NCBI RefSeq assembly: GCF_022009635.1
Contig: NZ_CP091716.1
Location: 186,001 to 250,000, forward strand
Origin: Variovorax paradoxus
Lineage (GTDB): Bacteria; Pseudomonadota; Gammaproteobacteria; Burkholderiales; Burkholderiaceae_C
Direction of reading: 5' to 3'
Length of the DNA stretch: 64,000 bases
Both the position numbers and the translations under genes were made by a program. Below, piece by piece: positions 1-64,000 of this stretch (position 1 is the stretch's first letter; each line of letters starts with the position of its first letter). The notes beneath the pieces are model-generated. The model was not told the DNA's origin. It saw nothing but the letters and a program-made list of their open reading frames with translations, and searched no databases.

Positions 1-501
1 ATGAGCAACTCGCCGCAGTTCGCACGGGCCATCGCGTATGTCGCGGCGCGGCTCGCGGCCGATGGGCATGCACTGCGCGCGGCCGTCGCGCATTCGCTGG
101 GCGCCAACGGCCTGGCGCTCGCGGCGGCGCGCGGCTTGCCGGCGCAGCGGCTCGTGCTGCTGGCGCCGCCGGCATCGCCGCGCGAATACACGCGCTACTT
201 CGCGCACACCTTCGGCCTCAGCGAGACCACGCGCCTTGCGATGCAGCGGCTGTTCGAATCACGCGAGGGCGTTCTGATGCCCCAGCTGGAGCCCGCCGCC
301 GTGGGGCCGCGCATCGGGCAGCGCACGCTGATCGTGCACGACAGGGACGACCGCGTGAACCGTTTTGCCGATGCAGAGGCGTACCGCGATGCGATCCGCG
401 GCGCGCAGTTGATGGAAACGCAGGGCTGGGGCCACCGCCGCATCCTCAAGGAGACCGAGGTGCTGGCGCGTGTCGTGCGCTTCGTGACGGCGCCCGACTG
501 A
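1..501 (+). CDS. Alpha/beta hydrolase, 5' part missing
   Basis: This is the C-terminal part of an alpha/beta-hydrolase-fold protein. The nucleophile elbow AHSLGANG lies around residues 30-37, with Ser as the probable nucleophile. A late Asp in VHDRDDRV and a His in the GWGHRRI stretch (the usual position of the catalytic His) complete a plausible triad. Family members carry about 80-120 residues before the elbow, so the true start lies upstream of the window and the ATG at position 1 is probably an internal Met. The substrate cannot be read from the sequence. It is followed closely by a convergent desaturase gene. Confidence 0.75.
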   Translation: MSNSPQFARAIAYVAARLAADGHALRAAVAHSLGANGLALAAARGLPAQRLVLLAPPASPREYTRYFAHTFGLSETTRLAMQRLFESREGVLMPQLEPAAVGPRIGQRTLIVHDRDDRVNRFADAEAYRDAIRGAQLMETQGWGHRRILKETEVLARVVRFVTAPD

Positions 502-510
502 AGGCTCGCG

Positions 511-1452
511 CTACCAGGTCGGGTGGACGGGCGTGAACACCGGCCTGAACAGGTGCTTCCGCACGATCTCCGCGTAGCCCCGGTAGTAGAAATTGCCGTT
601 CGCTTCCAGCACCGCCGCGCGGTGCCTGCGGAAGTACACCGGGATCTCGTACCAAGGCATGGTCGGCGCGCGGTGGTGCACATGGTGCAGGTTGTTGAAG
701 AGGTACAGCAGCCCGAACACCCAGTTCGATTCGACGATGGCCACGCGCTCGTGCGGCGTGTCGGCCCAGCGGTGTTCGGTGAAGGTGCGCAGCGAGCCCA
801 GCATCATGCCGGGGTACACGAAGTACAAAAGGTACTCGCCCAGGCCCATGCCGCAGACCGAGACCACGTAATACAGCACCGGCGCCACGCTCAGCGCATG
901 CCAACCCCACGTCGGCAGCCTCGAGAAATTGCCCGACAGCACTTGCCCCGTTTCGAAGCGGACCAGCTTCCACAGCCGAAGAAACGGGCCCAGCACCACG
1001 CGGAACGCGATCGTCTGGTTCGCGATGTAGATCCATCGCCACACCGGCCCGTAGCCGGCCCATGCGGGCGCCGAGTGGTAGGCGCTCTCGGTGTCGCGCT
1101 CCGGGTGCGTGAGGTGGTAGTTGACGTGGTGCGAACTGTGGCCGCGGTTGTAGAACGGGTAGGGCAGCCACAGGTTCAGCGGCGGCCACACCACCGCATG
1201 GCGCAGCCACCTGGGCAGGTGGCGCATCGCGTGAATGCTCTCGTGCTGCAGCGAAAAATGCAGCTGCGCGAGAAAGCCGCCGACAACGAACAAGGCCCAG
1301 CCCGGCAGCGCCGCATGCCACCACACCAGCGCGGCCCACGCGGCATAGAGCGCGGCGGCCAGCAGCAGCGTGGGCACTTCGTAGTGCCACCACCAGTGGC
1401 GGCGCACGGGTGTCGTTCTTGCGGTGTTCGGTGCGGCGGCGGTCGAAGTCAT
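511..1452 (-). CDS. Membrane fatty-acid desaturase
   Basis: A 313-residue integral membrane di-iron enzyme of the fatty-acid desaturase/hydroxylase family. The three histidine clusters are visible in order: HESIH, HSSHH and HHVHH, which bind the di-iron centre on the cytoplasmic side. Hydrophobic segments lie before and between the boxes. An upstream in-frame Met exists 10 codons earlier, but the start MTSTAAAP is preferred because the extra residues are not family-like. It probably introduces a double bond or hydroxyl group into an acyl chain; regiospecificity is not predictable. It converges on the truncated hydrolase and has no operon partner. Confidence 0.85.
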   Translation of the reverse strand: MTSTAAAPNTARTTPVRRHWWWHYEVPTLLLAAALYAAWAALVWWHAALPGWALFVVGGFLAQLHFSLQHESIHAMRHLPRWLRHAVVWPPLNLWLPYPFYNRGHSSHHVNYHLTHPERDTESAYHSAPAWAGYGPVWRWIYIANQTIAFRVVLGPFLRLWKLVRFETGQVLSGNFSRLPTWGWHALSVAPVLYYVVSVCGMGLGEYLLYFVYPGMMLGSLRTFTEHRWADTPHERVAIVESNWVFGLLYLFNNLHHVHHRAPTMPWYEIPVYFRRHRAAVLEANGNFYYRGYAEIVRKHLFRPVFTPVHPTW

Positions 1453-1603
1453 GGTGCGAAGGACTGCGATGCTAGGTAGCAAGCGGCGTCCTGCATGCGC
1501 GCTTTTCGCATAAGCATGGTCGCGAAACTTCGTTCCCCGCCGCCGGGGGCGGACCTACGCTCGACCGCTTTTTCCGCGCTCCCGCGTGCCTTCGCGCCTC
1601 CTC

Positions 1604-2584
1604 ATGAAACTCTCTTTTCCCCGCTTGGCCTTCGTGCTGTCTTCCGCGCTCTTCGGCCTTGCCCAAGCCCATGCCGCCGCCGTGGACGACTACCCCAGCA
1701 AGACCATCCGCGTGGTCGTGCCGTACCCGGCCGGCGGCATCGCCGACAAGATCGCGCGTGAAGTCTCGGAGCAGCTGCAGCAGCGCCTCAAGCAGCCGGT
1801 GGTGGTCGAGAACCGCAGCGGCGCGGCGGGCAACATCGGCTTCGACTACGTGGCGCGCCAGCCGGCCGACGGCTACACGCTGCTGCTCGCGCCGGCATCC
1901 AACCTCACGGTGCAGCCCGCGCTCTTCAAGCAGCTGACCTATGACCTTGCGCGCGACTTCACGCCCGTGTCGCTGCTGGTGCAGACGCCGCAGGTGCTGC
2001 TGGTGAACCCGAAGCTGCCGGTCAGCAGTCCGCGCGAGCTGATCGACTATTCGAAGAAGAACCCCGGCAAGGTCAACTACGGCATCAGCGTGGGCGCGTA
2101 TTCGCACCTGGCGGGCGAGTTGCTCAAGACCCAGACCGGCGCCGACTTCACGGCCATTCCCTACCAGGGCAGCGCGCCGGCCATCAACGACTTGCTGGGC
2201 GGGCAGACGCAGTTCATCTTCAACGAGGTGATCACCGCCATTCCTTTCGTGAAGGCCGGCACGCTCAAGCCGCTGGCCGTGGCCTACAAGACGCGTGCGC
2301 CGTGGCTGCCCGATGTGCCGACCACGGCCGAGGCGGGGCTGCCGAACTTCGAGGTCACCTCGTGGTACGGCGTGGTGGTGCGCAGCGGCACGCCCGCACC
2401 GCTGGTGCAGCGGCTTTCGCGCGAGCTGCATGACATCGTGCAGACGGCGGATTTCAAGAAGCGCTACGACGACATCGGAGCGTTCACCGTCGGCAATACG
2501 CCGGAGGAATTCGGCCGCTTCATCCAGACGGAGACGGTGAAGTGGACTGCCGTCGTGAAACAGGCTGGTATTCAGCCGAACTGA
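1604..2584 (+). CDS. Bug/TctC-family periplasmic substrate-binding protein
   Basis: A 326-residue secreted receptor of the tripartite tricarboxylate transporter (Bug) family. A Sec signal peptide (MKLSFPRLAF, ending near AHAAAV) is followed by the family opening YPSKTIRVVVPYPAGG. The conserved AGNIG and DGYTLL stretches, which line the ligand pocket, follow. The ATG at 1604 is preferred to a GTG 18 nt earlier because the signal peptide then begins normally. No TctA/TctB genes adjoin it, typical of orphan Bug proteins in Burkholderiales. Ligand unknown; such proteins usually bind small carboxylates. It ends 6 nt before the 79-nt structured element at 2591. Confidence 0.9.
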   Translation: MKLSFPRLAFVLSSALFGLAQAHAAAVDDYPSKTIRVVVPYPAGGIADKIAREVSEQLQQRLKQPVVVENRSGAAGNIGFDYVARQPADGYTLLLAPASNLTVQPALFKQLTYDLARDFTPVSLLVQTPQVLLVNPKLPVSSPRELIDYSKKNPGKVNYGISVGAYSHLAGELLKTQTGADFTAIPYQGSAPAINDLLGGQTQFIFNEVITAIPFVKAGTLKPLAVAYKTRAPWLPDVPTTAEAGLPNFEVTSWYGVVVRSGTPAPLVQRLSRELHDIVQTADFKKRYDDIGAFTVGNTPEEFGRFIQTETVKWTAVVKQAGIQPN

Positions 2585-2590
2585 AATCTA

Positions 2591-2669
2591 TTGTTCGGGG
2601 CGTGATCATGCCGACGGGGGACATTCGCGGAGGGCAGGACCCGGTGGCCTGTGCACGCGCCCCGAACAA
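2591..2669 (+). promoter_or_regulatory. Conserved 79-nt structured intercistronic element, copy 1
   Basis: The element is bounded by a perfect 12-bp inverted repeat, TTGTTCGGGGCG at 2591-2602 and CGCCCCGAACAA at 2658-2669. It contains the conserved blocks GGGGGACATTCGCG and ACCCGGTGGCCTGTGCACGC. A second copy with about 86% identity by eye lies at 19495-19572 in the same orientation relative to its downstream gene. This copy starts 6 nt after one stop codon and ends 13 nt before the rhodanese start codon. A cis-acting RNA or a short repeat are both possible. I do not recognise it as a named riboswitch. Confidence 0.6.
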
Positions 2670-2682
2670 ACCAGAGCCCCCA

Positions 2683-4308
2683 ATGGACACCATCACCCCG
2701 ACAGCACTGCAAGCCCTGCTCCTGGCAGAGCCCGCGACAGAACTCTCGCTGCTCGACGTGCGCGAGACCCGCTATTTCGTGCAGCGCCATCCCAACCTCG
2801 CGCGCAACGTGCCCTTCAGCGGACTCGAGCTGCAGATAGAAGCACTGGTGCCGCGCCGCACCACGCCGGTCGTGCTCTACGACGACCACGACGCATCCGA
2901 TGGCGTGGCCCAGGCCGCCGCAATCGTGCTCAACCGGCTGGGCTACACCGACGTGCGCACCCTCAACGGCGGCCTGCAGCGTTGGCTAGGCGAGGGCCTG
3001 CCCGCCATCGACGGCTACGGCACCCTGGTCAAGGCCTTCGGCGACCGCGCCCGGCTGCACTACGGCACACCGGGCCTGCCCATCGAGGCTTTGCGGGAAC
3101 GCCAGCGCGAAGGCCGGCCGACCACGCTCGTCGACGCGCGGCCGCATGCCGAGTTCAGGTTCCTCTCGCTGCCCGGCGCTCGCAACCATGCCGGCACCGA
3201 ACTGGCCCTGCGCCGCTTCGAGGCGGACGAGGCCGACCACCTCTGGGCCATCAACTGCTTCAGCCGCACGCGCGGCATCGTCGGCGCGACCACGCTGCGG
3301 TTGCTGGGCCGTGCGCCCGACGCGGTGTTCTTGGAAGACGGCGTCATGGCCTGGGGCCTGCAAGGCGCGCCGACCGTGCAGAACGCCGCGCCCGACGATG
3401 AACTGCCGCCCGAATCGCCCGAAGTGCTGCGCCGGATTGCCGACGACCTGATCGGGCGCTTCGGGCTGCCCCTGGTGGATGCCGCCCAACTGGCCCGCTG
3501 GCGCGACGACGATGCGCGCACCCTCTACGTCTTCGACGTGCGTCCCGCCGCCGATCCGGCCTTGTCGGGCACCGACGTGCGCCAGGTACCCGGCGGCCAG
3601 TTGCTGATGCATTTCGAGAACCTCGTCGGCACGCGCGGCGCGCGCATCGTGCTGCTCGACGACCAGGCCCACCGGCTGCGCGCCGCCATCACGAGCTTCT
3701 GGCTCACCCAGCTCAACCAGGCCGAGGTCTACATCCTGGACGGCGAACTGGCGCCCGACCAGGCACCGCCCGCGCCCGGCACGACGGTCAGGGACGCCCC
3801 GGTTCCGATCGCCGCCGATGCCCTGGCCCGGCTGCGTAGCGACGGCGTCGTCACCGTGATCGACGTCGGCCCCAGCCTCGACTACGAACGCGGCCACCTG
3901 CCGGGCGCGCTCTACATGCTGCCGGCCTCGCTCGCGCCACTCGCCGAGCATGCCGCCCCCGGCCGCACGCTGGTCTTCACCTCGCCCGACGGCGTGGCCG
4001 CGGCCCGCGTGGCGCGCGACGCGCGCCAGCGCTGGCAGGAGGATTCGGGGGCGGTATTCACCTGGCTCCAGGGCGGAACACAGGGCTGGGGGGCTTCGGG
4101 ACGGCCGCTTTCGACCGATTACGTGCCGCCCCAGCTCCTTACCCCCTTCGACGACGACTGGGGTTCGGTGATGCGCGTCTTCGGTCCGCGCCGCGATGCG
4201 GCCTGGGCCGACTATCTCGCGTGGGAGCGCGCGCTGGCCGAACGGGTCCTGCAGGACCCGTCCGTGCGTTTTCGCTTCTTTGCGCTCAGCGCGCGGGCGC
4301 CGGCGTAG
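2683..4308 (+). CDS. Four-module rhodanese-like sulfurtransferase
   Basis: A 541-residue protein built from four rhodanese-like modules (about 1-110, 125-235, 260-360 and 375-505). Only module 2 shows a usual active-site loop with catalytic cysteine, C192 in NCFSRTRG. The equivalent loops in modules 1, 3 and 4 carry Asp or Ser/Pro in place of Cys (YDDHD, LDDQA, FTSPDG), so they are probably structural or regulatory. The family moves sulfane sulfur from thiosulfate or persulfides to thiol acceptors. The start MDTITP is chosen because it directly follows the structured element at 2591. The gene overlaps minE tail to tail by 23 nt. Confidence 0.85.
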
Positions 4309-4564
4309 GGTCGGGCAGCTCGATCTTGATGTCGAGCACTTCGAGGTTGTCCTGGGTCTCCAGGTGCACCTTGATGTCTTCCGCGTTGATCGACACGTAC
4401 TTGGAAATCACCGCCACCAGCTCGCGCTGGAGTTCGGGCAGATAGTCGGGCCGCTTCTTGCCGCTGAGGCTGGACCGCTCGTGCGCGAGGATGATCTGCA
4501 GCCGCTCCTTCGCGACGCTGGCAGTCTTCTTCTTTTCGCCCAGCAGGAACGAGAGAAAGGACAT
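4286..4564 (-). CDS. minE: Cell division topological specificity factor MinE
   Basis: A 92-residue MinE, close to the family length of about 88. The N-terminal amphipathic membrane-targeting helix [10 protein letters not shown] is followed by the MinD-binding segment with [12 protein letters not shown], then the beta-rich dimerisation domain. MinE stimulates the MinD ATPase and drives pole-to-pole oscillation, which keeps the division inhibitor MinC away from midcell. It is the last gene of minC-minD-minE and begins 3 nt after minD ends, consistent with co-translation. Confidence 0.97.
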
Positions 4565-4567
4565 GGC

Positions 4568-5383
4568 CTACTTGCCTCCGAAAATCCGCTTGAAGAAGCC
4601 CGGCTTCTCGGCGTCGACGAAGCGCATCGGCTTTTCTTCGCCCAAAAAGCGCGCGACCACGTCGCTGTAGGCCTGCGCCACGTCGGTGTCCTTGTCGTGG
4701 ATCGCCGGCACGCCCTGGTTGGAGGCATGCAGCACGCTTTCCGACTCGGGAATCACGCCGATCAGCTTGATGCGCAGGATGTCCTGGATGTCTTCCAGCG
4801 ACAGCATCTGCCCGCCCGCCACCCGATTCGGGTTGTAGCGGGTGATCAGCAGGTGCTCCTTGATGGGGTCGCTGCCGTCCTTGGCGCGCTTGGTCTTGCT
4901 GCTGAGCATGCCCAGGATGCGGTCCGAGTCGCGCACCGAGGACACCTCGGGGTTGGTGACGATCAGCGCCTCGTCGGCGAAGTGCATCGCCATCATGGCG
5001 CCGGTCTCGATGCCGGCGGGCGAGTCGCAGACGATGTATTCGAAGTCCATCGCGGCCAGGTCGGTCAGCACCTTCTCGACGCCTTCCTGGGTGAGCGCTT
5101 CCTTGTCGCGCGTCTGCGAAGCGGCCAGCACGAAGAGGTTTTCGCACTGCTTGTCCTTGATGAGAGCCTGGCTCAGGTTGGCTTCGCCCTGGATGACGTT
5201 GATCAGGTCGTACACCACGCGGCGTTCGCAGCCCATGATCAGGTCCAGGTTGCGCAGGCCCACGTCGAAGTCGATCACGGCCGTCTTCTTGCCCGCGAGC
5301 GCGAGCCCGGATGCGAAGCTGGCGCTCGTGGTCGTCTTGCCGACGCCGCCCTTGCCCGAAGTCACCACCACAATTTTGGCCAT
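4568..5383 (-). CDS. minD: Septum site-determining ATPase MinD
   Basis: A 271-residue deviant-Walker ParA/MinD ATPase. The P-loop GKGGVGKTTT is at residues 10-19, and the C-terminal amphipathic membrane anchor is seen in KPGFFKRIFGGK. MinD recruits MinC to the membrane and is released by MinE. Two Met codons compete for the start: one at 5389 directly abuts the AAGGA motif, while the one at 5383 gives normal spacing and the standard MAKIVVVTSGKGG terminus, so 5383 is preferred. Middle gene of the min operon. Confidence 0.97.
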   Translation of the reverse strand: MAKIVVVTSGKGGVGKTTTSASFASGLALAGKKTAVIDFDVGLRNLDLIMGCERRVVYDLINVIQGEANLSQALIKDKQCENLFVLAASQTRDKEALTQEGVEKVLTDLAAMDFEYIVCDSPAGIETGAMMAMHFADEALIVTNPEVSSVRDSDRILGMLSSKTKRAKDGSDPIKEHLLITRYNPNRVAGGQMLSLEDIQDILRIKLIGVIPESESVLHASNQGVPAIHDKDTDVAQAYSDVVARFLGEEKPMRFVDAEKPGFFKRIFGGK

Positions 5384-5453
5384 GGCCATTCCTTCTTGTT
5401 TCGATTCAGTTGTTGGTTGTCAGGGTCGCCGCTTTCCGTGAGCCTTCAGGGGC

Positions 5454-6227
5454 TCAGGGAATGGGATCGATCGCTATTTTTTTGCCGTCCAGGCGAACCT
5501 GGGCCGATTTTCCCAGCACCGAGTCGGGCAGCGCCACTTCGTTGGTCCGGTAGATGCCGGCGATGGCCACCAGCTGGGCTTCCATGCAGGTCGAGAAGAT
5601 CCGGGCCTCGGTGTTGCCGCGCGCGCCGGCAATGGCCTTGCCGCGCAGCGGCGCGTACACATGCACATTGCCGTCGGCGATGACTTCGGCGCCGAAGCTG
5701 ACCACGGCGGTCACCACCACGTCGCCGCCGCGGGCGTAGACCTGCTGGCCCGAACGCAGCGGCTTGTCGATCAGCAGCGTGCCGTTGGCCGGCACCGGCA
5801 CCTCGCGCACGATCTGCGGGGCTTCGGACGGGGCGGGTTCCGCCGGCGGGACAGGGGGGCGCGGCGCCGGAGCCGACGGCATGGCCGCCACCGACAGGCC
5901 GGCCGCGCGCGCCGCCGCATGCTGGGCCGCATTGCCGCCGCGCACCGCGATGGGCTGCGTCTGGTGGCGCGCCAGCAGGCTGCGCAGGGCGGCGAAGTCG
6001 ATGTCGCCGGCGGCCTCGCCACCCTCGCCCTGCGCTTCCTGCAGCAGCGAGAGGTCGATCACCACCGGCTCCTGCTCGAAGAAATCGGGCGAATCCGCCA
6101 GCTGGGCGTCGAGCGCCTCGGCCAGCACGTCCAGGTCGGACGTCTTGAGGATCACTGCGATCAGCGGCAGCGTGGCGCTCTTGAATTCGAAAACCGCCTT
6201 GGTGCGCGCGGCGGAGACATCGGCCAT
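5454..6227 (-). CDS. minC: Septum site-determining protein MinC
   Basis: A 257-residue FtsZ antagonist. The N-terminal inhibitory domain (about 1-110) is joined by an Ala/Pro-rich linker to the C-terminal beta-helix domain (about 150-255). The latter shows the conserved GDVVV and GRAKAGARGN-type turns, here LRGKAIAGARGNTEARIF. The C-terminal domain binds MinD. It is the first gene of minC-minD-minE, with a 70-nt spacer before minD. Nothing departs from the family. Confidence 0.96.
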   Translation of the reverse strand: MADVSAARTKAVFEFKSATLPLIAVILKTSDLDVLAEALDAQLADSPDFFEQEPVVIDLSLLQEAQGEGGEAAGDIDFAALRSLLARHQTQPIAVRGGNAAQHAAARAAGLSVAAMPSAPAPRPPVPPAEPAPSEAPQIVREVPVPANGTLLIDKPLRSGQQVYARGGDVVVTAVVSFGAEVIADGNVHVYAPLRGKAIAGARGNTEARIFSTCMEAQLVAIAGIYRTNEVALPDSVLGKSAQVRLDGKKIAIDPIP

Positions 6228-6366
6228 TGGAAAACGTCGGTGCGAAAAGCGTTGGAGTCTAACGGGCGCCGGCCAAACCCCGGTGAAGGGCCCCCGTCCG
6301 AAGCGCCCCGGGGAACACTTCTTTCATGAGGTTGCACTTTTCCGGGGTGGGGAGGCGCGCCGGTCG

Positions 6367-7650
6367 TCAGTTCTTCGAGCGGCCCAGCAGGGCGTACAGG
6401 ATGATCGCGCCGAAGGTGGCGGTCCCGATGCCGCCCAGGGCGAAGTCGCCGAATTTCAGCGTGAAGTCGCCGGTGCCGATGATCAGCGTGATGGCCGCCA
6501 CGATCAGGTTCTTGTTCTGCGAGAAGTCGACCTTGTTGTCGACCCAGATCTTGGCGCCGGCAATCGCGATCAGGCCGAACACCACGATGCTCACGCCGCC
6601 CATCACCGGCAGCGGAATGGCCTGGATCAGCGCGCCGAACTTGGGGCTGAAGCCCAGCACCAGCGCAATGAGCGCCGCCACCACGAACACCGCGGTGGAG
6701 TAGATGCGCGTGGCCGCCATCACGCCGATGTTCTCGGCATAGGTGGTCACGCCCGTGCCGCCGGCGCTGCCGCTCACCACCGTGGCGATGCCGTCGCCGA
6801 TGAAGGCGCGGCCCATGTAGGCGTCCAGGTTGCGGCCGGTCATGGCGGTCACCGCCTTCAGGTGGCCGAGGTTCTCTGCCACCAGGATGATCGCCACCGG
6901 GGCGATCAGCAGCATCGCGTTGGCCGTGAACACCGGCGCGGTGAAGGTCGGCAGGCCGACCCAGGCCGCGTTGGCGATGCCGCTCAGGTCCACCGGCTTG
7001 CCCAGCCCCATGCCGTTGGTCAGCACTGCGTAGACCACGGTGGCCAGGATCAGCCCGACCAGGATCAGCAGGCGCTGCAGCATGCCGCGCGTGAACACCG
7101 CAACCAGACCGACGCACAGGAAGGTCACGGCCTGCATCCACGACTCGAAGTTGCTGGCCGCCATGTTCTTGATCGGCACGCTCGCCAGGTTGAGCCCGAT
7201 CACCGCCACCACCGCGCCAGTGACCACCGGCGGCATGAAGCGCTCGATCCAGCCCGTGCCGATGGCCTGCACCAGCGCCCCGATCAGGATATACACCACC
7301 CCGCAGGCCACGATGCCCCCCAGCGCCACCGCGATGTTGGCGTTGGGCCCCTTGCCCGCGTAGCCGCTGGCCGCGATCACCACGCCGATGAAGGCGAAGC
7401 TCGAACCCAGGTAGCTGGGCACCTTGCCGCCGGTCACGAAGTAGAAGATGAGCGTGCCGATGCCGCTCATCAGAATGGCGATGTTGGGGCTGAAGCCCAT
7501 CAGGATCGGTGCCAGCACCGTGGCGCCGAACATGGCAATGACGTGCTGCACGCCCATCGCGCCGGTCTGCAGCCAGGGCAGCCGCTCGTCGGGCGCGATG
7601 ACCGCGCCGTTGGCCAGCGCGGACGCGGGCCGTTCAGTCCAGTTGAACAT
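6367..7650 (-). CDS. NCS2-family uracil/xanthine permease
   Basis: A 427-residue nucleobase:cation symporter of the NCS2 (UraA/RutG) family with about 12-14 membrane segments. The N-terminal stretch LQTGAMGVQHVIAMFGATVLAP, the first half-helix signature ASGYAGKGPNANIAVALGG, and the second repeat AGGTGVTTYAENIGV are all visible. The Glu in YAENIGV corresponds to the substrate/proton site. Uracil is the most likely substrate by resemblance to UraA; xanthine or thymine cannot be excluded. It appears monocistronic, upstream of nothing on the same strand. Confidence 0.9.
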   Translation of the reverse strand: MFNWTERPASALANGAVIAPDERLPWLQTGAMGVQHVIAMFGATVLAPILMGFSPNIAILMSGIGTLIFYFVTGGKVPSYLGSSFAFIGVVIAASGYAGKGPNANIAVALGGIVACGVVYILIGALVQAIGTGWIERFMPPVVTGAVVAVIGLNLASVPIKNMAASNFESWMQAVTFLCVGLVAVFTRGMLQRLLILVGLILATVVYAVLTNGMGLGKPVDLSGIANAAWVGLPTFTAPVFTANAMLLIAPVAIILVAENLGHLKAVTAMTGRNLDAYMGRAFIGDGIATVVSGSAGGTGVTTYAENIGVMAATRIYSTAVFVVAALIALVLGFSPKFGALIQAIPLPVMGGVSIVVFGLIAIAGAKIWVDNKVDFSQNKNLIVAAITLIIGTGDFTLKFGDFALGGIGTATFGAIILYALLGRSKN

Positions 7651-7789
7651 TCTTCTTTCTCCTCTTGTTGGGGGTGGTGGTGCGCGGTGGCCAGGACTGT
7701 CCCGGCTTTCCCGGGGCGTGATTGTGGGCGATGAACCCCACCCTGAACACCGGCACGCACCCTGCGCCGGAGAAAGAAAATCGCCGCCC

Positions 7790-8212
7790 TCAGCGCGGCT
7801 GCAGCACCGCCATCGTGATGCGCGAGACGCAGGTCAGCTCGCCCGCCTCGTTGGTCAGGTCGATCTGCCAGACCTGCGTGGTGCGGCCCCGGTGCACCGG
7901 CCGCGCCGTGCCGATCACCCAGCCGCTGGTGACCGAGCGGATGTGGTTCGCGTTGATGTCCAGCCCCACCGCGCGGTCGCCCTCCGGCGCGGAGTAGTGG
8001 GCGCCGCAGGAGCCCAGCGTCTCGGCCAGCACCACCGACACGCCGCCGTGCAGGATGCCGTAGGGCTGGCGGGTGCGCTCGTCGACCGGGCAGCGGGCAC
8101 GGATGAAGTCGTCGCCCACCTCGAGGAACTCCATGCCCAGCGTGGAGACGGCGGTGCCGACATGGTTGCGGGTCAGCTCCTCGACGGAGATTTCTTTCTT
8201 CCAGATACGCAT
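7790..8212 (-). CDS. Hotdog-fold thioesterase (PaaI/YdiI type)
   Basis: A 140-residue single-domain hotdog thioesterase. The family signature HGGVSVVLAETLGS lies around residues 55-68; its His and the Glu of LAET are the usual catalytic pair of the YdiI/EntH subgroup, hydrolysing aromatic or acyl-CoA thioesters. The C-terminal strand pair with GRTTQVWQIDL and CVSRITMAVL is typical. It is divergent from the AsmA-like gene, and its substrate is not fixed by context. Confidence 0.85.
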   Translation of the reverse strand: MRIWKKEISVEELTRNHVGTAVSTLGMEFLEVGDDFIRARCPVDERTRQPYGILHGGVSVVLAETLGSCGAHYSAPEGDRAVGLDINANHIRSVTSGWVIGTARPVHRGRTTQVWQIDLTNEAGELTCVSRITMAVLQPR

Positions 8213-8299
8213 TCGGTTCTTCTTTCCTGTAAGAGGTAGCTAAAACTATAGCGACGGCGGCTGACATCGGCAGTCGCCTTTGCGTGTTAACTTGGGTCG

Positions 8300-9637
8300 A
8301 TGAAGCACCCCGTCCGCCGCTGGCTCATCGGCATCGCCGCCGCCTTGGTGCTCGGCGCGGGCGTCCTGGTACTGGTGGTGCGCTCGAAGCTGCCGACCGA
8401 CGAAGAGGTGGCCGCGAAGATTGCCGGGGGCTTCGAGCAGCGCTTCGGCGTGCCGCTGAAGGTGGGCGGCGCGCACTGGTCGCTGCTGCCGATGCCCATG
8501 CTGGTGCTGTCCGACGTCGCCACCGAGCAGCCCCGTCCCATCACCCTGCAACGCGTCACGCTGCGGCTCAAGCTGGCGCCGCTGCTGCACCGCGTCATTG
8601 CGCTGGACGACGTCGAGATCGAAAGCCTGGTGCTGCCGAGCGCTTCGGTGCGGGCCTTTCGCGGCAAGGGCCCCAAGCCCGCCGAGGGCGCAGCCCCCGT
8701 GGCGCTGCCGGCGCCGTGGACGCTGGCGCCGGTGCCCGTGGAACGGGTGCGCTGGCGCGACCTGAGCTGGATCGACCGGCGCGACATTGCGCTGGCCTAC
8801 GACGGCGACATCTTCTTCGACCCGCAGTGGCGCCCGCGCCAGGCCCGCGTCGAGCGCGCGGGCATTACGCCGCCCGCCCGCCTGCGGCTGGACCGCGAAG
8901 CCGGGCAGGACCGCTGGCGCACCCGAATCGACGTGGGCGGCGGCACGTGGAACGGTGTCGCGCGTTTCGAGACGCTGGCCAGCGGCAAGCTGCGCGTGTC
9001 GGCCGAACTCGACCCGCGCCAGGTCGACATCGAAAGCCTGGTGCAGGCCTTCGACCGCCGCACCTCGGTGGCCGGCAAGGTCTCCGGCCACTCCACGCTG
9101 GTGGCCGAGGCCGACAGCGCCGAGGAACTGGGCGCGCTGGTCCGCAACCTGCACACCCGCACCACCTTTTCGGTGCAGCCCGCCACGCTCACCAAGCTGG
9201 ACGTGGCCAAGGCCGTGACCACCGCCGGCATCAGCCGGGGCGGGCGCACGCCGCTGGACGAACTCTCGGGCACGCTCGACACCCAGGGCACCGAAAACGG
9301 GGTGGTGCTGCAGTATTCCAACCTCAAGGCCCGCTCCGGCGTGCTTACCGCCACCGGCAAGCTGAAGCTGTTCAACCGCAAGCTCGACGGCGAGATCGCG
9401 GTGGACCTGGTCGACGGCGTGGTCGGCGTGCCGCTCAAGATAGGCGGCACCGTGAGCGATCCCGAGCTGTCGCTGACCGGCGCGGCGCTCACGGGGGCGG
9501 CCATCGGCAGCGCGGTGCTGCCGGGCGTGGGCACGGCCATCGGGGCGCGCGTGGGGCAGCAGGTCGAGAAGCTGTTCGGCGGCGGCAAACCCGCGCCCGC
9601 CCAACCCGCGCCGAAACCTCCTAGCCGAAAGCCTTGA
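8300..9637 (+). CDS. AsmA-family inner-membrane protein
   Basis: A 445-residue protein with one N-terminal membrane segment (about residues 7-28, WLIGIAAALVLGAGVLVLVV) and a long periplasmic part. The segment from about 45 to 390 has the beta-rich AsmA pattern, including LLPMPMLVLSDV and the C-terminal LDGEIAVDL and GTVSDPELSLTG motifs. AsmA-like proteins belong to the bridge-like lipid-transfer superfamily and affect outer-membrane assembly. The tail is a Gly/Pro/Lys-rich stretch. It overlaps the convergent transporter gene by 17 nt. Confidence 0.85.
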   Translation: MKHPVRRWLIGIAAALVLGAGVLVLVVRSKLPTDEEVAAKIAGGFEQRFGVPLKVGGAHWSLLPMPMLVLSDVATEQPRPITLQRVTLRLKLAPLLHRVIALDDVEIESLVLPSASVRAFRGKGPKPAEGAAPVALPAPWTLAPVPVERVRWRDLSWIDRRDIALAYDGDIFFDPQWRPRQARVERAGITPPARLRLDREAGQDRWRTRIDVGGGTWNGVARFETLASGKLRVSAELDPRQVDIESLVQAFDRRTSVAGKVSGHSTLVAEADSAEELGALVRNLHTRTTFSVQPATLTKLDVAKAVTTAGISRGGRTPLDELSGTLDTQGTENGVVLQYSNLKARSGVLTATGKLKLFNRKLDGEIAVDLVDGVVGVPLKIGGTVSDPELSLTGAALTGAAIGSAVLPGVGTAIGARVGQQVEKLFGGGKPAPAQPAPKPPSRKP

Positions 9638-11009
9638 TCACCGCGGGCACCGTCAGCACCGCCGTGTAGTAGCCCATGAACTGCACGCCGGTGTTGAAGC
9701 CGATGGCACGCGACAGCAGGCCGCCGAGCAGGCCCATCGTCAGGATCACCAGCAGCCCGAGCAACTGGCCTTCCCACACGCTGATCACCACGATCAGGCC
9801 GACGAAGGTCGCGATGATCGCCTCGTGGCTCACCTTGCGCGACACGAACAGCGCCGCGCGGCGCGCGAAGTTCATCGTGAACGGATAGGCCACCAGCGCC
9901 GCGAGCACCACCGCCAGCATGCCGTAGCCCAGGAACTCCCAGTGGCTCAGCAGGTTGTGCAGGTTGTGGGTCTGCCCCGTGGCCGAGTCGATGGTGAACA
10001 CCGGCGGCGCGTTGAACAGCGGCGCGGCCGGCCCAGCCGCCACCGGGCTCAGCGGCAGGCCGATGGCGATCAGCGGGATCAGCGCCTCGGCGATGTAGGT
10101 GGCCTCGGTCACGCCGTTGCGCGCGGCCAGCGTGGTGGTGAGCCGGTGGTACGCATGCCGGATGCGCGAACCGACCAGCTCGCCCAGCACCACCGTCATC
10201 GCGACCGGGCTGAACACGAAGGTGGCGCTGGAGATCGTGGCCGTGGCGAGGGTCCACTTCACCTGGCCGCGGTCGAGCACCCTGAACGGATTGGGAAAGT
10301 AGCCCGACCAGCCCTTCACGTCCGGCGCGAGCGAGAAGGTGCGCACCTTCTCGCGCTTCATGCGCGCACGCGCCGCGGGCGAGATCACCGAGAACAGGTC
10401 GGCCACCAGCGGCCCGATGGCAATGCCCAGAAAGTAGCTGATGCTGAGCTTCACGCCGTACTTGCCGGTGAGCGCCTGCAGCGCCACGATCACCATCACG
10501 AAGGGCACCAGCGTCGCCACCGAGGCCCAGCGCCCGCTCGAGAAATACGCGATGGCCACGGCCGCCACCACGAAGATCCACGGCGCCGCCTTGGTGATGG
10601 CCGCGCCGTAGGGCGCCAGCAGCACCGCGAACAGCACGGCCAGCGGCACCGCGATGAAGGCCGCGATGATGGCGCCCGACACCATCTTGCGCAGCGCGAT
10701 GTGCGGCACGCCCAGGTTGCGCAGCACGTTCGCGTCCTGCAGCAGCGGCGTGGCCATGGTGTCGCCCGGAATGCCCAGCAGCGCGGTGGGCACCGCGTGC
10801 GTCATGTGCTTGGCCACGGCGGCCGCCAGGAAGAAGGTGAACACGCCTTCGGGCGGCACGCCCAGCAGCACCACCAGCAGGGTGAGCGGCGCGAGCGTGG
10901 TGGTTTCGTCCGTGCCCGAGACGAGGCCGATGGCCGCGAACACGACGGCGCCGACCAGGCCCATGCCCGTGGCGACGAGGATCTGGTTCAGGAGTGCGGC
11001 ATCGATCAC
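9621..11009 (-). CDS. TctA-like carboxylate transporter permease, probable mevalonate uptake
   Basis: A 462-residue membrane protein with about 10-12 hydrophobic segments, related to the TctA permease of tripartite tricarboxylate transporters. The segment HAVPTALLGIPGDTMATPLL corresponds to the TctA signature around TAILLNIPG. It starts with GTG at 11009, overlapping the stop of the preceding small membrane protein by 4 nt (GTGA). With HMG-CoA reductase two genes upstream, mevalonate or a related hydroxy-acid is the inferred substrate; no periplasmic receptor gene lies in this operon. Confidence 0.75.
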   Translation of the reverse strand: MIDAALLNQILVATGMGLVGAVVFAAIGLVSGTDETTTLAPLTLLVVLLGVPPEGVFTFFLAAAVAKHMTHAVPTALLGIPGDTMATPLLQDANVLRNLGVPHIALRKMVSGAIIAAFIAVPLAVLFAVLLAPYGAAITKAAPWIFVVAAVAIAYFSSGRWASVATLVPFVMVIVALQALTGKYGVKLSISYFLGIAIGPLVADLFSVISPAARARMKREKVRTFSLAPDVKGWSGYFPNPFRVLDRGQVKWTLATATISSATFVFSPVAMTVVLGELVGSRIRHAYHRLTTTLAARNGVTEATYIAEALIPLIAIGLPLSPVAAGPAAPLFNAPPVFTIDSATGQTHNLHNLLSHWEFLGYGMLAVVLAALVAYPFTMNFARRAALFVSRKVSHEAIIATFVGLIVVISVWEGQLLGLLVILTMGLLGGLLSRAIGFNTGVQFMGYYTAVLTVPAVIKAFG

Positions 11010-11458
11010 GGCGCGGCCCCTTCGGTGCGTTGGGCGCGGGGCTCGTACGACGCGAACAGGTCGTAGATCTCGAGCTCCTTCATCTCGCGCACCACGGACG
11101 GCGGAAGGTCTTCCACCGAACCCAGGTCGCCGTGCTCGCCGGCCAGTTCGGCCAGCACCTCTTCGCGCCAGCGCGGATCGGCGGCCGCACCCTCGACGAC
11201 CTCGCGCTTCGGCGTGAAGAGCTTCGCGCAGATCAGGCCCGACAGCACGCAGCCGCCCAGTCCGGCCAGCATGGCGTAGGCGCGTGCCAGCTCGGGCGTG
11301 CCGACCGCGCTCATGAGCACGCGGCTGGCCGCCAGGTAGCCCGTGAGGCTCACCGCGACGCCGATGACGATCGACCAGGCGAGATGGCCCAGGTCGGCCG
11401 TGTCGCCCCATATCTCCACCAGCCGCCAGCGGGCGGGCGTTGCACTGTCTGTGTTCAT
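11006..11458 (-). CDS. Small membrane subunit of the TctA-like transporter
   Basis: A 150-residue protein with two or three hydrophobic segments (about 26-47 and 62-82) and a hydrophilic acidic C-terminal half. Its position directly upstream of the TctA-like permease, with a GTGA overlap, suggests a partner similar in role to the small TctB subunit, though the soluble tail is unusual for TctB. It lies 66 nt downstream of mvaA. I recognise no defined domain; the role is inferred from operon position. Confidence 0.65.
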   Translation of the reverse strand: MNTDSATPARWRLVEIWGDTADLGHLAWSIVIGVAVSLTGYLAASRVLMSAVGTPELARAYAMLAGLGGCVLSGLICAKLFTPKREVVEGAAADPRWREEVLAELAGEHGDLGSVEDLPPSVVREMKELEIYDLFASYEPRAQRTEGAAP

Positions 11459-11524
11459 TTGTCGTTGTCTCCGTCTGTGGTTGTGTGACGGCCACCCCGG
11501 GTGGCCGCCGTGTCGTGCGCCTGC

Positions 11525-12814
11525 CTATTTCTTCTTGCGCAGCGCTTCGAGCAGCGCCACGGCGCGGTCGGTGCGCACGTCGTGCTCGGCCGCCATCTGC
11601 TTGGCGATGCTGTCGATCTCGTCGCCTGTGGCGCCCGCGACCAGCGCGATGTTGCGGGCATGCAGCGCCATGTGGCCGCGCTGGATGCCTTCGGTGGCGA
11701 GCGCGCGCAAGGCGCCGAGGTTCTGCGCGAGGCCCACGGCCACCGCGACTTCGCCGAGCTCCTGTGCCGACTTCACGCCGAGGATCTTCAGCGCGAGCCG
11801 CGCGAGCGGATGCGTCTTGGTCGCGCCGCCGACCAGGCCCACCGGCATCGGCATCTCGATGGTGCCGACCAGCGCGCCCGTGGTGTCCTTCTCCCAGGTG
11901 GTCAGCGAGGTGTAGCGCCCGCCGCGGCAGGCGTACGCATGCGCGCCGGCCTCGACCGCGCGCCAGTCGTTGCCGGTCGCGACGATCACCGGGTCGACGC
12001 CGTTCATGATGCCCTTGTTGTGCGTTGCGGCGCGGTAGGGGTCGATGGCCGCGAAGGTGTACGCGTCGATCACGCCCTCGACCACTTCTTCGCCGCTGCG
12101 CTCGCGCGTGGCCAGCACCTGGGGAGCCAGGCGCACGCGGGCACGCGCGAGCCGCAGGTCCGCCAGGTTCGAGAGGATGCGCAGGCGCACCGTGCCGCCC
12201 GTCAACTTCTCGACCAGCGGCGACACCGCCTCGGCCATGGTGTTGACCGTGTTCGCGCCCATCGCGTCGCGCACGTCGACGATCAGGTGCATCACCACCA
12301 TCGCGCCGCGCGGCGTGTCGCCGAACACATGCACCTCGATGTCGCGGCAGCCGCCGCCCAGGCCGATCAGCACCTTGTCGCGGCTGTTCGCCACGGCCAG
12401 GATCTCGTCGCGCGCCCGCAGCAGAGCGAGCCGCGCGCCGTACGGGTCGGTGATGCCGATCAGCTGCACCTGCGCGCGCATCAGCGGTCCGGTGCTCGAA
12501 GCCTCGAAGCCGCCGCCCTCGCGCGCCAGCTTGGCCATGAAGGAAGCGGCGGCCACCACCGAGGGCTCTTCCACCGCCATCGGCACGAGATAGTCGCGCC
12601 CGTTCACGGTGAAGTTGCCGGCCACGCCCAGCGGCAGCTCGAAGGTGCCGATCACGTTCTCGACCATGCCGTTGGCGCGGTCCACGCTCAATGCGCCGGG
12701 GCCGGCAAGCAGCGCCACTTCGTCCTCGGTGAGCGACGCGGCCTGCGCGATGTGGGCGAAGCGCTGCGCGGGCGCGAGTGCGCGGAAGTTGGGAATGCGG
12801 GAATCGACGGCCAT
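11525..12814 (-). CDS. mvaA: Degradative (class II) HMG-CoA reductase
   Basis: A 429-residue class II HMG-CoA reductase, one residue longer than the Pseudomonas mevalonii enzyme and aligned with it without offset. The catalytic residues fall at the same numbers: Glu83 in VEEPSVV, Lys267 in HNKGIMNG, Asp283 in TGNDWRA and His381 in RGHMALH. ENVIG is at 52-56. In organisms that eat mevalonate it oxidises mevalonate to HMG-CoA with NAD. It is first in an operon with the transporter genes and divergent from a MocR regulator. No HMG-CoA lyase is found in the window. Confidence 0.95.
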
Positions 12815-12951
12815 CGTTGCTTGTCTCTCGGGAAGATGAATTCGGGAGCAGGCAATTTAGGTCGGCTGTACCGCCGGCGGAAGGCACAGTTTGGCGGGAC
12901 AGTGCGGACAGTGGTGCGCGAAGGCGGGGCGCTGTGTCACAGTCGGCGCCC
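12815..12951. promoter_or_regulatory. Divergent mvaA / mocR-like promoter region
   Basis: This 137-bp intergenic region must contain both divergent promoters. It holds repeated short motifs GGCGGAAGGCACAG, GGCGGGACAGTG and GCGGACAGTGG between 12868 and 12913, all sharing GGCGG/GCGGA followed by ACAGT. They are candidate binding sites for the MocR protein, which typically binds direct repeats between divergent genes. No clear sigma70 boxes could be assigned. Confidence 0.4.
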
Positions 12952-14340
12952 ATGACCACCATTGCCGATTCGCTCGCCGATGCCATCGCGCGCCAGATCG
13001 CCAGCGGCGCCTACAAGGCCGGCGACAAGCTGCCTTCCTTGCGCGAGCTCGCGCAGCTGCACCGCTATGCCAAGAACACCGTTGTCGCCGCCTTCGAGCT
13101 GCTGGTGTCGCGCGGGCTGGTCGAGCCGCGCCGCGGCTCGGGCTACTTCGTGCTGCCGCAGCAGCAGGCGGCCAGGCCGGTGGAAGAAGACGCCGGCAGC
13201 CTCGGCCGCGCCATGGACATCGTGTGGCTCATGCGCGAGCAGCTCAAGACGCAGCCCGACGCCATCGCCGTGGGCGACGGCTTTCCGCCGGTCGAATGGC
13301 TGGCCGACGTGCGGCTGGACAAATACCACCCGAAGGTCGTGCGCACCGGGCTCGGCGCGCTGTTCCGCTACGGCAGCCGCTTCGGCTATGCGCCGCTGCG
13401 CGACCACCTCGTGCGCAAGCTCGCCGACTTCGGCATCGGCGCCGAGCCCAGGCAGATCGTGCTGACGCATGGCGCCAACGAGGCGATGGACATCGTGATT
13501 CGCTACTTCGTGCCGCCCGGCGGAAAGGTGCTGGTGGACGACCCCGGCTACTACCCGCTGTTCGGCAAGCTCAAGCTCGCGGGCGCCCAGATGCTGGCCG
13601 TGCCGCGCCTGGCCGACGGCCCCGACCTCGACGTGCTGGAGCAGCTGCTCATTGCCGAGCGGCCGCGCCTGTTCTTCACGCAGTCGCTGGCGCACAACCC
13701 CACGGGCTCCGACATCTCGCCGGCCAAGGCGTTTCGCGTGCTGCAGCTGGCGCAGAAGTACGACCTGCTGATCGTCGAGAACGACCCGCTGGCCGACTTC
13801 AAGCCCACGGCCCTGCCGAGGCTCTCGGCGCTGGACCAGCTGGAACGCACCATCTACATCGGCAGCTTCTCGAAGTCGTTCTCGGCGGCGCTGCGCGTGG
13901 GCTTCATCGCCTGCGGGCCGGACCTTGCCAGCGACCTCGCGGACCTGAAGGCGCTGATCCACGTGAGCAGCTCGGAGTACAGCGAGCGCACGGTCGACGT
14001 GATCCTCAGCGAGGGCCACTACCAGCGGCACCTGAACCGCCTGCAGAACCGGCTGGGCGAAGCCACGCGCAACGCACTCAAGCTGTTCGACGCGGTGGAC
14101 GCCGAGGTTTTCGCGCGCAGCCCGCAGTCGCTCTACATCTGGGCCGCGCTGCCCGGCGTCGACGATTCGCTGGCCTTTGCCCGCGAGTTGCTGCCGCGCA
14201 AGATCGTGATGGCGCCGGGGCGCATCTTCAGCGTCGATTCGACCCGGGTGTCGCGCTGGTCGCGCTTCAACGTGGGGGCCATGGCCGACCCGCGCTTCGC
14301 GAAGGCGCTGCGCACCGCGCTGCGGCGGCGCGGTGCGTGA
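12952..14340 (+). CDS. MocR-family transcriptional regulator (GntR HTH + aminotransferase domain)
   Basis: A 462-residue fusion. Residues 1-70 form a GntR winged helix (GAYKAGDKLPSLRELAQ, YAKNTVVAAFELL), followed by a fold-type-I PLP aminotransferase-like domain. The PLP lysine motif is seen in IGSFSKSFSAALRVGF, and the Asn and Asp contacts in SLAHNPTGSD and ENDPLADF. MocR proteins usually use PLP or an amine/keto effector to control a neighbouring gene. Its divergent position implies control of mvaA, which is notable because mevalonate catabolism in P. mevalonii is controlled by a LysR-type protein (MvaR). The start is chosen at the first Met of the HTH. Confidence 0.88.
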   Translation: MTTIADSLADAIARQIASGAYKAGDKLPSLRELAQLHRYAKNTVVAAFELLVSRGLVEPRRGSGYFVLPQQQAARPVEEDAGSLGRAMDIVWLMREQLKTQPDAIAVGDGFPPVEWLADVRLDKYHPKVVRTGLGALFRYGSRFGYAPLRDHLVRKLADFGIGAEPRQIVLTHGANEAMDIVIRYFVPPGGKVLVDDPGYYPLFGKLKLAGAQMLAVPRLADGPDLDVLEQLLIAERPRLFFTQSLAHNPTGSDISPAKAFRVLQLAQKYDLLIVENDPLADFKPTALPRLSALDQLERTIYIGSFSKSFSAALRVGFIACGPDLASDLADLKALIHVSSSEYSERTVDVILSEGHYQRHLNRLQNRLGEATRNALKLFDAVDAEVFARSPQSLYIWAALPGVDDSLAFARELLPRKIVMAPGRIFSVDSTRVSRWSRFNVGAMADPRFAKALRTALRRRGA

Positions 14341-14370
14341 TCAGCCTCGGTCCATCGCGGTCAGTCGCAG

Positions 14371-15927
14371 TCAATCGCGATGGCGTTCGCGCAGCTGCTT
14401 GCGGTTGAGCTTGCCCACGGCGGTCTTCGGAATCTCGTCCGCGAAGATCACGCGCTGCGGCTTCTTGTACGAGGCCAGTTGCCCTGCCACGTGCGCAACC
14501 AGCTCGGCTTCGTTCGCCTGCTGGCCGGCGCGCAGCACCACCACCGCGGTGACGATCTCCACCCACTTCTCGTGCGGCAGCCCGATCACCGCGCACTCGC
14601 GCACCGCCGGGTGCGAGCTCAGCGCGTTCTCCACCTCGCGCGGGTACACGTTGTAGCCGCCGCTGATGATCATGTCGGAGGTGCGGTCCTTCAGGTGCAG
14701 GAAGCCGCGCTCGTCGAACACGCCCACGTCGCGGGTGCGCACCCAGCCGTCGGCGGTGAAGGTCTCGGCGTTCAGGCCGGCGGCGTTGTAGTAGCCCGTC
14801 ACCGCCGAGGGCGCGCGCACGGCGATCTCGCCAGGCGTGCCGTGCGGCGCCTCGTTGCCGGCCTCGTCGAGCAGCCGCATCTCGATGTCGATCGCGGGCT
14901 GGCCGCAGGCGTCGAGCAGGTCGTCGGTGTGATCCTCGGGCCGCAGCACGGCCAGGCACAGCGGCACTTCGGTCTGGCCGTAGTACTGCCAGAAGCGATG
15001 CCGGCCCCAGGCCGCCATCGCGCGCTGGATCACGGGGCGCGGCATCGGCGACGCGCCGTAGATCACGTAGCGCAGCGCGGCCACGTCGGTGGTGGCGATG
15101 CCGGGATGCTCGAACAGCATCTGCAGCATCGTGGGCACCAGGTTGATGGCGGTGATGCGCTCGGCCTGCAGCGTGCGCAGGAACAGGCCCGGCTCGAAGC
15201 CCGGCAATATCACCGTGCGCGCGCCGCGCAGCCAGAAGGGCAGTACGAACACGCCGCTCGCGTGAATCAGCGAGGCCGCGTGCAGCATCGCGTCGTCGGG
15301 CGCGGCGGGCAGCAGGTTGAGCAGCACGTTGCGGCAGATGGCCGCATACGAGGCCTGCGTGTGCTGCGCCGCCTTCAGCGTGCCGGTGGTGCCCGAGGTG
15401 AAGAGCGTGAGCACCACGTCGTCGTGCGAAGGCGTGAAGGCGGGCGCCTGCGCCGGGTGCGCGCCGGCTTGCGCCAGCAGGTCGGCCGCGCCTTCGAGCG
15501 CCGCGCCCATGCCCATGCAGACCAGCGCCGGCACCGCTTCGCGCAGCGCGGCCGCGCGCTCGGCCAGGTCGGGGCCGAACACCAGGTGCGTGCTGCCTGT
15601 TTCCGCCACCATGCGCGCATGCTCGGCCAGCGACAGCCGCGAGTTCAGCGGCACGCGGTTGATGCCGGCCTTCACGCAGGCGAAGTCCAGCGGAACGCTG
15701 TGCAGGCCGTTGTTCAGCAGCAGCGCCACGCGCGTGTGCGGCGTTGCGCCGGCGGCGTGCAGCGCGTGCGCGATCCTGCTGCTCAGCTGGTCGACCTCGG
15801 TGAACGTGAGGCTGCTGTCGCCGAAGACGATGGCGGTGCGCTGGCCGTGCTGCAGCGCGCCGCGGCGGATCAGTTCGAGGTAGGTCGGGCCACGGGCCGG
15901 CGAGGCGGTCGCTGGTGGGGAATGCAA
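14371..15927 (-). CDS. Adenylate-forming acyl-CoA ligase
   Basis: A 518-residue class I adenylate-forming enzyme (ANL superfamily). The P-loop is LFTSGTTGTLKAA; the adenine motif is YYGQTE and the hinge is in LKDRTSDMIISGGYNVYP. The C-terminal catalytic Lys is in TAVGKLNRKQL. The start is TTG at 15927, supported by AGGAGA about 7 nt upstream; a longer open frame would run into the upstream gene. Acyl substrate unknown. It is downstream of an enoyl-CoA hydratase gene on the same strand with a 58-nt gap, suggesting a shared beta-oxidation-type pathway. Confidence 0.85.
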   Translation of the reverse strand: MHSPPATASPARGPTYLELIRRGALQHGQRTAIVFGDSSLTFTEVDQLSSRIAHALHAAGATPHTRVALLLNNGLHSVPLDFACVKAGINRVPLNSRLSLAEHARMVAETGSTHLVFGPDLAERAAALREAVPALVCMGMGAALEGAADLLAQAGAHPAQAPAFTPSHDDVVLTLFTSGTTGTLKAAQHTQASYAAICRNVLLNLLPAAPDDAMLHAASLIHASGVFVLPFWLRGARTVILPGFEPGLFLRTLQAERITAINLVPTMLQMLFEHPGIATTDVAALRYVIYGASPMPRPVIQRAMAAWGRHRFWQYYGQTEVPLCLAVLRPEDHTDDLLDACGQPAIDIEMRLLDEAGNEAPHGTPGEIAVRAPSAVTGYYNAAGLNAETFTADGWVRTRDVGVFDERGFLHLKDRTSDMIISGGYNVYPREVENALSSHPAVRECAVIGLPHEKWVEIVTAVVVLRAGQQANEAELVAHVAGQLASYKKPQRVIFADEIPKTAVGKLNRKQLRERHRD

Positions 15928-15985
15928 GGCTTGTCTCCTGTCGGGTTCTGTGGAATCGGAAAAACGTCGGATCGAAGGCGCCGCT

Positions 15986-16768
15986 TCAGCGCTTGAACTC
16001 GCCGTGGCGGCCGGCGCCGCCGGCAAAGCGCGCGGCCCCGGCCTCGCCCTCGGCGAAGACCATCGGCACGCCTTGCGCGCCTTCGCGGCGCAGGGCCTCG
16101 GCCAGCGGCATGTCCCACTGCTCGTAGGCGGACCGGCGGTCGGCCAGCATGCATTGCTGCGGGAACGCGGCGAGCTGGCGGGCCAGTTCCTGCGCGGCGG
16201 CCAGTGCGCCGCCGGGCGGCGTGACGCGGTTGGCCAGGCCCATCGCCAGCGCCTCGGCCGCGCCCACCGGGCGGCCGGAAAGAATCATGTCGAGCGCCCG
16301 GCCCATGCCCACGATGCGCGGCAGGCGCACCGTGCCGCCGTCGATCAGCGGCACGCCCCAGCGGCGGCAGAACACGCCGAACACCGCGTCTTCGTCGGCC
16401 ACGCGCAGGTCGGCCAGCAGCGCGAGTTCGAGCCCGCCGGCCACCGCGTAGCCGTTCACCGCCGCGATCAGCGGCTTCGACAGCGCCATGCGCGTCGGGC
16501 CCATCGGGCCGCTGCCGCCACCTTCCAGGTCGAGTTCGTTGCGCCGGTCCGGGTCGCCCACGGCGGTGAGGTCGGCGCCCGCGCAGAAGTTGCCGCCCGC
16601 GCCGGTCAGCACCGCCACGCGCAGCGAATCGTCGGCCTCGAAGCGCTCGAAGGCCGCGCGCAGCTCGGCGGCCACGGCGCCGTCGACGGCATTGCGCTTG
16701 TCGGGACGGTTCAGCGTGATGGTGAAGACCGAGCGGTCTGCCTCGCAGTTCACGTATTGCATGGCCAT
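15986..16768 (-). CDS. Enoyl-CoA hydratase/isomerase family protein
   Basis: A 260-residue crotonase-fold enzyme. The oxyanion-hole segments are GNFCAGADLTAV (about 60-70) and NGYAVAGGLELALLAD (about 103-118). The second acidic region reads WGVPLIDGGTVRLPRIVG, with Asp where many hydratases carry the second catalytic Glu, so hydratase activity is uncertain. The family also includes isomerases and hydrolases of CoA thioesters. First gene of a pair with the CoA ligase, divergent from the PaaX-like regulator. Confidence 0.85.
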   Translation of the reverse strand: MAMQYVNCEADRSVFTITLNRPDKRNAVDGAVAAELRAAFERFEADDSLRVAVLTGAGGNFCAGADLTAVGDPDRRNELDLEGGGSGPMGPTRMALSKPLIAAVNGYAVAGGLELALLADLRVADEDAVFGVFCRRWGVPLIDGGTVRLPRIVGMGRALDMILSGRPVGAAEALAMGLANRVTPPGGALAAAQELARQLAAFPQQCMLADRRSAYEQWDMPLAEALRREGAQGVPMVFAEGEAGAARFAGGAGRHGEFKR

Positions 16769-16847
16769 GCGCGGCGTCCTTTCAGGGCAAAATTGCGGGA
16801 ATGATCGTTCATGGTCATCGTAAGAAACATTTCATCATTACGCAAAC

Positions 16848-17660
16848 ATGGACAAGGTATGTAATGTTCAGGTCGCCATTCCCAGCGCGCCCGACCTGAT
16901 CCTCGATCTGCTCGTGGCCGATGGCGGCCTGCTGAGTTCGCAGGCGCTGTGCCGCGCGGGCGCGCTCATGGGCATCGGCGAATCGACCCTGCGCGTGGGC
17001 CTGACGCGGCTGGCGGCCGACGGCAAGATCGCACGCGGCGAGCGCGGCAGCTACATGCTCAACCGCGACGGGCCGGCGCTGTCGCGCGCGGTCGACGACT
17101 GGCGCCACAAGCGGGCGCAGGCCATCGCATGGCGCGGCCACTGGCTGGCGGTGCACGACTCGGGCGTGGCGCGGGCAGACAAGACGGCATGGCGCCATCA
17201 CAAGCTGGCGCTGTCGCTGCGCGGCTTCGCGGCGCTGCGCCCGGGGCTGCACATCCGGCCCGACAACCTCGCGGGTGGGCTGGAGGCCGAGCGCGCGCAG
17301 CTCGATGCGCTGGGCCTGTCGCCCGATGCGCTGGTGTTTCGCCTGGCCGACCTGGACGAGGCGGCGCAGGTCGCGGCGCGCAAGCTCTGGAACGTGCGCG
17401 CGCTGGAGGCCGACAGCCGGCGCCTGCAGGCCGGCCTGGAGCGCAGCGAGAAGCGGTTGCGCACCCAGCCGCTGGAGGCGGCGGTGCGCGAGTCGCTGCT
17501 GCTGGGCCGCGCCGTCATCGGGCACCTGATCCGCGACCCGCTGCTGCCGGCCGAACTCATGTCGCCGGCCCCGCGCACCGCGCTGCTGTCCGCCACCCGC
17601 CGCTACCAGGACAAGGCGCGGCAGCTGTGGCGCAAGTGGCTGGCGCTGCCCGCCGCTTGA
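16848..17660 (+). CDS. PaaX-like transcriptional regulator
   Basis: A 270-residue regulator with an N-terminal winged helix (about 15-60, with GESTLRVGLTRLAADGKIARGERGSY) and a C-terminal half resembling PaaX. PaaX represses phenylacetate genes and is relieved by phenylacetyl-CoA. Divergence from the enoyl-CoA hydratase and CoA-ligase pair suggests an acyl- or aryl-CoA effector. The 79-bp divergent spacer contains an imperfect CGTAA/TTACG dyad near 16820-16841. It ends 6 nt before the convergent CoA ligase. Confidence 0.75.
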   Translation: MDKVCNVQVAIPSAPDLILDLLVADGGLLSSQALCRAGALMGIGESTLRVGLTRLAADGKIARGERGSYMLNRDGPALSRAVDDWRHKRAQAIAWRGHWLAVHDSGVARADKTAWRHHKLALSLRGFAALRPGLHIRPDNLAGGLEAERAQLDALGLSPDALVFRLADLDEAAQVAARKLWNVRALEADSRRLQAGLERSEKRLRTQPLEAAVRESLLLGRAVIGHLIRDPLLPAELMSPAPRTALLSATRRYQDKARQLWRKWLALPAA

Positions 17661-17666
17661 GCCGCT

Positions 17667-19478
17667 TCAGTCCAGCCGTACCACCTGCGCGTCGCCGCCG
17701 GGCGTGCGCGCATGCAGGCGGTCCACCTCGGCGGCGCGGCGCGCCAGCACGGCGCGCTGGTTGATGTAGCCCTTGTCGGTGATCTCGCCCGCGTCCAGGC
17801 TCGGCGGCTCGGCCAGCACCAGCGCGCAGGCCGGGCATTGCGACGAGCCCGCGCCTTCGTCGCGCAGCGCGCGCAGCATGCCCGCGATGCGCTCGTGCAG
17901 GGCTTCGGCCGGCAACGCTGCCGCCTGGGGGCTCGGAAACACCAGCATGCCGATCTCGTCGCGGTCGTGCCCGGTGAGCACCACGTCCTGCGCGTGCGGC
18001 GCGAGCATCGACACCAGCTTCACGCGCAGCGTGCCCACCGACACCCAGGTGCCGCTGGAAAGCTTGAAGTCTTCCGCCACCCGGCCGTTGAAGATCACGC
18101 CCTGCGCGGGCTGGGCCGAGTCGGCGAGGAAGCCCGCGTCGCCGATGCGGTAGTAACCCTCTTCGTCGAAGGCCTGCGCCGTCTCGCGCGGTGCATCGCG
18201 ATAGCCGGGGAACACCGAGACGCCCTTGACGCGCATCTCCAGCTTCTCGCCGTTGGGCACGAATTTCAGCTCCAGCCCCGGCAGCGGCGCGCCGATGCAG
18301 CCGGCGCCGTCGAGCTTCCAGTGCGCGGAGGTGATGGCGGGCGAGGTCTCCGTCGCGCCCCACGAGGTGGTGAGCCACAGCGGCCGGCTCGGGCGCACGC
18401 GCTTCGCCACCGCCTCGAGCCGCTGCCAGGTGGAGGGCGCGAGCGCCGCCGCCGCGTAGAACGCGAGCCGCAGGCGCGACAGCACCTCGGCGGCCAGCGC
18501 GTCGTCGGCTTCCAGGTACGGCAGCAGCATGTCGAAGCCGCGCGGCACGTTGAACAGCAGCGTCGGCTTCACCTCGCGCAGGTTGCGCACCGTCTTCTCG
18601 ATCAGCCCCGGCGCGGGCCGGCCTTCGTCGATGTAGAGCGCGCCGCCGTGGCACAGCACCATGTGCAGGTTGTGGTTGCCGCCGAAGGTGTGGCTCCAGG
18701 GCAGCCAGTCGACCAGCACCGGGGCCTCCCGCGCGAGGAAGCGCCAGGTCTGCGCCATCATCTGCTGGTTGGCGCAGAGCATGCGGTGCGTGTTGACCAC
18801 CACCTTGGGCTTGCCGGTGGAGCCGGAGGTCAGCAGGTACTTGGCGTGCGTGTCGGGCAGCACGGCGGCGAAGGCCTGCATGACGGCGGGTGTTTCCTTC
18901 ACCGCGAGCAAGCGTTCGAATGGCACCGCACCGGGATGCGCATCGGCATTGCGGCTGAACACCGTGGCGGCCTCCACGCCGCAGCCCGCGAGCGAGCCGC
19001 CGTAGACCTTGGCGTCCGATGCATAGATGAGCGCGGGTTTCAGCGCCTGCAGCATGCCGTGCAGCCGCGACGTGTCTTTCGCCATGCGCGAGTAGGCGCT
19101 GGAGAGCGAACAGGCCGTGCGCCCGATGTGCATGGCCGCGAGCATCAGCACCGCGTGGTCGATGGCGTTGTCCGAGAGGATCACGACGGGCTGGCCCGCC
19201 GGCAGGTTCATGTCGAGCAGCGCCTGCGCGACGGCGCCGACGGCCTGGCGCAAGGCGCGGTAGTCGAGCTTGCGCCAGCCTTCGCCGGTCTCATCGCGCT
19301 CGGCGAGGGCCAGCGCGTCGGGTGTCTCGCGCGCCCAGCGTTCGATCCATTCGCCGATGCAGCGCGCATACGGCTTCAGCGCCACCGGCGAGCGCAGCGC
19401 GAACGAACCGTCGTCGAAGTCGATGCGTACCGTGCGGGGTGGGGCGATCAGGGTTTCGTCGTGGAGGAAATCGGTCAT
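17667..19478 (-). CDS. Feruloyl-CoA synthetase-like ligase
   Basis: A 603-residue ANL-superfamily ligase resembling feruloyl-CoA synthases. It has the P-loop LTSGSTGKPKVVVNTH near residue 215, the subgroup motif WLPWSHTFGGNHN, and the motif TTSWGATETSPA; the hinge region reads FNGRVAEDFKLSSGTW rather than the common GRxKD. The C-terminal Lys is in ITDKGYINQ. The start MTDFLHDE lies 16 nt after the second copy of the structured element. It may activate a phenylpropanoid or a product of the upstream BKACE/dehydrogenase operon; ferulate itself is not established. No vanillin or feruloyl-CoA hydratase gene is adjacent. Confidence 0.8.
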   Translation of the reverse strand: MTDFLHDETLIAPPRTVRIDFDDGSFALRSPVALKPYARCIGEWIERWARETPDALALAERDETGEGWRKLDYRALRQAVGAVAQALLDMNLPAGQPVVILSDNAIDHAVLMLAAMHIGRTACSLSSAYSRMAKDTSRLHGMLQALKPALIYASDAKVYGGSLAGCGVEAATVFSRNADAHPGAVPFERLLAVKETPAVMQAFAAVLPDTHAKYLLTSGSTGKPKVVVNTHRMLCANQQMMAQTWRFLAREAPVLVDWLPWSHTFGGNHNLHMVLCHGGALYIDEGRPAPGLIEKTVRNLREVKPTLLFNVPRGFDMLLPYLEADDALAAEVLSRLRLAFYAAAALAPSTWQRLEAVAKRVRPSRPLWLTTSWGATETSPAITSAHWKLDGAGCIGAPLPGLELKFVPNGEKLEMRVKGVSVFPGYRDAPRETAQAFDEEGYYRIGDAGFLADSAQPAQGVIFNGRVAEDFKLSSGTWVSVGTLRVKLVSMLAPHAQDVVLTGHDRDEIGMLVFPSPQAAALPAEALHERIAGMLRALRDEGAGSSQCPACALVLAEPPSLDAGEITDKGYINQRAVLARRAAEVDRLHARTPGGDAQVVRLD

Positions 19479-19494
19479 TTGTGTTTTCCGGCGG

Positions 19495-19572
19495 TTGTTC
19501 GGGGTGCGTGCACAGGCCACCGGGTACTCCCCTGCGCGAATGTCCCCCGGCGGCGAGAGCGCGCCCTGAACT
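19495..19572 (-). promoter_or_regulatory. Conserved 79-nt structured intercistronic element, copy 2
   Basis: This minus-strand copy shares GGGGGACATTCGCG and ACCCGGTGGCCTGTGCACGC with the copy at 2591. The terminal stem is imperfect here but mostly kept (GTTC/GAAC plus GGG/CCC and CGCG pairs). It begins 32 nt after the stop of the carnitine-dehydrogenase-like gene and ends 16 nt before the ATG of the CoA ligase. The shared placement between a stop and the next start codon on the same strand suggests a leader or intercistronic RNA element rather than a random repeat. Confidence 0.6.
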
Positions 19573-19604
19573 CACAGCGCAACGCTTCCAAAGGCAAGGT
19601 CCAA

Positions 19605-20552
19605 CTACTCGAGCTTGCCGCTATCAGCCTTCGCGCGAATCAGGTTTAACAGCAGGGTGTCGCGCGCCGCTTCGAGATCCGCCGTGCGGCGTTGACCCAG
19701 TTCCTCGTCGACGCCTTGCTTCACCTTCTGCTTGAGCTCCGCAGTCATCGACGGCGCGCCCAGGTCCTTCCACCAGTCCTCGATCGGCCCACCCAGGTGC
19801 GCCAGCACATGCTCGATGCCGCCCGCGCCGCCCGACAGGTGCAGGTTCATGAACGGCCCCATCACCGCCCAGCGCAGGCCGGGGCCGTGCGCGATGGCCG
19901 TGTCGATGTCGGCCACGCTCGCCACGCCTTCATCGACCAGGTGAAAAGCCTCGCGCCACAGCGCGGCCTGCAGCCGGTTCGCGATGTGGCCCTTGACCTC
20001 GCGCTTCACGTGGATCGGCCGCTTGCCGATGGCGGCGTAGAACGCCATCGTGCGTTCGATGGCCTCGGCCGAAGTCTGCTCGCCGCCGATCACCTCCACC
20101 AGCGGAATCAGGTGCGGCGGGTTGAACGGATGCCCCAGCACCACGCGCTGCGGATGCGCGCAGCCCGACTGCACGCCGCTGATCGCCAGGCCCGACGAAC
20201 TCGAGGCGAGGATGGCCTCCGGCGGTGCCGCCGCGTCCATGCGCCGGAACAGGTCGATCTTGAAATCCATACGCTCGGGGCCGTTCTCCTGCACGAAGTC
20301 GGCCACCGACACCGCGTCTTCCAGGCTGTCGTGAAAGCGCAGCCGGTCGACCGACGCGCCCGGCGACAGGCCGAAGCGCTCCAGCGTGGGCCAGTGCTGC
20401 GCCACCGCCGCGCGCAGCCGCTCCTCGGCGCCGGGCGAAGGATCGGCCGCGTTCACGTCCAGCCCGTGCGCAAGAAAGTACGCGACCCAGCTCGCACCGA
20501 TCACGCCGGTGCCCACCACCGCCACGCGCTTCACGTCCAGGGATGTGCTCAT
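19605..20552 (-). CDS. 3-hydroxyacyl-CoA / L-carnitine dehydrogenase family protein
   Basis: A 315-residue NAD-dependent dehydrogenase with a Rossmann motif GTGVIGASW at residues 13-21. The substrate domain carries LGHPFNPPHLIPLVEVIGG and VKGHIANRLQAALWREAF. Length and single-unit build match L-carnitine dehydrogenase and related 3-hydroxy-acid dehydrogenases. It overlaps the preceding receptor gene by 4 nt (ATGA), so the start is firm. With the BKACE-type cleavage enzyme in the same operon, a carnitine-like route (3-hydroxy acid oxidised to a beta-keto acid, then cleaved with acetyl-CoA) is plausible but unproven. Confidence 0.85.
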   Translation of the reverse strand: MSTSLDVKRVAVVGTGVIGASWVAYFLAHGLDVNAADPSPGAEERLRAAVAQHWPTLERFGLSPGASVDRLRFHDSLEDAVSVADFVQENGPERMDFKIDLFRRMDAAAPPEAILASSSSGLAISGVQSGCAHPQRVVLGHPFNPPHLIPLVEVIGGEQTSAEAIERTMAFYAAIGKRPIHVKREVKGHIANRLQAALWREAFHLVDEGVASVADIDTAIAHGPGLRWAVMGPFMNLHLSGGAGGIEHVLAHLGGPIEDWWKDLGAPSMTAELKQKVKQGVDEELGQRRTADLEAARDTLLLNLIRAKADSGKLE

Positions 20553-21757
20553 GTCGATTTCCACCGCGTGCAGCGGCTCTCCGCCTTGGTCGTCCATGCG
20601 GCCTCGCCGCGGATCGGCTCGACCACCTTGTAGTAGTCCCACGGCTCCTTCGACTCGGCCGGGGTCTTCACCTGCATCAGGTGCATGTCGTGCACCATCA
20701 GCCCGTCGTCGCGCAGCCAGCCGCCCTTGACGAACATGTCGTTGAATTTGGTCTTGCGCAGCTGCGCCATCACCTTGTCGGCATCGTCGCTGCCGGCGGC
20801 CTTCACCGCCTGCAGGTATTGCAGCGCGGCCGAGTAGTCGCCGGCATGGAACGAGGAGGGCATGCGTTTGTGCTTGTCGAAGAAGCGGCGCGACCACTCG
20901 CGCGACTCGGGGCTCTGGTTCCAGTACCAGCTGTCGGTGAGGTACATGCCCTGCGAGGTCTTCAGTCCCAGCGCGTGCACGTCGTTGATGGTGATGATCA
21001 TGCCCGCCAGCTTCATGTTCTTGCCCAGGCCGAACTCCGCCGCCGACTTGATGGCGTTCACCGTGTCGCCGCCCGCGTTGGCCAGCGCCAGCACCTGGGC
21101 CTTCGAGTTCTGCGCCTGCAGCATGAACGACGAGAAATCGCTCGCGCCCAGCGGATGCTTGACCGAGCCGGCCACCGTGCCGCCGCTGGCCAGCACGGTC
21201 TTGGTCGCGTCGTTCTGCAAGGCCGCGCCGAAGGCGTAGTCGGCCGCCACGAAGTACCAGCTCTTGCCGCCGGCCTTGACCACCGCGCTCGCGGTGCCCC
21301 GCGCCATGGCCACCGTGTCGTAGGCGTAGTGCACCGTGTAGGGCGAGCAGTACTCGTTGGTGAGGCTCGATGCGCCCGAGCCCACCACGAAGTACGGCTT
21401 CTTCTTGTCCGCCGCCACGCCGGCCATGGCGATCGCCGCGCCCGAGTTGACGCCGCCGATCAGCATGTCGACCTTCTGCACGTCGAACCATTCGCGCGCC
21501 TTGGCGGCGGCGATGTCGGGCTTGTTCTGGTGGTCGGCCGTGACCAGTTCTATCTTCTTGCCGTCGATGGCGCCGCCCATGTCGGCGATGGCCATGCGGA
21601 TGGCCTCGGCGCCGGCCGGGCCGTCGTAGTCGCGGTACAGGCCCGACATGTCGCTGATGAAGCCGATGCGGATCACGTCGTCGGACACCTGGGCCGAGGC
21701 GCCCGCCGAGAAGGCGGCGCCCAGCGCCAGGGCCAGAGCAGTGCGGGAAGCGTTCAT
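20549..21757 (-). CDS. LIV-type ABC transporter substrate-binding protein
   Basis: A 402-residue periplasmic binding protein of the branched-chain amino acid/urea type (peripla_BP_6). The signal peptide is MNASRTALALALGAAFSAGASA. The mature part opens DDVIRIGFISDMSGLYRDYDGP and includes KIELVTADHQNKPDIAAAKARE. No permease or ATPase genes adjoin it, so it must use a transporter encoded elsewhere. It sits between the BKACE-type enzyme and the dehydrogenase, which suggests it captures their substrate. Confidence 0.88.
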   Translation of the reverse strand: MNASRTALALALGAAFSAGASAQVSDDVIRIGFISDMSGLYRDYDGPAGAEAIRMAIADMGGAIDGKKIELVTADHQNKPDIAAAKAREWFDVQKVDMLIGGVNSGAAIAMAGVAADKKKPYFVVGSGASSLTNEYCSPYTVHYAYDTVAMARGTASAVVKAGGKSWYFVAADYAFGAALQNDATKTVLASGGTVAGSVKHPLGASDFSSFMLQAQNSKAQVLALANAGGDTVNAIKSAAEFGLGKNMKLAGMIITINDVHALGLKTSQGMYLTDSWYWNQSPESREWSRRFFDKHKRMPSSFHAGDYSAALQYLQAVKAAGSDDADKVMAQLRKTKFNDMFVKGGWLRDDGLMVHDMHLMQVKTPAESKEPWDYYKVVEPIRGEAAWTTKAESRCTRWKST

Positions 21758-21793
21758 GTGTTTGTCTCTGATCGTTGGTCGTTGTTGTGTGGT

Positions 21794-22714
21794 TCAGCCC
21801 AATGCGAACTCGGGCCGCGGCGTGCCCGTGCGCGGCAGGCCCATCATCTGCCGCGCCTCGGCCGGCGTGGCCACTTCCATGTCGAGCTCGCGGATCATCC
21901 GCACGATGCGCTCGGTGAGCTGCACGTTGGTGGCCAGCTCGCCCTGGCGGAAGTAGAGGTTGTCTTCCAGGCCCACGCGCGCATGGCCGCCCAGCAGCAG
22001 CGCCGCCACGTTGGCTTCGAGCTGCGACGGGCCGATGCCGCTCACGCAGAAGATGCTGCCCTTGGGCAGGGTGTCGACCATCATCTGCAGGAAGCGCGGC
22101 GAATACGGCATCGCGTTCTGGAAGTTGCGGTGCACGTTCATCACCAGGTTGATGAAGTAGGGCTCGTCGTCGTGGCCTTCCTGGATCAGCGTGGTCGTGT
22201 CCTGCAGGATGTGCGTGGGGCTGAACACCTCCCACTCGGGCTTGATGCCGCGCGCCTTCATGCCGGCGGCCAGCTCGCGCCCGCGGGTGATGGGCGTGTC
22301 CATCAGGATCTGCTTGCCCTCGAAGCTCAGGTTGAGCGTGGTGGCGTCGAGCGTGCACATCTCGGCGCCGGCGTCCATGCCCTTGATGCGCTCTTCCCAC
22401 GCGATCTCCCAGCGATCGCCGGCCAGCGGCTTGACCATGTCGCCGTGCACGCCGCCGCCGGTGGAGTTGTTGATGACGATGTCGCTGCCGCCCGCACGGA
22501 TGCGACTGTTGATGTCGCGGTACACGTCGGCATTGCAGGTGGCGCCGTCGTCCGGGCGGCGCGCATGGATGGCGACCACGCTGGCGCCGGCGTTCCAGCA
22601 GCGCAGCACGTCGGCGGCGATCTCGGCGGGCTGGGTGGGGAGGTGGGGGTTCTGCGATTTGTGCGCCATGCCGCCGGTGGGGGCGATGGTCACGATCACT
22701 TTGCGCTTCGACAT
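21794..22714 (-). CDS. BKACE-family beta-keto acid cleavage enzyme
   Basis: A 306-residue member of the BKACE (DUF849) family, which condenses a beta-keto acid with acetyl-CoA and splits it to acetoacetate and a CoA ester. Recognisable parts are [19 protein letters not shown], the Glu of PEWEVFSP and [12 protein letters not shown]. In the characterised Kce enzyme two histidines in a V-I-H-L-H segment bind the metal. Here the segment reads VVAIH, so the first His is replaced by Ala48 while His50 remains. The start MSKRKV is preferred because GGAG precedes it. First gene of the operon with the receptor and the dehydrogenase. Confidence 0.85.
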
Positions 22715-22882
22715 GCTCGGAGGCTCCTGGTGTCTGTCTGTCATGGGGGCGCGCCATTATTTTTTGAGGCGCGCGCGCACTCAGTCATCGCGACGACATT
22801 TGGGGGCAGGGTTTACCTGCGCCAGCGGCTAAAGTCGCCACTGCCTTCCCCACTCTTCCTCACGCAGCAAGGAGCAGCGCCC

Positions 22883-23266
22883 ATGAAATTCCTGCCTCTC
22901 GTCCTGGCGACCGCCGCCGCACTGATGACATCGGGCCTGGCGATGGCGCAGCCGGGGCCCAGCGCCACCTGCGCGGCCAAGCGCGACGCCATTTCGCGCG
23001 ACATCGAAGCAGCCAAGGCCGACAACCAGACCCACCGCGTTCGCGGCCTCGAAAAGGCGCTGGCCGAAGTGCGCCGCAACTGCAGCGACGCCAAGCTGGC
23101 CGCCGAGCACCAGCAACGCGTGCGCAGCCAGGAGCGCAAGGTGGCGCAGCGCGAACGCGAGCTGCAGGAAGCCCGGCGCAAGGGCGATGCCGACAAGGTC
23201 GCGCGGCGCGAAGACAAGCTGCGCGAAGCGCAGGCGGAACTGCAGCGCATCAAGGACCTGCCGTAA
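22883..23266 (+). CDS. DUF1090 periplasmic protein
   Basis: A 127-residue secreted protein. The signal peptide MKFLPLVLATAAALMTSGLAMA is followed by a highly charged, almost entirely helical and coiled-coil-like region with ATCAAKRDAISRDIEAAK and a basic/acidic heptad pattern to the end. This matches DUF1090 (YqjC-like) proteins, whose function is unknown. Ribosome-binding AAGGAG lies about 8 nt before the ATG. It is followed 34 nt later by a Crp/Fnr regulator. Confidence 0.8.
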   Translation: MKFLPLVLATAAALMTSGLAMAQPGPSATCAAKRDAISRDIEAAKADNQTHRVRGLEKALAEVRRNCSDAKLAAEHQQRVRSQERKVAQRERELQEARRKGDADKVARREDKLREAQAELQRIKDLP

Positions 23267-23300
23267 TCCTTTCAACGCCGCAGTGCGCCCCCGAGAGCCC

Positions 23301-24011
23301 ATGCCCACGACCAAGCAATCCCTTCAGCACGCGTCGCTGACCATCCCGCAACTGCTGCAGGGCTCGGCCTGGTTTCCGCTGCTGGACGTGGCCGCGGGCG
23401 AGCGCGTGCTCGACGAGATGCGCGAGGTCGAGGTCGCGGCCGGCGCCGCGCTGTGCCGGCGCGGCGACACGCCGGCGCACTGGTACGGCACGCTCGAAGG
23501 GCTGCTCAAGTGGTCGATCACCTCGAGCGACGGGCGCTCGGTGACGCTGGGCGGGCTGTCGGTGGGCAGCTGGTTCGGCGAGGGCACGCTGCTGCGCGCG
23601 CTGCCGCGCTCGGCCGACATCATCGCGCTGCGGCCCAGCCGCGTGGCGCAGCTGCCGCTGGAGACCTTCGAGTGGCTGCATCGCACGCAGCGCGGCTTCG
23701 ACCACTTTCTGCTGCAGCAGATCAACGAGCGGCTGCACTGGTTCATGGGCAGCTACGCGGCGCACCGCCTGCTCGACGCCGACAGCCAGGTGGCGCGCGC
23801 GCTGGCGGGGCTGTTCCACCCGTGGCTGCATCCGGGCAGCGAGCCGCACCTGCAGACCTCGCAGGAGGAGATCGCGAACCTGTCGGGCGTGTCGCGCCAG
23901 CGCTGCAACGCGGCGCTGAACCGGCTGAAGGAAGCGGGCTTTCTTCGCATCGAGTACGGCGGGATCACCGTGATCGATCTGGAAGGGTTGCGCCGCTTCA
24001 TCAGCGAATGA
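23301..24011 (+). CDS. Crp/Fnr-family transcriptional regulator
   Basis: A 236-residue regulator. The cyclic-nucleotide-binding-like beta-roll spans about 30-140 (GTLEGLLKWSITSSDGRSVTLGGLSVGSWFGEGTLL), followed by a dimerisation helix and a winged HTH (about 185-225, with TSQEEIANLSGVSRQRCNAALN). No N-terminal cysteine cluster for an Fe-S centre is present, so it is unlikely to be an oxygen sensor of the Fnr type. It converges on the FMO-type gene with a 9-nt gap and may regulate it. Confidence 0.88.
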   Translation: MPTTKQSLQHASLTIPQLLQGSAWFPLLDVAAGERVLDEMREVEVAAGAALCRRGDTPAHWYGTLEGLLKWSITSSDGRSVTLGGLSVGSWFGEGTLLRALPRSADIIALRPSRVAQLPLETFEWLHRTQRGFDHFLLQQINERLHWFMGSYAAHRLLDADSQVARALAGLFHPWLHPGSEPHLQTSQEEIANLSGVSRQRCNAALNRLKEAGFLRIEYGGITVIDLEGLRRFISE

Positions 24012-24020
24012 CGGACCGGC

Positions 24021-25832
24021 TCAGCGCGTGTGGTGCGACGGCGCCCGCTCGTACACCGGCGTGTCGATCCCTTCCATGCGCGCCTTCAGCTGCAGCGCCA
24101 GGAACTGCGAGTAGTGCCGCGACTGGTGCAGGTTGCCGCCGTGGAACCACAGGTTGTCGACCTGCGTCGGCTTCCACATGTTGCGCAGCTCGCCTTCCCA
24201 CGGTCCCGGGTCCTTGGGCGTGTCGGAGCCCAGCCCCCAGCACTTGCCGACCTTGTCGGCGATCTCCGGCGAGATCAGGTCGGCCAGCCAGCCGTTCATG
24301 GAGCCGTAGCCGGTGGCGTACACCAGCAGGTCGGCCGGCAGCTCGGTGCCGTCGGTCAGCGTCACCGAGCGTTCGTTCACCCGCTCGATGTTCACGCCGC
24401 TCTTCAGGTGGATGCTGCCGTTGGCCACCAGCTCCGAGGCGCCCACGTCGATGTAGTAGCCCGAGCCGCGGCGCAGGTACTTCATGAACAGGCCCGAGCC
24501 GTCGACGCCGAAGTCCAGCAGGAAGCCCGCCTTCTCCAGCCGCGCGTACAGGTCGGCGTCGCGCTTCTTCATCTCCTCGTATACCGGGATGTGGAAGGTG
24601 TGCATGATCTTGTAGGGCACCGACGCGAAGATCAGGTCGCCCTTGTGGTGATCGATGCCGTTCCTCACCGCCTGCTCGGAGTAGAGCTCGCCCAGCGCCA
24701 GCTCCATCAAGGACTGCGAGGGCGCGATGTGCGTCGACGAGCGCTGGATCATCGTCACGTCCGCGCCGTGTTCCCACAGCGCCGCGCAGATGTCGTGCGC
24801 CGAGTTGTTCGAGCCCAGCACCACGCACTTCTTGCCCGCGTAGGCCTCGGACCCCGGGTGCTGGCTGGAATGGTGCTGGTCGCCCTTGAAGTTCTCCGCG
24901 CCCGCCACCTTCGGAACGTTCGGATAGCCCGAGACGCCGAGGGCGAACACCAGCTGCCTCGGCCGCAGCACCACCGGCTTGCCCTCGCGCTCGACCGTCA
25001 CTTCCCAGCGCTGCGTGGCTTCGTCGAAGCGGGCCTTCCTGGCGGTGGTGGAGCTCCAGTAGTTCAGCTCCATGATCTTCGTGTACATCTCCAGCCAGTC
25101 GCCGATCTTGTCCTTGGGCGCGAACACCGGCCAGTCGTCCGGAAAGGGCATGTAGGGCAGGTGGTCGTACCAGACCGGGTCGTGCAGGCACAGCGACTTG
25201 TAGCGCTTGCGCCAGGAGTCGCCGGCCTTCGCGTTGCGCTCCACGATGATGGCCGGCACGCCCAGGCGCCGCAGCCGCGCTCCGAGCGCGATGCCGCCCT
25301 GGCCGCCGCCGATGATGACCACCTCGGGCTGCTCGGTGTAGCCCAGCGCCGCCTCTTCGTCGCGGCGCTTCTCCAGCCAGTTCTTGCGACCCTTGTGCAC
25401 GCCATGCTCCGCGCCCTTGACGCGGTTGTCGCCCGTCTTTTCCTCGAAGCCCTTCAGCTCGGTCATGGTGGTGAGCAGCGTCCAGGCCTTGCCGTTGCGA
25501 AGCCGCAGGTGGCCGCGCCCGCGCGCCACGCGCGTCTCGAAAGTAAACCATGCATCGACCACGCCATCGGCCTCGGTCGCTTCGCCTTCCACTGTGAAGG
25601 CCGTGGGCTGCGTGTCGGCCAGCCGGGCCTGCAGCATCGCGCGGATGGCGGCCGGGCCTTCCTGCGTGCGGATGTTCCAGGTGAAGGCGACGAGGTCGCG
25701 CCAGAAGCTGTCGGGCTCGAAGAGCGCGACGGCCGCGTCGATGTCGCTGCGCGCGAGCGCGGCGGCGAAGTCGGCGAGCCATTGGGAAGCGGCCTGGGTG
25801 GGGCCGCTCGGGCTGAGGGTCGGGTCTGTCAT
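24021..25832 (-). CDS. SnoaL-like domain fused to flavin monooxygenase
   Basis: A 603-residue two-part protein. Residues 1-130 look like an NTF2/SnoaL alpha+beta barrel (ALARSDIDAAVALFEPDSFW, FETRVARGRGHLRL). From about 165 a flavin monooxygenase follows, with the FAD motif GGGQGGIALGA (175-185), an FMO-like FKGDQHHSSQH segment, the NADPH motif VLGSNNSAHDI and the C-terminal ATGYGS. Such fusions are annotated as FAD-dependent oxidoreductases that probably hydroxylate or oxygenate a small molecule; substrate unknown. The start MTDPTLS is chosen because upstream residues are low-complexity basic sequence. Confidence 0.85.
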   Translation of the reverse strand: MTDPTLSPSGPTQAASQWLADFAAALARSDIDAAVALFEPDSFWRDLVAFTWNIRTQEGPAAIRAMLQARLADTQPTAFTVEGEATEADGVVDAWFTFETRVARGRGHLRLRNGKAWTLLTTMTELKGFEEKTGDNRVKGAEHGVHKGRKNWLEKRRDEEAALGYTEQPEVVIIGGGQGGIALGARLRRLGVPAIIVERNAKAGDSWRKRYKSLCLHDPVWYDHLPYMPFPDDWPVFAPKDKIGDWLEMYTKIMELNYWSSTTARKARFDEATQRWEVTVEREGKPVVLRPRQLVFALGVSGYPNVPKVAGAENFKGDQHHSSQHPGSEAYAGKKCVVLGSNNSAHDICAALWEHGADVTMIQRSSTHIAPSQSLMELALGELYSEQAVRNGIDHHKGDLIFASVPYKIMHTFHIPVYEEMKKRDADLYARLEKAGFLLDFGVDGSGLFMKYLRRGSGYYIDVGASELVANGSIHLKSGVNIERVNERSVTLTDGTELPADLLVYATGYGSMNGWLADLISPEIADKVGKCWGLGSDTPKDPGPWEGELRNMWKPTQVDNLWFHGGNLHQSRHYSQFLALQLKARMEGIDTPVYERAPSHHTR

Positions 25833-26203
25833 TGAATGTCTCCGGAGCGTCGTTGATGGATGCGCGGCGCCGTGGCGCGGGGCGCGACGTGCATGGCGCA
25901 CCTTTCGTGCCGCGCGGCGGGCCACGAGAAATCAATGAGTTGTGTGGTGTTTTGTCGCACTGCCGCTGTCGTGTCTCACGTTCAGTGCGACGGGTTTGCG
26001 ATGCCGTGAGACGCATGCGTCCCTGTTGTTAAAACCTTGGAATTACTTCAAAGGGCGTGTCGTGCGCCTTAACTGAACAATGTGGCGTGAAGACGACTTT
26101 CGGTAGGCCTTTTATCTTCATAAACGAAGGTTGTCGTTACATTCGCAAGGGCCCCGGCGCCGCCGGGGTGCATTGATCTATACGAATTCAGAGGGACAAA
26201 GAG
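25833..26203. promoter_or_regulatory. Intergenic region with two interlocked inverted repeats
   Basis: No gene is seen in these 371 bp between divergent genes. Two perfect inverted repeats are interlocked: GTCGCACTG at 25954-25962 with CAGTGCGAC at 25983-25991, and GTCTCACG at 25973-25980 with CGTGAGAC at 26005-26012. The arms resemble each other (GTCGCAC, GTCTCAC), as expected for several sites of one dimeric regulator upstream of the FMO gene. The part from 26031 on is AT-richer and probably carries the lipoprotein promoter. Confidence 0.5.
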
Positions 26204-27595
26204 ATGAGGGAAAGCATTGGTACCGCGTTTGCCGCGGCCTTGGTGTTGGGTCTTGCCGGTTGCGGCGGCGGCGGTGGCGGGGGAGGAGGCGTGCCGTTGC
26301 TTCCGATCGCGGTCGCGCCTGCCCCAGCCCCGGCCCCGCAACCGCCTGCTGCAGCGGAGTTGAAGCTCACGGTCGAGATCGCGGGTGCCGCCGCGACGCC
26401 GGACGGTTCCGGCAAGTACGGCGTATTGCCCGGCCAGCAAGTGACGATCAAAGCCAGCGACAACGTTGCATGGGCGGGCGACGCCGGCGTCAGCGTCGTG
26501 ACGCGCACGGATGTCGACACCACCGTCACACAGTGGGTCTCGCGTTTTACCAATTCCAGCAAGACGCAGACCGGCACCTACAAGCTCGTGGCCAACGCCT
26601 CGGAAGGCCGCTCGAAGGAGCTGAACTTCATCGTGCAGACCGGCGACTATCGCAATGGTGACTACACGGTGTTCGCCGCCAATGGCTCTCGCCACAAGCT
26701 CAGCATCGACTTCGAGAAGGCCACCTACAGCATGACGGACACGGCCGGCAACACGACTTCCGGCGCGCTGACGCCACCTTCTTCCCCGACATACGACGGC
26801 GACTGGAAGGTGCAGAACAGCCGAATCACCGGCACCAACGTCTCGTCGTTCTGGGTTGTGGGTGACAACATCCTTGGCGGCTTCCCGTTCGAGAAGCCTT
26901 TCTCGACGCCGGTGTCTTACGCGGCAGCACCCCTGGTGGCGACGCGCGCGTTCGTCCTCACGCAAAGCAAGCTGGACGGCACATATGACCGCGCCCGCAT
27001 CAGCTTCTCGGCCTCGGGTGGCGAGTCGGCCATCGCGCAGATCCAGATCTCGGGCGGCGGCACCGTGATGAAGCAGTGCACCAACCAGATCATCTACCGC
27101 ATCGACAGTTGTCCGGCGGGAAGCGTGGTGACTAGCGCGGTTGAAGCGGATGCCGAGCCTGGCATGTGGCAGCTGAAGAATCCGGCGGACGGTACCTTGC
27201 TGGGCCGTTTCGGTGTTGCGATGATCGATGGCGACAAGACCTATCTGAGCGCCGGGACTTCGCCTGCCGACGGAACGCAAGTTCTGGCGATCGGCGTGCC
27301 GGCAGCGTCGGAGTACGTGGGCTTCATGACCGGCATGGGCTGGTCGACGAGCGGCACGATGGACATGACGATCGCTTCCCTGACGCAATATCAGATGGTC
27401 CAGACCGGCGACAACTCCGCCGTCTTCAACCTTGCCGTGAACGCTCTCGGCGCTTCGTCGCCCGTTGGCATCCGTTCGGCCGAATCGGGCGGTGATTTCT
27501 TCTTCACGATGCGTTCGAAGCGGCTCGACGTGCTGATCGGCGCACGCAGCCCGTCGGCCCGCGCAGGTTTCCTGCACCTGGGCTTCATCCAGTAA
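26204..27595 (+). CDS. Secreted lipoprotein with Gly and Pro/Ala tracts, unknown function
   Basis: A 463-residue predicted lipoprotein. The lipobox LAGC places the lipidated cysteine at residue 20, followed by nine glycines and a Pro/Ala-rich spacer to about residue 55. The remainder is a beta-rich domain of about 400 residues with repeated Gly-Asp turns (DGTYDRARISFSASGG, DGDKTYLSAGTSPADG), and cysteines in MKQCTNQ and DSCPAG that could pair. I recognise no named domain. It is monocistronic and ends at a clear rho-independent terminator. Confidence 0.75.
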   Translation: MRESIGTAFAAALVLGLAGCGGGGGGGGGVPLLPIAVAPAPAPAPQPPAAAELKLTVEIAGAAATPDGSGKYGVLPGQQVTIKASDNVAWAGDAGVSVVTRTDVDTTVTQWVSRFTNSSKTQTGTYKLVANASEGRSKELNFIVQTGDYRNGDYTVFAANGSRHKLSIDFEKATYSMTDTAGNTTSGALTPPSSPTYDGDWKVQNSRITGTNVSSFWVVGDNILGGFPFEKPFSTPVSYAAAPLVATRAFVLTQSKLDGTYDRARISFSASGGESAIAQIQISGGGTVMKQCTNQIIYRIDSCPAGSVVTSAVEADAEPGMWQLKNPADGTLLGRFGVAMIDGDKTYLSAGTSPADGTQVLAIGVPAASEYVGFMTGMGWSTSGTMDMTIASLTQYQMVQTGDNSAVFNLAVNALGASSPVGIRSAESGGDFFFTMRSKRLDVLIGARSPSARAGFLHLGFIQ

Positions 27596-27626
27596 GTCAT
27601 AGACGCGGCCGGTCTGGCCGCCAACG

Positions 27627-27663
27627 AAGCCCGCAGGCCGTCAGAGGCGCTGCGGGCTTTTTT
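27627..27663 (+). terminator. Rho-independent terminator after the lipoprotein gene
   Basis: A 10-bp perfect stem AAGCCCGCAG / CTGCGGGCTT with a 13-nt loop is followed by a run of six T residues. It lies 32 nt after the lipoprotein stop codon. Confidence 0.9.
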
Positions 27664-27795
27664 CATGGGCGCTGCGTTTGCCTGAAACGCGTGGCAAGCA
27701 ATGGTGCATGTGCTGCTCATGGGCCAATGAAAGGCAGCGCAGTTCCCCGTTCTTGCAATGCATGCATTCTTCCGAAAGTTGAGCATCGTATAAAC

Positions 27796-27810
27796 TTGAA
27801 CGACGTTCAA
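27796..27810. promoter_or_regulatory. Palindromic operator upstream of TetR gene
   Basis: TTGAACGACGTTCAA has two perfect 7-bp arms around one central base. It overlaps TATAAACTT, which resembles a -10 box at about 27790-27798, and lies 17 nt before the TTG start codon of the TetR gene. This is the expected place for an autorepressor site. Confidence 0.65.
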
Positions 27811-27827
27811 AATTCGAGGGCAAGAAC

Positions 27828-28493
27828 TTGCCGGCACCTGAACTCCCCGGCCGCCGCGAACGCCGCCGCGCCCAGACACTTGACCACGTGGCCGCCACCG
27901 CCATGCGCCTCTTCGAGTCGCAGGGCTACGACGCCACGACCATGGAGCAGATCGCCCAGCAGTCGGACCTTGCTAAGGGCACGCTCTACAACCACTTCCC
28001 GACCAAGGACGCGATCCTCGCGCACTGGGTGCACCTGAAGCTCGCGGACGACACACAGCGCCTGCATGCCGCCATCGACTGGCAAGCCGGCTTCGGCGAA
28101 CAGCTCTCGCATCTGCTGGAGGCGTCGACCGAATGGACCGGGCAGCATCGCGACCACCTGCTCGACTACTTCCGCTTCCGTTTCCTCAACATTGAGAGCG
28201 AGCTCCAGGGCGGTGGCGCCAAAAGCAACAGCGGCGACCTCCCGCGCGATCTCATCGGCCTCTTCGACGCACTGATCGCCGCGGCCCAGAAGAACGGCAC
28301 CCTGCGCACCGACGTGTCCTCCGCGCACCTCGCCTCGCTGCTGCATCACCTGTACTTCGGTGCGCTGATGCGCTGGCTCACGCTGCCGGGGCTGGTGCTG
28401 CGCGAGGAGTTCGCGGTGATCGCCGATCTCTTCATCACCGGCGCGCAGGCGGGCAAGGACGCGAAGGCCGCGCGCAGGAAGCAGCAGCCATGA
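27828..28493 (+). CDS. TetR-family transcriptional regulator
   Basis: A 221-residue TetR-type repressor. The HTH lies at about 15-60 (MRLFESQGYDATTMEQIAQQSDLAKGTLYNHFPTKDAI), followed by a helical ligand domain. The start is TTG at 27828 with GAGGG about 8 nt upstream; no in-frame ATG would preserve the full HTH. A perfect palindrome at 27796-27810 is its probable operator. Its stop overlaps the glycosyltransferase start by 4 nt (ATGA), so the two genes form a self-regulated operon. Confidence 0.9.
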   Translation: MPAPELPGRRERRRAQTLDHVAATAMRLFESQGYDATTMEQIAQQSDLAKGTLYNHFPTKDAILAHWVHLKLADDTQRLHAAIDWQAGFGEQLSHLLEASTEWTGQHRDHLLDYFRFRFLNIESELQGGGAKSNSGDLPRDLIGLFDALIAAAQKNGTLRTDVSSAHLASLLHHLYFGALMRWLTLPGLVLREEFAVIADLFITGAQAGKDAKAARRKQQP

Positions 28494-29710
28494 AGATCGC
28501 CGTCGTCACCTACGGCACCGAGGGCGACGCCCGGCCGCTCGCCGCACTGTGCCGCGCGCTGGACGATGCCGGCCACGGCTCGGTGCTGCTGGCGGACGCC
28601 TCCACCCTCGGCACCACGCAGCGGCTGGGCGTGCGCTCCCATGCACTGACCGGCGACATCCAGGGCACGCTGGCCAGCGTGATCGCGCTCGGCAACCGTC
28701 CGGCGGCGGCCATGAAGGCGCTGGCCGCCATCGCCAACGAGAACGCCACGACATGGCTGCGGCAGACCGTCGAAGCAGCGAGCGGCTGCGACGCGATCGT
28801 TTGCTCGGGCCTCGCCGCCTTCACCGGCCTCTCGGCGGCCGAGGCGTTGCGCGTGCCGGCCATCGGGGCGGGCATGTTCCCGCTCACGCCCACGGCGGCC
28901 TTCGCCTCGCCCTTCCTGCCGCCCGCACGGGTGCCGCGCCTGCTGCGCCGCGCGAGCCATCACTTCATCAACGCGATGCTCTGGCGTGCCTTCCGGCCGG
29001 CGATCAACGCCGCGCGCGCCGAGGTCGGCAAGCTGCCGTCGCGGCGCGCGATGTGGAACGCGCACCCGATGCTCTACGGCGTTTCTCCGAGCCTCGTGCC
29101 GAGGCCGGCCGACTGGCCGGACAACGCCATGGTCTGCGGCCAGTGGATTCCTCCTGCGCAGGATTGGAGTGCGCCGCCCGACCTGGAGGCGTTCCTCGAC
29201 GCGGGCGAACCGCCGGTCTACGTGGGCTTCGGCAGCATGACCGGCTTCGACAGGCAGCGACTGCGGACCACGGTGATCGACGGCGTCGCCGGGCGCCGCG
29301 CGCTGTTGTACGCCGGCTGGGGCGGCATCGACACGCAGGGCCTGCCTTCCAACTTCCATGTGGTGGGCGACACGCCGCACGACTGGCTGCTTCCGCGCAC
29401 CGCGCTGGTGGTGCATCACGGCGGCTCGGGCACGAGCCACTCGGCCTCGCGCGCCGGCGTGCCCTCGGTCGTCGTGCCCTTCGCGGGTGACCAGCCTTTC
29501 TGGGCGCACCGGCTGGCCGAGGCCGGCGTCGCGCCGCCGGCGGTAGCGGGTGGGCGCCTGCAGGCGGCCGATCTCGCACGCGGCATCGCCTTCGCTGAGG
29601 ACGAACAGGTTCGCGCGCGGGCCAGGGCGCTGGGCGAACGGATGCGCGCGGAAGACGGCCTTGGGCAGGCCGTGGCCGCGATCGAGCGCTTCGTGCCTGC
29701 CGCGGCCTGA
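28490..29710 (+). CDS. UGT/MGT-type glycosyltransferase
   Basis: A 406-residue GT-B-fold enzyme of family GT1 related to sterol and macrolide glycosyltransferases. The N-terminal half opens MKIAVVTYGTEGDARPLAALCRAL. The C-terminal donor-binding half contains PPVYVGFGSMTGF and the signature HHGGSGTSHSASRAGVPSVVVPFAGDQPFWA, in which His and Gln/Asp positions contact the nucleotide sugar. The acceptor is unknown. Pairing with a TetR gene suggests induction by a hydrophobic compound that is then glycosylated and detoxified. Confidence 0.88.
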   Translation: MKIAVVTYGTEGDARPLAALCRALDDAGHGSVLLADASTLGTTQRLGVRSHALTGDIQGTLASVIALGNRPAAAMKALAAIANENATTWLRQTVEAASGCDAIVCSGLAAFTGLSAAEALRVPAIGAGMFPLTPTAAFASPFLPPARVPRLLRRASHHFINAMLWRAFRPAINAARAEVGKLPSRRAMWNAHPMLYGVSPSLVPRPADWPDNAMVCGQWIPPAQDWSAPPDLEAFLDAGEPPVYVGFGSMTGFDRQRLRTTVIDGVAGRRALLYAGWGGIDTQGLPSNFHVVGDTPHDWLLPRTALVVHHGGSGTSHSASRAGVPSVVVPFAGDQPFWAHRLAEAGVAPPAVAGGRLQAADLARGIAFAEDEQVRARARALGERMRAEDGLGQAVAAIERFVPAAA

Positions 29711-29721
29711 GACTGTCGCAG

Positions 29722-31647
29722 CTACCCGCGGCGCGGCACCACGATGCCCAGCCGCTTCATGTGCCGGTAGGCGGTCGCGCGGCTCATGCCTAGCTCGTCG
29801 GCTGCGTGCGCCACACGCCAGCGGTGGCGCTTCAGCGCGTCGAGCAGTCGTCTGGCTTCGGCGGCCACGTCTTCATCTGGCTCCGTGTCGCAGACCGTGT
29901 CCGCGCGCGCCTGCAGCTGCAGGTCCTGCGCGCTCACGCTCGCGCCGGTGCAAAGTGCCAGCGCGAGTCGCAGCGCATTGCGCAGCTCCCGCAGGTTGCC
30001 CGGCCAGTCGTGCGCCAGCAGCCGTTGCATCGCCTCTTCCGACAGCCGTGCCGGCGAAGGCATTGCCGCGGCTTCCTCGTTGAACATGCCTTCGATCAGG
30101 TAGCGCATGTCGCCGCGCGCGCGCAGCGGCGGCAGCTTCAGCACCGCGCCGCACAGGCGGTAGTAGAGGTCCTCGCGGAAGCGCCCCGACGCCACCAGCC
30201 CGGGCAGGTGCCGGTGCGTGGCCGCCACCACCGCGATGTCCACCCGCTGCGGCGACTCGGCGCCCAGCGGCAGCACCTCGCCCTCGGAGAGCACGCGCAG
30301 CAGCCGCGTCTGCAGCGCCATCGGCATGTCGCCGATCTCGTCGAGGAACAGCGTGCCCCTGTCGGCCTGCGCGATCAGCCCCTTCATGCCCTTGGCGCGT
30401 CCGCCCGTGAAACTGCCGGGCGTGTAGCCGAACAGCTCGCTCTCGATCAGCGAATCGGGAATGGCCGCGCAGTTCACCGCCACGAAGGGCATTGCCGCGC
30501 GGCTGCTCGCGCTGTGCAGGGCGCGCGCCAGCACTTCCTTGCCGCTGCCGGTCTCGCCTTCGACCAGCACGTGGATCCCGCGGTCGACAAGGCGGCGCGC
30601 CTGCGCGAGCAGCTTCTGCATCGCCGGGTCGTCGCCCGCGATGCGCTCCAGCGGCGGCAGGCGGTCGGAAGGGCGCGCGCTCGGCGCGGCGGTCGCGGGG
30701 GCCTGCGCCCTGCGCGAGCGCGGCGCGATCAGCGAGGCGTGGTATTCGCCGCCGCCCGGCAGCAGCACCGTGTGCGCGAACGGCATCAGTGGCGATATCG
30801 CGCCGCCGTTGCCGATGCGCCAGATCGCATCCATCGGCATGTGCAGCAGCTCCGACACCGCGCCGCTCAACGCATGGCCGGCAAAGGCCTGCCGCGCGCC
30901 GCCGTTGGCGCCCGCCAGCGTGCCGCCGTCGTCGAAGGCCAGCATCACCTCGCCGGCCACGTCGACCAGCCCGAAGGCGCTGCCCAGCCGCAGGATCCAG
31001 TGGCCGCGGAAGTTGCGCAGGAAATCGGCGTCCTCGATCATCCGCGCATACATCGACACCAGGTGCCGCACGAGGTGCTGGCTCTCCTTGGCCTCTGGCG
31101 AGCGCAACGCCGACACGTCGAGAATGGCCGTGAGCTTGCCGCTGTGGTCGAACAGCGGCGCGGTGGTGCAGGTGAGGGCGATGTGCGTGGCGTCGAAGTG
31201 CTCGGTCTGGTGGCAGGTCATCGGCTGGCGCTCGACCAGGCAGGTGCCCACGCCGCAGGTGCCGGCATGCGCTTCGTTCCAGTCGGCCCCCAGGTACAGG
31301 CCGGCCTTGCGCAGCTGGTCGTCCCACGCGGGGTTGCCGATGTAGTCGACCGTGATGCCCTCGGCGTCGGTCAGCAGCACCATGTAGCCCAGGTCGGCCA
31401 CGCGGCGGTAGATGTCTTCCATGCCCGCCCGCGCGGCCCGCAGGAAGTGCTCCAGCTGCTGCTGGTGCGCGCGCACCTCCTGCGCCGGCAGGATGCGCGC
31501 GGGCGTCGGCTTCGACGGATCGAGCCCGTGGTCGCGCACGCAGCGCGCCCACGACTTGTGGACCAGGCTCTGCGTCGGATCGGCCAGCGCCGCGCCGGTG
31601 GCGATCGAATAGACGTTGTCGATGTGACGCGATTGCAGGGAAGTCAT
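29722..31647 (-). CDS. AcoR-like sigma54-dependent activator
   Basis: A 641-residue enhancer-binding protein. A GAF-type sensor spans about 60-220 ([18 protein letters not shown] is AcoR-like). The AAA+ domain spans about 325-555 with Walker A GETGSGKE and Walker [13 protein letters not shown], and a Fis-type HTH lies at the C-terminus ([21 protein letters not shown]). The sigma54-contact loop reads PGSFTGG instead of the standard GAFTGA. The start [11 protein letters not shown] is the first codon of AcoR-like sequence. No sigma54 target promoter was located nearby. Confidence 0.9.
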
Positions 31648-31786
31648 GCTCAACCTCGCTGTGCCGGGGCAGCCGGACATCATTCGGCTGCCGCACTGTC
31701 GCAGGCCAGAGGTTAAACCCGGTGAAGTCCGAAGACCGCCTTTGTGCTTTGCAACAGAGTGTGCGAACCCGCTTCTCGCTTTTCTT

Positions 31787-33700
31787 TCAGCGGCAGGCGT
31801 AGCTGGAGGCCGCCTTCACGTCCCCGCCCAGGTAGGCGATCTTCTTCGGATAGGTGCAAAGCGGCCGTGCGAGCGACTTGTCGGCGTTCTGCAGCACCAG
31901 GGCATCCGGAGCCACGCCCTTCTCGACCCAGTCGGTCAGCGCCGTGAAGAGCTGGTTCGGCGCCGGCAGCGGCGGGTTGGCCGCGGGGCTCGTGCCCGCG
32001 AGGCCGTTGACCGAGCCCACGCCGGCGCAGTGGCCCATCGCCGGGATCTCCACGTAGCGGTAGAACTTCTGCAGTGCATCGATGCCGCCCATCGCCTTCG
32101 CTGCGCGCTCGTAGTAGTTGGCCGTGCCCGAGCTCGGAATCAGCTGGTCGGCCAGCCCGTGGTACGCCAGCAGCTTGGCGCCGCGATCGCGGAAGCGGGT
32201 GAGGTCGGGGTTGTCGGCGTTGATGTTCGCAAAGGCCGTCTGCAGCGCCTTGCCGCGGTCGCTCGCGTTGGCAAGCTGTGCATACGAGAGTCCCTTCCAC
32301 TTGTCCGCGCCGTTGCCCGTGGCGTTGATGAAGTCCGGCGTGGCGAGCGTCGGGTCCTGCAGGTTGAGCGCCACCTGGTGCGCGGCGATGTGGAAGGGGG
32401 CGGGCACGCCGCCCACCGAGTCGGCCAGCGAGAGGCCGGGCACGCCGGGGCTGTTGAGTGCCGTGCCGCGCGTGAGGCCGTACCAGAGCTGGTTCGACGC
32501 CAGCGTGGCGCCGTAGCCGATGTCGCTCGCGGGTGCCGGCGCGCTGCCGTCGCGCGTCTGGCCGTACCAGATCTTGTTGACGGCCTGGGCCTGCGCGGTG
32601 CTCAGGCAGGCGGCGGTGGCGTTGGTGCCGCCGCTGCCGGTGCACAGCACGCTGGTGTCCTGCGCGGGGTCGTACTTGCAGGCGGCCGGGTCGCTGACGA
32701 AGCCGTCGTGCTGGCCGGTGAGTGCGCTGTCGCAGGCGCTCACCGCCGACGAGGACACCAGCGCCAGCTGGTCCGGCGTGAGCGGCGTGCCGCCGAGGTC
32801 GCGCTGCATCACGACCTGCGGGTACAGCTCGGCGGTGATGAAGTTGGTCCAGTTGATCGCGCTGTTGCCGGCCAGGATGCCGTCGAAGTCGTCGGGGTTC
32901 ACCTGGGCCTGCATGTGGCCCTGGCGCCCGCCGGTGGAGCAGCCGTCCCAGTAGGCGTACTTCGCGTCGCGCTGGTAGAAGCCGGCCGCCAGTGCCTTGG
33001 CCTTCACGGCCATCTGGTGGATGCCGCGGCTCGCGAAGTCGGTCCACAGCGTGGTGTTGATGGTGCCGTCGGGGTTCATCGCGAACGAACCGTCGACCGA
33101 AGGCAGCGGTGCCTTCGACGCATGGCCCGCGTCGGTCACCGCGCTCACCGAGCCTTCGCCGGCCGCGATCGCGGCGGCATTCGCGCCGCCGATCTGCGTC
33201 TTCGCGCCGATGCCCGCGTCGCCCACGAAGCCGCCGCCGCCGAGCACGCGGATGCGGTTGTTCCACGCGGCCTGCGAAGGCAGCCACACCTCGATGCCGA
33301 TGCCCGGCGAGGTCGAGGGCGCATCGGCCGGCCCGGCGTGGCCCGGTCCGACGTTGAGCTTGACCATGCACACGTCGCTGGCCGCGACCGTGCCCGAGGC
33401 CTTGCCGTCGAGGTTCAGGTCGTCGCCCTTGTGGAACTGCCTCACCACAGTCACGGTGGTGTCGGCGTCGGGCTTGAACGCGGACTTCAGGCTCTCGTCG
33501 CAGGCCAGGGCCACCGGCGCGGCGGACGGTGGCGGCGCCGGAGCGGGAACGATGGGCAGCACGGCAGGGCCCGACGAACTGCTGCCGCCACAGGCGGTGA
33601 GCGCGGCGGCGGCAGCCAGGCTCAGGCAGAAGGCGGCGGCCGCACGGGCGGCGCCGCGCCGTTCATGTTCGATGGGGGTGATGGGGGTGGGCGTCGGCAT
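31787..33700 (-). CDS. Tannase/feruloyl esterase family lipoprotein
   Basis: A 637-residue secreted serine esterase of the tannase family. The lipobox LTAC places a lipidated Cys at residue 37, followed by a Gly/Ser/Pro-rich spacer. The nucleophile motif GCSTGGRQG puts the catalytic Ser at 255, and the catalytic His is probably in EIPAMGHCAG. The tannase-type Cys pair flanking the triad (CST and HC) is present. It probably splits gallate- or hydroxycinnamate-type esters outside the cytoplasm, which would suit a genome rich in aromatic-acid pathways. Confidence 0.88.
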   Translation of the reverse strand: MPTPTPITPIEHERRGAARAAAAFCLSLAAAAALTACGGSSSSGPAVLPIVPAPAPPPSAAPVALACDESLKSAFKPDADTTVTVVRQFHKGDDLNLDGKASGTVAASDVCMVKLNVGPGHAGPADAPSTSPGIGIEVWLPSQAAWNNRIRVLGGGGFVGDAGIGAKTQIGGANAAAIAAGEGSVSAVTDAGHASKAPLPSVDGSFAMNPDGTINTTLWTDFASRGIHQMAVKAKALAAGFYQRDAKYAYWDGCSTGGRQGHMQAQVNPDDFDGILAGNSAINWTNFITAELYPQVVMQRDLGGTPLTPDQLALVSSSAVSACDSALTGQHDGFVSDPAACKYDPAQDTSVLCTGSGGTNATAACLSTAQAQAVNKIWYGQTRDGSAPAPASDIGYGATLASNQLWYGLTRGTALNSPGVPGLSLADSVGGVPAPFHIAAHQVALNLQDPTLATPDFINATGNGADKWKGLSYAQLANASDRGKALQTAFANINADNPDLTRFRDRGAKLLAYHGLADQLIPSSGTANYYERAAKAMGGIDALQKFYRYVEIPAMGHCAGVGSVNGLAGTSPAANPPLPAPNQLFTALTDWVEKGVAPDALVLQNADKSLARPLCTYPKKIAYLGGDVKAASSYACR

Positions 33701-33806
33701 CTTCTCGTCTCCTGTTGTGTAGAGACATGAATTTGCCCGCGCCCCCAGCGGCGGTATATCGACATGCGATCACCGCTTGCAGGATTCCTTCACCCGTCCC
33801 CGGGAC

Positions 33807-34685
33807 TTACCCGCGCCGCGCGCGTGCCGGCGTGGTGCCCACCATCTGGCGGAACACCTGGGTGAAGTGCGCCTGGCTGGAGAAGCCCACGGCCTGTGCG
33901 ATCTCGGCTAGCGACTGGTTGCCGCCGAGCAGCGACAGCGCATGGCGCACGCGCTGCTCCATCACGTAGCGGTAAGGCGTCGCGCCCGTGCTGGCGCGGA
34001 AGAGCCGCGTGAAATGCACGGCGCTCAGGTGCAGCTCGGCCGCGAGTTCGTCGATGCCGAAGTCTTCGGCCAGATGCTGCATGACCCAGTCGTACACCTT
34101 GCGCAGGTCGGTCTGCGAGAGCCGCCCGCGCGGACGCCGCGCGCTGCCCGTGGCGCCATAGCGGTTCTGCAGGTAGCTCGCGAGCGCCATCGACAGGCCC
34201 TGCGCGTGCATGCGCCCGGAACTGCAGCCGCGCTCCACCTCGTCGCGCATGGCGATGGCCAGCGCCGACAGCGTGGCGTCGGTGGTCGACAGGTGGGTCT
34301 GCAGGTGCAGCGCGCCGTCGCTCTCGGGCATGAGGCTGCGCAGTGCCTCGGGGCGGATCTCCACCGCGATCATTTCCTCGACGTGGCCGCTCCAGCAGGC
34401 GCGATCTACCTCGTAGCCCTGCTCGAAGATGAACATGCCACCCGCATGCGCCTCGAAGGGCAGCACGCGCCGGCCGCGCGTCATCGCGCCCTTCACATGG
34501 CCGCGCACGCACAGGCCGATCAGCGGGTGCGGGTTGTAGCAGGGCGGGTTCTCGCCGTCGCCCGTCATCGCGCGCACCTCGAGCGCGAAGCCCTGCCACG
34601 GCGTGGCCTGTGCGTCGATCAGCATCCGGGCCTCGTTGCGCAGGGGCCTGCCCGCGGCGTCGATGAGGCTGATCTCGCGGGGCAC
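33807..34685 (-). CDS. AraC-family transcriptional regulator
   Basis: A 292-residue regulator with a variable N-terminal effector domain and a C-terminal AraC double HTH (about 190-288). The first helix pair is in DFGIDELAAELHLSAVHFTRLFRASTGATPYRYV, the second in SLAEIAQAVGFSSQAHFTQVFRQMVGTTPARAR. The start is GTG at 34685 with a GAAGG motif upstream; ATG at 34625 is an alternative. It lies 31 nt after livF on the same strand and may belong to the end of the box importer operon, or control the tannase-family gene downstream. Confidence 0.88.
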   Translation of the reverse strand: MPREISLIDAAGRPLRNEARMLIDAQATPWQGFALEVRAMTGDGENPPCYNPHPLIGLCVRGHVKGAMTRGRRVLPFEAHAGGMFIFEQGYEVDRACWSGHVEEMIAVEIRPEALRSLMPESDGALHLQTHLSTTDATLSALAIAMRDEVERGCSSGRMHAQGLSMALASYLQNRYGATGSARRPRGRLSQTDLRKVYDWVMQHLAEDFGIDELAAELHLSAVHFTRLFRASTGATPYRYVMEQRVRHALSLLGGNQSLAEIAQAVGFSSQAHFTQVFRQMVGTTPARARRG

Positions 34686-34716
34686 GGCGCTTGCGCCTTC
34701 GTGGGATGCGGCGTGC

Positions 34717-35418
34717 CTAGACGCCCAGCAGTTCTTCCAGCGCCTGCGGCTCGCCCAGCAGGTCGGCCGACGCTCCGTGCCGCACGATCTGCCCCTTCTC
34801 CATCACCACCGCCAGGTCGGTGTGCGCAAGCACCTTGCGGTAGTCGCGGTCGACGATCAGCGTGGCGATGCCGGTCGCGCGGATCTCGCCGATCACGCGC
34901 CAGATCTCGGCCACGATCAGCGGCGCCAGGCCTTCGGTGGCCTCGTCGAGGATCAGCAGGCGCGGGTTGGTCATGAGCGCGCGGCCGATGGACAGCATCT
35001 GCTGCTCGCCGCCCGACAGCTGCTGGCCGCCGTGCGACAGCCGCTCGGACAGGCGCGGAAACGTCGCCATGACGCGGTCGAAGGTCCATTCGCGCCGGCC
35101 GTCGATGCCGGCGCGCTCGCTCATCACGAGGTTCTCGCGCACCGACAGGTTGGGGAAGATGCCGCGCCCTTCGGGCACGTAGCCGATGCCCAGGCGTGCC
35201 ATCTTCTCGGGCGGCAGGCCGGTGACGGTGCGGCCGTCGACCTGCACTTCGCCGGAGGCGGGGCGCACGTAGCCCATCATCGTGCGGATCAGCGTGGTCT
35301 TGCCCATGCCGTTGCGCCCGAGCAGGCCGACCGAAGTGGCCGCCGGAATGCCGGCATGCACGCCGCGCAGGATGTGGCTGTTGCCGTAGTAGGTGTTGAG
35401 GTCGCGGACGATCAGCAT
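34717..35418 (-). CDS. livF: ABC importer ATPase, LivF type
   Basis: A 233-residue ATP-binding subunit of a branched-chain-amino-acid-type importer. Walker A is GRNGMGKTT, the signature is LSGGEQQ, and Walker B is RLLILDEATEGLAP. The D/H region reads TLIVDRDYRKVL where LivF proteins usually have LVEQN, a mild divergence. The start codon overlaps the livG stop by one base. The operon context (benzoate-CoA ligase and boxD) indicates uptake of benzoate or a related aromatic acid. Confidence 0.92.
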   Translation of the reverse strand: MLIVRDLNTYYGNSHILRGVHAGIPAATSVGLLGRNGMGKTTLIRTMMGYVRPASGEVQVDGRTVTGLPPEKMARLGIGYVPEGRGIFPNLSVRENLVMSERAGIDGRREWTFDRVMATFPRLSERLSHGGQQLSGGEQQMLSIGRALMTNPRLLILDEATEGLAPLIVAEIWRVIGEIRATGIATLIVDRDYRKVLAHTDLAVVMEKGQIVRHGASADLLGEPQALEELLGV

Positions 35419-36167
35419 CAGTGTTGTTCCTCGCCCAGGTAGGCGGTGCGCACTTCGGGGTTCTCGCGGATCTCCTTGGGGTTGCCCGTGGCGATGACCG
35501 TGCCGTTCACCATCACCGTGATGCGGTCGGCAATGCGGAACACCGCGTCCATGTCGTGCTCCACCAGCAGGATGGCGTGCGTGGCCTTCAGCCGCGCGAG
35601 CAGGGTGAGCATGCGGTCGGTCTCTTCGGCGCCCATGCCGGCGAGCGGCTCGTCCAGCAGCAGCACGCGCGGGTTGGTGGCCAGGCACATGGCCACTTCG
35701 AGCTGCCGCTGCGCGCCGTGGCTCATGGTGCCGGCGATGCGCAGCGCTTCGTCCGCGAGGCCCGCGGCTTCGAGCGCGGCGTCGGCCGCGGCGTTGCTCG
35801 TGGCGCAGTGCTGCGACGACTGCCAGATGGCCCACGGCCTGGCGTTCGCCGCCTGCGCGGCAAGGCGGCAGTTCTCGCGCACGCTGAACTCCGGGAAGAT
35901 GGTCGTGCGCTGGTAGCTGCGGCCCACGCCGTCGCGCGCGCGCTTCGACTGCGCGCGGCCGGTGATGTCCACGCCGTTGAGGCTGATGCGCCCTTCGGAG
36001 GCCGCGATCTCGCCCGAGAGCATGTTGATGAGCGTCGACTTGCCCGCGCCGTTGGTGCCGATCACGGCATGGACCTCGCCGATGTGCAGGTCGAGCGTGA
36101 CGGCGTTGACGGCGGTGAGGCCGCCGAAGCGGCGCGTGAGTTTTTCGACGGAGAGCAGTGCATTCAT
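35418..36167 (-). CDS. livG: ABC importer ATPase, LivG type
   Basis: A 249-residue ATPase. Walker A is GTNGAGKST, the Q-loop segment is GVGRSYQRTTIFPEFSV, and Walker B is PRVLLLDEPLAGM, followed by the switch His in LLVEHDM. The ABC signature is replaced by MSHGAQRQLEV, as is common in LivG (SHGxQR). The start at MNALLSVEKL is supported by AAGGAG 7-8 nt upstream. Separated from livM by a 127-nt spacer containing an intergenic repeat. Confidence 0.92.
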   Translation of the reverse strand: MNALLSVEKLTRRFGGLTAVNAVTLDLHIGEVHAVIGTNGAGKSTLINMLSGEIAASEGRISLNGVDITGRAQSKRARDGVGRSYQRTTIFPEFSVRENCRLAAQAANARPWAIWQSSQHCATSNAAADAALEAAGLADEALRIAGTMSHGAQRQLEVAMCLATNPRVLLLDEPLAGMGAEETDRMLTLLARLKATHAILLVEHDMDAVFRIADRITVMVNGTVIATGNPKEIRENPEVRTAYLGEEQH

Positions 36168-36173
36168 GATCTT

Positions 36174-36284
36174 GCTCCTTCCCCTTCCGGGGGAAGGTCG
36201 GGATGGGGGCATGCGGTCTTTGATGCTGCGCGGCGTTGGAGGCCGCGTGCCCCCACCCCGGCCCTTCCCCGGGAGGGGAGGGAG
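36174..36284 (-). repeat. Intergenic inverted repeat family A, copy 1
   Basis: The left arm GCTCCTTCCCCTTCCGGGGG plus AAGG and GATGGGGGC is complementary to the right arm GCCCCCACCCCGGCCCTTCC plus CCGGGAGGGG. It sits between livM and livG. Related copies lie at 40250-40364 and 48546-48647, all in gene junctions of the box region. Confidence 0.85.
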
Positions 36285-36294
36285 AAACGCGGGG

Positions 36295-37245
36295 TCATGC
36301 GGCCCCCTTCGGCGATAGGCGCTGCACCAGGCCGATCAGGCCCTTCGGCAGCAGCGCCACGAACACGATGATCGTCAGCCCCAGCGTCAGCTGCCAGTGG
36401 TCGGCCAGCGGACCCATCACGGCATGCGTCGAGAAGATCTCCTTGAGCAGCGTGAACGCGATGGCGCCGATCACCGCGCCGCGCAGGTGGCCGAGGCCGC
36501 CGAGAATCACCATCAGCAGCACTTCGCCCGAGTTGTGCCATGCCATCAGCTCGGGGTTGACCACGCCGTCGCGCGAAGCCAGCAGGAAGCCCGCGAGTCC
36601 GGCCAGCGCACCCGCCAGCACGAAGGCCGCGAGCTTGTAGCCGTACACCGAGAACCCGGCCGCGCGCATGCGCTGCTCGTTCACGCGGATGCCCGCCAGT
36701 GCCGCGCCGAAGCGCGAGCGGCGAATCAGCGCCAGCAGCCCGTAGGTGAACACCAGCGACGCCAGCACCACGTAGAACAGCACCGTGCGGTTCTCCAGGT
36801 CGAGCGCGCCGAGGGCAGGCCGCACGTACATGTAGATGCCGTCGCTGCCGCCGCCCACCTTGGTGTCGTGGAACACGAAGAAGGCCATCTGCGCGAAGGC
36901 CAGCGTCACCATGATGAAGTACACGCCGCGCGTTCGCAGGCTCAGCGCGCCGACGAAGAGGGCGTACAGCGCCGCCGCGCCCATGGCCAGCGGCAGCAGC
37001 AGCGCGAAGTTGCCGCCTTCGCTGCCCGAGGCCAGCACGGTGACGTACGCGCCGATGCCGTAGAACGCCGCGTGGCCCAGGCTCACCAGGCCGGTCATGC
37101 CGACCAGCAGCTCCAGGCTCAGCGCGAAGATCGACAGGATCATGATCTTCACGACGAAGTCCGACATGTAGTTGCCCATCAGCGGACCGGCCACGCCGAT
37201 GGCGACGGCGCAGATCACGGGCACGAGGAACGCGCTCTTCTTCAT
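36295..37245 (-). CDS. livM: ABC importer permease, LivM type
   Basis: A 316-residue inner-membrane permease with about nine hydrophobic segments. LivM landmarks are GLVSLGHAAFYGIGAYVTV, LRTRGVYFIMVTLAFAQM and the coupling-helix region IRVNEQRMRAAGFSVYGYKLAAFVLAG. Its start overlaps the livH stop by 4 nt (ATGA). It forms the membrane pore with LivH for the aromatic-acid importer of the box operon. Confidence 0.92.
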   Translation of the reverse strand: MKKSAFLVPVICAVAIGVAGPLMGNYMSDFVVKIMILSIFALSLELLVGMTGLVSLGHAAFYGIGAYVTVLASGSEGGNFALLLPLAMGAAALYALFVGALSLRTRGVYFIMVTLAFAQMAFFVFHDTKVGGGSDGIYMYVRPALGALDLENRTVLFYVVLASLVFTYGLLALIRRSRFGAALAGIRVNEQRMRAAGFSVYGYKLAAFVLAGALAGLAGFLLASRDGVVNPELMAWHNSGEVLLMVILGGLGHLRGAVIGAIAFTLLKEIFSTHAVMGPLADHWQLTLGLTIIVFVALLPKGLIGLVQRLSPKGAA

Positions 37246-38114
37246 GGCCGCCTCCCCATCAGCCCCTCGGGCTTCCAGATCAGCACGATGGCCATCAGCA
37301 GGTAGATGCCGATGCCGCTCAGGTCCGCGAAGAAAACCTTGCCGAAGGTGTCGACGAAGCCCACCAGCAGCGAGGCCACCAGCGCCCCGGTGATGGAGCC
37401 GATGCCGCCGATCACCACCAGCACGAAGCAGATGATGAGCACGCTCGCGCCCATGTTCGGATACACCGAGGACATCGGCGCGGCGATCATGCCGGCCAGC
37501 GCCGCGAGCGCCACGCCGGCGGCGAACACGATGCGGTAGAGCCGCTTCACGTCGATGCCCAGGCCGCGCACCATGTCGCGATTGCTCGCGCCGGCGCGGA
37601 TCATCATGCCCAGCCGCGTGCGGTTGACCACCCAGTACAGGCCCACCGCCAGCACGATGCAGGCGGCCGAGGCGAAGAGGCGGTACCACGGATAGCTCAT
37701 GACGCTGCCCAGCGCGAAGCTGCCGTCGAGCCATGCGGGCACCTTCACGCCGTGCACGTCGTTGCCCACGAGGATGGAGCGCAGCTCCTCGAACACCAGG
37801 ATCAGGCCGTAGGTCATCAGCACCTGCTGCAGGTGGTCGCGCTGGTAGAGGTAGCTGAAGAAGGCCCATTCGAGCAGGTAGCCGAAGACGGCCGCCAGCA
37901 CCACGCCGGCCACCAGCATCAGCAGGAACTGGTCACCGAACAGCGGCGCGAGCGAGAACGCCATGTACGCGCCGATCATGTAGAAGCTGCCGTGGGCGAG
38001 GTTGATGACGCCCATGATCCCGAAGATCAGCGTCAGCCCCGAGGCCACGAGAAAGAGCAGCAGCCCGTACTGAACGGAGTTCAGGCACTGGACCAAGAAA
38101 GTTCCGAAATCCAC
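37242..38114 (-). CDS. livH: ABC importer permease, LivH type
   Basis: A 290-residue permease with about eight hydrophobic segments. The N-terminus MDFGTFLVQCLNSVQYGLLL is typical of LivH; other landmarks are FGIMGVINLAHGSFYMIGAY and IRAGASNRDMVRGLGIDVKRLY, which is the coupling-helix region. It overlaps livM by 4 nt. An intergenic repeat of family B lies upstream, between it and the receptor gene. Confidence 0.92.
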   Translation of the reverse strand: MDFGTFLVQCLNSVQYGLLLFLVASGLTLIFGIMGVINLAHGSFYMIGAYMAFSLAPLFGDQFLLMLVAGVVLAAVFGYLLEWAFFSYLYQRDHLQQVLMTYGLILVFEELRSILVGNDVHGVKVPAWLDGSFALGSVMSYPWYRLFASAACIVLAVGLYWVVNRTRLGMMIRAGASNRDMVRGLGIDVKRLYRIVFAAGVALAALAGMIAAPMSSVYPNMGASVLIICFVLVVIGGIGSITGALVASLLVGFVDTFGKVFFADLSGIGIYLLMAIVLIWKPEGLMGRRP

Positions 38115-38166
38115 GTTGGAGGTTCTCTCAGGGCGGAATCGTTGAGGAAGGATGCAGTGCGCGAGA

Positions 38167-38255
38167 CACCGCGGAACCGGCTTTGCCGGGCCGCAGGTGT
38201 CGCCCCCTGCAAGGGGGAAGGCGTAGCGACACGAAGTGCGCGAAGCCTGGGGGTG
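38167..38255 (-). repeat. Intergenic repeat family B, copy 1
   Basis: About 89 nt beginning CACCGCGGAACCGGCTTTGC and containing the small stem GCCCCCTGCAAGGGGG and the end CACGAAGTGCGCGAAGCCTG. The first 28 bases are identical to a copy at 43548-43632. Both lie between two co-directional minus-strand genes of the box operon. Confidence 0.85.
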
Positions 38256-38264
38256 TGCCCTGGC

Positions 38265-39437
38265 TTACATCCTGCAGCCGCGGGCCGGATCTGCGAGACC
38301 CTTGATCGCGGTGCTCACCAGCTTGTTTTCCTTGCCGTCCACCTTGCGCAGGTAGATGTCCTGCACCGGGTTGTGCGACTTGCTCACGGTGAACGCGCCG
38401 CGCGGGCTGTCGATCTTCGCCTTCTCGACCGCGGCCGCGAACTCGGCCTTCTTCGAGATGTCGCCCTTGGTGGCGTTCAGGCCCACGCCTAGCATCTGCG
38501 CGGCGTCGTAGCCTTGCACCGCGTACACGTCGGGCTGCAACTTGAAGGACTTGGCGTAGGCGGTGCGGAAGGCGTTGTCGCGCGGGGTGTTGAGGCCGTC
38601 GGCATAGTGCAGCGTGGTCAGCATGCCTTGCGCCGACTCGCCCTGCGCGTCGAGCGTGCCGTCGGTCAGGAAGCCGGGGCCGTACAGCGGAATGGTCTTG
38701 TTCAGGCCCGCGGCCTGGTAGTCCTTGACGAACTTCACGGCGCCGCCGCCCGCGAAGAAGGCATACACCGCATCGGGCTTGGCCGCCGCGATCTCGGTCA
38801 GCAGCGCTTGGAACTCCACGTTGGGGAAGGGCAGGGTGAGCTGCTTGTCGACCTTGCCGCCGTTCTTCTCGAAGCCTTCCTTGAAGCCGTTGACCGACTC
38901 GTCGCCGGCCGCGTACTTCCAGGTGATGGTCATGGCCTTCTTCTTGCCCTGCTGCTTGGCGGCCACTTCGCCCATGGCGTAGGCCGGCTGCCAGTTGCTG
39001 AACGAGCTGCGGAAGATGTTGGGCGCGCACATCGGGCCGGTGACGGCGTCGGCGCCGGCGTTCGGCACGATCAGCACGGTGCCGCTTTCCTTCGCGGCCT
39101 TGGCCATGGCCATTGCCACGCCGGAGTGCACCGTGCCGACGATCACGTCGACGTTGTCGCGCTTGATGAGCTTGTTGACGTTGTCGGTGGCCTTGGCGGG
39201 GTCGGACTCGTCGTCCACCTTGAAGTATTCGATCTCACGGCCGGCGAGCTTGCCGCCCTGCTCGTCAACGTAGAGCTTGAAGCCGTTCTCGATGGCCACG
39301 CCCAGCGCGGTGTAGGTGCCGCTGTAGGGCAGCATCAGGCCGACCTTGAGTTTGCCCGTGCCCTGGGCGCCGGCGGCCGAAGCCAGGGCGGCAAAGGCGA
39401 TGGCGGTGAGTGCCAGCCGTGCTGTGCGAATGGTCAT
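38265..39437 (-). CDS. ABC importer periplasmic receptor, LivK type
   Basis: A 390-residue secreted receptor (peripla_BP_6). The signal peptide MTIRTARLALTAIAFAALAS ends near AGAQ, followed by KLKVGLMLPYSGTYTALGVAIENGF and DESDPAKATDNVNKLIKRDNVDVIVG. The start overlaps the preceding hydrolase stop by 4 nt (ATGA), so the 30-residue longer frame is rejected. Close homologues in box clusters are annotated as benzoate or aromatic-acid receptors. Operon position supports benzoate as ligand. Confidence 0.9.
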   Translation of the reverse strand: MTIRTARLALTAIAFAALASAAGAQGTGKLKVGLMLPYSGTYTALGVAIENGFKLYVDEQGGKLAGREIEYFKVDDESDPAKATDNVNKLIKRDNVDVIVGTVHSGVAMAMAKAAKESGTVLIVPNAGADAVTGPMCAPNIFRSSFSNWQPAYAMGEVAAKQQGKKKAMTITWKYAAGDESVNGFKEGFEKNGGKVDKQLTLPFPNVEFQALLTEIAAAKPDAVYAFFAGGGAVKFVKDYQAAGLNKTIPLYGPGFLTDGTLDAQGESAQGMLTTLHYADGLNTPRDNAFRTAYAKSFKLQPDVYAVQGYDAAQMLGVGLNATKGDISKKAEFAAAVEKAKIDSPRGAFTVSKSHNPVQDIYLRKVDGKENKLVSTAIKGLADPARGCRM

Positions 39438-40243
39438 GGTGTTTGTCTCCTGTTTTTGGTGATGAAAGAAGCGGTGGCGACGATGACACGATCGGGCTGA
39501 TCGCGATGCGGGGAATGCCCGCATTCAGGGATTTCGAGCAGCTCGCAAACACCACCGGCACGTGCCGCGATGCCGCGGATCTGCGCCAGCGTGCCGTATT
39601 CGTCGTCGATGCCCTGCACGGCGAACACAGGGCAGCGGATGGCGTTCAGCTCGGCCTCGATGTTCCAGTCGCGAAACGGCGGATGCAGCCAGATGCGGTT
39701 CCAGCCCCAGAAGGCGGAGTCGGCGCTGTCGTGGTAGCGGCCGAGCTTCTTGGGCAGATCGGTGCCCAGGTAGGCGGTGCGGGCGATCTCGATGTTCGCG
39801 ACGGTGATGTCTTCCACGAAGATGTGCGGCGCGAGCACCACGAGGCCCTCGACCTTGTCGGGAAAGCGCGATGCGTACAGCAGCGAGATGGAGCCGCCGT
39901 CGCTGTGGCCGAAGAGCCAGGGCTTTTCGTCGTCGAGCTTCAATGCCGCGAAGAGCGCGGGCAGCACCTCGTGCGCCTGGCGGTGCATGAAGTCGACGTC
40001 CCAGATTTCGTCATCGGCGCGCGGCGTGGAGCGGCCGTAGCCCGGGCGCGAGAACACGAGGCCGCGGGCATTCGCGGCTTCGCAGACTTGCGCGGGAAAG
40101 TCCTTCCACATGGCGACGGAGCCGAGGCCTTCGTGGAGGAAGACGATCAGCGGGCCGTCGGTGCGCTCGGGGGCGATCCACTGGCATTCGATCTGCACGG
40201 TGCGGCCGCGCCAGTCGATGGTGGCGAACTGGGTGGTGCTCAT
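39434..40243 (-). CDS. Alpha/beta hydrolase of the box operon
   Basis: A 269-residue alpha/beta hydrolase. The nucleophile elbow GHSDGGS places Ser at 114; the Asp is probably in GIDDEYG and the His in ECGHSPHRDQPD. The oxyanion loop reads LHEGLGS. Hydrolases of this kind accompany many box clusters and have been suggested to act as lactone hydrolases or to rescue a side product; the true substrate is not known. The start ATG at 40243 is directly preceded by the family A repeat. Confidence 0.85.
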   Translation of the reverse strand: MSTTQFATIDWRGRTVQIECQWIAPERTDGPLIVFLHEGLGSVAMWKDFPAQVCEAANARGLVFSRPGYGRSTPRADDEIWDVDFMHRQAHEVLPALFAALKLDDEKPWLFGHSDGGSISLLYASRFPDKVEGLVVLAPHIFVEDITVANIEIARTAYLGTDLPKKLGRYHDSADSAFWGWNRIWLHPPFRDWNIEAELNAIRCPVFAVQGIDDEYGTLAQIRGIAARAGGVCELLEIPECGHSPHRDQPDRVIVATASFITKNRRQTP

Positions 40244-40249
40244 CGCATT

Positions 40250-40364
40250 GCTCCTTCCCCTTCCGGGGGAAGGCTGGGATGGGGGCTCGCGGCGCAGGCA
40301 GAGGCGGGGCTTTTGCGAAGGCTGCTTGCCCCCACCCCAGCCCTCCCCCGGGAGGGGAGGGAGC
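40250..40364 (-). repeat. Intergenic inverted repeat family A, copy 2
   Basis: The same arms as copy 1: GCTCCTTCCCC, TTCCGGGGGAAGGCTGGGAT and GGGGGC, against GCCCCCACCCCAGCCCTCCC plus CCGGGAGGGG. It fills the junction between the benzoate-CoA ligase and the hydrolase gene. The centre is unrelated to the other copies. Confidence 0.85.
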
Positions 40365-40385
40365 AAGACAGAAACAGCGCGCCCG

Positions 40386-41933
40386 TCATGCCTGCTTTTC
40401 CTTCTCACGCAACCTGAACCGCTGGATCTTCCCCGTCGCCGTCTTCGGCAGCTCGCTCACGAACTCCAGGAAGCGCGGGTACTTGTAGGGCGCCAGCCGT
40501 TCCTTCACGAAGGCCTTCAGCTCTTCCTCGCTGGCCGCGGCGCCGTCCTTCAGCACCACGAAGGCCTTGGTCTTCGTCAGGCCCTCGGTGTCTTCCTTGC
40601 CGATGACGGCGGCCTCGAGCACCGAGGGGTGCTGCATCAGCGTGGCCTCGACCTCGAAGGGCGACACGTAGATGCCGCTGACCTTCAGCATGTCGTCGCT
40701 GCGGCCGGCATACGTGAAGTAGCCGTCGGCGTCGCGCGTGTATTTGTCGCCGCTCTTGGTCCAGCCGCCCTGGAAGGTCTCGCGCGACTTCTCGCGGTTG
40801 GTCCAGTACATCAGCGCGGAGCTGGGGCCGCGGATGTAGAGGTCGCCCACCTCGCCGTCGGGCACCGGGCGGCCATCTTCGCCGCGCAGCTCGACCTCGT
40901 AGCCGTCCACCGGCTTGCCGGTGGTGCCGTAGCGGATGTCGCCGGGCCGGTTGGAGATGAAGATGTGCAGCATCTCCGTGGAGCCGATGCCGTCGATGAT
41001 CTCGCAGCCGAACTGCGCCTTGAAGCGCTGCGCGATCTCGCCCGGCAGCGCCTCGCCGGCCGAGGAGCACATGCGCAGCGCCACTGCTTCGCGCGCGGGC
41101 AGCTTCGGCGAGGCGAGCATGCCCGCGAAGCCCGTGGGCGCGCCGAAGAACACGGTGGGCTTGTGCTCCATCCATCGGCGGAAGGTGGCGTCTGGCGTGG
41201 GGCGCTCGGCCATCAGCACCACGGTCGCGCCCACGGAGAGCGGGAAGGTCAGCGCATTGCCCAGGCCGTAGGCGAAGTACATCTTGGCGGCCGAGAAGCA
41301 CACGTCGTCCTCGGTGAGCGCGAGCACCGGCTTGCCGTACAGCTCGGCCGTCCACCACAGGTTGGCGTGCGTGTGCACGGTGCCCTTGGGCTTGCCGGTC
41401 GAGCCGGACGAATACAGCCAGAAGCCCGGGTCGTCGGACGTGGTGTTCACCGGCGATGCCAGGGGCTCGGCGGCGGCGATGGCGGCGTCGAATTCCCGAG
41501 CGCCGTCCGGCAGCGGGCCGGCGGGCTGCGACACGAACATCGCCTGCACTTCGTGTCCGCCGCGTGCCATGGCTTCCTGCAGCGTCGGCAGCAGCGCGCC
41601 CGACACCAGCACCGCCTGCGCGCGGCTGTGGTCGAGCATGTAGGCGTAGTCGTCGGGCGTGAGCAGCGTGTTGACGGCAACCGGCACGATGCCGGCATAC
41701 AGGCAGCCGAGGAAGCTCACCGGCCAGTCGTTGCCGTCGAGCATCAGCAGCAGCACGCGTTCCTCGCGCCGGATGCCGGCCGCCTTCAGCGCGGCGGCCA
41801 GCCGGCGCGCGCGCTCCTCGAGCTGGCCGTAGCTCAGCGTGCCGCGGTCGTCGATGTAGGCGGTGCGCGCGGCGCGGCCGCGGTTGAGTGCGAACAGATG
41901 CTCGGCGAAGTTGAATCGTGCGGGCGGGGTCAT
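40386..41933 (-). CDS. bclA: Benzoate-CoA ligase
   Basis: A 515-residue ANL-superfamily enzyme that activates benzoate with ATP and CoA, the first step of the box pathway. The P-loop is YSSGSTGKPKGTVHTH near residue 175, the adenine motif IDGIGSTEMLHIF, and the hinge GRSDDMLKVSGIYVSP. The C-terminal catalytic Lys is in KTATGKIQRFRL. The motif DGIGSTEMLHIFISNRPG is shared with characterised benzoate- and aminobenzoate-CoA ligases. It begins 30 nt after boxD ends. Confidence 0.94.
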   Translation of the reverse strand: MTPPARFNFAEHLFALNRGRAARTAYIDDRGTLSYGQLEERARRLAAALKAAGIRREERVLLLMLDGNDWPVSFLGCLYAGIVPVAVNTLLTPDDYAYMLDHSRAQAVLVSGALLPTLQEAMARGGHEVQAMFVSQPAGPLPDGAREFDAAIAAAEPLASPVNTTSDDPGFWLYSSGSTGKPKGTVHTHANLWWTAELYGKPVLALTEDDVCFSAAKMYFAYGLGNALTFPLSVGATVVLMAERPTPDATFRRWMEHKPTVFFGAPTGFAGMLASPKLPAREAVALRMCSSAGEALPGEIAQRFKAQFGCEIIDGIGSTEMLHIFISNRPGDIRYGTTGKPVDGYEVELRGEDGRPVPDGEVGDLYIRGPSSALMYWTNREKSRETFQGGWTKSGDKYTRDADGYFTYAGRSDDMLKVSGIYVSPFEVEATLMQHPSVLEAAVIGKEDTEGLTKTKAFVVLKDGAAASEEELKAFVKERLAPYKYPRFLEFVSELPKTATGKIQRFRLREKEKQA

Positions 41934-41963
41934 GTCTTGTCTCCTTCGGCCGGGGGTGTTGTT

Positions 41964-43514
41964 CTAGAGGCCGAGCGCGGCGATGACGCCGGGGCTGGCC
42001 TGCACCGCGCTGCGGCGGTGATAGAAGTCGAGCGCGCGCAGCCCGCCCAGTTCGGCGCCGCCGCCCGCGCGGCCGGGGCCGCCGTGCTGCGACATCGGCA
42101 TCACGTTGCCGTGGCCGGTGTGGGCTTGCGCCACTTCGGGGCTGATGACGTGCACGCGGCCGTGGCTGGGCGCGACCGACACGGCGGCCTGCGCCAGGGC
42201 CGTGTCGTCGCTGCCATATAGGGATGTGACCAGCGAACCCTGGCCGCGATGCGCCAGCGCGATGCCGTGCGCAAGGTCGCGATAAGGCAGCAGCGTGGCG
42301 ACAGGGCCGAACACTTCCACGTCATGCACGCGCTGCGCCGCGTCGGCGTCGCGCGCGCCGAGCAGCACGGGGCCGATGCAGGCGGCCACGGCCGGGTCGG
42401 CATCGACCAGGGGCTTGTCGCGGCCGTCGTGCAGCACTGTGGTCTGCGCGGCCAGCGCGTCCAGCCCTTCGCGCACCGCGTTCAGCTGCGCGCGGCTCAC
42501 CAGCGAACCCATGCGCACGCTCTCGTTGCGCGGATTGCCGACGGTCACGCCCGCGAGCTTGGCGCCGATGGCCTCGGCGGCCGCGTCGTAGAGCTCAGCG
42601 GGAACCAGGATGCGGCGGATGGCGGTGCACTTCTGGCCCGACTTGACCGTCATCTCGCGCACCACTTCGCGCACCAGCAGGTTGAAGGCTTCGCTGCCGG
42701 GCGCGGCGCCGGGCAGCAGCAGGGCGCTGTTGAGGCTGTCGGCCTCGATGTTCACGCGCACCGAGCGCTCGGCCACCGCGGGGTGCGAGCGGATCACCGC
42801 CGCCGTCTCGGCCGAACCGGTGAAAGAGGCCACGTCGAAGGGCTGCAGCGCATCCATCAGGCCAGCCGAGCTGCCGCATACGACGGAAAGCGCGCCGGCG
42901 GGCAGCACGCCCGCGTCGATCACATCGCGCACCATGCGCTGCGTGAGCCAGGCGGTGGCCGTGGCGGGCTTCACGATCACCGGCACGCCCGACAACAGCG
43001 CGGGCGCCGCCTTTTCCCACAGCCCCCACGAGGGGAAGTTGAAGGCGTTGATGAACAGCGCCACGCCATGCGTCGGCACCTGCAGGTGCTGCGACTGGAA
43101 CACGGGCTCCTTGCCGAGCTTGACCGCGTCGCCGTCGCGCAGCGCGCGCACGTCGCCGAGGGCGTCGCCCCATTTGGCGTACTGGCCGAGGGTGAAGATC
43201 GCGCCGTCGATGTCCACGGCCGAGTCGTTCTTCACCGTGCCGGAGTTGGCGGTGGCGATCTCGTAATAGGCATCGCGGTTGGCCTGCAGCACCTTCACGA
43301 TCGCGGCCAGCAGGCCCGCGCGCTGGCGGTAGGTGAGGGCGCGCAGCGCGTTGCCGCCCTGTTCGCGCGCGAAGGCAAAGGCGGCGGGCAGGTCGAGGCC
43401 GGTGGCGTCGACGCGCGCGAGTTCGGTGCCGAGCACCGGGTCGAACAGCGGCGTGCCGGTGCCCGAGCCGTTTTGCCAGCGGCCGGCGACGTAGTTGGAA
43501 AGAAGCTCGGTCAT
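41964..43514 (-). CDS. boxD: 3,4-dehydroadipyl-CoA semialdehyde dehydrogenase
   Basis: A 516-residue aldehyde dehydrogenase that oxidises the semialdehyde made by BoxC to 3,4-dehydroadipyl-CoA with NADP. The general base Glu257 (VNIEADS) and the nucleophile Cys296 (SGQKCTA) fall at the same numbers as in the characterised Burkholderia box ALDH. The N-terminus MTELLSNYVAGRWQNG fixes the start; the longer frame would translate a family B repeat. It lies between the DUF4863 gene and bclA. Confidence 0.95.
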   Translation of the reverse strand: MTELLSNYVAGRWQNGSGTGTPLFDPVLGTELARVDATGLDLPAAFAFAREQGGNALRALTYRQRAGLLAAIVKVLQANRDAYYEIATANSGTVKNDSAVDIDGAIFTLGQYAKWGDALGDVRALRDGDAVKLGKEPVFQSQHLQVPTHGVALFINAFNFPSWGLWEKAAPALLSGVPVIVKPATATAWLTQRMVRDVIDAGVLPAGALSVVCGSSAGLMDALQPFDVASFTGSAETAAVIRSHPAVAERSVRVNIEADSLNSALLLPGAAPGSEAFNLLVREVVREMTVKSGQKCTAIRRILVPAELYDAAAEAIGAKLAGVTVGNPRNESVRMGSLVSRAQLNAVREGLDALAAQTTVLHDGRDKPLVDADPAVAACIGPVLLGARDADAAQRVHDVEVFGPVATLLPYRDLAHGIALAHRGQGSLVTSLYGSDDTALAQAAVSVAPSHGRVHVISPEVAQAHTGHGNVMPMSQHGGPGRAGGGAELGGLRALDFYHRRSAVQASPGVIAALGL

Positions 43515-43547
43515 TCGATGGGTCTCAACGTGGGCAGATTCGGGGAA

Positions 43548-43632
43548 CACCGCGGAACCGGCTTTGCCGGGCCGCTGGTGTTGCCCCCGGCGAGGGGGTT
43601 GGCGGCCACACGAAGTGGGCAAGCCTGGGGGG
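43548..43632 (-). repeat. Intergenic repeat family B, copy 2
   Basis: This begins with the same 28 bases as the copy at 38167 (CACCGCGGAACCGGCTTTGC onward) and ends CACGAAGTGGGCAAGCCTGG. The central stem is GCCCCCGGCGAGGGGG. It occupies the junction between the DUF4863 gene and boxD. Confidence 0.85.
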
Positions 43633-43638
43633 AGTACT

Positions 43639-44130
43639 TCATACGGTGAACTTGATCTGCCCTTCGGGCAGGAGATACAGGACGAGCGCGCGGCCCTGGG
43701 CCACGGTCGGGCGGTGTGCGGTGCCCGGGCCGTAGACGCACCAGCCGGCGGGCCGGCCGTCGAAGGTGGCGGGGTGGTTGTCCAGCGGCATGATCAGGTC
43801 GATTTCGCCGTTGGGGTGCGTGTGGTGCGGGCCGGCGATGTCCTGCATGTCGACCACGTCGACCGAGAAGCGGTGCAGCGCGTCTTCGGCCTTGAAGACG
43901 CGGCCGTACCTGATGCCGCCGCCTTCGCGTTCGCAGAGCCAGCCTTCGGCGACACCGTCGATGCAGGCCTGGCGCAGCGCCTCGAAGCTGGCGCTGCCCG
44001 CGCCGTGGGTGGCGTTGAGCCACTGGTCGAGCGCGCTGTCGAGCGGCTTGCCGGCGATCTCGGCGGTCAGGCCGGCAATCAGCTGGTGAAATGCTTCCTT
44101 GCCGGTGGCGGGTGTGTTGCGGTCGGACAT
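43639..44130 (-). CDS. DUF4863 / PnbB-like cupin-type protein
   Basis: A 163-residue protein of the DUF4863 family, whose one studied member type is the 4-hydroxylaminobenzoate lyase PnbB. A cupin-like core with HHTHPNGEIDLIMP (about 101-114) carries likely metal-binding histidines and a Glu. It is the first gene of the minus-strand box operon, directly after the divergent boxR promoter. No nitrobenzoate reductase is present, so its role here is unknown; action on a benzoate analogue or a damaged intermediate is possible. Confidence 0.8.
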   Translation of the reverse strand: MSDRNTPATGKEAFHQLIAGLTAEIAGKPLDSALDQWLNATHGAGSASFEALRQACIDGVAEGWLCEREGGGIRYGRVFKAEDALHRFSVDVVDMQDIAGPHHTHPNGEIDLIMPLDNHPATFDGRPAGWCVYGPGTAHRPTVAQGRALVLYLLPEGQIKFTV

Positions 44131-44293
44131 CGTGAGGCCTCGAACTTATGAACTACCTTGCAGGAATGCTGCGTGTGCAGTATCTTGCTTGTGGCCGAAC
44201 AATAAGCATCGAGACAATGAGTGTCAAGCAATATAGTGCATCTATGGTGTTTACCCTGAGCGCGCACAATCCCGGCGAAGAACGAGGAATTGC
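44131..44293. promoter_or_regulatory. Divergent boxR / boxD-operon promoter with TGCA sites
   Basis: For the minus-strand operon a strong sigma70 promoter can be read: -35 TTGACA at 44222-44227 and -10 TATTGT at 44199-44204, with a 17-nt spacer. TGCA tetramers, the core of BzdR/BoxR sites, lie at 44159, 44176, 44237 and 44291. Those at 44176 and 44159 fall downstream of the expected start site of that promoter. No equally clear promoter was read for boxR. Confidence 0.7.
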
Positions 44294-45238
44294 ATGAACG
44301 AGCATGTAGACGCGGTGCTGGCCACCGCGCCCGAAAGCGCCGCCGGCGGTAACGGCGCCGCGCCCGCCGGGGAGGTCAAGAATCCGCTGCTGGTGGCGTT
44401 GGGCGATCGCGTGCGCAACCTGCGCGCGCAGCGCGGCCTCACGCGCAAGGCGGTGGCGCTGTCGGCCGAGGTGTCGGAGCGGCACCTGGCCAATCTCGAA
44501 TACGGCATCGGCAACGCGTCGATCCTGGTGCTGCAGCAGGTGGCCGGGGCGCTGCACTGCTCGCTGGCCGAGCTGGTGGGCGACGTCACGACCAGTTCTC
44601 CCGAATGGCTGCTGATCCGCGAGCTGCTCGAGCACCGCAGCGAGGCCGACCTGCGCCGAGTGCGCGTGGCGCTCGGCGAACTGCTGGGTACCGCCTCGGT
44701 CGACCCGGCGCGGCACCGGCGCATCGCGCTGGTGGGCCTGCGCGGCGCGGGCAAGTCGACGCTGGGGCAGATGCTGGCCGAAGACCTGGAGATTCCGTTC
44801 ATCGAGCTGAGCCGCGAGATCGAGAAGCTGGCGGGTTGCAGCGTGCGCGAGATCCACGACCTGTACGGCACCAACGCCTACCGCCGCTACGAGCGCCGCG
44901 CGCTGGAAGAGGCGGTGCAGATCTACAGCGAGGTGGTGATCGCCACGCCCGGCGGCATCGTCTCCGACCCGGCCACCTTCAACGAGCTGCTCGCGCACTG
45001 CACCACGGTGTGGCTGCAGGCCGCGCCCGAGGAGCACATGGGCCGCGTGGCCGCGCAGGGCGACACCCGTCCGATGGCCGCCAGCAAAGAGGCGATGGAA
45101 GACCTGCGCCGCATCCTGAACGGCCGCGCCGCTTTCTATTCGAAGGCCGACCTGTCGGTGGACACCAGCGGAAGGACGCTTTCGCAGAGCTTCCAGGCGC
45201 TGCGGGCTGCGACCCGCCAGTCCATGGGCCTGGCCTAG
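44294..45238 (+). CDS. boxR: BoxR: XRE-type HTH fused to shikimate-kinase-like domain
   Basis: A 314-residue regulator of the BzdR/BoxR family. Residues 30-95 form an XRE helix-turn-helix (LGDRVRNLRAQRGLTRKAVALSAEVSERHL). From about 140 a shikimate-kinase-like domain begins with P-loop GLRGAGKST (148-156). In studied members benzoyl-CoA binds the C-terminal domain and relieves repression. Divergent from the boxD operon and upstream of boxC, it is well placed to control both. TGCA sites are present in both promoter regions. Confidence 0.94.
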   Translation: MNEHVDAVLATAPESAAGGNGAAPAGEVKNPLLVALGDRVRNLRAQRGLTRKAVALSAEVSERHLANLEYGIGNASILVLQQVAGALHCSLAELVGDVTTSSPEWLLIRELLEHRSEADLRRVRVALGELLGTASVDPARHRRIALVGLRGAGKSTLGQMLAEDLEIPFIELSREIEKLAGCSVREIHDLYGTNAYRRYERRALEEAVQIYSEVVIATPGGIVSDPATFNELLAHCTTVWLQAAPEEHMGRVAAQGDTRPMAASKEAMEDLRRILNGRAAFYSKADLSVDTSGRTLSQSFQALRAATRQSMGLA

Positions 45239-45271
45239 GCGCCTGGCGGGCTTCTGAAATCTGAAAAAAAG

Positions 45272-45337
45272 TGCAGCAGGCATTGACTTGCCTGTTCGTA
45301 TGCAGCATGATGCATGTCATCGGAGCAGTAAAGTGCA
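45272..45337. promoter_or_regulatory. boxC promoter with BoxR-type operators
   Basis: TGCA occurs at 45272, 45301, 45311 and 45334. The central pair is TGCA-GCATGA-TGCA, an exact direct repeat with a 6-nt spacer, the arrangement known for BzdR. A promoter reads TTGACT at 45283-45288, 17 nt, then CATGAT at 45306-45311, so the operator lies on the -10 box and the other TGCAs flank it. Confidence 0.8.
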
Positions 45338-45389
45338 TTATCTTTCCTGTTCACGGTGTTCCGAACACTGCCCCACAGGAGACTTCCGC

Positions 45390-47066
45390 ATGACCGACAC
45401 CACCACGCTCCAGGCGCCCCCGCGCGTCGACTACCGCACTGAACCCGGCCAGTACCGCCACTGGTCGCTGAGCTTCGACGGCGCCATCGCGCGCCTCGTG
45501 CTCGACATCGCGGAAGACGCCGGCATCCGCCCCGGCTACAAGCTCAAGCTCAACAGCTACGACCTGGGCGTGGACATCGAACTGAACGACGCGCTCAACC
45601 GCGTGCGCTTCGAGCACCCCGAAGTGCGCAGCGTCATCGTCACCAGCGGCAAAGACCGCATCTTCTGCTCGGGCGCCAACATCTTCATGCTGGGTGTCTC
45701 CAGCCACGCCTGGAAGGTCAACTTCTGCAAGTTCACCAACGAGACGCGCAACGGCATCGAAGACTCTTCGAAGCACTCGGGCCTGAAGTTCCTCGCGGCC
45801 GTGAACGGCGCCTGCGCGGGCGGCGGCTACGAACTGGCGCTGGCCTGCGACGAGATCCTGCTGGTGGACGACCGCTCCTCCGCCGTGTCGCTGCCCGAAG
45901 TGCCGCTCCTGGGCGTGCTGCCCGGCACCGGCGGCCTGACCCGCGTGACCGACAAGCGCCATGTGCGCCATGACCTCGCCGACATCTTCTGCACCAGCGT
46001 CGAAGGCGTGCGCGGCCAGCGCGCGGTCGACTGGCGCCTGGTCGACGCCGTGGCCAAGCCCGCGCAGTTCGCAGCCGCGGTGCAGGACCGCGCTTCGCAG
46101 CTCGCGGCCGGCAGCGACCGCCCGGCCGGCGGCAAGGGCGTGGCCCTGACCCGCCTGGAGCGCACCGACAGCGCCGATGGCATCGCCTACTCGCACGTCA
46201 ACGTGCAGATCGACCGCAGCAAGCGCACCGCCACCATCACGGTGAAGGCGCCCACCGGCACGCAACCGGCCGACGTGGCAGCCATCGAAGCGGCGGGCGC
46301 CGCCTGGTGGCCGCTGGCGATGTGCCGCGAACTCGACGACGCCATCCTCAACCTGCGCACCAACGAACTCGACATCGGCACCTGGCTGCTCAAGACCGAG
46401 GGCGACGCCGCCGCCGTGCTCGCATCCGACGCCGTGATGTTCGCCAACAAAGACCACTGGCTGGTGCGCGAAACCGTCGGCGCGCTGCGCCGCACGCTGG
46501 CGCGTCTGGACGTTTCGTCGCGCAGCCTGTTCGCGCTGGTCGAGGCCGGTTCGTGCTTCGCCGGCACGCTGGCCGAACTGGCTTTTGCCGCCGACCGCAC
46601 CTACATGCTCGCGCTGCCCGACGACGCCGAGCGCGCGCCCAAGCTCACGCTGGACGAATTCAACTTCGGCTTCTTCCCGATGGTGAACGACCAGAGCCGC
46701 CTGCAGCGCCGCTTCTATGAAGAAGCCGCGCCGCTCGAAGCCGCCCGCGCCGCCGCCGGCAAGCCGCTGGACGCCGACGAGGCGCTGAAGCTGGGCCTGG
46801 TGACCGCCGCGCCCGACGACATCGACTGGGACGACGAGATCCGCATCGCCATCGAGGAGCGCGCCGCCATGTCGCCCGATGCGCTCACCGGCCTGGAAGC
46901 CAACCTGCGCTTCGCGAGCAAGGAAAACATGGCCACCCGCATCTTCGGCCGGCTCACCGCCTGGCAGAACTGGATCTTCAACCGCCCCAACGCCGTCGGC
47001 GAGAAGGGCGCGCTGAAGGTCTACGGCACCGGCCAGAAGGCCGGCTTCGACATGAACCGCGTCTGA
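45390..47066 (+). CDS. boxC: Benzoyl-CoA-dihydrodiol lyase BoxC
   Basis: A 558-residue enzyme that opens the ring of 2,3-epoxybenzoyl-CoA, releasing formate and 3,4-dehydroadipyl-CoA semialdehyde. It contains two crotonase-like halves: the first with FCSGANIFMLG and NGACAGGGYELALACDE, the second with LVEAGSCFAGTLAELAFAAD. The length matches BoxC. First gene of boxCBA, starting 76 nt after the last TGCA operator half-site. Confidence 0.97.
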   Translation: MTDTTTLQAPPRVDYRTEPGQYRHWSLSFDGAIARLVLDIAEDAGIRPGYKLKLNSYDLGVDIELNDALNRVRFEHPEVRSVIVTSGKDRIFCSGANIFMLGVSSHAWKVNFCKFTNETRNGIEDSSKHSGLKFLAAVNGACAGGGYELALACDEILLVDDRSSAVSLPEVPLLGVLPGTGGLTRVTDKRHVRHDLADIFCTSVEGVRGQRAVDWRLVDAVAKPAQFAAAVQDRASQLAAGSDRPAGGKGVALTRLERTDSADGIAYSHVNVQIDRSKRTATITVKAPTGTQPADVAAIEAAGAAWWPLAMCRELDDAILNLRTNELDIGTWLLKTEGDAAAVLASDAVMFANKDHWLVRETVGALRRTLARLDVSSRSLFALVEAGSCFAGTLAELAFAADRTYMLALPDDAERAPKLTLDEFNFGFFPMVNDQSRLQRRFYEEAAPLEAARAAAGKPLDADEALKLGLVTAAPDDIDWDDEIRIAIEERAAMSPDALTGLEANLRFASKENMATRIFGRLTAWQNWIFNRPNAVGEKGALKVYGTGQKAGFDMNRV

Positions 47067-47099
47067 TAGCGCAGCCCCGCAAGAACCCAAGGAACAACG

Positions 47100-48527
47100 A
47101 TGAGCACGATCAACTACAGCGAGAAGATCCCCAACAACGTCAACCTCGGCGAAGACCGCACGCTGCAGCGCGCGCTCGAAGGCTGGCAGCCCAACTTCAT
47201 CAACTGGTGGGACGACGTGGGCCCCGAAGGCTCGACCAACCACGAGGTGTACCTGCGCACGGCCGTGAGCGTCGACCCGCAGGGCTGGGCCCAGTTCGGC
47301 CACGTGAAGATGCGCGACTACCGCTGGGGCATCTTCCTGAACCCGGGCGACGCCAACCGCGAGATCCACTTCGGCGACCACAAGGGCGAGAAGGCCTGGC
47401 AGGACGTGCCCGGCGAGCACCGCGCCAACCTGCGCCGCATCATCGTGACGCAGGGCGACACCGAGCCGGCGTCGGTCGAGCAGCAGCGCCACCTGGGTCT
47501 CACGGCGCCCAGCATGTACGACCTGCGCAACCTGTTCCAGATCAACGTGGAAGAAGGCCGCCACCTGTGGGCCATGGTGTACCTGCTGCAGAAGCACTTC
47601 GGCCGCGACGGCCGCGAGGAAGCCGACGCACTGCTGCAGCGCACCTCGGGCGACGACAACAACCCGCGCATCCTGGGCGCCTTCAACGAGAAGACGCCCG
47701 ACTGGCTCGCGTTCTTCATGTTCACGTACTTCACCGACCGCGACGGCAAGTTCCAGCTGGCCGCGCTGGCCGAGAGCGCGTTCGACCCGCTCGCGCGCAC
47801 CACGAAGTTCATGCTGACCGAAGAGGCGCACCACATGTTCGTGGGCGAGAGCGGCGTGTCGCGCGTCATCGCGCGCACCGCGCAGGTCATGAACGAGCTG
47901 AAGACCGACGACGCGCAGAAGGTGCGCGCGGCCGGCGCCATCGACCTGGGCACCATCCAGCGCTACCTGAATTTCCACTACAGCGTGACCATCGACCTGT
48001 TCGGCGCCGACCAGTCGAGCAACGCCGCCATCTTCTACAGCTCGGGCCTGAAGGGCCGCTACGAGGAAGGCAAGCGCGAGGACGACCACGTGCTCAAAGG
48101 CCAGACCTACAAGGTGCTGGAAGTCAAGGACGGCCAGCTCGTCGAGAAGGACGTGCCGATGCTCAACGCGCTGAACGAAGTGCTGCGCGACGACTTCATC
48201 AAGGACTCGGTGGCCGGCGTGAACCGCTGGAACAAGGTGCTCGAGAAGGCCGGCATCCCGACGCGCCTGAGCGTGCCGCACAAGGCCTTCAACCGCCAGA
48301 TCGGCGCGCTCGCGGGCATCAAGATGTCGCCCGACGGCCGCGTGGTGAACGAGATGGAATGGGCCGCCAAGCGCGACGAGTGGCTGCCGAGTTCCGAAGA
48401 CTTCGCTTTCGTGGCATCGTTGATGGGCCGCGTGGTGGAGCCGGGCAAGTTCGCCGGCTGGATTTCGCCGCCGGTGATGGGCATCAACCGGCAGCCGGTG
48501 GATTTCGAGTACGTCCGCTTCGGTTGA
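47100..48527 (+). CDS. boxB: Benzoyl-CoA 2,3-epoxidase subunit BoxB
   Basis: A 475-residue di-iron oxygenase that epoxidises benzoyl-CoA with O2 and electrons from BoxA. Two ExxH iron-binding motifs are visible, EEGRH at 151-155 and EEAHH at 241-245, as in ferritin-like di-iron enzymes. The sequence around LTEEAHHMFVGESG is characteristic of BoxB. It starts 33 nt after boxC and is separated from boxA by a family A repeat. Confidence 0.97.
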   Translation: MSTINYSEKIPNNVNLGEDRTLQRALEGWQPNFINWWDDVGPEGSTNHEVYLRTAVSVDPQGWAQFGHVKMRDYRWGIFLNPGDANREIHFGDHKGEKAWQDVPGEHRANLRRIIVTQGDTEPASVEQQRHLGLTAPSMYDLRNLFQINVEEGRHLWAMVYLLQKHFGRDGREEADALLQRTSGDDNNPRILGAFNEKTPDWLAFFMFTYFTDRDGKFQLAALAESAFDPLARTTKFMLTEEAHHMFVGESGVSRVIARTAQVMNELKTDDAQKVRAAGAIDLGTIQRYLNFHYSVTIDLFGADQSSNAAIFYSSGLKGRYEEGKREDDHVLKGQTYKVLEVKDGQLVEKDVPMLNALNEVLRDDFIKDSVAGVNRWNKVLEKAGIPTRLSVPHKAFNRQIGALAGIKMSPDGRVVNEMEWAAKRDEWLPSSEDFAFVASLMGRVVEPGKFAGWISPPVMGINRQPVDFEYVRFG

Positions 48528-48545
48528 TTGAGGTATTTCGGTATT

Positions 48546-48647
48546 GCTCCTTCCCCTTCCGGGGGAAGGCTGGGATGGGGGCCAGCAGCGTGACCACGAC
48601 AAGCGCCGCAAGCCCCCACCCAACCCTCCCCCGAAAGGGGAGGGCTC
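48546..48647 (+). repeat. Intergenic inverted repeat family A, copy 3
   Basis: Left arm GCTCCTTCCCCTTCCGGGGG with AAGGCTGGGATGGGGGC, right arm GCCCCCACCCAACCCTCCCC with CGAAAGGGGAGGG. It fills the boxB-boxA junction and ends about 12 nt before the boxA start codon, so its right arm lies close to the ribosome-binding site (AGGAG at 48648-48652). Confidence 0.85.
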
Positions 48648-48659
48648 TAGGAGAACAAC

Positions 48660-49946
48660 ATGGACATGGCCGTTGAAGCCGGAGTCATCAAGCAGCACCT
48701 GATCGACCCCGAGATCTGCATCCGCTGCAACACCTGCGAGGCCATCTGCCCCGTGAACGCGATCACGCACGACGACAACAACTACGTCGTGCGGGCCGAC
48801 ACCTGCAACGGCTGCATGGCCTGCATCTCGCCGTGCCCGACGGGTTCCATCGACAACTGGCGCACCATGCCGCTGGTGCGCGCGTATTCGATCGAGGAGC
48901 AGTTCACCTGGGAGTCGCTGCCCGACGAGCTTTCTCCCGAAGAGCTCGAAGCCGCCGGCGTCTCCGCCGATGCGGCCGGCGACCCCGCCGCCGCCTTGCC
49001 CGCGCAGACGCAGGCCCAGGCGGCCGTCGAGTCGGTCGAGCCGGTCTTCAATTCGGCGCAGTACGGCGCCAGCGTGCCGCCGTGGTCGGCCGCGCATGCG
49101 TACACCAACCTGTTTCCGCCGAAGACGCCGACCACCGCCACCGTGGTGGGCAACTTCAACTGCACCGAAGCGGGCTTCGACAGCGAGACCCACCACATCG
49201 TGCTGGACTTCGGCGTGGTGCCGTTCCCGGTGCTCGAAGGCCAGTCGATCGGCATCGTGCCGCCGGGCGTCGACGCCATCGGCAAGCGCCACCATGCGCG
49301 CCAGTACTCGGTGGCCAGCCCGCGCAACGGCGAGCGGCCCGGCTACAACAACGTGTCGCTCACGGTGAAGCGCGTGACCGAGGACCATGAAGGCGAGCCG
49401 GTGCGCGGCGTGTGCTCCAACTACGTATGCGACCTCAAGGTGGGCGACACAGTGCAGGTGGTGGGCCCCTTCGGCTCGTCGTTCCTGATGCCGAACCACC
49501 CCAAGTCGCACATCGTCATGATCTGCACCGGCACCGGCAGCGCGCCGATGCGCGCCATGACCGAATGGCGCCGCCGCCTGCGCAAGAGCGGCAAGTTCGA
49601 GGGCGGCAAGCTGATGCTGTTCTTCGGCGCGCGCACCCAGCAGGAGCTGCCGTACTTCGGCCCGCTGCAGTCGCTGCCCAAGGACTTCATCGACATCAAC
49701 CTCGCGTTCTCGCGCACGCCGGGAACCCCCAAGCGCTACGTGCAGGACCTGATGCGCGAGCGCGCCGCCGACCTGGCCGCGCTGCTGAAGGACGGTGCCA
49801 GCCACTTCTACGTGTGCGGCCTCAAGAGCATGGAAGAAGGCGTGGTGCTCGCACTGCGCGACGTGGCGAAGGACGCGGGGCTCGACTGGGACACCGTCGG
49901 CGCCGCCCTGAAGCGCGAAGGCCGGCTGCACCTCGAAACGTACTAA
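48660..49946 (+). CDS. boxA: Benzoyl-CoA epoxidase reductase subunit BoxA
   Basis: A 428-residue NADPH-dependent reductase that feeds electrons to BoxB. The N-terminal domain has two 4Fe-4S ferredoxin motifs, with cysteines at 20, 23, 26, 30 and 49, 52, 55, 59. A Pro/Ala-rich linker follows, then a ferredoxin-NADP-reductase-like module with FAD-binding [13 protein letters not shown] and NADP-binding [13 protein letters not shown]. The end LHLETY is the usual C-terminus of such reductases. Confidence 0.97.
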
Positions 49947-49956
49947 GCTGCGGCGG

Positions 49957-50400
49957 ATGCAGTTCGCCGACTTCCATGCGGGCCAGGTCATCGAGGCCGG
50001 GCCCTATGTGCTCACCGAGGCCGAACTCGTGCAGTTCGCGCGGGCCTACGACCCGCAGTGGTTCCACACCGATGCCGAAGCCGCCGCGGAAAGCCCTTTC
50101 GGCGGCCTGATCGCGAGCGGCTGGCATACCTGCTCCATCGCGATGCGGCTGGTGGTCGACGCGGTGCTCGCGGGCTCGGAGTCTTTCGCCTCTCCGGGGC
50201 TCGAGCATGTGCGCTGGCCCAACCCCGTGCGGCCGGGCGACGCGCTGCGGCTGGTGGCCGACGTGATCGAGGTGCGCCGCTCCGAGAAGCGGCCCACGCT
50301 CGGCATCCTGCGATGGCGCTGGCGGCTCTTCAACCAGCGCGAGATGCTGGTGCTCGACGTGGAAGTCACCAGCCTGTTCAAGCTGAAACCCGTCGACTGA
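49957..50400 (+). CDS. MaoC-like (R)-hydratase family protein
   Basis: A 147-residue hotdog-fold protein of the MaoC-like hydratase group. It has the family opening TEAELVQFARAYDPQWFHTD, with Asp and His in the position of the catalytic pair, and SPFGGLIASGWHT. It starts 10 nt after boxA on the same strand and so probably belongs to the box operon, where it could hydrate an unsaturated CoA intermediate. This role is an inference. A terminator follows. Confidence 0.85.
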   Translation: MQFADFHAGQVIEAGPYVLTEAELVQFARAYDPQWFHTDAEAAAESPFGGLIASGWHTCSIAMRLVVDAVLAGSESFASPGLEHVRWPNPVRPGDALRLVADVIEVRRSEKRPTLGILRWRWRLFNQREMLVLDVEVTSLFKLKPVD

Positions 50401-50423
50401 GCTTTGCTCCCGGGCCAATGGAA

Positions 50424-50460
50424 AAAGCCCCGCCGCACACTCGCGTGCGGCGGGGCTTTT
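50424..50460. terminator. Bidirectional terminator after the box operon
   Basis: A long GC-rich stem, AAAAGCCCCGCCGCAC against GTGCGGCGGGGCTTTT with a 5-nt loop, is flanked by A and T runs. It can serve the boxCBA-maoC transcript on the plus strand and the convergent Gly/Ala-rich gene on the minus strand. Confidence 0.92.
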
Positions 50461-50472
50461 GGTTGGCTCGGC

Positions 50473-50904
50473 TTACTTCTGGAGATCGACCGCGCCCGAA
50501 CCCTGGGCCTTGCCGTTCGCCTTCACGCCCGCCGCGGGCGCCTTCACCGCACTGCCGGCCGAGCCGACCGCGCCGGTCGCGCCATTGAGCGTGCTGCCCA
50601 CGGTGTTGGTCACGCCGCCCACCGCATGCGTGGCACCGCCGACAGCGCCCGTCGCGCCGCCCAGCACGCCGCCGACGGCATTGCCCGCGCCGCCCGCCGT
50701 GCCTCCCGCATTGGCATTGGCTCCTGCATTGGCGCCTGCCGCGGCACCGGCGTTGGCGCCGCGTGCGCCGGAGCCGGATGCGTTCACGTCGGCATTGACG
50801 CCCACGCCGACCCCGACGCCTTGCGCCTGGGCTGCCCCGCCGATGGCCAGAAGGCCTGCGAGCATTGCGCCGATGAAGATGCGGTTGTGTCGTTGTTGCT
50901 TCAT
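50473..50904 (-). CDS. Secreted Gly/Ala/Val-rich low-complexity protein
   Basis: A 143-residue protein. A clear signal peptide (MKQQRHNRIFIGAMLAGLLA, cleavage near AQAQ) precedes a low-complexity region of short repeats such as GVGVGV, GANAGAN, GGATGAVGGATHAVGG and GATGAVGSAGSAV. No cysteines or known domain are seen. Proteins of this kind in Burkholderiales are uncharacterised. The ATG at 50904 is preferred to an earlier GTG-initiated frame because the signal peptide starts there. Confidence 0.7.
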   Translation of the reverse strand: MKQQRHNRIFIGAMLAGLLAIGGAAQAQGVGVGVGVNADVNASGSGARGANAGAAAGANAGANANAGGTAGGAGNAVGGVLGGATGAVGGATHAVGGVTNTVGSTLNGATGAVGSAGSAVKAPAAGVKANGKAQGSGAVDLQK

Positions 50905-51088
50905 GTGTGACGGTTCCTTTCGTAGCTTGGTCACGAATCAAGGACCGACCGGGGTTCGATCGATCCGGGTGCAACCATGGCCGGGCCGCCATCTGTCGCC
51001 ATGTGCGCCGCTGTCGCCCACGCTTGTGGGATACGGCTGTCAGCGGAATCGGGGGCTCGAACGTTTGCCCCATGCCCCTTTCAAGTGA

Positions 51089-52123
51089 TCAAGGCAGCAG
51101 ATGCGCGCTGAAGAAAGCCGTTGTCTTGCGATTCACTTCGGGCAGCACGCCGGCGCGGTCGAAGCCCGGCGGATCGTTGAGCATGTCGCCGATCAGGCCT
51201 GTGAGGCCTGGAGGGGGCGGTGACAGCAGTGCGCCGTGCCCGCCCGTGGGCATGTCGGCGATCAGTTCGCAGCGCGGCAGGCAGGCCGCGAGCACGCGGT
51301 CGCTGTGAAAGCGCGGGATCAGCCAGCGGTCCTGGCGGGCGGTGATGAGGCCCAGCGCCACGCGCGGATGGGACAGCGTGGCCATGTCGAAATCCGCCGC
51401 GCTCGGCACCCCCGCCACGATGGCGGCGATGCGCGGGTCGTGATCTTCGCGCGGCGTGGCGTCGCCGAAGCGATGGCGGATCACCAGGAGCGCTCCCCAT
51501 TTCTTGATGCTGTCCAAAGGGCCGCCGGTCAGCCGGGTGATCAGGCCGACGCAGGACTGAAAATCTTCCACCAGGTCGGCTTCGCAATGCTGCTTGAACG
51601 CGGCCGGCGACCAAAGCCCGCCCGCCAGGCTGAGCGCGGTGTGGCCACCGGCGGACATCCCGTACATGCCGACCTTGTCGAGCTTCAGCAAAGGCGCGAA
51701 GCGCGGGTCGCGGCCCACCGCGTCGATGGCGCGCGACACTTCCCCGGGCCGCATCGTCCAGCTGTCGGGGCCGGGGTTGCTGTCGTCCTTGTAGTTGTCG
51801 GCCTTGTGCTCGGGCATGGCGACGATGAAGCCCGCATCGACCAGACTGTGCGCCAGGTCGGTGTGGACCCACGGCGCGCCGCCCGAGCCGTGCGAAACCA
51901 CGACCAGCCGACCATTGCCGCGCACCGGCGCGCCCTGCGCCGCCAGGTCGAGCGTGAAGCGCCCGCGCCGGGTCGGCTGCGGCGGATCGCCGGACGGGTA
52001 GAACACCGTGACCGGGCCGTCGCCGGCCGCGGCGGGCAGCTCCGCCAAGCCCATCGAGGCTTGTGCCAGTCCGCAGAAAAACGCCAGCAGCGCTGGCCAG
52101 AAAATGAAAACGAGACGTCGCAT
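51089..52123 (-). CDS. Secreted dienelactone-hydrolase/PAF-acetylhydrolase-like esterase
   Basis: A 344-residue alpha/beta hydrolase with a signal peptide (MRRLVFIFWPALLAFFCGLA). The opening PVTVFYPSGDPPQPTRRGRF and the oxyanion segment VVVSHGSGG precede the nucleophile GMSAGGH, Ser157. A His near the end, in TGGHGAL, probably completes the triad. Cysteines in QSCVGL and PRCEL may form a disulfide. Substrate unknown. Monocistronic, 113 nt downstream of the membrane-anchored AraC gene. Confidence 0.82.
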   Translation of the reverse strand: MRRLVFIFWPALLAFFCGLAQASMGLAELPAAAGDGPVTVFYPSGDPPQPTRRGRFTLDLAAQGAPVRGNGRLVVVSHGSGGAPWVHTDLAHSLVDAGFIVAMPEHKADNYKDDSNPGPDSWTMRPGEVSRAIDAVGRDPRFAPLLKLDKVGMYGMSAGGHTALSLAGGLWSPAAFKQHCEADLVEDFQSCVGLITRLTGGPLDSIKKWGALLVIRHRFGDATPREDHDPRIAAIVAGVPSAADFDMATLSHPRVALGLITARQDRWLIPRFHSDRVLAACLPRCELIADMPTGGHGALLSPPPPGLTGLIGDMLNDPPGFDRAGVLPEVNRKTTAFFSAHLLP

Positions 52124-52236
52124 CGAACCGGACTCCAGGTGATTGCAGGGGCCCATGCCCCGCCGGACCGGACGATGCCGGGGCGCCGCTGCCGCGTCTT
52201 GCCGAAAGCCGCAAGCGCGGTTTTCGGCCATGGATT

Positions 52237-53364
52237 TCAGGAATCGGCCAGCTTCTGCTTGCGGAATTCGGTGGGCGTGAGACCGGTCGCGGCCTTGAAT
52301 GCGCGGTTGAACGGGCCGATCGACTGGAAGCCCGCGGTCAGGGCGATGGTCAGCACAGGCAGTTCGCGCTTCGAGGAATCGGCCAGCGCCGCCATCGCCT
52401 CGGCCAGCCGGAAGCCGTTGACGAAGGCGTTGAAGTTGCGGTGGCCGAGCCGCTGGTTGATGAGGCGGCGCAGGCGGTATTCCGGCGCCGAGAGCAGCGA
52501 GGCGAGGGTGGCGATGCTGAGGTCTTCGCGGCGGTAGGCATGTTCGACGGCCATCGCGTGCTGCAGGGATTGGGCGAGGCGGTCTTCGGCGGAATCGGGT
52601 GCGAGTTCGGGTTCGGCGGGTTCCTCGACCGGAAGCGGCGAGGCCGGCCTGTCCGGCATCACGGCCGGGATCACTGCCGGCGCTCGCGCGACCGGGAACA
52701 GGTCCGACCTCGTCAGGCGCAGCATCCGCCATGCCACTACCGCGACGATCAGCAGCATGATCACCACGTCCGCCGTCGCCGACGAATCCGAGAGCTGCCC
52801 GCGCGGCGACGCGAGCCGCACAGCGAGCATCCCGACGCTGTAGCCGACGCCCGCGACCACGATGAACATGCGCAACCGCCGCCGCCCTTCCACTAGGTCG
52901 GCCCGCCATCGGGTCGCCGCCGCCAGCGCGGCCAGCACCGCGAACACCAGCGGCACCGCGCGTTGCAGGCCCGTCGTCACCGGCGCGAGCACCGACGCGC
53001 TGCCCGCCACCACCGCGCAGTTGAGCGCCGCCAACGCCGCCGCCGCGAGCCATGCCGCGACATGCAATGGCCGCAATTCGAAGTCGTCGTCGAACAGCGC
53101 CTGCGCGAACACCCAGAACAGCACCGCGTTGCCCACCGACACCGCCACGAAGGGCGACTGCCAAAGCCGCGGCACGCTCGCCTCGAACATCGGCGTCGAG
53201 CCGATGACCTGCACGCACAGCCCCAGCGCGAGCAGCACGCCCACGCGCGCGACCGGCAGGCGCGGACGGTCACGGCCGAAGACCAGCGCGAGCACGAGCA
53301 GCAGGGCCAGCAGCACGCCGCGCAGGGCGGCGTCGAGCAGGGGTGTTGTGGGAACGGGGGGCAC
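52237..53364 (-). CDS. Membrane-anchored AraC-family regulator
   Basis: A 375-residue protein with about six to seven N-terminal hydrophobic segments (10-230), then an acidic linker and a C-terminal AraC-type DNA-binding domain (about 275-372). The latter shows EDLSIATLASLLSAPEYRLRRLINQRLGHRNFNAFVNGF and ALTAGFQSIGPFNRAFKAATGLTPTEFRKQK. This is the architecture of membrane-integral AraC regulators that sense an envelope or periplasmic signal. It borders the AT-rich retron island. Confidence 0.87.
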   Translation of the reverse strand: MPPVPTTPLLDAALRGVLLALLLVLALVFGRDRPRLPVARVGVLLALGLCVQVIGSTPMFEASVPRLWQSPFVAVSVGNAVLFWVFAQALFDDDFELRPLHVAAWLAAAALAALNCAVVAGSASVLAPVTTGLQRAVPLVFAVLAALAAATRWRADLVEGRRRLRMFIVVAGVGYSVGMLAVRLASPRGQLSDSSATADVVIMLLIVAVVAWRMLRLTRSDLFPVARAPAVIPAVMPDRPASPLPVEEPAEPELAPDSAEDRLAQSLQHAMAVEHAYRREDLSIATLASLLSAPEYRLRRLINQRLGHRNFNAFVNGFRLAEAMAALADSSKRELPVLTIALTAGFQSIGPFNRAFKAATGLTPTEFRKQKLADS

Positions 53365-53415
53365 GATCGGCAGACGGCGAGCGCAATGAGCGTCGACGAT
53401 AGCAGGAAGACATGG

Positions 53416-54369
53416 CTATACGCCTTGCGGGCCATCTATGTGATCTGTAGACGCCGTGAGTTTCATTGAGGCTCTTAATGCTCGTAGCTGCCTTACTTGC
53501 AGTTGAAATCTGTCTTCCACTTGTGCATAGGCGGCAGCTTTGCTAAGCAAAGTCTCGGCGACCTTCAAAGTGGTGCACGCGCTTGGCTTCTTCAAGGTTC
53601 GTATGGCATCCCATAACTCTCGATCGCGATAAGGTGGCACAGCTATTCGGTCACCGATGATCTGTACACCTGTCACTAGCTTCGGGTTGTTTGGCGCATA
53701 CAGGCGAGCCCTGTGATATTCGAAGCCGTGACGGTGGACGATTTTCTTCACCTCCCATAGAAAGCCGGCCGTTGCTCGCGTCCCCGACCACGTTAGATCG
53801 TCAACGTAATAAGTATCCTTGATGCTGTATTCGAGGGCGCGGGCGTGAAGCTCATCAAACATCGGTTTGGCCGAGAAGAACGCGAGAAGTTGACTCACGC
53901 GACTGCCAATGGCGAGATGGCCGCGTGCGGTGCAAAGCTTTGCGAGAAGGCTTGCAACATCGGGACTGCATCTCATGACATCTTGGAAGAATCTGTAAAC
54001 GCGTGCAGAAGAAACCGCCGCATAAAACTTCTTGATATCGAGCTTGATCAGCCAAACAGCTCCGGCGTGGACTTGCGCATTCGTGATGTAAGAACGCTGC
54101 TTGCGCCCTGAGTGCAGATAGTCTGGCTTTTCGATCCGATCCAGCAACTGATAGATCCTGCGTTGGACGTTCTCCAGCGCTGGTTTGGGCACTTCCAAGG
54201 ATCGCTCCTTGTTGGCATGCATCGTTTTCTTGGAGCGATAGTTGTCAGTCCGATTGGCCAATGCTTGCAATCGAGACAAATCCCAAAAAAGCAGCTTTGC
54301 CAGCTTGCGCTTGCTCTCAAGTTTGTAGAGCGGGCTCTGGTCCAGTTGATAGCCTTTTGCCGTAGACAT
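53416..54369 (-). CDS. Retron-type reverse transcriptase
   Basis: A 317-residue reverse transcriptase. Catalytic aspartates are D111 in IKLDIKKFY and D190/D191 in the YVDD box. Both retron-specific motifs are present: NAxxH as NAQVH at 97-101 and VTG at 232-234. The segment that is usually LPxGxPxS reads LAIGSRVS (152-159), a departure at three conserved positions. The start MSTAKGY follows AGGTGG; earlier codons give unrelated residues. Base composition is clearly AT-richer than both neighbours, and no maturase or integrase domain is present. No separate effector gene is visible. Confidence 0.87.
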   Translation of the reverse strand: MSTAKGYQLDQSPLYKLESKRKLAKLLFWDLSRLQALANRTDNYRSKKTMHANKERSLEVPKPALENVQRRIYQLLDRIEKPDYLHSGRKQRSYITNAQVHAGAVWLIKLDIKKFYAAVSSARVYRFFQDVMRCSPDVASLLAKLCTARGHLAIGSRVSQLLAFFSAKPMFDELHARALEYSIKDTYYVDDLTWSGTRATAGFLWEVKKIVHRHGFEYHRARLYAPNNPKLVTGVQIIGDRIAVPPYRDRELWDAIRTLKKPSACTTLKVAETLLSKAAAYAQVEDRFQLQVRQLRALRASMKLTASTDHIDGPQGV

Positions 54370-54845
54370 GTCCACCTGACCTGTACAGAGAGCGCGACGC
54401 GCTAACACAGCCAAGCACCGCATGGTTTGTTGTCCATGCGTCGAGTGCACGGATCAGAGGTCATCCGTAGCAAACTCCCGATATCAAGAAGCGCACAGAT
54501 GAGTCTGATTACCCAAATGACGCATTGAACTATCGGGAAGCTCATACGCTTCCGTGATGCCCGCTGGCGACTTGGGCGCCTATGCTTTTTCTTTGCCACT
54601 TCATGGCTCCTTTCTCAAAGCGGACCTCGCGACATGCGAGGCCTCTCGTCAGCCCTGAGAAAGTGGGAGAGCGCCAGCAGTTTTTACCTCTGGGCCGCCA
54701 GTGTCGCTTCAGACTCGTATGAAGCGTGCTGCCTAGGCACGACAAGCTCACAAGGCTGGCTCTTCTTGAAAGAGAGATCCAAGTAAGCGCGGCGTGCCCA
54801 GCAGATGTCAGAAATCTTTCGATTTCCACGAGCCACGTTTCCATG
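54370..54845 (-). ncRNA. Candidate retron msr-msd leader, boundaries unresolved
   Basis: The untranslated region upstream of the reverse transcriptase is rich in inverted repeats: 54419-54425/54434-54440 (CGCATGG), 54449-54454/54463-54468 (ACGGAT), 54476-54483/54531-54538 (TCCCGATA), 54536-54541/54548-54553 (GGAAGC), 54610-54617/54656-54663 (CTTTCTCA) enclosing a CCTCGC/GCGAGG stem, and 54811-54826 (GAAATC with a GAAA loop). Retron template RNAs lie directly upstream of the enzyme gene, so this is the expected place. I could not assign the a1/a2 arms or the branching G with confidence. Confidence 0.5.
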
Positions 54846-54997
54846 ACTCCGTTTTTGACTTAACACCCTTTAGCCCAAGCGATTGGAAATCTACATGTAC
54901 TTGGTGCGCCATACAAGAGGGATTTCCGTAGCAGATCGCCATCCAAAGCCCCGCTTCTTCAAAGGTCTGGAAGATCGTTTTCGGACGTTTTTTGTTT
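54846..54997. other. AT-richer intergenic sequence, no gene seen
   Basis: Between the retron leader and the Rrf2 operator there is no open frame with a plausible ribosome-binding site. It probably holds the minus-strand promoter of the retron and the plus-strand promoter of the Rrf2 gene, but clear -35/-10 pairs could not be assigned. Confidence 0.4.
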
Positions 54998-55018
54998 ATG
55001 CAACTAATAATGTTGCAT
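54998..55018. promoter_or_regulatory. Palindromic operator over the Rrf2 start codon
   Basis: ATGCAAC-TAATAAT-GTTGCAT is a perfect 7-bp inverted repeat with a 7-nt AT-rich centre. It overlaps the start codon of the Rrf2 gene (55017). The centre TAATAAT itself resembles a -10 box. Confidence 0.7.
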
Positions 55019-55478
55019 GAAACGAGACAGCAAGCTTTCAGGCGTTCTCCACGTGCTGCTGCACATGGCCGAGATGGAGGGGCCGGTCACCTCCGAGTTG
55101 CTCGCGGTCGCGATGCATACCAACCCGGTCGTCATCCGTCGCCTCATGGCGGGCCTTCGGCAGGCGGGGTTCGTGAGTTCGGCCAAGGGCCACGGCGGCG
55201 GATGGGTGCTGTCGTGCTCGCTCTCGGCGGTCACGCTGGGCGACGTGCACAACGCCGTCGGTGCCCCCGCGCTGCTGGCCATGGGCAACCGCACCGAAAG
55301 CCCGGGCTGCATCGTCGAGCAGGCGGTGAATGCCGCGCTCGACGGCGTGTGCGAGGAGGCCGAGGCGCTGCTGCTCAGACGTTTCAACAGCATCACGCTG
55401 GCCGATCTTTCCAGGGACTTTCACCGCCGCATGACGGGCGGCGGCTTCACTTCAAAGGACATTGAACATGCGCTATGA
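55017..55478 (+). CDS. Rrf2-family transcriptional regulator
   Basis: A 153-residue Rrf2 protein. The winged HTH spans about 5-65 ([46 protein letters not shown]), with the wing in [13 protein letters not shown]. It has a single Cys (in SPGCIVEQ) in the region where Fe-S-binding members carry three cysteines, so it is unlikely to hold a cluster. No Shine-Dalgarno precedes the ATG, and the palindrome 54998-55018 covers it. It overlaps the downstream oxidoreductase by 11 nt, which is its probable target. Confidence 0.88.
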
Positions 55479-56370
55479 CGTTCTGGTGGTGGGCGGCAGC
55501 TTTGCCGGCCTTTCCGCCGCGATGCAACTGGCCCGCGCACGCCGAAAGGTGTGCGTGGTCGACGCGGGCGCGCCGCGCAACCGCTTTGCCGCGGCGTCGC
55601 ACGGCTTCTTCGGGCAGGACGGCACGCCGCCGCTGAAGATGGTCGCCGACGCGCGCGACAAACTGCTCGCATATCCGACGGTCGTCTTCGTCAAGGCCGG
55701 CGTGACGGCGGCGAACGCCGATGACGAAGGTGGTTTCACGGTGTCGCTGGACAACGGCGAACAGCTCTCGACCCGCAAGCTGCTGCTGTCGTACGGCGTG
55801 CAGGACGGCCTGCCGGACATTCGCGGCATCGGTGAGCGTTGGGGCAAGAGCGTGCTGCACTGTCCTTACTGCCACGGCTACGAGTTCGGCGATCGCCAGT
55901 TGGGTTTGCTCTTTCACGCGGGCGGTCCGCCGGACCACGCATTGCTGATCGCCGAGTGGGGCCCGACCACGCTCTTCCTGAACGGCGGCAGAGGGCCCGA
56001 TGCGGAGGTTCGCGCCAGGCTGCAAGCGCGCGGCGTGACCGTCGAGCCGGGACGCATCGTTGCCCTGGAAGGCGCGGCGACGGACCTGGCCGGCGTGCGC
56101 CTGGAGGACGGCAGGCTCGTGCCGGTCGAGGCGCTGTTCGTGGCGCCGCACACGCGGCCCGCCAGCCCGCTGGCCGAACATCTCGGCTGCGCCTTCGACG
56201 ACGGCCCGATGGGCCAGGTGCTGCGCGTCGATGCCATGAAGATGTCGACGGTGCCCGGCGTCTACGCGGCGGGCGATCTTGCGATGGCGTTTTCCAATGC
56301 CACGCTGGCGTCGGCGGACGGGTTGATGGCCGGCGTGTCGATCCACCGGTCGCTGGTCTTCGGGGTCTGA
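55468..56370 (+). CDS. Thioredoxin-reductase-like FAD/NAD(P) oxidoreductase
   Basis: A 300-residue flavoprotein of the thioredoxin-reductase class. The FAD motif [10 protein letters not shown] is at 9-18, the redox-active dithiol CPYC at 132-135 (in [10 protein letters not shown]), and the C-terminal FAD motif is VYAAGDLA. The CPYC is where TrxB has CATC, so it could reduce a small disulfide or a dedicated partner. Co-transcribed with the Rrf2 gene (11-nt overlap), a pairing often linked to thiol or electrophile stress. Confidence 0.88.
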
Positions 56371-56415
56371 AAGAACTTTTTTCACGGATTCGGCAAAACC
56401 CGTCAAAAAGCACCC

Positions 56416-56421
56416 TATAAT
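56416..56421 (+). promoter_or_regulatory. -10 box of the tRNA-Gly promoter
   Basis: A perfect TATAAT lies 12 nt before the tRNA. No good -35 hexamer is seen at 17 nt upstream. Confidence 0.6.
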
Positions 56422-56433
56422 CTGAGGCTCGAC

Positions 56434-56509
56434 GCGGGAATAGCTCAGTTGGTAGAGCGCAACCTTGCCAAGGTTGAGGTCGAGAGTTCGAGACTCTTTT
56501 CCCGCTCCA
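56434..56509 (+). tRNA. tRNA-Gly (anticodon GCC)
   Basis: A 76-nt cloverleaf with acceptor GCGGGAA/TTCCCGC, D-loop AGCTCAGTTGGTAGAGC, anticodon arm AACCTTGCCAAGGTT with anticodon GCC, T-arm GAGAGTTCGAGACTC and an encoded 3' CCA. The T-loop reads TTCGAGA. It reads GGC/GGU codons. Immediately followed by a terminator. Confidence 0.98.
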
Positions 56510-56520
56510 AATCGTAGAGA

Positions 56521-56550
56521 AAAGGCCACCCAATCGGGTGGCCTTTTTTT
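56521..56550. terminator. Terminator after tRNA-Gly
   Basis: An 11-bp stem AAAGGCCACCC / GGGTGGCCTTT with a 4-nt loop is followed by seven T residues in total. On the opposite strand it also ends in a short T run and may serve the convergent fumarylacetoacetase operon. Confidence 0.92.
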
Positions 56551-56582
56551 CGTTGGGCGATTCGATTCGACGACGGCCTGTC

Positions 56583-57908
56583 TCAGCTCCTGGCCGCCAG
56601 CACCGTCCCCCGACTCTCCCCGAACCCGATGCGCGCATGCCCTGGCTTCTCGCACCAGCCGCGCAGCAGTACCGCGTCGCCGTCCTCGAGAAAACCGCGC
56701 TGCTCGCCGTTGGCCAGCGTCACCGGGTTTTGCGCGGCGCGTGTCAGCTCGATGATCGCGCCGGCCTCGCCTTCGCCCGGCCCCGAGATCGTGCCGCTGC
56801 CGAACAGGTCGCCCGGGTTCAGGCTGCAGCCGCCCATGGTGTGATGCGTCACCATCTGCGCCACGCTCCAGTACTGATGCTTGAAGCTGGTGGACGACAG
56901 GCGCGACGGCCCGGTCTTCTCCTTGCGGGCCTTCTCGCTTTCGAGCCAGACCTCCAGCCGGATGTCGAGCGCGCCGCTTTCGCGATTGGCCGCGTTCTCC
57001 AGGTAGGCCAGCGGCTGGGGCTCGTTCGCCGGTCGCGTCCACGCTTGCCGATAAGGCGCGAGCGCCTCCATCGTCACGATCCACGGCGAGATCGTGGTCG
57101 CGAAATTTTTCGCGAGGAACGGCCCGAGCGGCGCCATCTCCCAGAACTGGATGTCGCGCGCCGACCAGTCGTTGAGCAGGCAGATGCCGAAGATGTGTTC
57201 CTCCGCGCGCTCCAGCGCAATGGGCTCGCCCTGCGCGTTGCCCGTGCCGATCCACACGCCCAGTTCCAGCTCGTAGTCGAGCCGCGCGCAGGCCTGGTAG
57301 GTGGGCGCCTTCGCGCCGGGCGCCATCGCCTGGCCCATCGGCCGGTGGAAGCGCTGGCCGCTCACGCCGATGGTCGACACGCGACCGTGGTACGCCGTCG
57401 GGATCCAGCGGAAGTTGGGCGTCACGTCGCCATCGGGATTCATCAGCCGGCTGATGTTCAGCGCGTGATCGATGGAGGTGTAGAAGTCGGTGTAGTCGCC
57501 GATGCGCGCTGGCACGGTGTATTCGGCGTCGGCCTGCGGCACGAGGCATTCGCGCACCGCCTGCACCGTGGCGACGGGCGCGTCGTTCTTCAGCAGGTCG
57601 AAGAGCGCATGGCGCAGCGCCTTCCATGGGTTGGCGCCGAGCGCGAAGAAATCATTCAGCGCGGGCTGCGCGGCCGCGCGTGCCGCCTGCAGCGCAAGGC
57701 CCTCGAGTTGCTCGCGCGCGGCCAGCGCCGCGAGGTCCAGCACCTGGTCGCCGATGGCGACGCCGCCGCGAAAGCTCTCGTCGCTCCCCGCGCGACGGAA
57801 CACCGCATGCGGCAGGTTCTGGATCGGGAAATCGCCGCCCGCCGCATTGGCCGATTCGACCCAGCTGCGTGCATGAACGTCGTGCGTGTGGTTGAGTGCA
57901 ATGCTCAT
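56583..57908 (-). CDS. fahA: Fumarylacetoacetase
   Basis: A 441-residue fumarylacetoacetate hydrolase, which cleaves fumarylacetoacetate to fumarate and acetoacetate at the end of homogentisate breakdown. The N-terminal SH3-like domain is followed by the catalytic domain with NFRWIPTAYHGR, YELELGVWIGTGN, LLNDWSARDIQFWE and GGCSLNPGDLFGSGTISG. It starts 10 nt after the cyclase-family gene, so it is the last gene of the TetR-transporter operon. No homogentisate dioxygenase is in the window. Confidence 0.95.
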   Translation of the reverse strand: MSIALNHTHDVHARSWVESANAAGGDFPIQNLPHAVFRRAGSDESFRGGVAIGDQVLDLAALAAREQLEGLALQAARAAAQPALNDFFALGANPWKALRHALFDLLKNDAPVATVQAVRECLVPQADAEYTVPARIGDYTDFYTSIDHALNISRLMNPDGDVTPNFRWIPTAYHGRVSTIGVSGQRFHRPMGQAMAPGAKAPTYQACARLDYELELGVWIGTGNAQGEPIALERAEEHIFGICLLNDWSARDIQFWEMAPLGPFLAKNFATTISPWIVTMEALAPYRQAWTRPANEPQPLAYLENAANRESGALDIRLEVWLESEKARKEKTGPSRLSSTSFKHQYWSVAQMVTHHTMGGCSLNPGDLFGSGTISGPGEGEAGAIIELTRAAQNPVTLANGEQRGFLEDGDAVLLRGWCEKPGHARIGFGESRGTVLAARS

Positions 57909-57918
57909 GGACGGAACC

Positions 57919-58725
57919 TCACACCGAGGCCATCAACGCGTCGTCGAAGATCGCGACCGCGCGCGTCCAACCGGCGGATGCACCGCGAATCTTGTGTGGG
58001 AAGCAGCTGATGAAAAAGCCGGTGGGCGGCAGCGCCTCCAGGTTGTGCAGCTTCTCGATGTGGCAATAGCCGATGTCGCGCCCGGCCTTGTGGCCTTCCC
58101 AGATCAGCGATGCGTCGTGCGTCTCGCCGTACTTCTTGGCGGTGTGCACGAAGGGCGCGTCCCAGCTCCATGCGTCGGTGCCCGTGAGGCGCACGCCGCG
58201 CTCCAGCAGATACATGGTCGCTTCATAGCCCATGCCTGCGCCGGCCGACACATAGTCGGGGTTGCCATAGCGCGAACCGGCGCGCGTGTTGACAACCACG
58301 ATCTCCAGCGGGCTCAGCGTGTGGTCGATGCGCTTCAGCTCGGCCTCGACGTCGGCGGCCGTGACCACGTAGCCGTCGGCGAAATGGCGAAAGTCGAGCT
58401 TCACGCCCGGCTGGAAGCACCATTCGAGCGGCACGTCGTGGATCGCAATGGCGGGCTTCTTTTCTCCCAGCGCCTTGTCCATCGTCGAGTGGAAGTGATA
58501 GGGCGCATCGAGGTGCGTGCCGTTGTGCGTGGACAGCTGCACCAGCTCCACCGCCCAGCCCTCGCCGTCGGGCAGGTCTTCCTTCTTGAGGCCCGGGAAG
58601 AAGGGCTCGATCTGCTCGTAGGTCTGCTCGTGCGTGAAGTACTGGATCTTGGGCGCGAAGGCCGGCGGGTCGGACAGCACGTCGTTCTCCAGGAAGATCG
58701 ACAAATCGACGAATTTGCGTGGCAT
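57919..58725 (-). CDS. Cyclase/arylformamidase-family hydrolase
   Basis: A 268-residue metal hydrolase of the cyclase family (PF04199), which includes kynurenine formamidase and isatin hydrolase. The metal motif HNGTHLDAPYHFH is present around residues 67-79, followed by VVNTRAGSRYG and TDAWSWDAPF. It is longer than kynurenine formamidases (about 210). AAGGAG precedes the ATG. Encoded between the two permeases and fahA, it probably acts on the imported compound. Substrate unknown. Confidence 0.85.
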   Translation of the reverse strand: MPRKFVDLSIFLENDVLSDPPAFAPKIQYFTHEQTYEQIEPFFPGLKKEDLPDGEGWAVELVQLSTHNGTHLDAPYHFHSTMDKALGEKKPAIAIHDVPLEWCFQPGVKLDFRHFADGYVVTAADVEAELKRIDHTLSPLEIVVVNTRAGSRYGNPDYVSAGAGMGYEATMYLLERGVRLTGTDAWSWDAPFVHTAKKYGETHDASLIWEGHKAGRDIGYCHIEKLHNLEALPPTGFFISCFPHKIRGASAGWTRAVAIFDDALMASV

Positions 58726-58766
58726 GGGAACTCCTTGTGGGGTGTTGGTGTTGGAAGAAGAAGGAA

Positions 58767-59546
58767 TCAGGGGTGCTGCCAGCGCAGCAGGCGCTGCTCG
58801 GCGAAGGCCAGCAGCGCATTGCTCGCGAAGCCGATGAGGCCGAGCAGCACGATGCCGGCGAACAGGTCGCTCGCGCGGAAAGCGCGCGCCGCCAGCAAGA
58901 TGGCCTGGCCCAGGCCGCTTTGCGAGGCGATCATTTCGCCCACCACCGCGACGATCAGCGCAATGGTCAGCGCCAGGCGCATGCCGGCCAGGATGTCGGG
59001 CATCGCATTGGGCAGGCCCATCTTCCAGATGTACGCCGCGCGCGACATCTGCAGGCAGCGCGCCACTTCCGACAGCCGCGGCTCCACGGCCGCGAAGCCG
59101 TGCACCGTGGCCAGCAGCACCGGCCACATCGCGCCGAAGGCGACCACGAAGAGCACCATGCCGGGGTTCAGCCCGAAGATCGAAATGGCCAGCGGCAGCA
59201 GCGCCGAAGCGGGCAGGGGGCGGATGAACTCTAGCGTCGGCTGCACCCAGGCGCGCACCGAGGGCGACACGCCGATGGCCGCGCCCAGCAGCACGCCGAA
59301 CAGCGAAGCGAGCAGCCAGCCTTCGATCATCCGGCCCACCGTGGCCTGCGTGAAGCCGAGCAGTTCGCCGTTGCCACCGGTGCCCGAGAGATTCAGCCCT
59401 TCGAGCAGGCTCGCGAAGGTAGCTTGCGGCGTGGGCAGGAACACGCGGCTGACCCAGCCCGCATTGCTGGCCACCCACCACAGCGCCACCAGCGCGAGCA
59501 GCACGCCCAGCGAGCCGAGCCGGTCCAGGTACGGGCGGGCCTTCAT
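58767..59546 (-). CDS. ABC permease, SsuC/TauC type (second)
   Basis: A 259-residue permease of the nitrate/sulfonate/taurine class with about six hydrophobic segments. The coupling region reads EVARCLQMSRAAYIWKMGLPNAMPDILAGMRLALTIALIVAVVGEM, the EAA-loop type signature. Its start overlaps the stop of the other permease by 4 nt (ATGA). Two different permeases in one operon suggest a heterodimeric pore. Confidence 0.9.
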   Translation of the reverse strand: MKARPYLDRLGSLGVLLALVALWWVASNAGWVSRVFLPTPQATFASLLEGLNLSGTGGNGELLGFTQATVGRMIEGWLLASLFGVLLGAAIGVSPSVRAWVQPTLEFIRPLPASALLPLAISIFGLNPGMVLFVVAFGAMWPVLLATVHGFAAVEPRLSEVARCLQMSRAAYIWKMGLPNAMPDILAGMRLALTIALIVAVVGEMIASQSGLGQAILLAARAFRASDLFAGIVLLGLIGFASNALLAFAEQRLLRWQHP

Positions 59547-60313
59547 GGCTGCACCCCCATGCGCCGCGCCACCATGCGCTGCAACAGCAGCATGCCCGCG
59601 TTGACCGCGAAGCCCACCACGCCGATCCAGCCCAGCCAGGCGAGCATCAGCGCGGGGTCGAAGCTCTGCTGCGCGATCATCATCGCGTAACCCATGCCGT
59701 TGGGGTTGGCCGCGATCTCCACCGTCACCGCCACCACCAGCGCCACAGCCACGCCCAGCCGCAGCGCGACGAACAGGCGCGGCACGATGGCCGGCAACAC
59801 GATCTTGAAGGCCCGCTCGCGCGCCGACAGACCCAGCACGCGGCTCACCTCCAGCAGCCGGGGCTCGACCTGCTGCACTGCCGCCTGCACCAGCACCAGC
59901 AGAGGCCAGAAGGTGGCGAAGGCGACGATGGCCAGTTCCATGCGCACGCCGAAGCCGAAGCCCAGCATCGCCAGCGGAATCAGCGCGACCGATGGCACCG
60001 GGCGCAGCACCTCGATGGACATCGACCCGAGCTGCGCCGCGCGGCGCGAAAGCCCGAGCACCAGGCCCAGTGCGATGCCGAGCACGGCACCAAGCAGCAG
60101 GCCCAGCGCGGCGGTGCCCAGCGTGAAGCCGGTGGCCTGCCAGAGCGAGCCGTCCATCGCCGCGCCCACGAAGGCCCTGGCCGCCGCGCTCGGCGGCGCG
60201 AGCGAGTCGCTGCCCAAGGCCGACGCGCGGCGTGCGTACCACTCGAAGGCGCCTATCAGCACCAGCGGCACCACCCACGGCCGTGCCCAGCGCAGGAGGC
60301 GGTTCTCAATCAT
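59543..60313 (-). CDS. ABC permease, SsuC/TauC type (first)
   Basis: A 256-residue permease with six hydrophobic segments. The coupling loop is EVSRVLGLSARERAFKIVLPAIVPRLFVALRLGVAVALVVAVTVEI. The start MIENRLL lies within the last codons of the ATPase gene (8-nt overlap). Together with the next permease, the ATPase and the receptor it forms a NitT/TauT-type importer. Confidence 0.9.
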   Translation of the reverse strand: MIENRLLRWARPWVVPLVLIGAFEWYARRASALGSDSLAPPSAAARAFVGAAMDGSLWQATGFTLGTAALGLLLGAVLGIALGLVLGLSRRAAQLGSMSIEVLRPVPSVALIPLAMLGFGFGVRMELAIVAFATFWPLLVLVQAAVQQVEPRLLEVSRVLGLSARERAFKIVLPAIVPRLFVALRLGVAVALVVAVTVEIAANPNGMGYAMMIAQQSFDPALMLAWLGWIGVVGFAVNAGMLLLQRMVARRMGVQP

Positions 60314-61163
60314 GGCCCTGCTCGATGAAAGCGAACAGCTCACGCCGCAACCGCAGGTACTCCGGATGCTCCTTGGTCGTGAGCTGGTCGCGCGGGCGCG
60401 GGATCTTCACGTCGATCATCCGCGCGAGGCTGGGACGGCCCGGGCCGGGGTTGGCCTGCAGCGCGATCACGCGGTCTCCGAGGTAGATCGCCTCTTCCAG
60501 GTCGTGCGTGACGAACAGCACCGTAAGCCCGTCGTCGCGCACCAGCCGTGCCAGCTCGTCCTGCAGGCTCTGGCGCGTGAGCGCGTCCAGCGCGCCGAAG
60601 GGCTCGTCCATCATCATCAGCTCGGGCTTCTGCGCCAGGCAGCGGGCGATCTGCGCGCGCTGCTGCATGCCGCCCGACAGCTGCACCGGAAACTTGTGCG
60701 CATGCTTCGCGAGGCCGACCTTGCCGAGCACATCGGCGATGCGCGGCGCGCGCTGGGCCACCGGCACGCCCGCGGCTTCCAGCGCCAGGCTCACGTTGCC
60801 CTCCACCGTGCGCCAGGGCAGCAGCGCGCGGCCGTAGTCCTGGAACACGAAAGCCACTTCGCGCGAGGGCTCGGTCATCTTCACGCCGTTGCGCCGCACT
60901 TCGCCAGCGCTGGCCATTACGAGCCCGCTGGCCGCGCGCAGCAGCGTGGTCTTTCCGCAGCCGCTGGGGCCGACGATGCAGACGAACTCGCCGCGCGCCA
61001 CGTCGAACGATGTGGGCGAGAGAATCTCGCGCCCACCCAGGCGGATGGTCACGCCGTCGAAGCGCAGGAAAGGGGTGGCTTGCATCGTGGGGCTGGCTGG
61101 CGAATGGAAGGCGGCGGCCTGAAGCGCGGCGCGCGCGGTGACGGGGGCTGGCGCGGAGATCAC
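60306..61163 (-). CDS. ABC ATPase, SsuB/TauB type
   Basis: A 285-residue ATPase. Walker A is GPSGCGKTT, the signature LSGGMQQRAQIARCLA, and Walker B LMMMDEPFGALDALTR, followed by the switch His in VTHDLEEAIYL. The GTG start at 61163 overlaps the receptor stop by 4 nt (GTGA). An internal ATG at 61085 gives a more standard N-terminus but lacks a ribosome-binding site, so a roughly 26-residue Ala-rich extension is accepted with some doubt. Confidence 0.88.
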   Translation of the reverse strand: MISAPAPVTARAALQAAAFHSPASPTMQATPFLRFDGVTIRLGGREILSPTSFDVARGEFVCIVGPSGCGKTTLLRAASGLVMASAGEVRRNGVKMTEPSREVAFVFQDYGRALLPWRTVEGNVSLALEAAGVPVAQRAPRIADVLGKVGLAKHAHKFPVQLSGGMQQRAQIARCLAQKPELMMMDEPFGALDALTRQSLQDELARLVRDDGLTVLFVTHDLEEAIYLGDRVIALQANPGPGRPSLARMIDVKIPRPRDQLTTKEHPEYLRLRRELFAFIEQGHD

Positions 61164-62119
61164 TTGGCCACCAGCTTCGCCACGTCGATGTTCGTCTTGA
61201 GCATGTCCTGCTCCTTCATGAGCCCGGTCCAGTAGGCGAGTTGCTTCTCGGTCACCACCGGGCCGGGCGGCGAGACCTGCACCTTGGCCAGCACCTCGGG
61301 CGGCAGCTTGATGTACTTGCCGATGGCCGCGCGCACCTTGGCGTCGTTCTTCGGCTGCTGCATGAACGCCGCCGCTTCCACCAGCGCCTCGCGGAAGGCG
61401 CGCGCCGCCGTCGGGTTCTTCGCCACCCAGTCGCGCTTGGCCGCGTGCACGATGGTCTGGTTGTTCTCGGGCAGGAAGGTCGAGTAATACGAAGCCACGT
61501 AGCCCGCGCCGCTTTCGGTGATGCGGCTCATGAATGGGTCGGCCGACACCACCGCGTCGACGGAGCCGCCGCGCAGCAGGTCGGCATGCTGCGGGAATGC
61601 GGCCTCCACGAAGTTGACCTTGCGGTAGTCCACGCCGCTGTCCTTCAGCCAGGCACGGAAGGTCACGTGCAGGAAGGCGCCCAGGCCGGGCACGCCGATC
61701 TTCTTGCCCACGCAGTCCTGGGCGCTCTTGATGCCCGAGCCCGCGCGCGCCACCAGGCCGAAGCCGGTGATGGTCTTGGACGTGAGCCCGCCCCCGGCCA
61801 CCAGCACCAGGTCGAGCCCGCCGTCCACCGCCTGCAGGAACACCGAGGGCGTGGGACCGCCGATCTGCAGCGAGTCCGACTGCAGCGCGGCCGGGATCGT
61901 CGAGTTCAGCGGAATGAACTTGAGTTCGACATCGAGATTGCGCTTCTTGAAGTAGCCCTCCTCGGCGGCCACGAAGGCCGAGGCGAAGTCGGTCACGGCC
62001 GTGTAGCCGAACACGATCTTCGGGTTGGACTGCGCGAACGCCGGCAGCGCCGCGGCGGCCGATGCGGCAGCGATCGCCGACAGCAGGGTGCGCCGTTTCA
62101 TCGGGGTCTTCGTCATCAT
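61160..62119 (-). CDS. NitT/TauT-type periplasmic receptor
   Basis: A 319-residue secreted receptor of the SsuA/TauA/ThiY fold. A signal with a basic N-terminus (MKRRTLLSAIAAASAAAALP) is followed by KIVFGYTAVTDFASAFVAAEEGYFKKRNLDVELKF and SDSLQIGGPTPSVFLQAV. The start overlaps the TetR stop by 4 nt (ATGA). The ligand is unknown; sulfonates, pyrimidines and phthalate- or tyrosine-derived aromatics all occur in this family. Confidence 0.9.
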   Translation of the reverse strand: MMTKTPMKRRTLLSAIAAASAAAALPAFAQSNPKIVFGYTAVTDFASAFVAAEEGYFKKRNLDVELKFIPLNSTIPAALQSDSLQIGGPTPSVFLQAVDGGLDLVLVAGGGLTSKTITGFGLVARAGSGIKSAQDCVGKKIGVPGLGAFLHVTFRAWLKDSGVDYRKVNFVEAAFPQHADLLRGGSVDAVVSADPFMSRITESGAGYVASYYSTFLPENNQTIVHAAKRDWVAKNPTAARAFREALVEAAAFMQQPKNDAKVRAAIGKYIKLPPEVLAKVQVSPPGPVVTEKQLAYWTGLMKEQDMLKTNIDVAKLVAK

Positions 62120-62868
62120 GTCTTCTGTCTCCGTGGGGTGGTTTTCGTGGATGGATTCCTGGCCGCCTTCGGCCGGGGCAGCGCGGCGCGCAGTCCGCCG
62201 ACGATGAAGTTCACGAGCATCGGCGCCACGGCCGGGTCGGCGCGCTTGTTCTCGCCGCGCGAGAGCCGTTCGATGCGGCTGTCGTTCAGGTGGTGCAGCA
62301 GCGAGCCCAGCGCGAACTGGTAGCCCCAGGCGACCTGGCTGCGCGTGGCGTGCGGCAGCGCGATGTGCAGCGCGTCGATGTAGGCCTCAGCCAGCGGGTC
62401 GAAGTAGCCGCGCAGCACGCGGTCGGCTTCCTCGGTCGCGTGGTAGAGCTCGCGCGCCACCAGCAGCGCGTAGTACTCGCCCTCGGCGCTCGCGCGCAGC
62501 GCCAGCACGGGCGCGGTGAAGGCTTCGATGATGCGGGGCAGGGTGCGCACGTCCTCGGGGTCGAGGGTCAGGGCGGCCAGGCCGGCCAGCCGTTCCTCGA
62601 TGGTGTGGCCCCAGTGCTCGAAGATGGCGTGAAACAGCTCGTGCTTCTGGCCGTAGTAGTAGCCCACCAGCGCCAGCGGCACGCCGGCCTCCTCGGCGAT
62701 CTGGCGGATCGTCACCACGTGGTAGCCGTGCCGCGCAAAAAGTTTCTCGGCCGCCAGCAGGATGGCGTGCTTGCGGTCGGGGCGGACAGTCTCGGCGGCG
62801 ACTGCTGCGGAGGCAGGTGCAGCGGCGCGCAGGGCGCCGCGCTTGGTGGTCGGTGTGCGGGTGCTCAT
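62116..62868 (-). CDS. TetR-family regulator heading the transporter operon
   Basis: A 250-residue TetR protein. After a 30-residue Ala-rich N-terminal extension comes the HTH (AAEKLFARHGYHVVTIRQIAEEAGVPLALVGYYYGQKHELF), then the ligand domain. The basic tail is KTTPRRQKT. It is the first gene of the TetR-receptor-ATPase-permease-permease-cyclase-fahA operon, linked by a 4-nt overlap. Two tandem candidate operators lie 10 to 47 nt upstream, indicating autoregulation of the whole operon. Confidence 0.9.
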   Translation of the reverse strand: MSTRTPTTKRGALRAAAPASAAVAAETVRPDRKHAILLAAEKLFARHGYHVVTIRQIAEEAGVPLALVGYYYGQKHELFHAIFEHWGHTIEERLAGLAALTLDPEDVRTLPRIIEAFTAPVLALRASAEGEYYALLVARELYHATEEADRVLRGYFDPLAEAYIDALHIALPHATRSQVAWGYQFALGSLLHHLNDSRIERLSRGENKRADPAVAPMLVNFIVGGLRAALPRPKAARNPSTKTTPRRQKT

Positions 62869-62877
62869 CGGGGCGTA

Positions 62878-62915
62878 TTGAACGCTTGTACAAAAAACTT
62901 GAACACGCGTACAAA
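62878..62915. promoter_or_regulatory. Tandem operator pair upstream of TetR operon
   Basis: Two direct repeats TTGAACGCTTGTACAAA (62878-62894) and TTGAACACGCGTACAAA (62899-62915) start exactly 21 bp apart, two helical turns. Each contains a palindromic GTAC core (TTGTACAA in the first). They lie between the divergent TetR and acetoacetyl-CoA synthetase genes and could serve both. Confidence 0.75.
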
Positions 62916-62968
62916 CCCTGAGGTCAACCCGGATTGAGCACGGTCGTTCGCGGCGCTACGCTCTCGGT

Positions 62969-64000
62969 ATGTCCGCCCCCAACATTCCCCAGATCCGCCT
63001 CTACCAGAACTGGCTGCGCGAGAAGCACGGCCTTTCCTTCGACAGCTACGACGCGCTGTGGCGCTGGTCGACCACCGAGCTCGACGCCTTCTGGCGCAGC
63101 ATCTGGGACTACGCCGCCATTCAGTCGCCCACGCCGCTCGCGTCCGGCGCCACCGTGCTGGCCGAACGGCGCATGCCCGGCGCGCAGTGGTTTCCCGGCG
63201 CCCAGGTCAACTACGCGCGCGAGGTGCTGCGCCACGTCGACGCGGCTCATGCCGCCGGCATGCCCGCGATCGTGAGCGACAACGAACGCGGCGACGTGCG
63301 CGAGATGTCCTGGCCCGAAATGCGCCGCCAGGTCGCGTCGGTCGCGCTCACGCTCAGGGCGCTGGGCGTGCGCCGCGGCGACCGTGTCGCGGCCTACATG
63401 CCCAACGTGCCCGAAACCATGGTCGCGTTCCTGGCGTGCTCCAGCATCGGCGCGGTCTGGAGCGTGTGCGCGCCCGACATGGGCACCGCCGCCGTGGCCG
63501 ACCGCTTCCGGCAGATCGAGCCCAAGGTGCTGATCGCGGTGGACGGCGTGCACTACGGCGGCAAGCCGCTCGACCGCAGCGCGGTGCTGCAGGAGCTGCG
63601 CGGCCAGCTGCCCAGCGTGAAGAAGCTGGTGCTGGTGAAGTCGCCGTTCGCGGCCAACGCGGTGCCGCACGACATCGACTGGTCGCGTGCCATCGGCCGC
63701 TACGACGACGAGGTGAACGCCTTCGAACCCGAATGGCTGCCCTTCGACCATCCGATCTGGATCGTCTACTCCAGCGGCACCACAGGCCTGCCCAAGCCCA
63801 TCGTGCACGGGCAGGGCGGCATCATCCTCACCATGCACGCCTGCGGCCTGCACAACGACGTGGGCGCGAGCTACGGCGCCAACAACCTGGGCGAGCGCTA
63901 CCACTGGTACAGCTCCACCGGCTGGGTCATGTGGAACTCGCAGCTCTCGGGCATGGCCTTCGGCGCCACCATCTGCATCTACGACGGCAACCCGGCCGGC
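62969..64000 (+). CDS. Acetoacetyl-CoA synthetase, 3' end beyond window
   Basis: The first 344 residues of an ANL-superfamily ligase of about 650 residues. The N-terminal acetyl-CoA-synthetase-like cap reads FDSYDALWRWSTTELDAFW and MPGAQWFPGAQVNYA. Then VAAYMPNVPETMVAFLACSSIGAVWSVCAPDMG and the P-loop YSSGTTGLPKPIVHG follow, as in acetoacetate-CoA ligases. It would convert acetoacetate, the product of the divergent operon's fumarylacetoacetase and of BKACE and HMG-CoA pathways, to acetoacetyl-CoA. The reading frame is open to the window end. Confidence 0.92.
   Translation, partial: MSAPNIPQIRLYQNWLREKHGLSFDSYDALWRWSTTELDAFWRSIWDYAAIQSPTPLASGATVLAERRMPGAQWFPGAQVNYAREVLRHVDAAHAAGMPAIVSDNERGDVREMSWPEMRRQVASVALTLRALGVRRGDRVAAYMPNVPETMVAFLACSSIGAVWSVCAPDMGTAAVADRFRQIEPKVLIAVDGVHYGGKPLDRSAVLQELRGQLPSVKKLVLVKSPFAANAVPHDIDWSRAIGRYDDEVNAFEPEWLPFDHPIWIVYSSGTTGLPKPIVHGQGGIILTMHACGLHNDVGASYGANNLGERYHWYSSTGWVMWNSQLSGMAFGATICIYDGNPAG

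What the first reader, a model, noticed from the sequence alone, without database searches (positions are those of the whole stretch)
53416..54845. Probable retron: reverse transcriptase with NAxxH and VTG motifs and a long structured leader in an AT-rich island
Seen: catalytic YVDD at 188-191, NAQVH at 97-101, VTG at 232-234, no maturase or integrase domains, and at least six inverted repeats in the roughly 480 nt upstream of the start codon. Base composition is unlike the flanking genes. Known: retron enzymes carry NAxxH and VTG, their msr-msd template lies just upstream, and retrons act in phage defence. Inference: a horizontally acquired retron sits here between an AraC and an Rrf2 gene, apparently with no separate effector gene.
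Basis: partly seen in the sequence, partly recalled or inferred. Interest (0 to 1): 0.75.

Follow-up and report, generated by a model that had tools for sequence, protein, structure and literature searches.

The report
Retron with hidden membrane-peptide effector
A Variovorax chromosome carries a small reverse-transcriptase element of the phage-defence kind (a retron) whose likely killer protein is a tiny membrane-type peptide gene, missed at first, sitting behind a structured RNA leader, while the regulator gene that most of its relatives carry is absent.

Summary
The retron call holds; "no separate effector" does not. The enzyme (53416-54369, minus) lies in a 42-row branch with PADLOC type VI retron RTs (RT_VI 8.5e-80). 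Between RT and leader is an overlooked ORF, 54402-54599: basic N-terminus plus one hydrophobic helix, good Shine-Dalgarno (SD). A like ORF lies at that place in 35 of 39 loci of the branch by a rule made after the first were seen (0.9 expected after shuffling). The leader (about 54600-54876) is a conserved RNA: pairs changed on both sides exceed all 500 shuffles in two alignments, and its last hairpin takes in part of the peptide's SD. Canonical type VI retrons add an HTH gene; here it is absent. The tree needs three changes, most simply three losses, and the palindrome TTCGCTnnnAGCGAA near the leader start goes with the HTH (27 of 31 HTH-bearing loci, 0 of 7 HTH-less). Other Variovorax show the empty site (93-138 bp against 1652 bp). 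Most likely: an HTH-less variant of type VI retrons, an abortive-infection device with a membrane-active peptide as effector, held back by leader RNA and/or RT-msDNA complex. msDNA, branching G, toxicity and phage defence are untested.

The parts
53416..54369 (-). Reverse transcriptase, 317 aa, ATG start at 54369; NAQVH 97-101, YVDD 188-191, VTG 232-234
54402..54599 (-). Small ORF, GTG start, 65 aa: basic N-terminus (KKKHRRPSRQRASRKR) then hydrophobic helix PIVQCVIWVIRLICALL; proposed effector peptide. Residues after about 45 differ from L001/L002
   Evidence: (P0121, 80% identity)
54607..54612 (-). Shine-Dalgarno AAGGAG of the small ORF, partly in the 3' foot of SL5
54610..54663 (-). SL5: hairpin CTTTCTCAGGGC/GCTTTGAGAAAG with an apical CCTCGC/GCGAGG stem; its foot takes in part of the SD
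   Evidence: (model R2, trained on seven HTH-bearing relatives, hits 54602-54691, E 4e-5 over 801 bases, filters off)
54705..54726 (-). SL4: stem with ACGAG loop, apparently equivalent to the GC-rich hairpin with ACGAC/ACGAG loop of relatives
54729..54804 (-). SL3: long imperfect hairpin, candidate msd (inferred)
54810..54827 (-). SL2: 7-bp stem with GAAA loop, msr-type hairpin
   Evidence: (fragment 54811-54826, 7.7 bits)
54830..54849 (-). SL1: GAGTCATG-GAAA-CGTGGCTC, 8-bp stem, msr-type hairpin with compensatory changes
54600..54876 (-). Whole conserved leader RNA (proposed msr-msd plus SD hairpin), beginning near GGGCTAAAG; exact ends inferred
53365..55016 (.). Segment between the AraC and Rrf2 starts (1652 bp; 93-138 bp in 13 retron-less Variovorax loci)

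Best explanation
A chromosomal retron of the type VI branch in an HTH-less form. One promoter drives a leader RNA (msr-type hairpins SL1/SL2, a long msd-candidate hairpin SL3, SL4 and the SD hairpin SL5), then a ~50-65-aa cationic membrane-type peptide (effector), then the RT. In the resting cell the RT binds the leader and makes msDNA; the structured leader (SL5 over the SD) and/or the RT-msDNA complex keeps the peptide untranslated or sequestered. When a phage upsets the RT, msDNA or leader, the peptide reaches the inner membrane and stops growth (abortive infection). In most relatives an HTH protein, probably acting on TTCGCTnnnAGCGAA near the leader start, adds transcriptional control; this lineage lacks it. 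Shown: RT grouping, peptide conservation, covarying leader, SD partly in a conserved hairpin, absence of the HTH together with the palindrome, empty site. Inferred: effector role, membrane action, single promoter, gating step, phage trigger, msDNA, repressor role of the HTH.
For: RT: PADLOC RT_VI 8.5e-80, next 8.5e-40; branch of 42 rows, 100/99; model pLDDT 84.8, 14 best structural rows all retron RTs. Peptide: 35 of 39 loci by rule, 0.9 expected; all 34 peptides scored have a net charge of +3 or more before their most hydrophobic stretch; metagenome relative P0121 80% identical. The peptide rule is met in all 7 HTH-less loci, which need three changes on the tree. RNA: 12 of 28 and 21 of 43 pairs with changes on both sides, 0 of 500 shuffles as high, slid controls 2-5 and 4-8; model R2 from seven HTH-bearing loci finds SL5 in the window at the expected place and in the HTH-less L042 and L040 (E 0.0079 and 0.048); SD pairing probability above its shuffled mean in 37 of 41 loci, mean 0.78 vs 0.57. 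Palindrome 27 of 31 vs 0 of 7.
Against: No msDNA, a1/a2 arms or branching G shown. Model R1 (msr hairpins) finds only an SL2 fragment in the window (7.7 bits); in the 48-source searches with default filters neither model lists the window leader, and R2 also misses L001, L002, L003, L004, L038 and L041 at the expected place. The pair counts use structures predicted from the same alignments, and on one of five measures (further pair types) 12 and 6 of 500 shuffles reach the value. For the window itself the SD pairing (0.70 vs 0.52, 18% of shuffles as high) is not significant; 13 of 41 loci reach 5% or less, 4 of 41 are not above their mean. Hydrophobic clustering exceeds z 1.65 in only 18 of 34 peptides, and L009's is weak. 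The tail of the peptide is not conserved; PADLOC has no model that matches P0121 or two other peptides (the window's own peptide was not scanned there). The peptide rule was written after seeing examples. Three changes on the tree could also be two losses and one regain. RT_VI is also the best PADLOC hit of L010 and L062, outside the branch.
Confidence: 0.6

Rival explanations
1. The peptide is the effector but is controlled at protein level: its basic half binds msDNA or leader RNA in the RT complex and is freed when a phage damages msDNA; the SD hairpin only sets its dose.
For: All 34 peptides scored have a basic stretch before the hydrophobic one; other retrons sequester a toxic effector in the RT-RNA-DNA complex (abstract start of PMC12548924, listing).
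Against: SL5 is itself conserved with covariation in its stems.
Confidence: 0.3
2. The peptide is a cofactor that tethers the RT-msDNA particle to nucleic acid or membrane, and the true effector lies elsewhere in the genome.
For: It is encoded next to the RT, and in metagenome protein P0007 peptide and RT read as one 385-aa frame.
Against: No other shared neighbour was seen in the annotated loci, though this was not tested systematically; that retrons usually carry the effector in the locus is recalled.
Confidence: 0.15
3. A decayed type VI retron: HTH lost, peptide tail altered, RT still open but the system inactive.
For: HTH absent; peptide tail differs from L001; in L004/L039 the peptide frame looks broken.
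Against: RT open with all key residues; P0121 and P0007 share the first part of the window's peptide and the start of its tail; HTH-less forms occur in diverged lineages.
Confidence: 0.12
4. Not a retron but a DGR or group II intron RT.
Against: No maturase domain; PADLOC, NCBIfam and PDB sequence hits are led by retron RTs; HTH_VI partner in a branch mate (L038).
Confidence: 0.02

Closest known systems
Type VI retrons (RT + DNA-binding protein + small auxiliary protein; classification of Mestre et al. 2020, not read, as cited in PMC8541194, passages)
   Same: RT branch; small basic/hydrophobic peptide ORF; structured leader in front of it
   Different: HTH gene and the palindrome absent; peptide ORF directly precedes the RT
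Retrons with transmembrane effectors (type IV, Ec48; recalled)
   Same: Proposed membrane effector beside a retron RT
   Different: A 65-aa single-helix peptide read from the leader transcript; a different RT branch (recalled)
Type I toxin-antitoxin membrane peptides (TimP/TimR, PMC7667032, search listing only; Hok, TisB recalled)
   Same: Small hydrophobic peptide whose translation start lies in RNA structure
   Different: No antisense RNA sought or shown; RT and leader of retron kind present

Membership tests
Retrons (general) | RT with NAxxH, YxDD and VTG motifs | tested here: met
   invariant in the 18 sequences of A1; the link of the motifs to retrons is recalled and from the finding
Retrons (general) | RT groups with retron RTs | tested here: met
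Retrons (general) | Conserved structured RNA just upstream on the same strand | tested here: met
Retrons (general) | a1/a2 complementary arms and branching G | tested here: inconclusive
   short candidate pairings only (GGGTG with CTCCC in the alignment, GGUGU with ACACU in the fold); no single solution across loci
Retrons (general) | msDNA made in cells | not testable with these tools
   needs wet-lab work
Type VI retron | RT in the type VI branch | tested here: met
   but RT_VI is also the best hit for L010 and L062 outside the branch
Type VI retron | HTH_VI partner gene | tested here: not met
   four HTH_VI-type proteins find nothing near the RT (window best E 1.3); own genome only two HTH hits at E 2.5e-4 and 4.2e-4, far away
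Type VI retron | Small auxiliary protein gene upstream | tested here: met
Type I toxin-antitoxin peptide | Small hydrophobic peptide with SD held in RNA structure | tested here: inconclusive
   peptide present; SD pairing raised over the family but not significant for the window alone
Type I toxin-antitoxin peptide | Antisense RNA antitoxin | not tested
   no expression data
Group II intron RT | Maturase domain | tested here: not met
   only RVT_1 in Pfam

The most novel reading that the evidence does not exclude
Type VI-branch retrons are leader-gated peptide toxins: the RT-RNA (or RT-msDNA) complex is in effect an RNA-level antitoxin that keeps a membrane peptide untranslated by holding the SD hairpin, so phage damage to reverse transcription switches on translation. 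The HTH is only a dispensable transcriptional layer, as its absence, together with the palindrome, from separate lineages that keep peptide, leader and RT indicates.
Probability: 0.35. Interest if true: 0.78.

Novelty: new variant of a known kind. Interest (0 to 1): 0.6.

Why it matters
Ten searches of the held library listed no paper that, from title, abstract start or the passages I opened, studies a type VI retron by experiment; two mention one from sequence (PMC8541194; PMC13249269). Subscription papers are mostly not held, and the classification paper could not be read, so prior work may exist. The comparison gives the group a leader RNA model, a candidate effector and a candidate HTH binding site, and the natural HTH-less forms show which part is dispensable. 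A retron whose effector is a 65-residue peptide read from the leader transcript would tie retrons to small membrane-toxin systems and can be tested with short constructs.

Tried and rejected
Rfam: only the tRNA at 56434-56506 at gathering scores; the permissive search gave one chance match. Viral contigs: 4 stretches matched a pattern, none a relative. tblastn of the window peptide against plasmids: no match. Model R1 did not recover the window leader as a whole. Predicted a1/a2 pairs differed between groups, so none is claimed. An early idea that the SL5 motif GACGAGAGG was the msr start was dropped once SL1/SL2 upstream proved conserved. Codon-position differences in the peptide between window and L001 (16/13/20 over 45 codons) do not by themselves argue for selection on the protein; that case rests on place, SD, charge and helix across loci.

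Rows dropped. One search used 39 of 48 loci: dropped were L052, L053, L062 (outside the branch), L051 (RT start region not recognisable) and near-copies L005, L039, L050, L070, L080. Four of 39 miss the rule: L003, L038 and L061 have the peptide by eye, L004's frame looks broken. One search scored 34 of the 41 loci; left out were L002, L003, L004, L038, L050, L070, L074. Palindrome: one search gave at most two mismatches in 31 of 40 HTH-bearing rows and in 0 of 8 others (7 HTH-less plus L051); dropping L052, L053, L062, the five near-copies and L047 (short upstream) and adding L078 (exact match further upstream) gives 27 of 31. One search printed gaps of reverse-oriented loci two bases too long; one search recounts them (93-138).

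Full report

Where it belongs. In a maximum-likelihood tree of 70 RTs the window falls on one side of a branch with 42 rows (support 100/99; midpoint root for drawing only). RTs of that group come from chromosomes, plasmids and P2-like and Mu-like phages. Thirty-five of the 42 rows are HTH-bearing by the search, the HTH gene overlapping or abutting the RT start where annotation was seen; the one HTH that I scanned (L038) is PADLOC HTH_VI (1.1e-33). A published description of one such phage element assigns it to type VI retrons, with a DNA-binding protein gene and small auxiliary protein genes, and notes a predicted transmembrane segment in one of the small proteins (passages of PMC8541194).

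The missed gene. Between the RT and its leader the window has a 65-codon ORF (54402-54599, GTG start, SD AAGGAG). Its product has KKKHRRPSRQRASRKR near its start and then a hydrophobic helix (mean Kyte-Doolittle 2.25 over 17 residues, z 3.7 against shuffles). One metagenome protein is 80% identical (P0121, the only hit); in P0007 the same peptide runs in frame into the RT; L001 and L002 have it at 56%. In diverged relatives the sequence differs but place, SD, basic N-terminus and hydrophobic stretch recur. A rule written after seeing such examples finds the ORF in 35 of 39 loci, where 60 shuffles a locus give 0.9. All 34 peptides scored have a net charge of +3 or more before the most hydrophobic stretch; hydrophobic clustering exceeds z 1.65 in 18 of the 34. 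The window's tail after about residue 45 does not align with that of L001; the DNA looks one base shorter there (read by eye).

The leader. Upstream of the peptide, 54597-54880 folds far better than shuffles (z -4.6). The window with six relatives (three of them HTH-bearing) and a separate set of eight HTH-bearing relatives were aligned apart. In both, the chosen stems show changes on both sides beyond all 500 shuffles and every slid control: 12 of 28 pairs and 21 of 43 pairs; the count of further pair types was reached by 12 and 6 of 500 shuffles. The structures were predicted from these same alignments, which favours them. Elements in order: two short hairpins, mostly with GAAA-type loops, a long imperfect hairpin, a hairpin with an ACGAC/ACGAG loop, and a last hairpin whose 3' foot reaches into the SD of the peptide. 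A covariance model of this last hairpin, built from seven HTH-bearing loci, hits 54602-54691 at E 4e-5 over 801 bases without filters, the next match being 0.008; in the larger default-filter search the window leader was not listed, though the HTH-less L042 and L040 were. The model of the first hairpins recovers only SL2 in the window. Over 41 loci the SD is more often paired than when the upstream part is shuffled (0.78 vs 0.57; 37 of 41 above their own mean, 13 at 5% or less), though for the window alone the excess is weak (18%).

The missing regulator. Seven loci of the group lack the HTH: window, L001, L002, L040, L041, L042 and L009. Four HTH_VI-type proteins find nothing near these RTs, and the own genome has only two weak, distant HTH hits. 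On the tree the label needs three changes, forced by well-supported branches (0 of 500 shuffles as low): most simply three losses, but two losses and one regain fit as well. All seven pass the peptide rule. TTCGCTnnnAGCGAA occurs exactly in 18 of 80 fetched loci, all 18 HTH-bearing, at 288-364 bases before the peptide start in the 15 that I measured, that is, near the leader start. With up to two mismatches 27 of 31 non-redundant HTH-bearing loci have it and 0 of 7 HTH-less ones (Fisher p 2.6e-5, relatedness ignored). This suggests the HTH's own binding site, which decays where the gene is lost.

The site. Rrf2 was sought in 101 genomes of the genus and found in 56 (E <= 1e-40). Of the 30 loci fetched, 13 have AraC 93-138 bp from Rrf2 with no RT, 3 have the RT (window and two relatives) and 14 have no AraC next to Rrf2. 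The window's gap is 1652 bp. Against L001 at the same site, Rrf2 is 91.5%, AraC 82.7% and RT 60.2% identical, so the retron either evolves fast or has been exchanged at this site.

How it probably works. By analogy with other retrons, which keep a toxic effector in check with RT, RNA and RT-DNA until a phage interferes (abstract start of PMC12548924; passages on types II-A and III-A), the peptide is the natural effector. Its build fits a membrane-active toxin. Control is most likely in the leader: the SD hairpin, and the RT complex on the same RNA. The HTH adds a transcriptional layer in most relatives and is dispensable. Effector role, membrane action, msDNA and phage trigger are inferences.

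Verdict. It is a retron whose RT belongs to the type VI branch, but it does not meet the canonical type VI gene set, since the HTH was tested for and not found: an HTH-less variant with a peptide effector.

Noticed in passing
G000:C1:4704553-4705221 (L008): The same genome holds a second retron-type RT; PADLOC's best profile is RT_XIII (6.2e-180).
   Followed up: partly
54705-54726 and 54610-54663; seen also in L048, L038, L042, L046, L054: The loop of SL4 and the 5' side of SL5 carry like short motifs (ACGAG in the window's group, ACGAC in the other, GGCGA in L054), as if one protein bound both (read by eye).
   Followed up: no
L056 (Microvirga plasmid) 3477-4436: A TIR-domain gene follows a complete small ORF-HTH-RT set, a possible second effector.
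   Followed up: no
L057, L080, L068, L070: On these plasmids the retrons sit beside toxin-antitoxin genes (Hok/Gef family, MazF, RelE/ParD).
   Followed up: no
L052, L053, L062: RTs outside the type VI branch also have an ORF like the L038 HTH upstream (E 3e-12 to 1.3e-10), and L052 and L062 a 77-aa ORF with a hydrophobic C-terminus: perhaps a sister design.
   Followed up: no
L004 and L039 upstream of the HTH: The peptide frame appears broken compared with L038, while HTH and RT stay open.
   Followed up: no
L051: The RT match starts only at residue 54 and the nearest HTH-like stretch lies over 1.2 kb upstream, as if something had inserted into the start of the RT gene.
   Followed up: no
P0016: A protein identical to about half of the window RT is listed from a eukaryote dataset (eukprot), perhaps bacterial contamination.
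   Followed up: no
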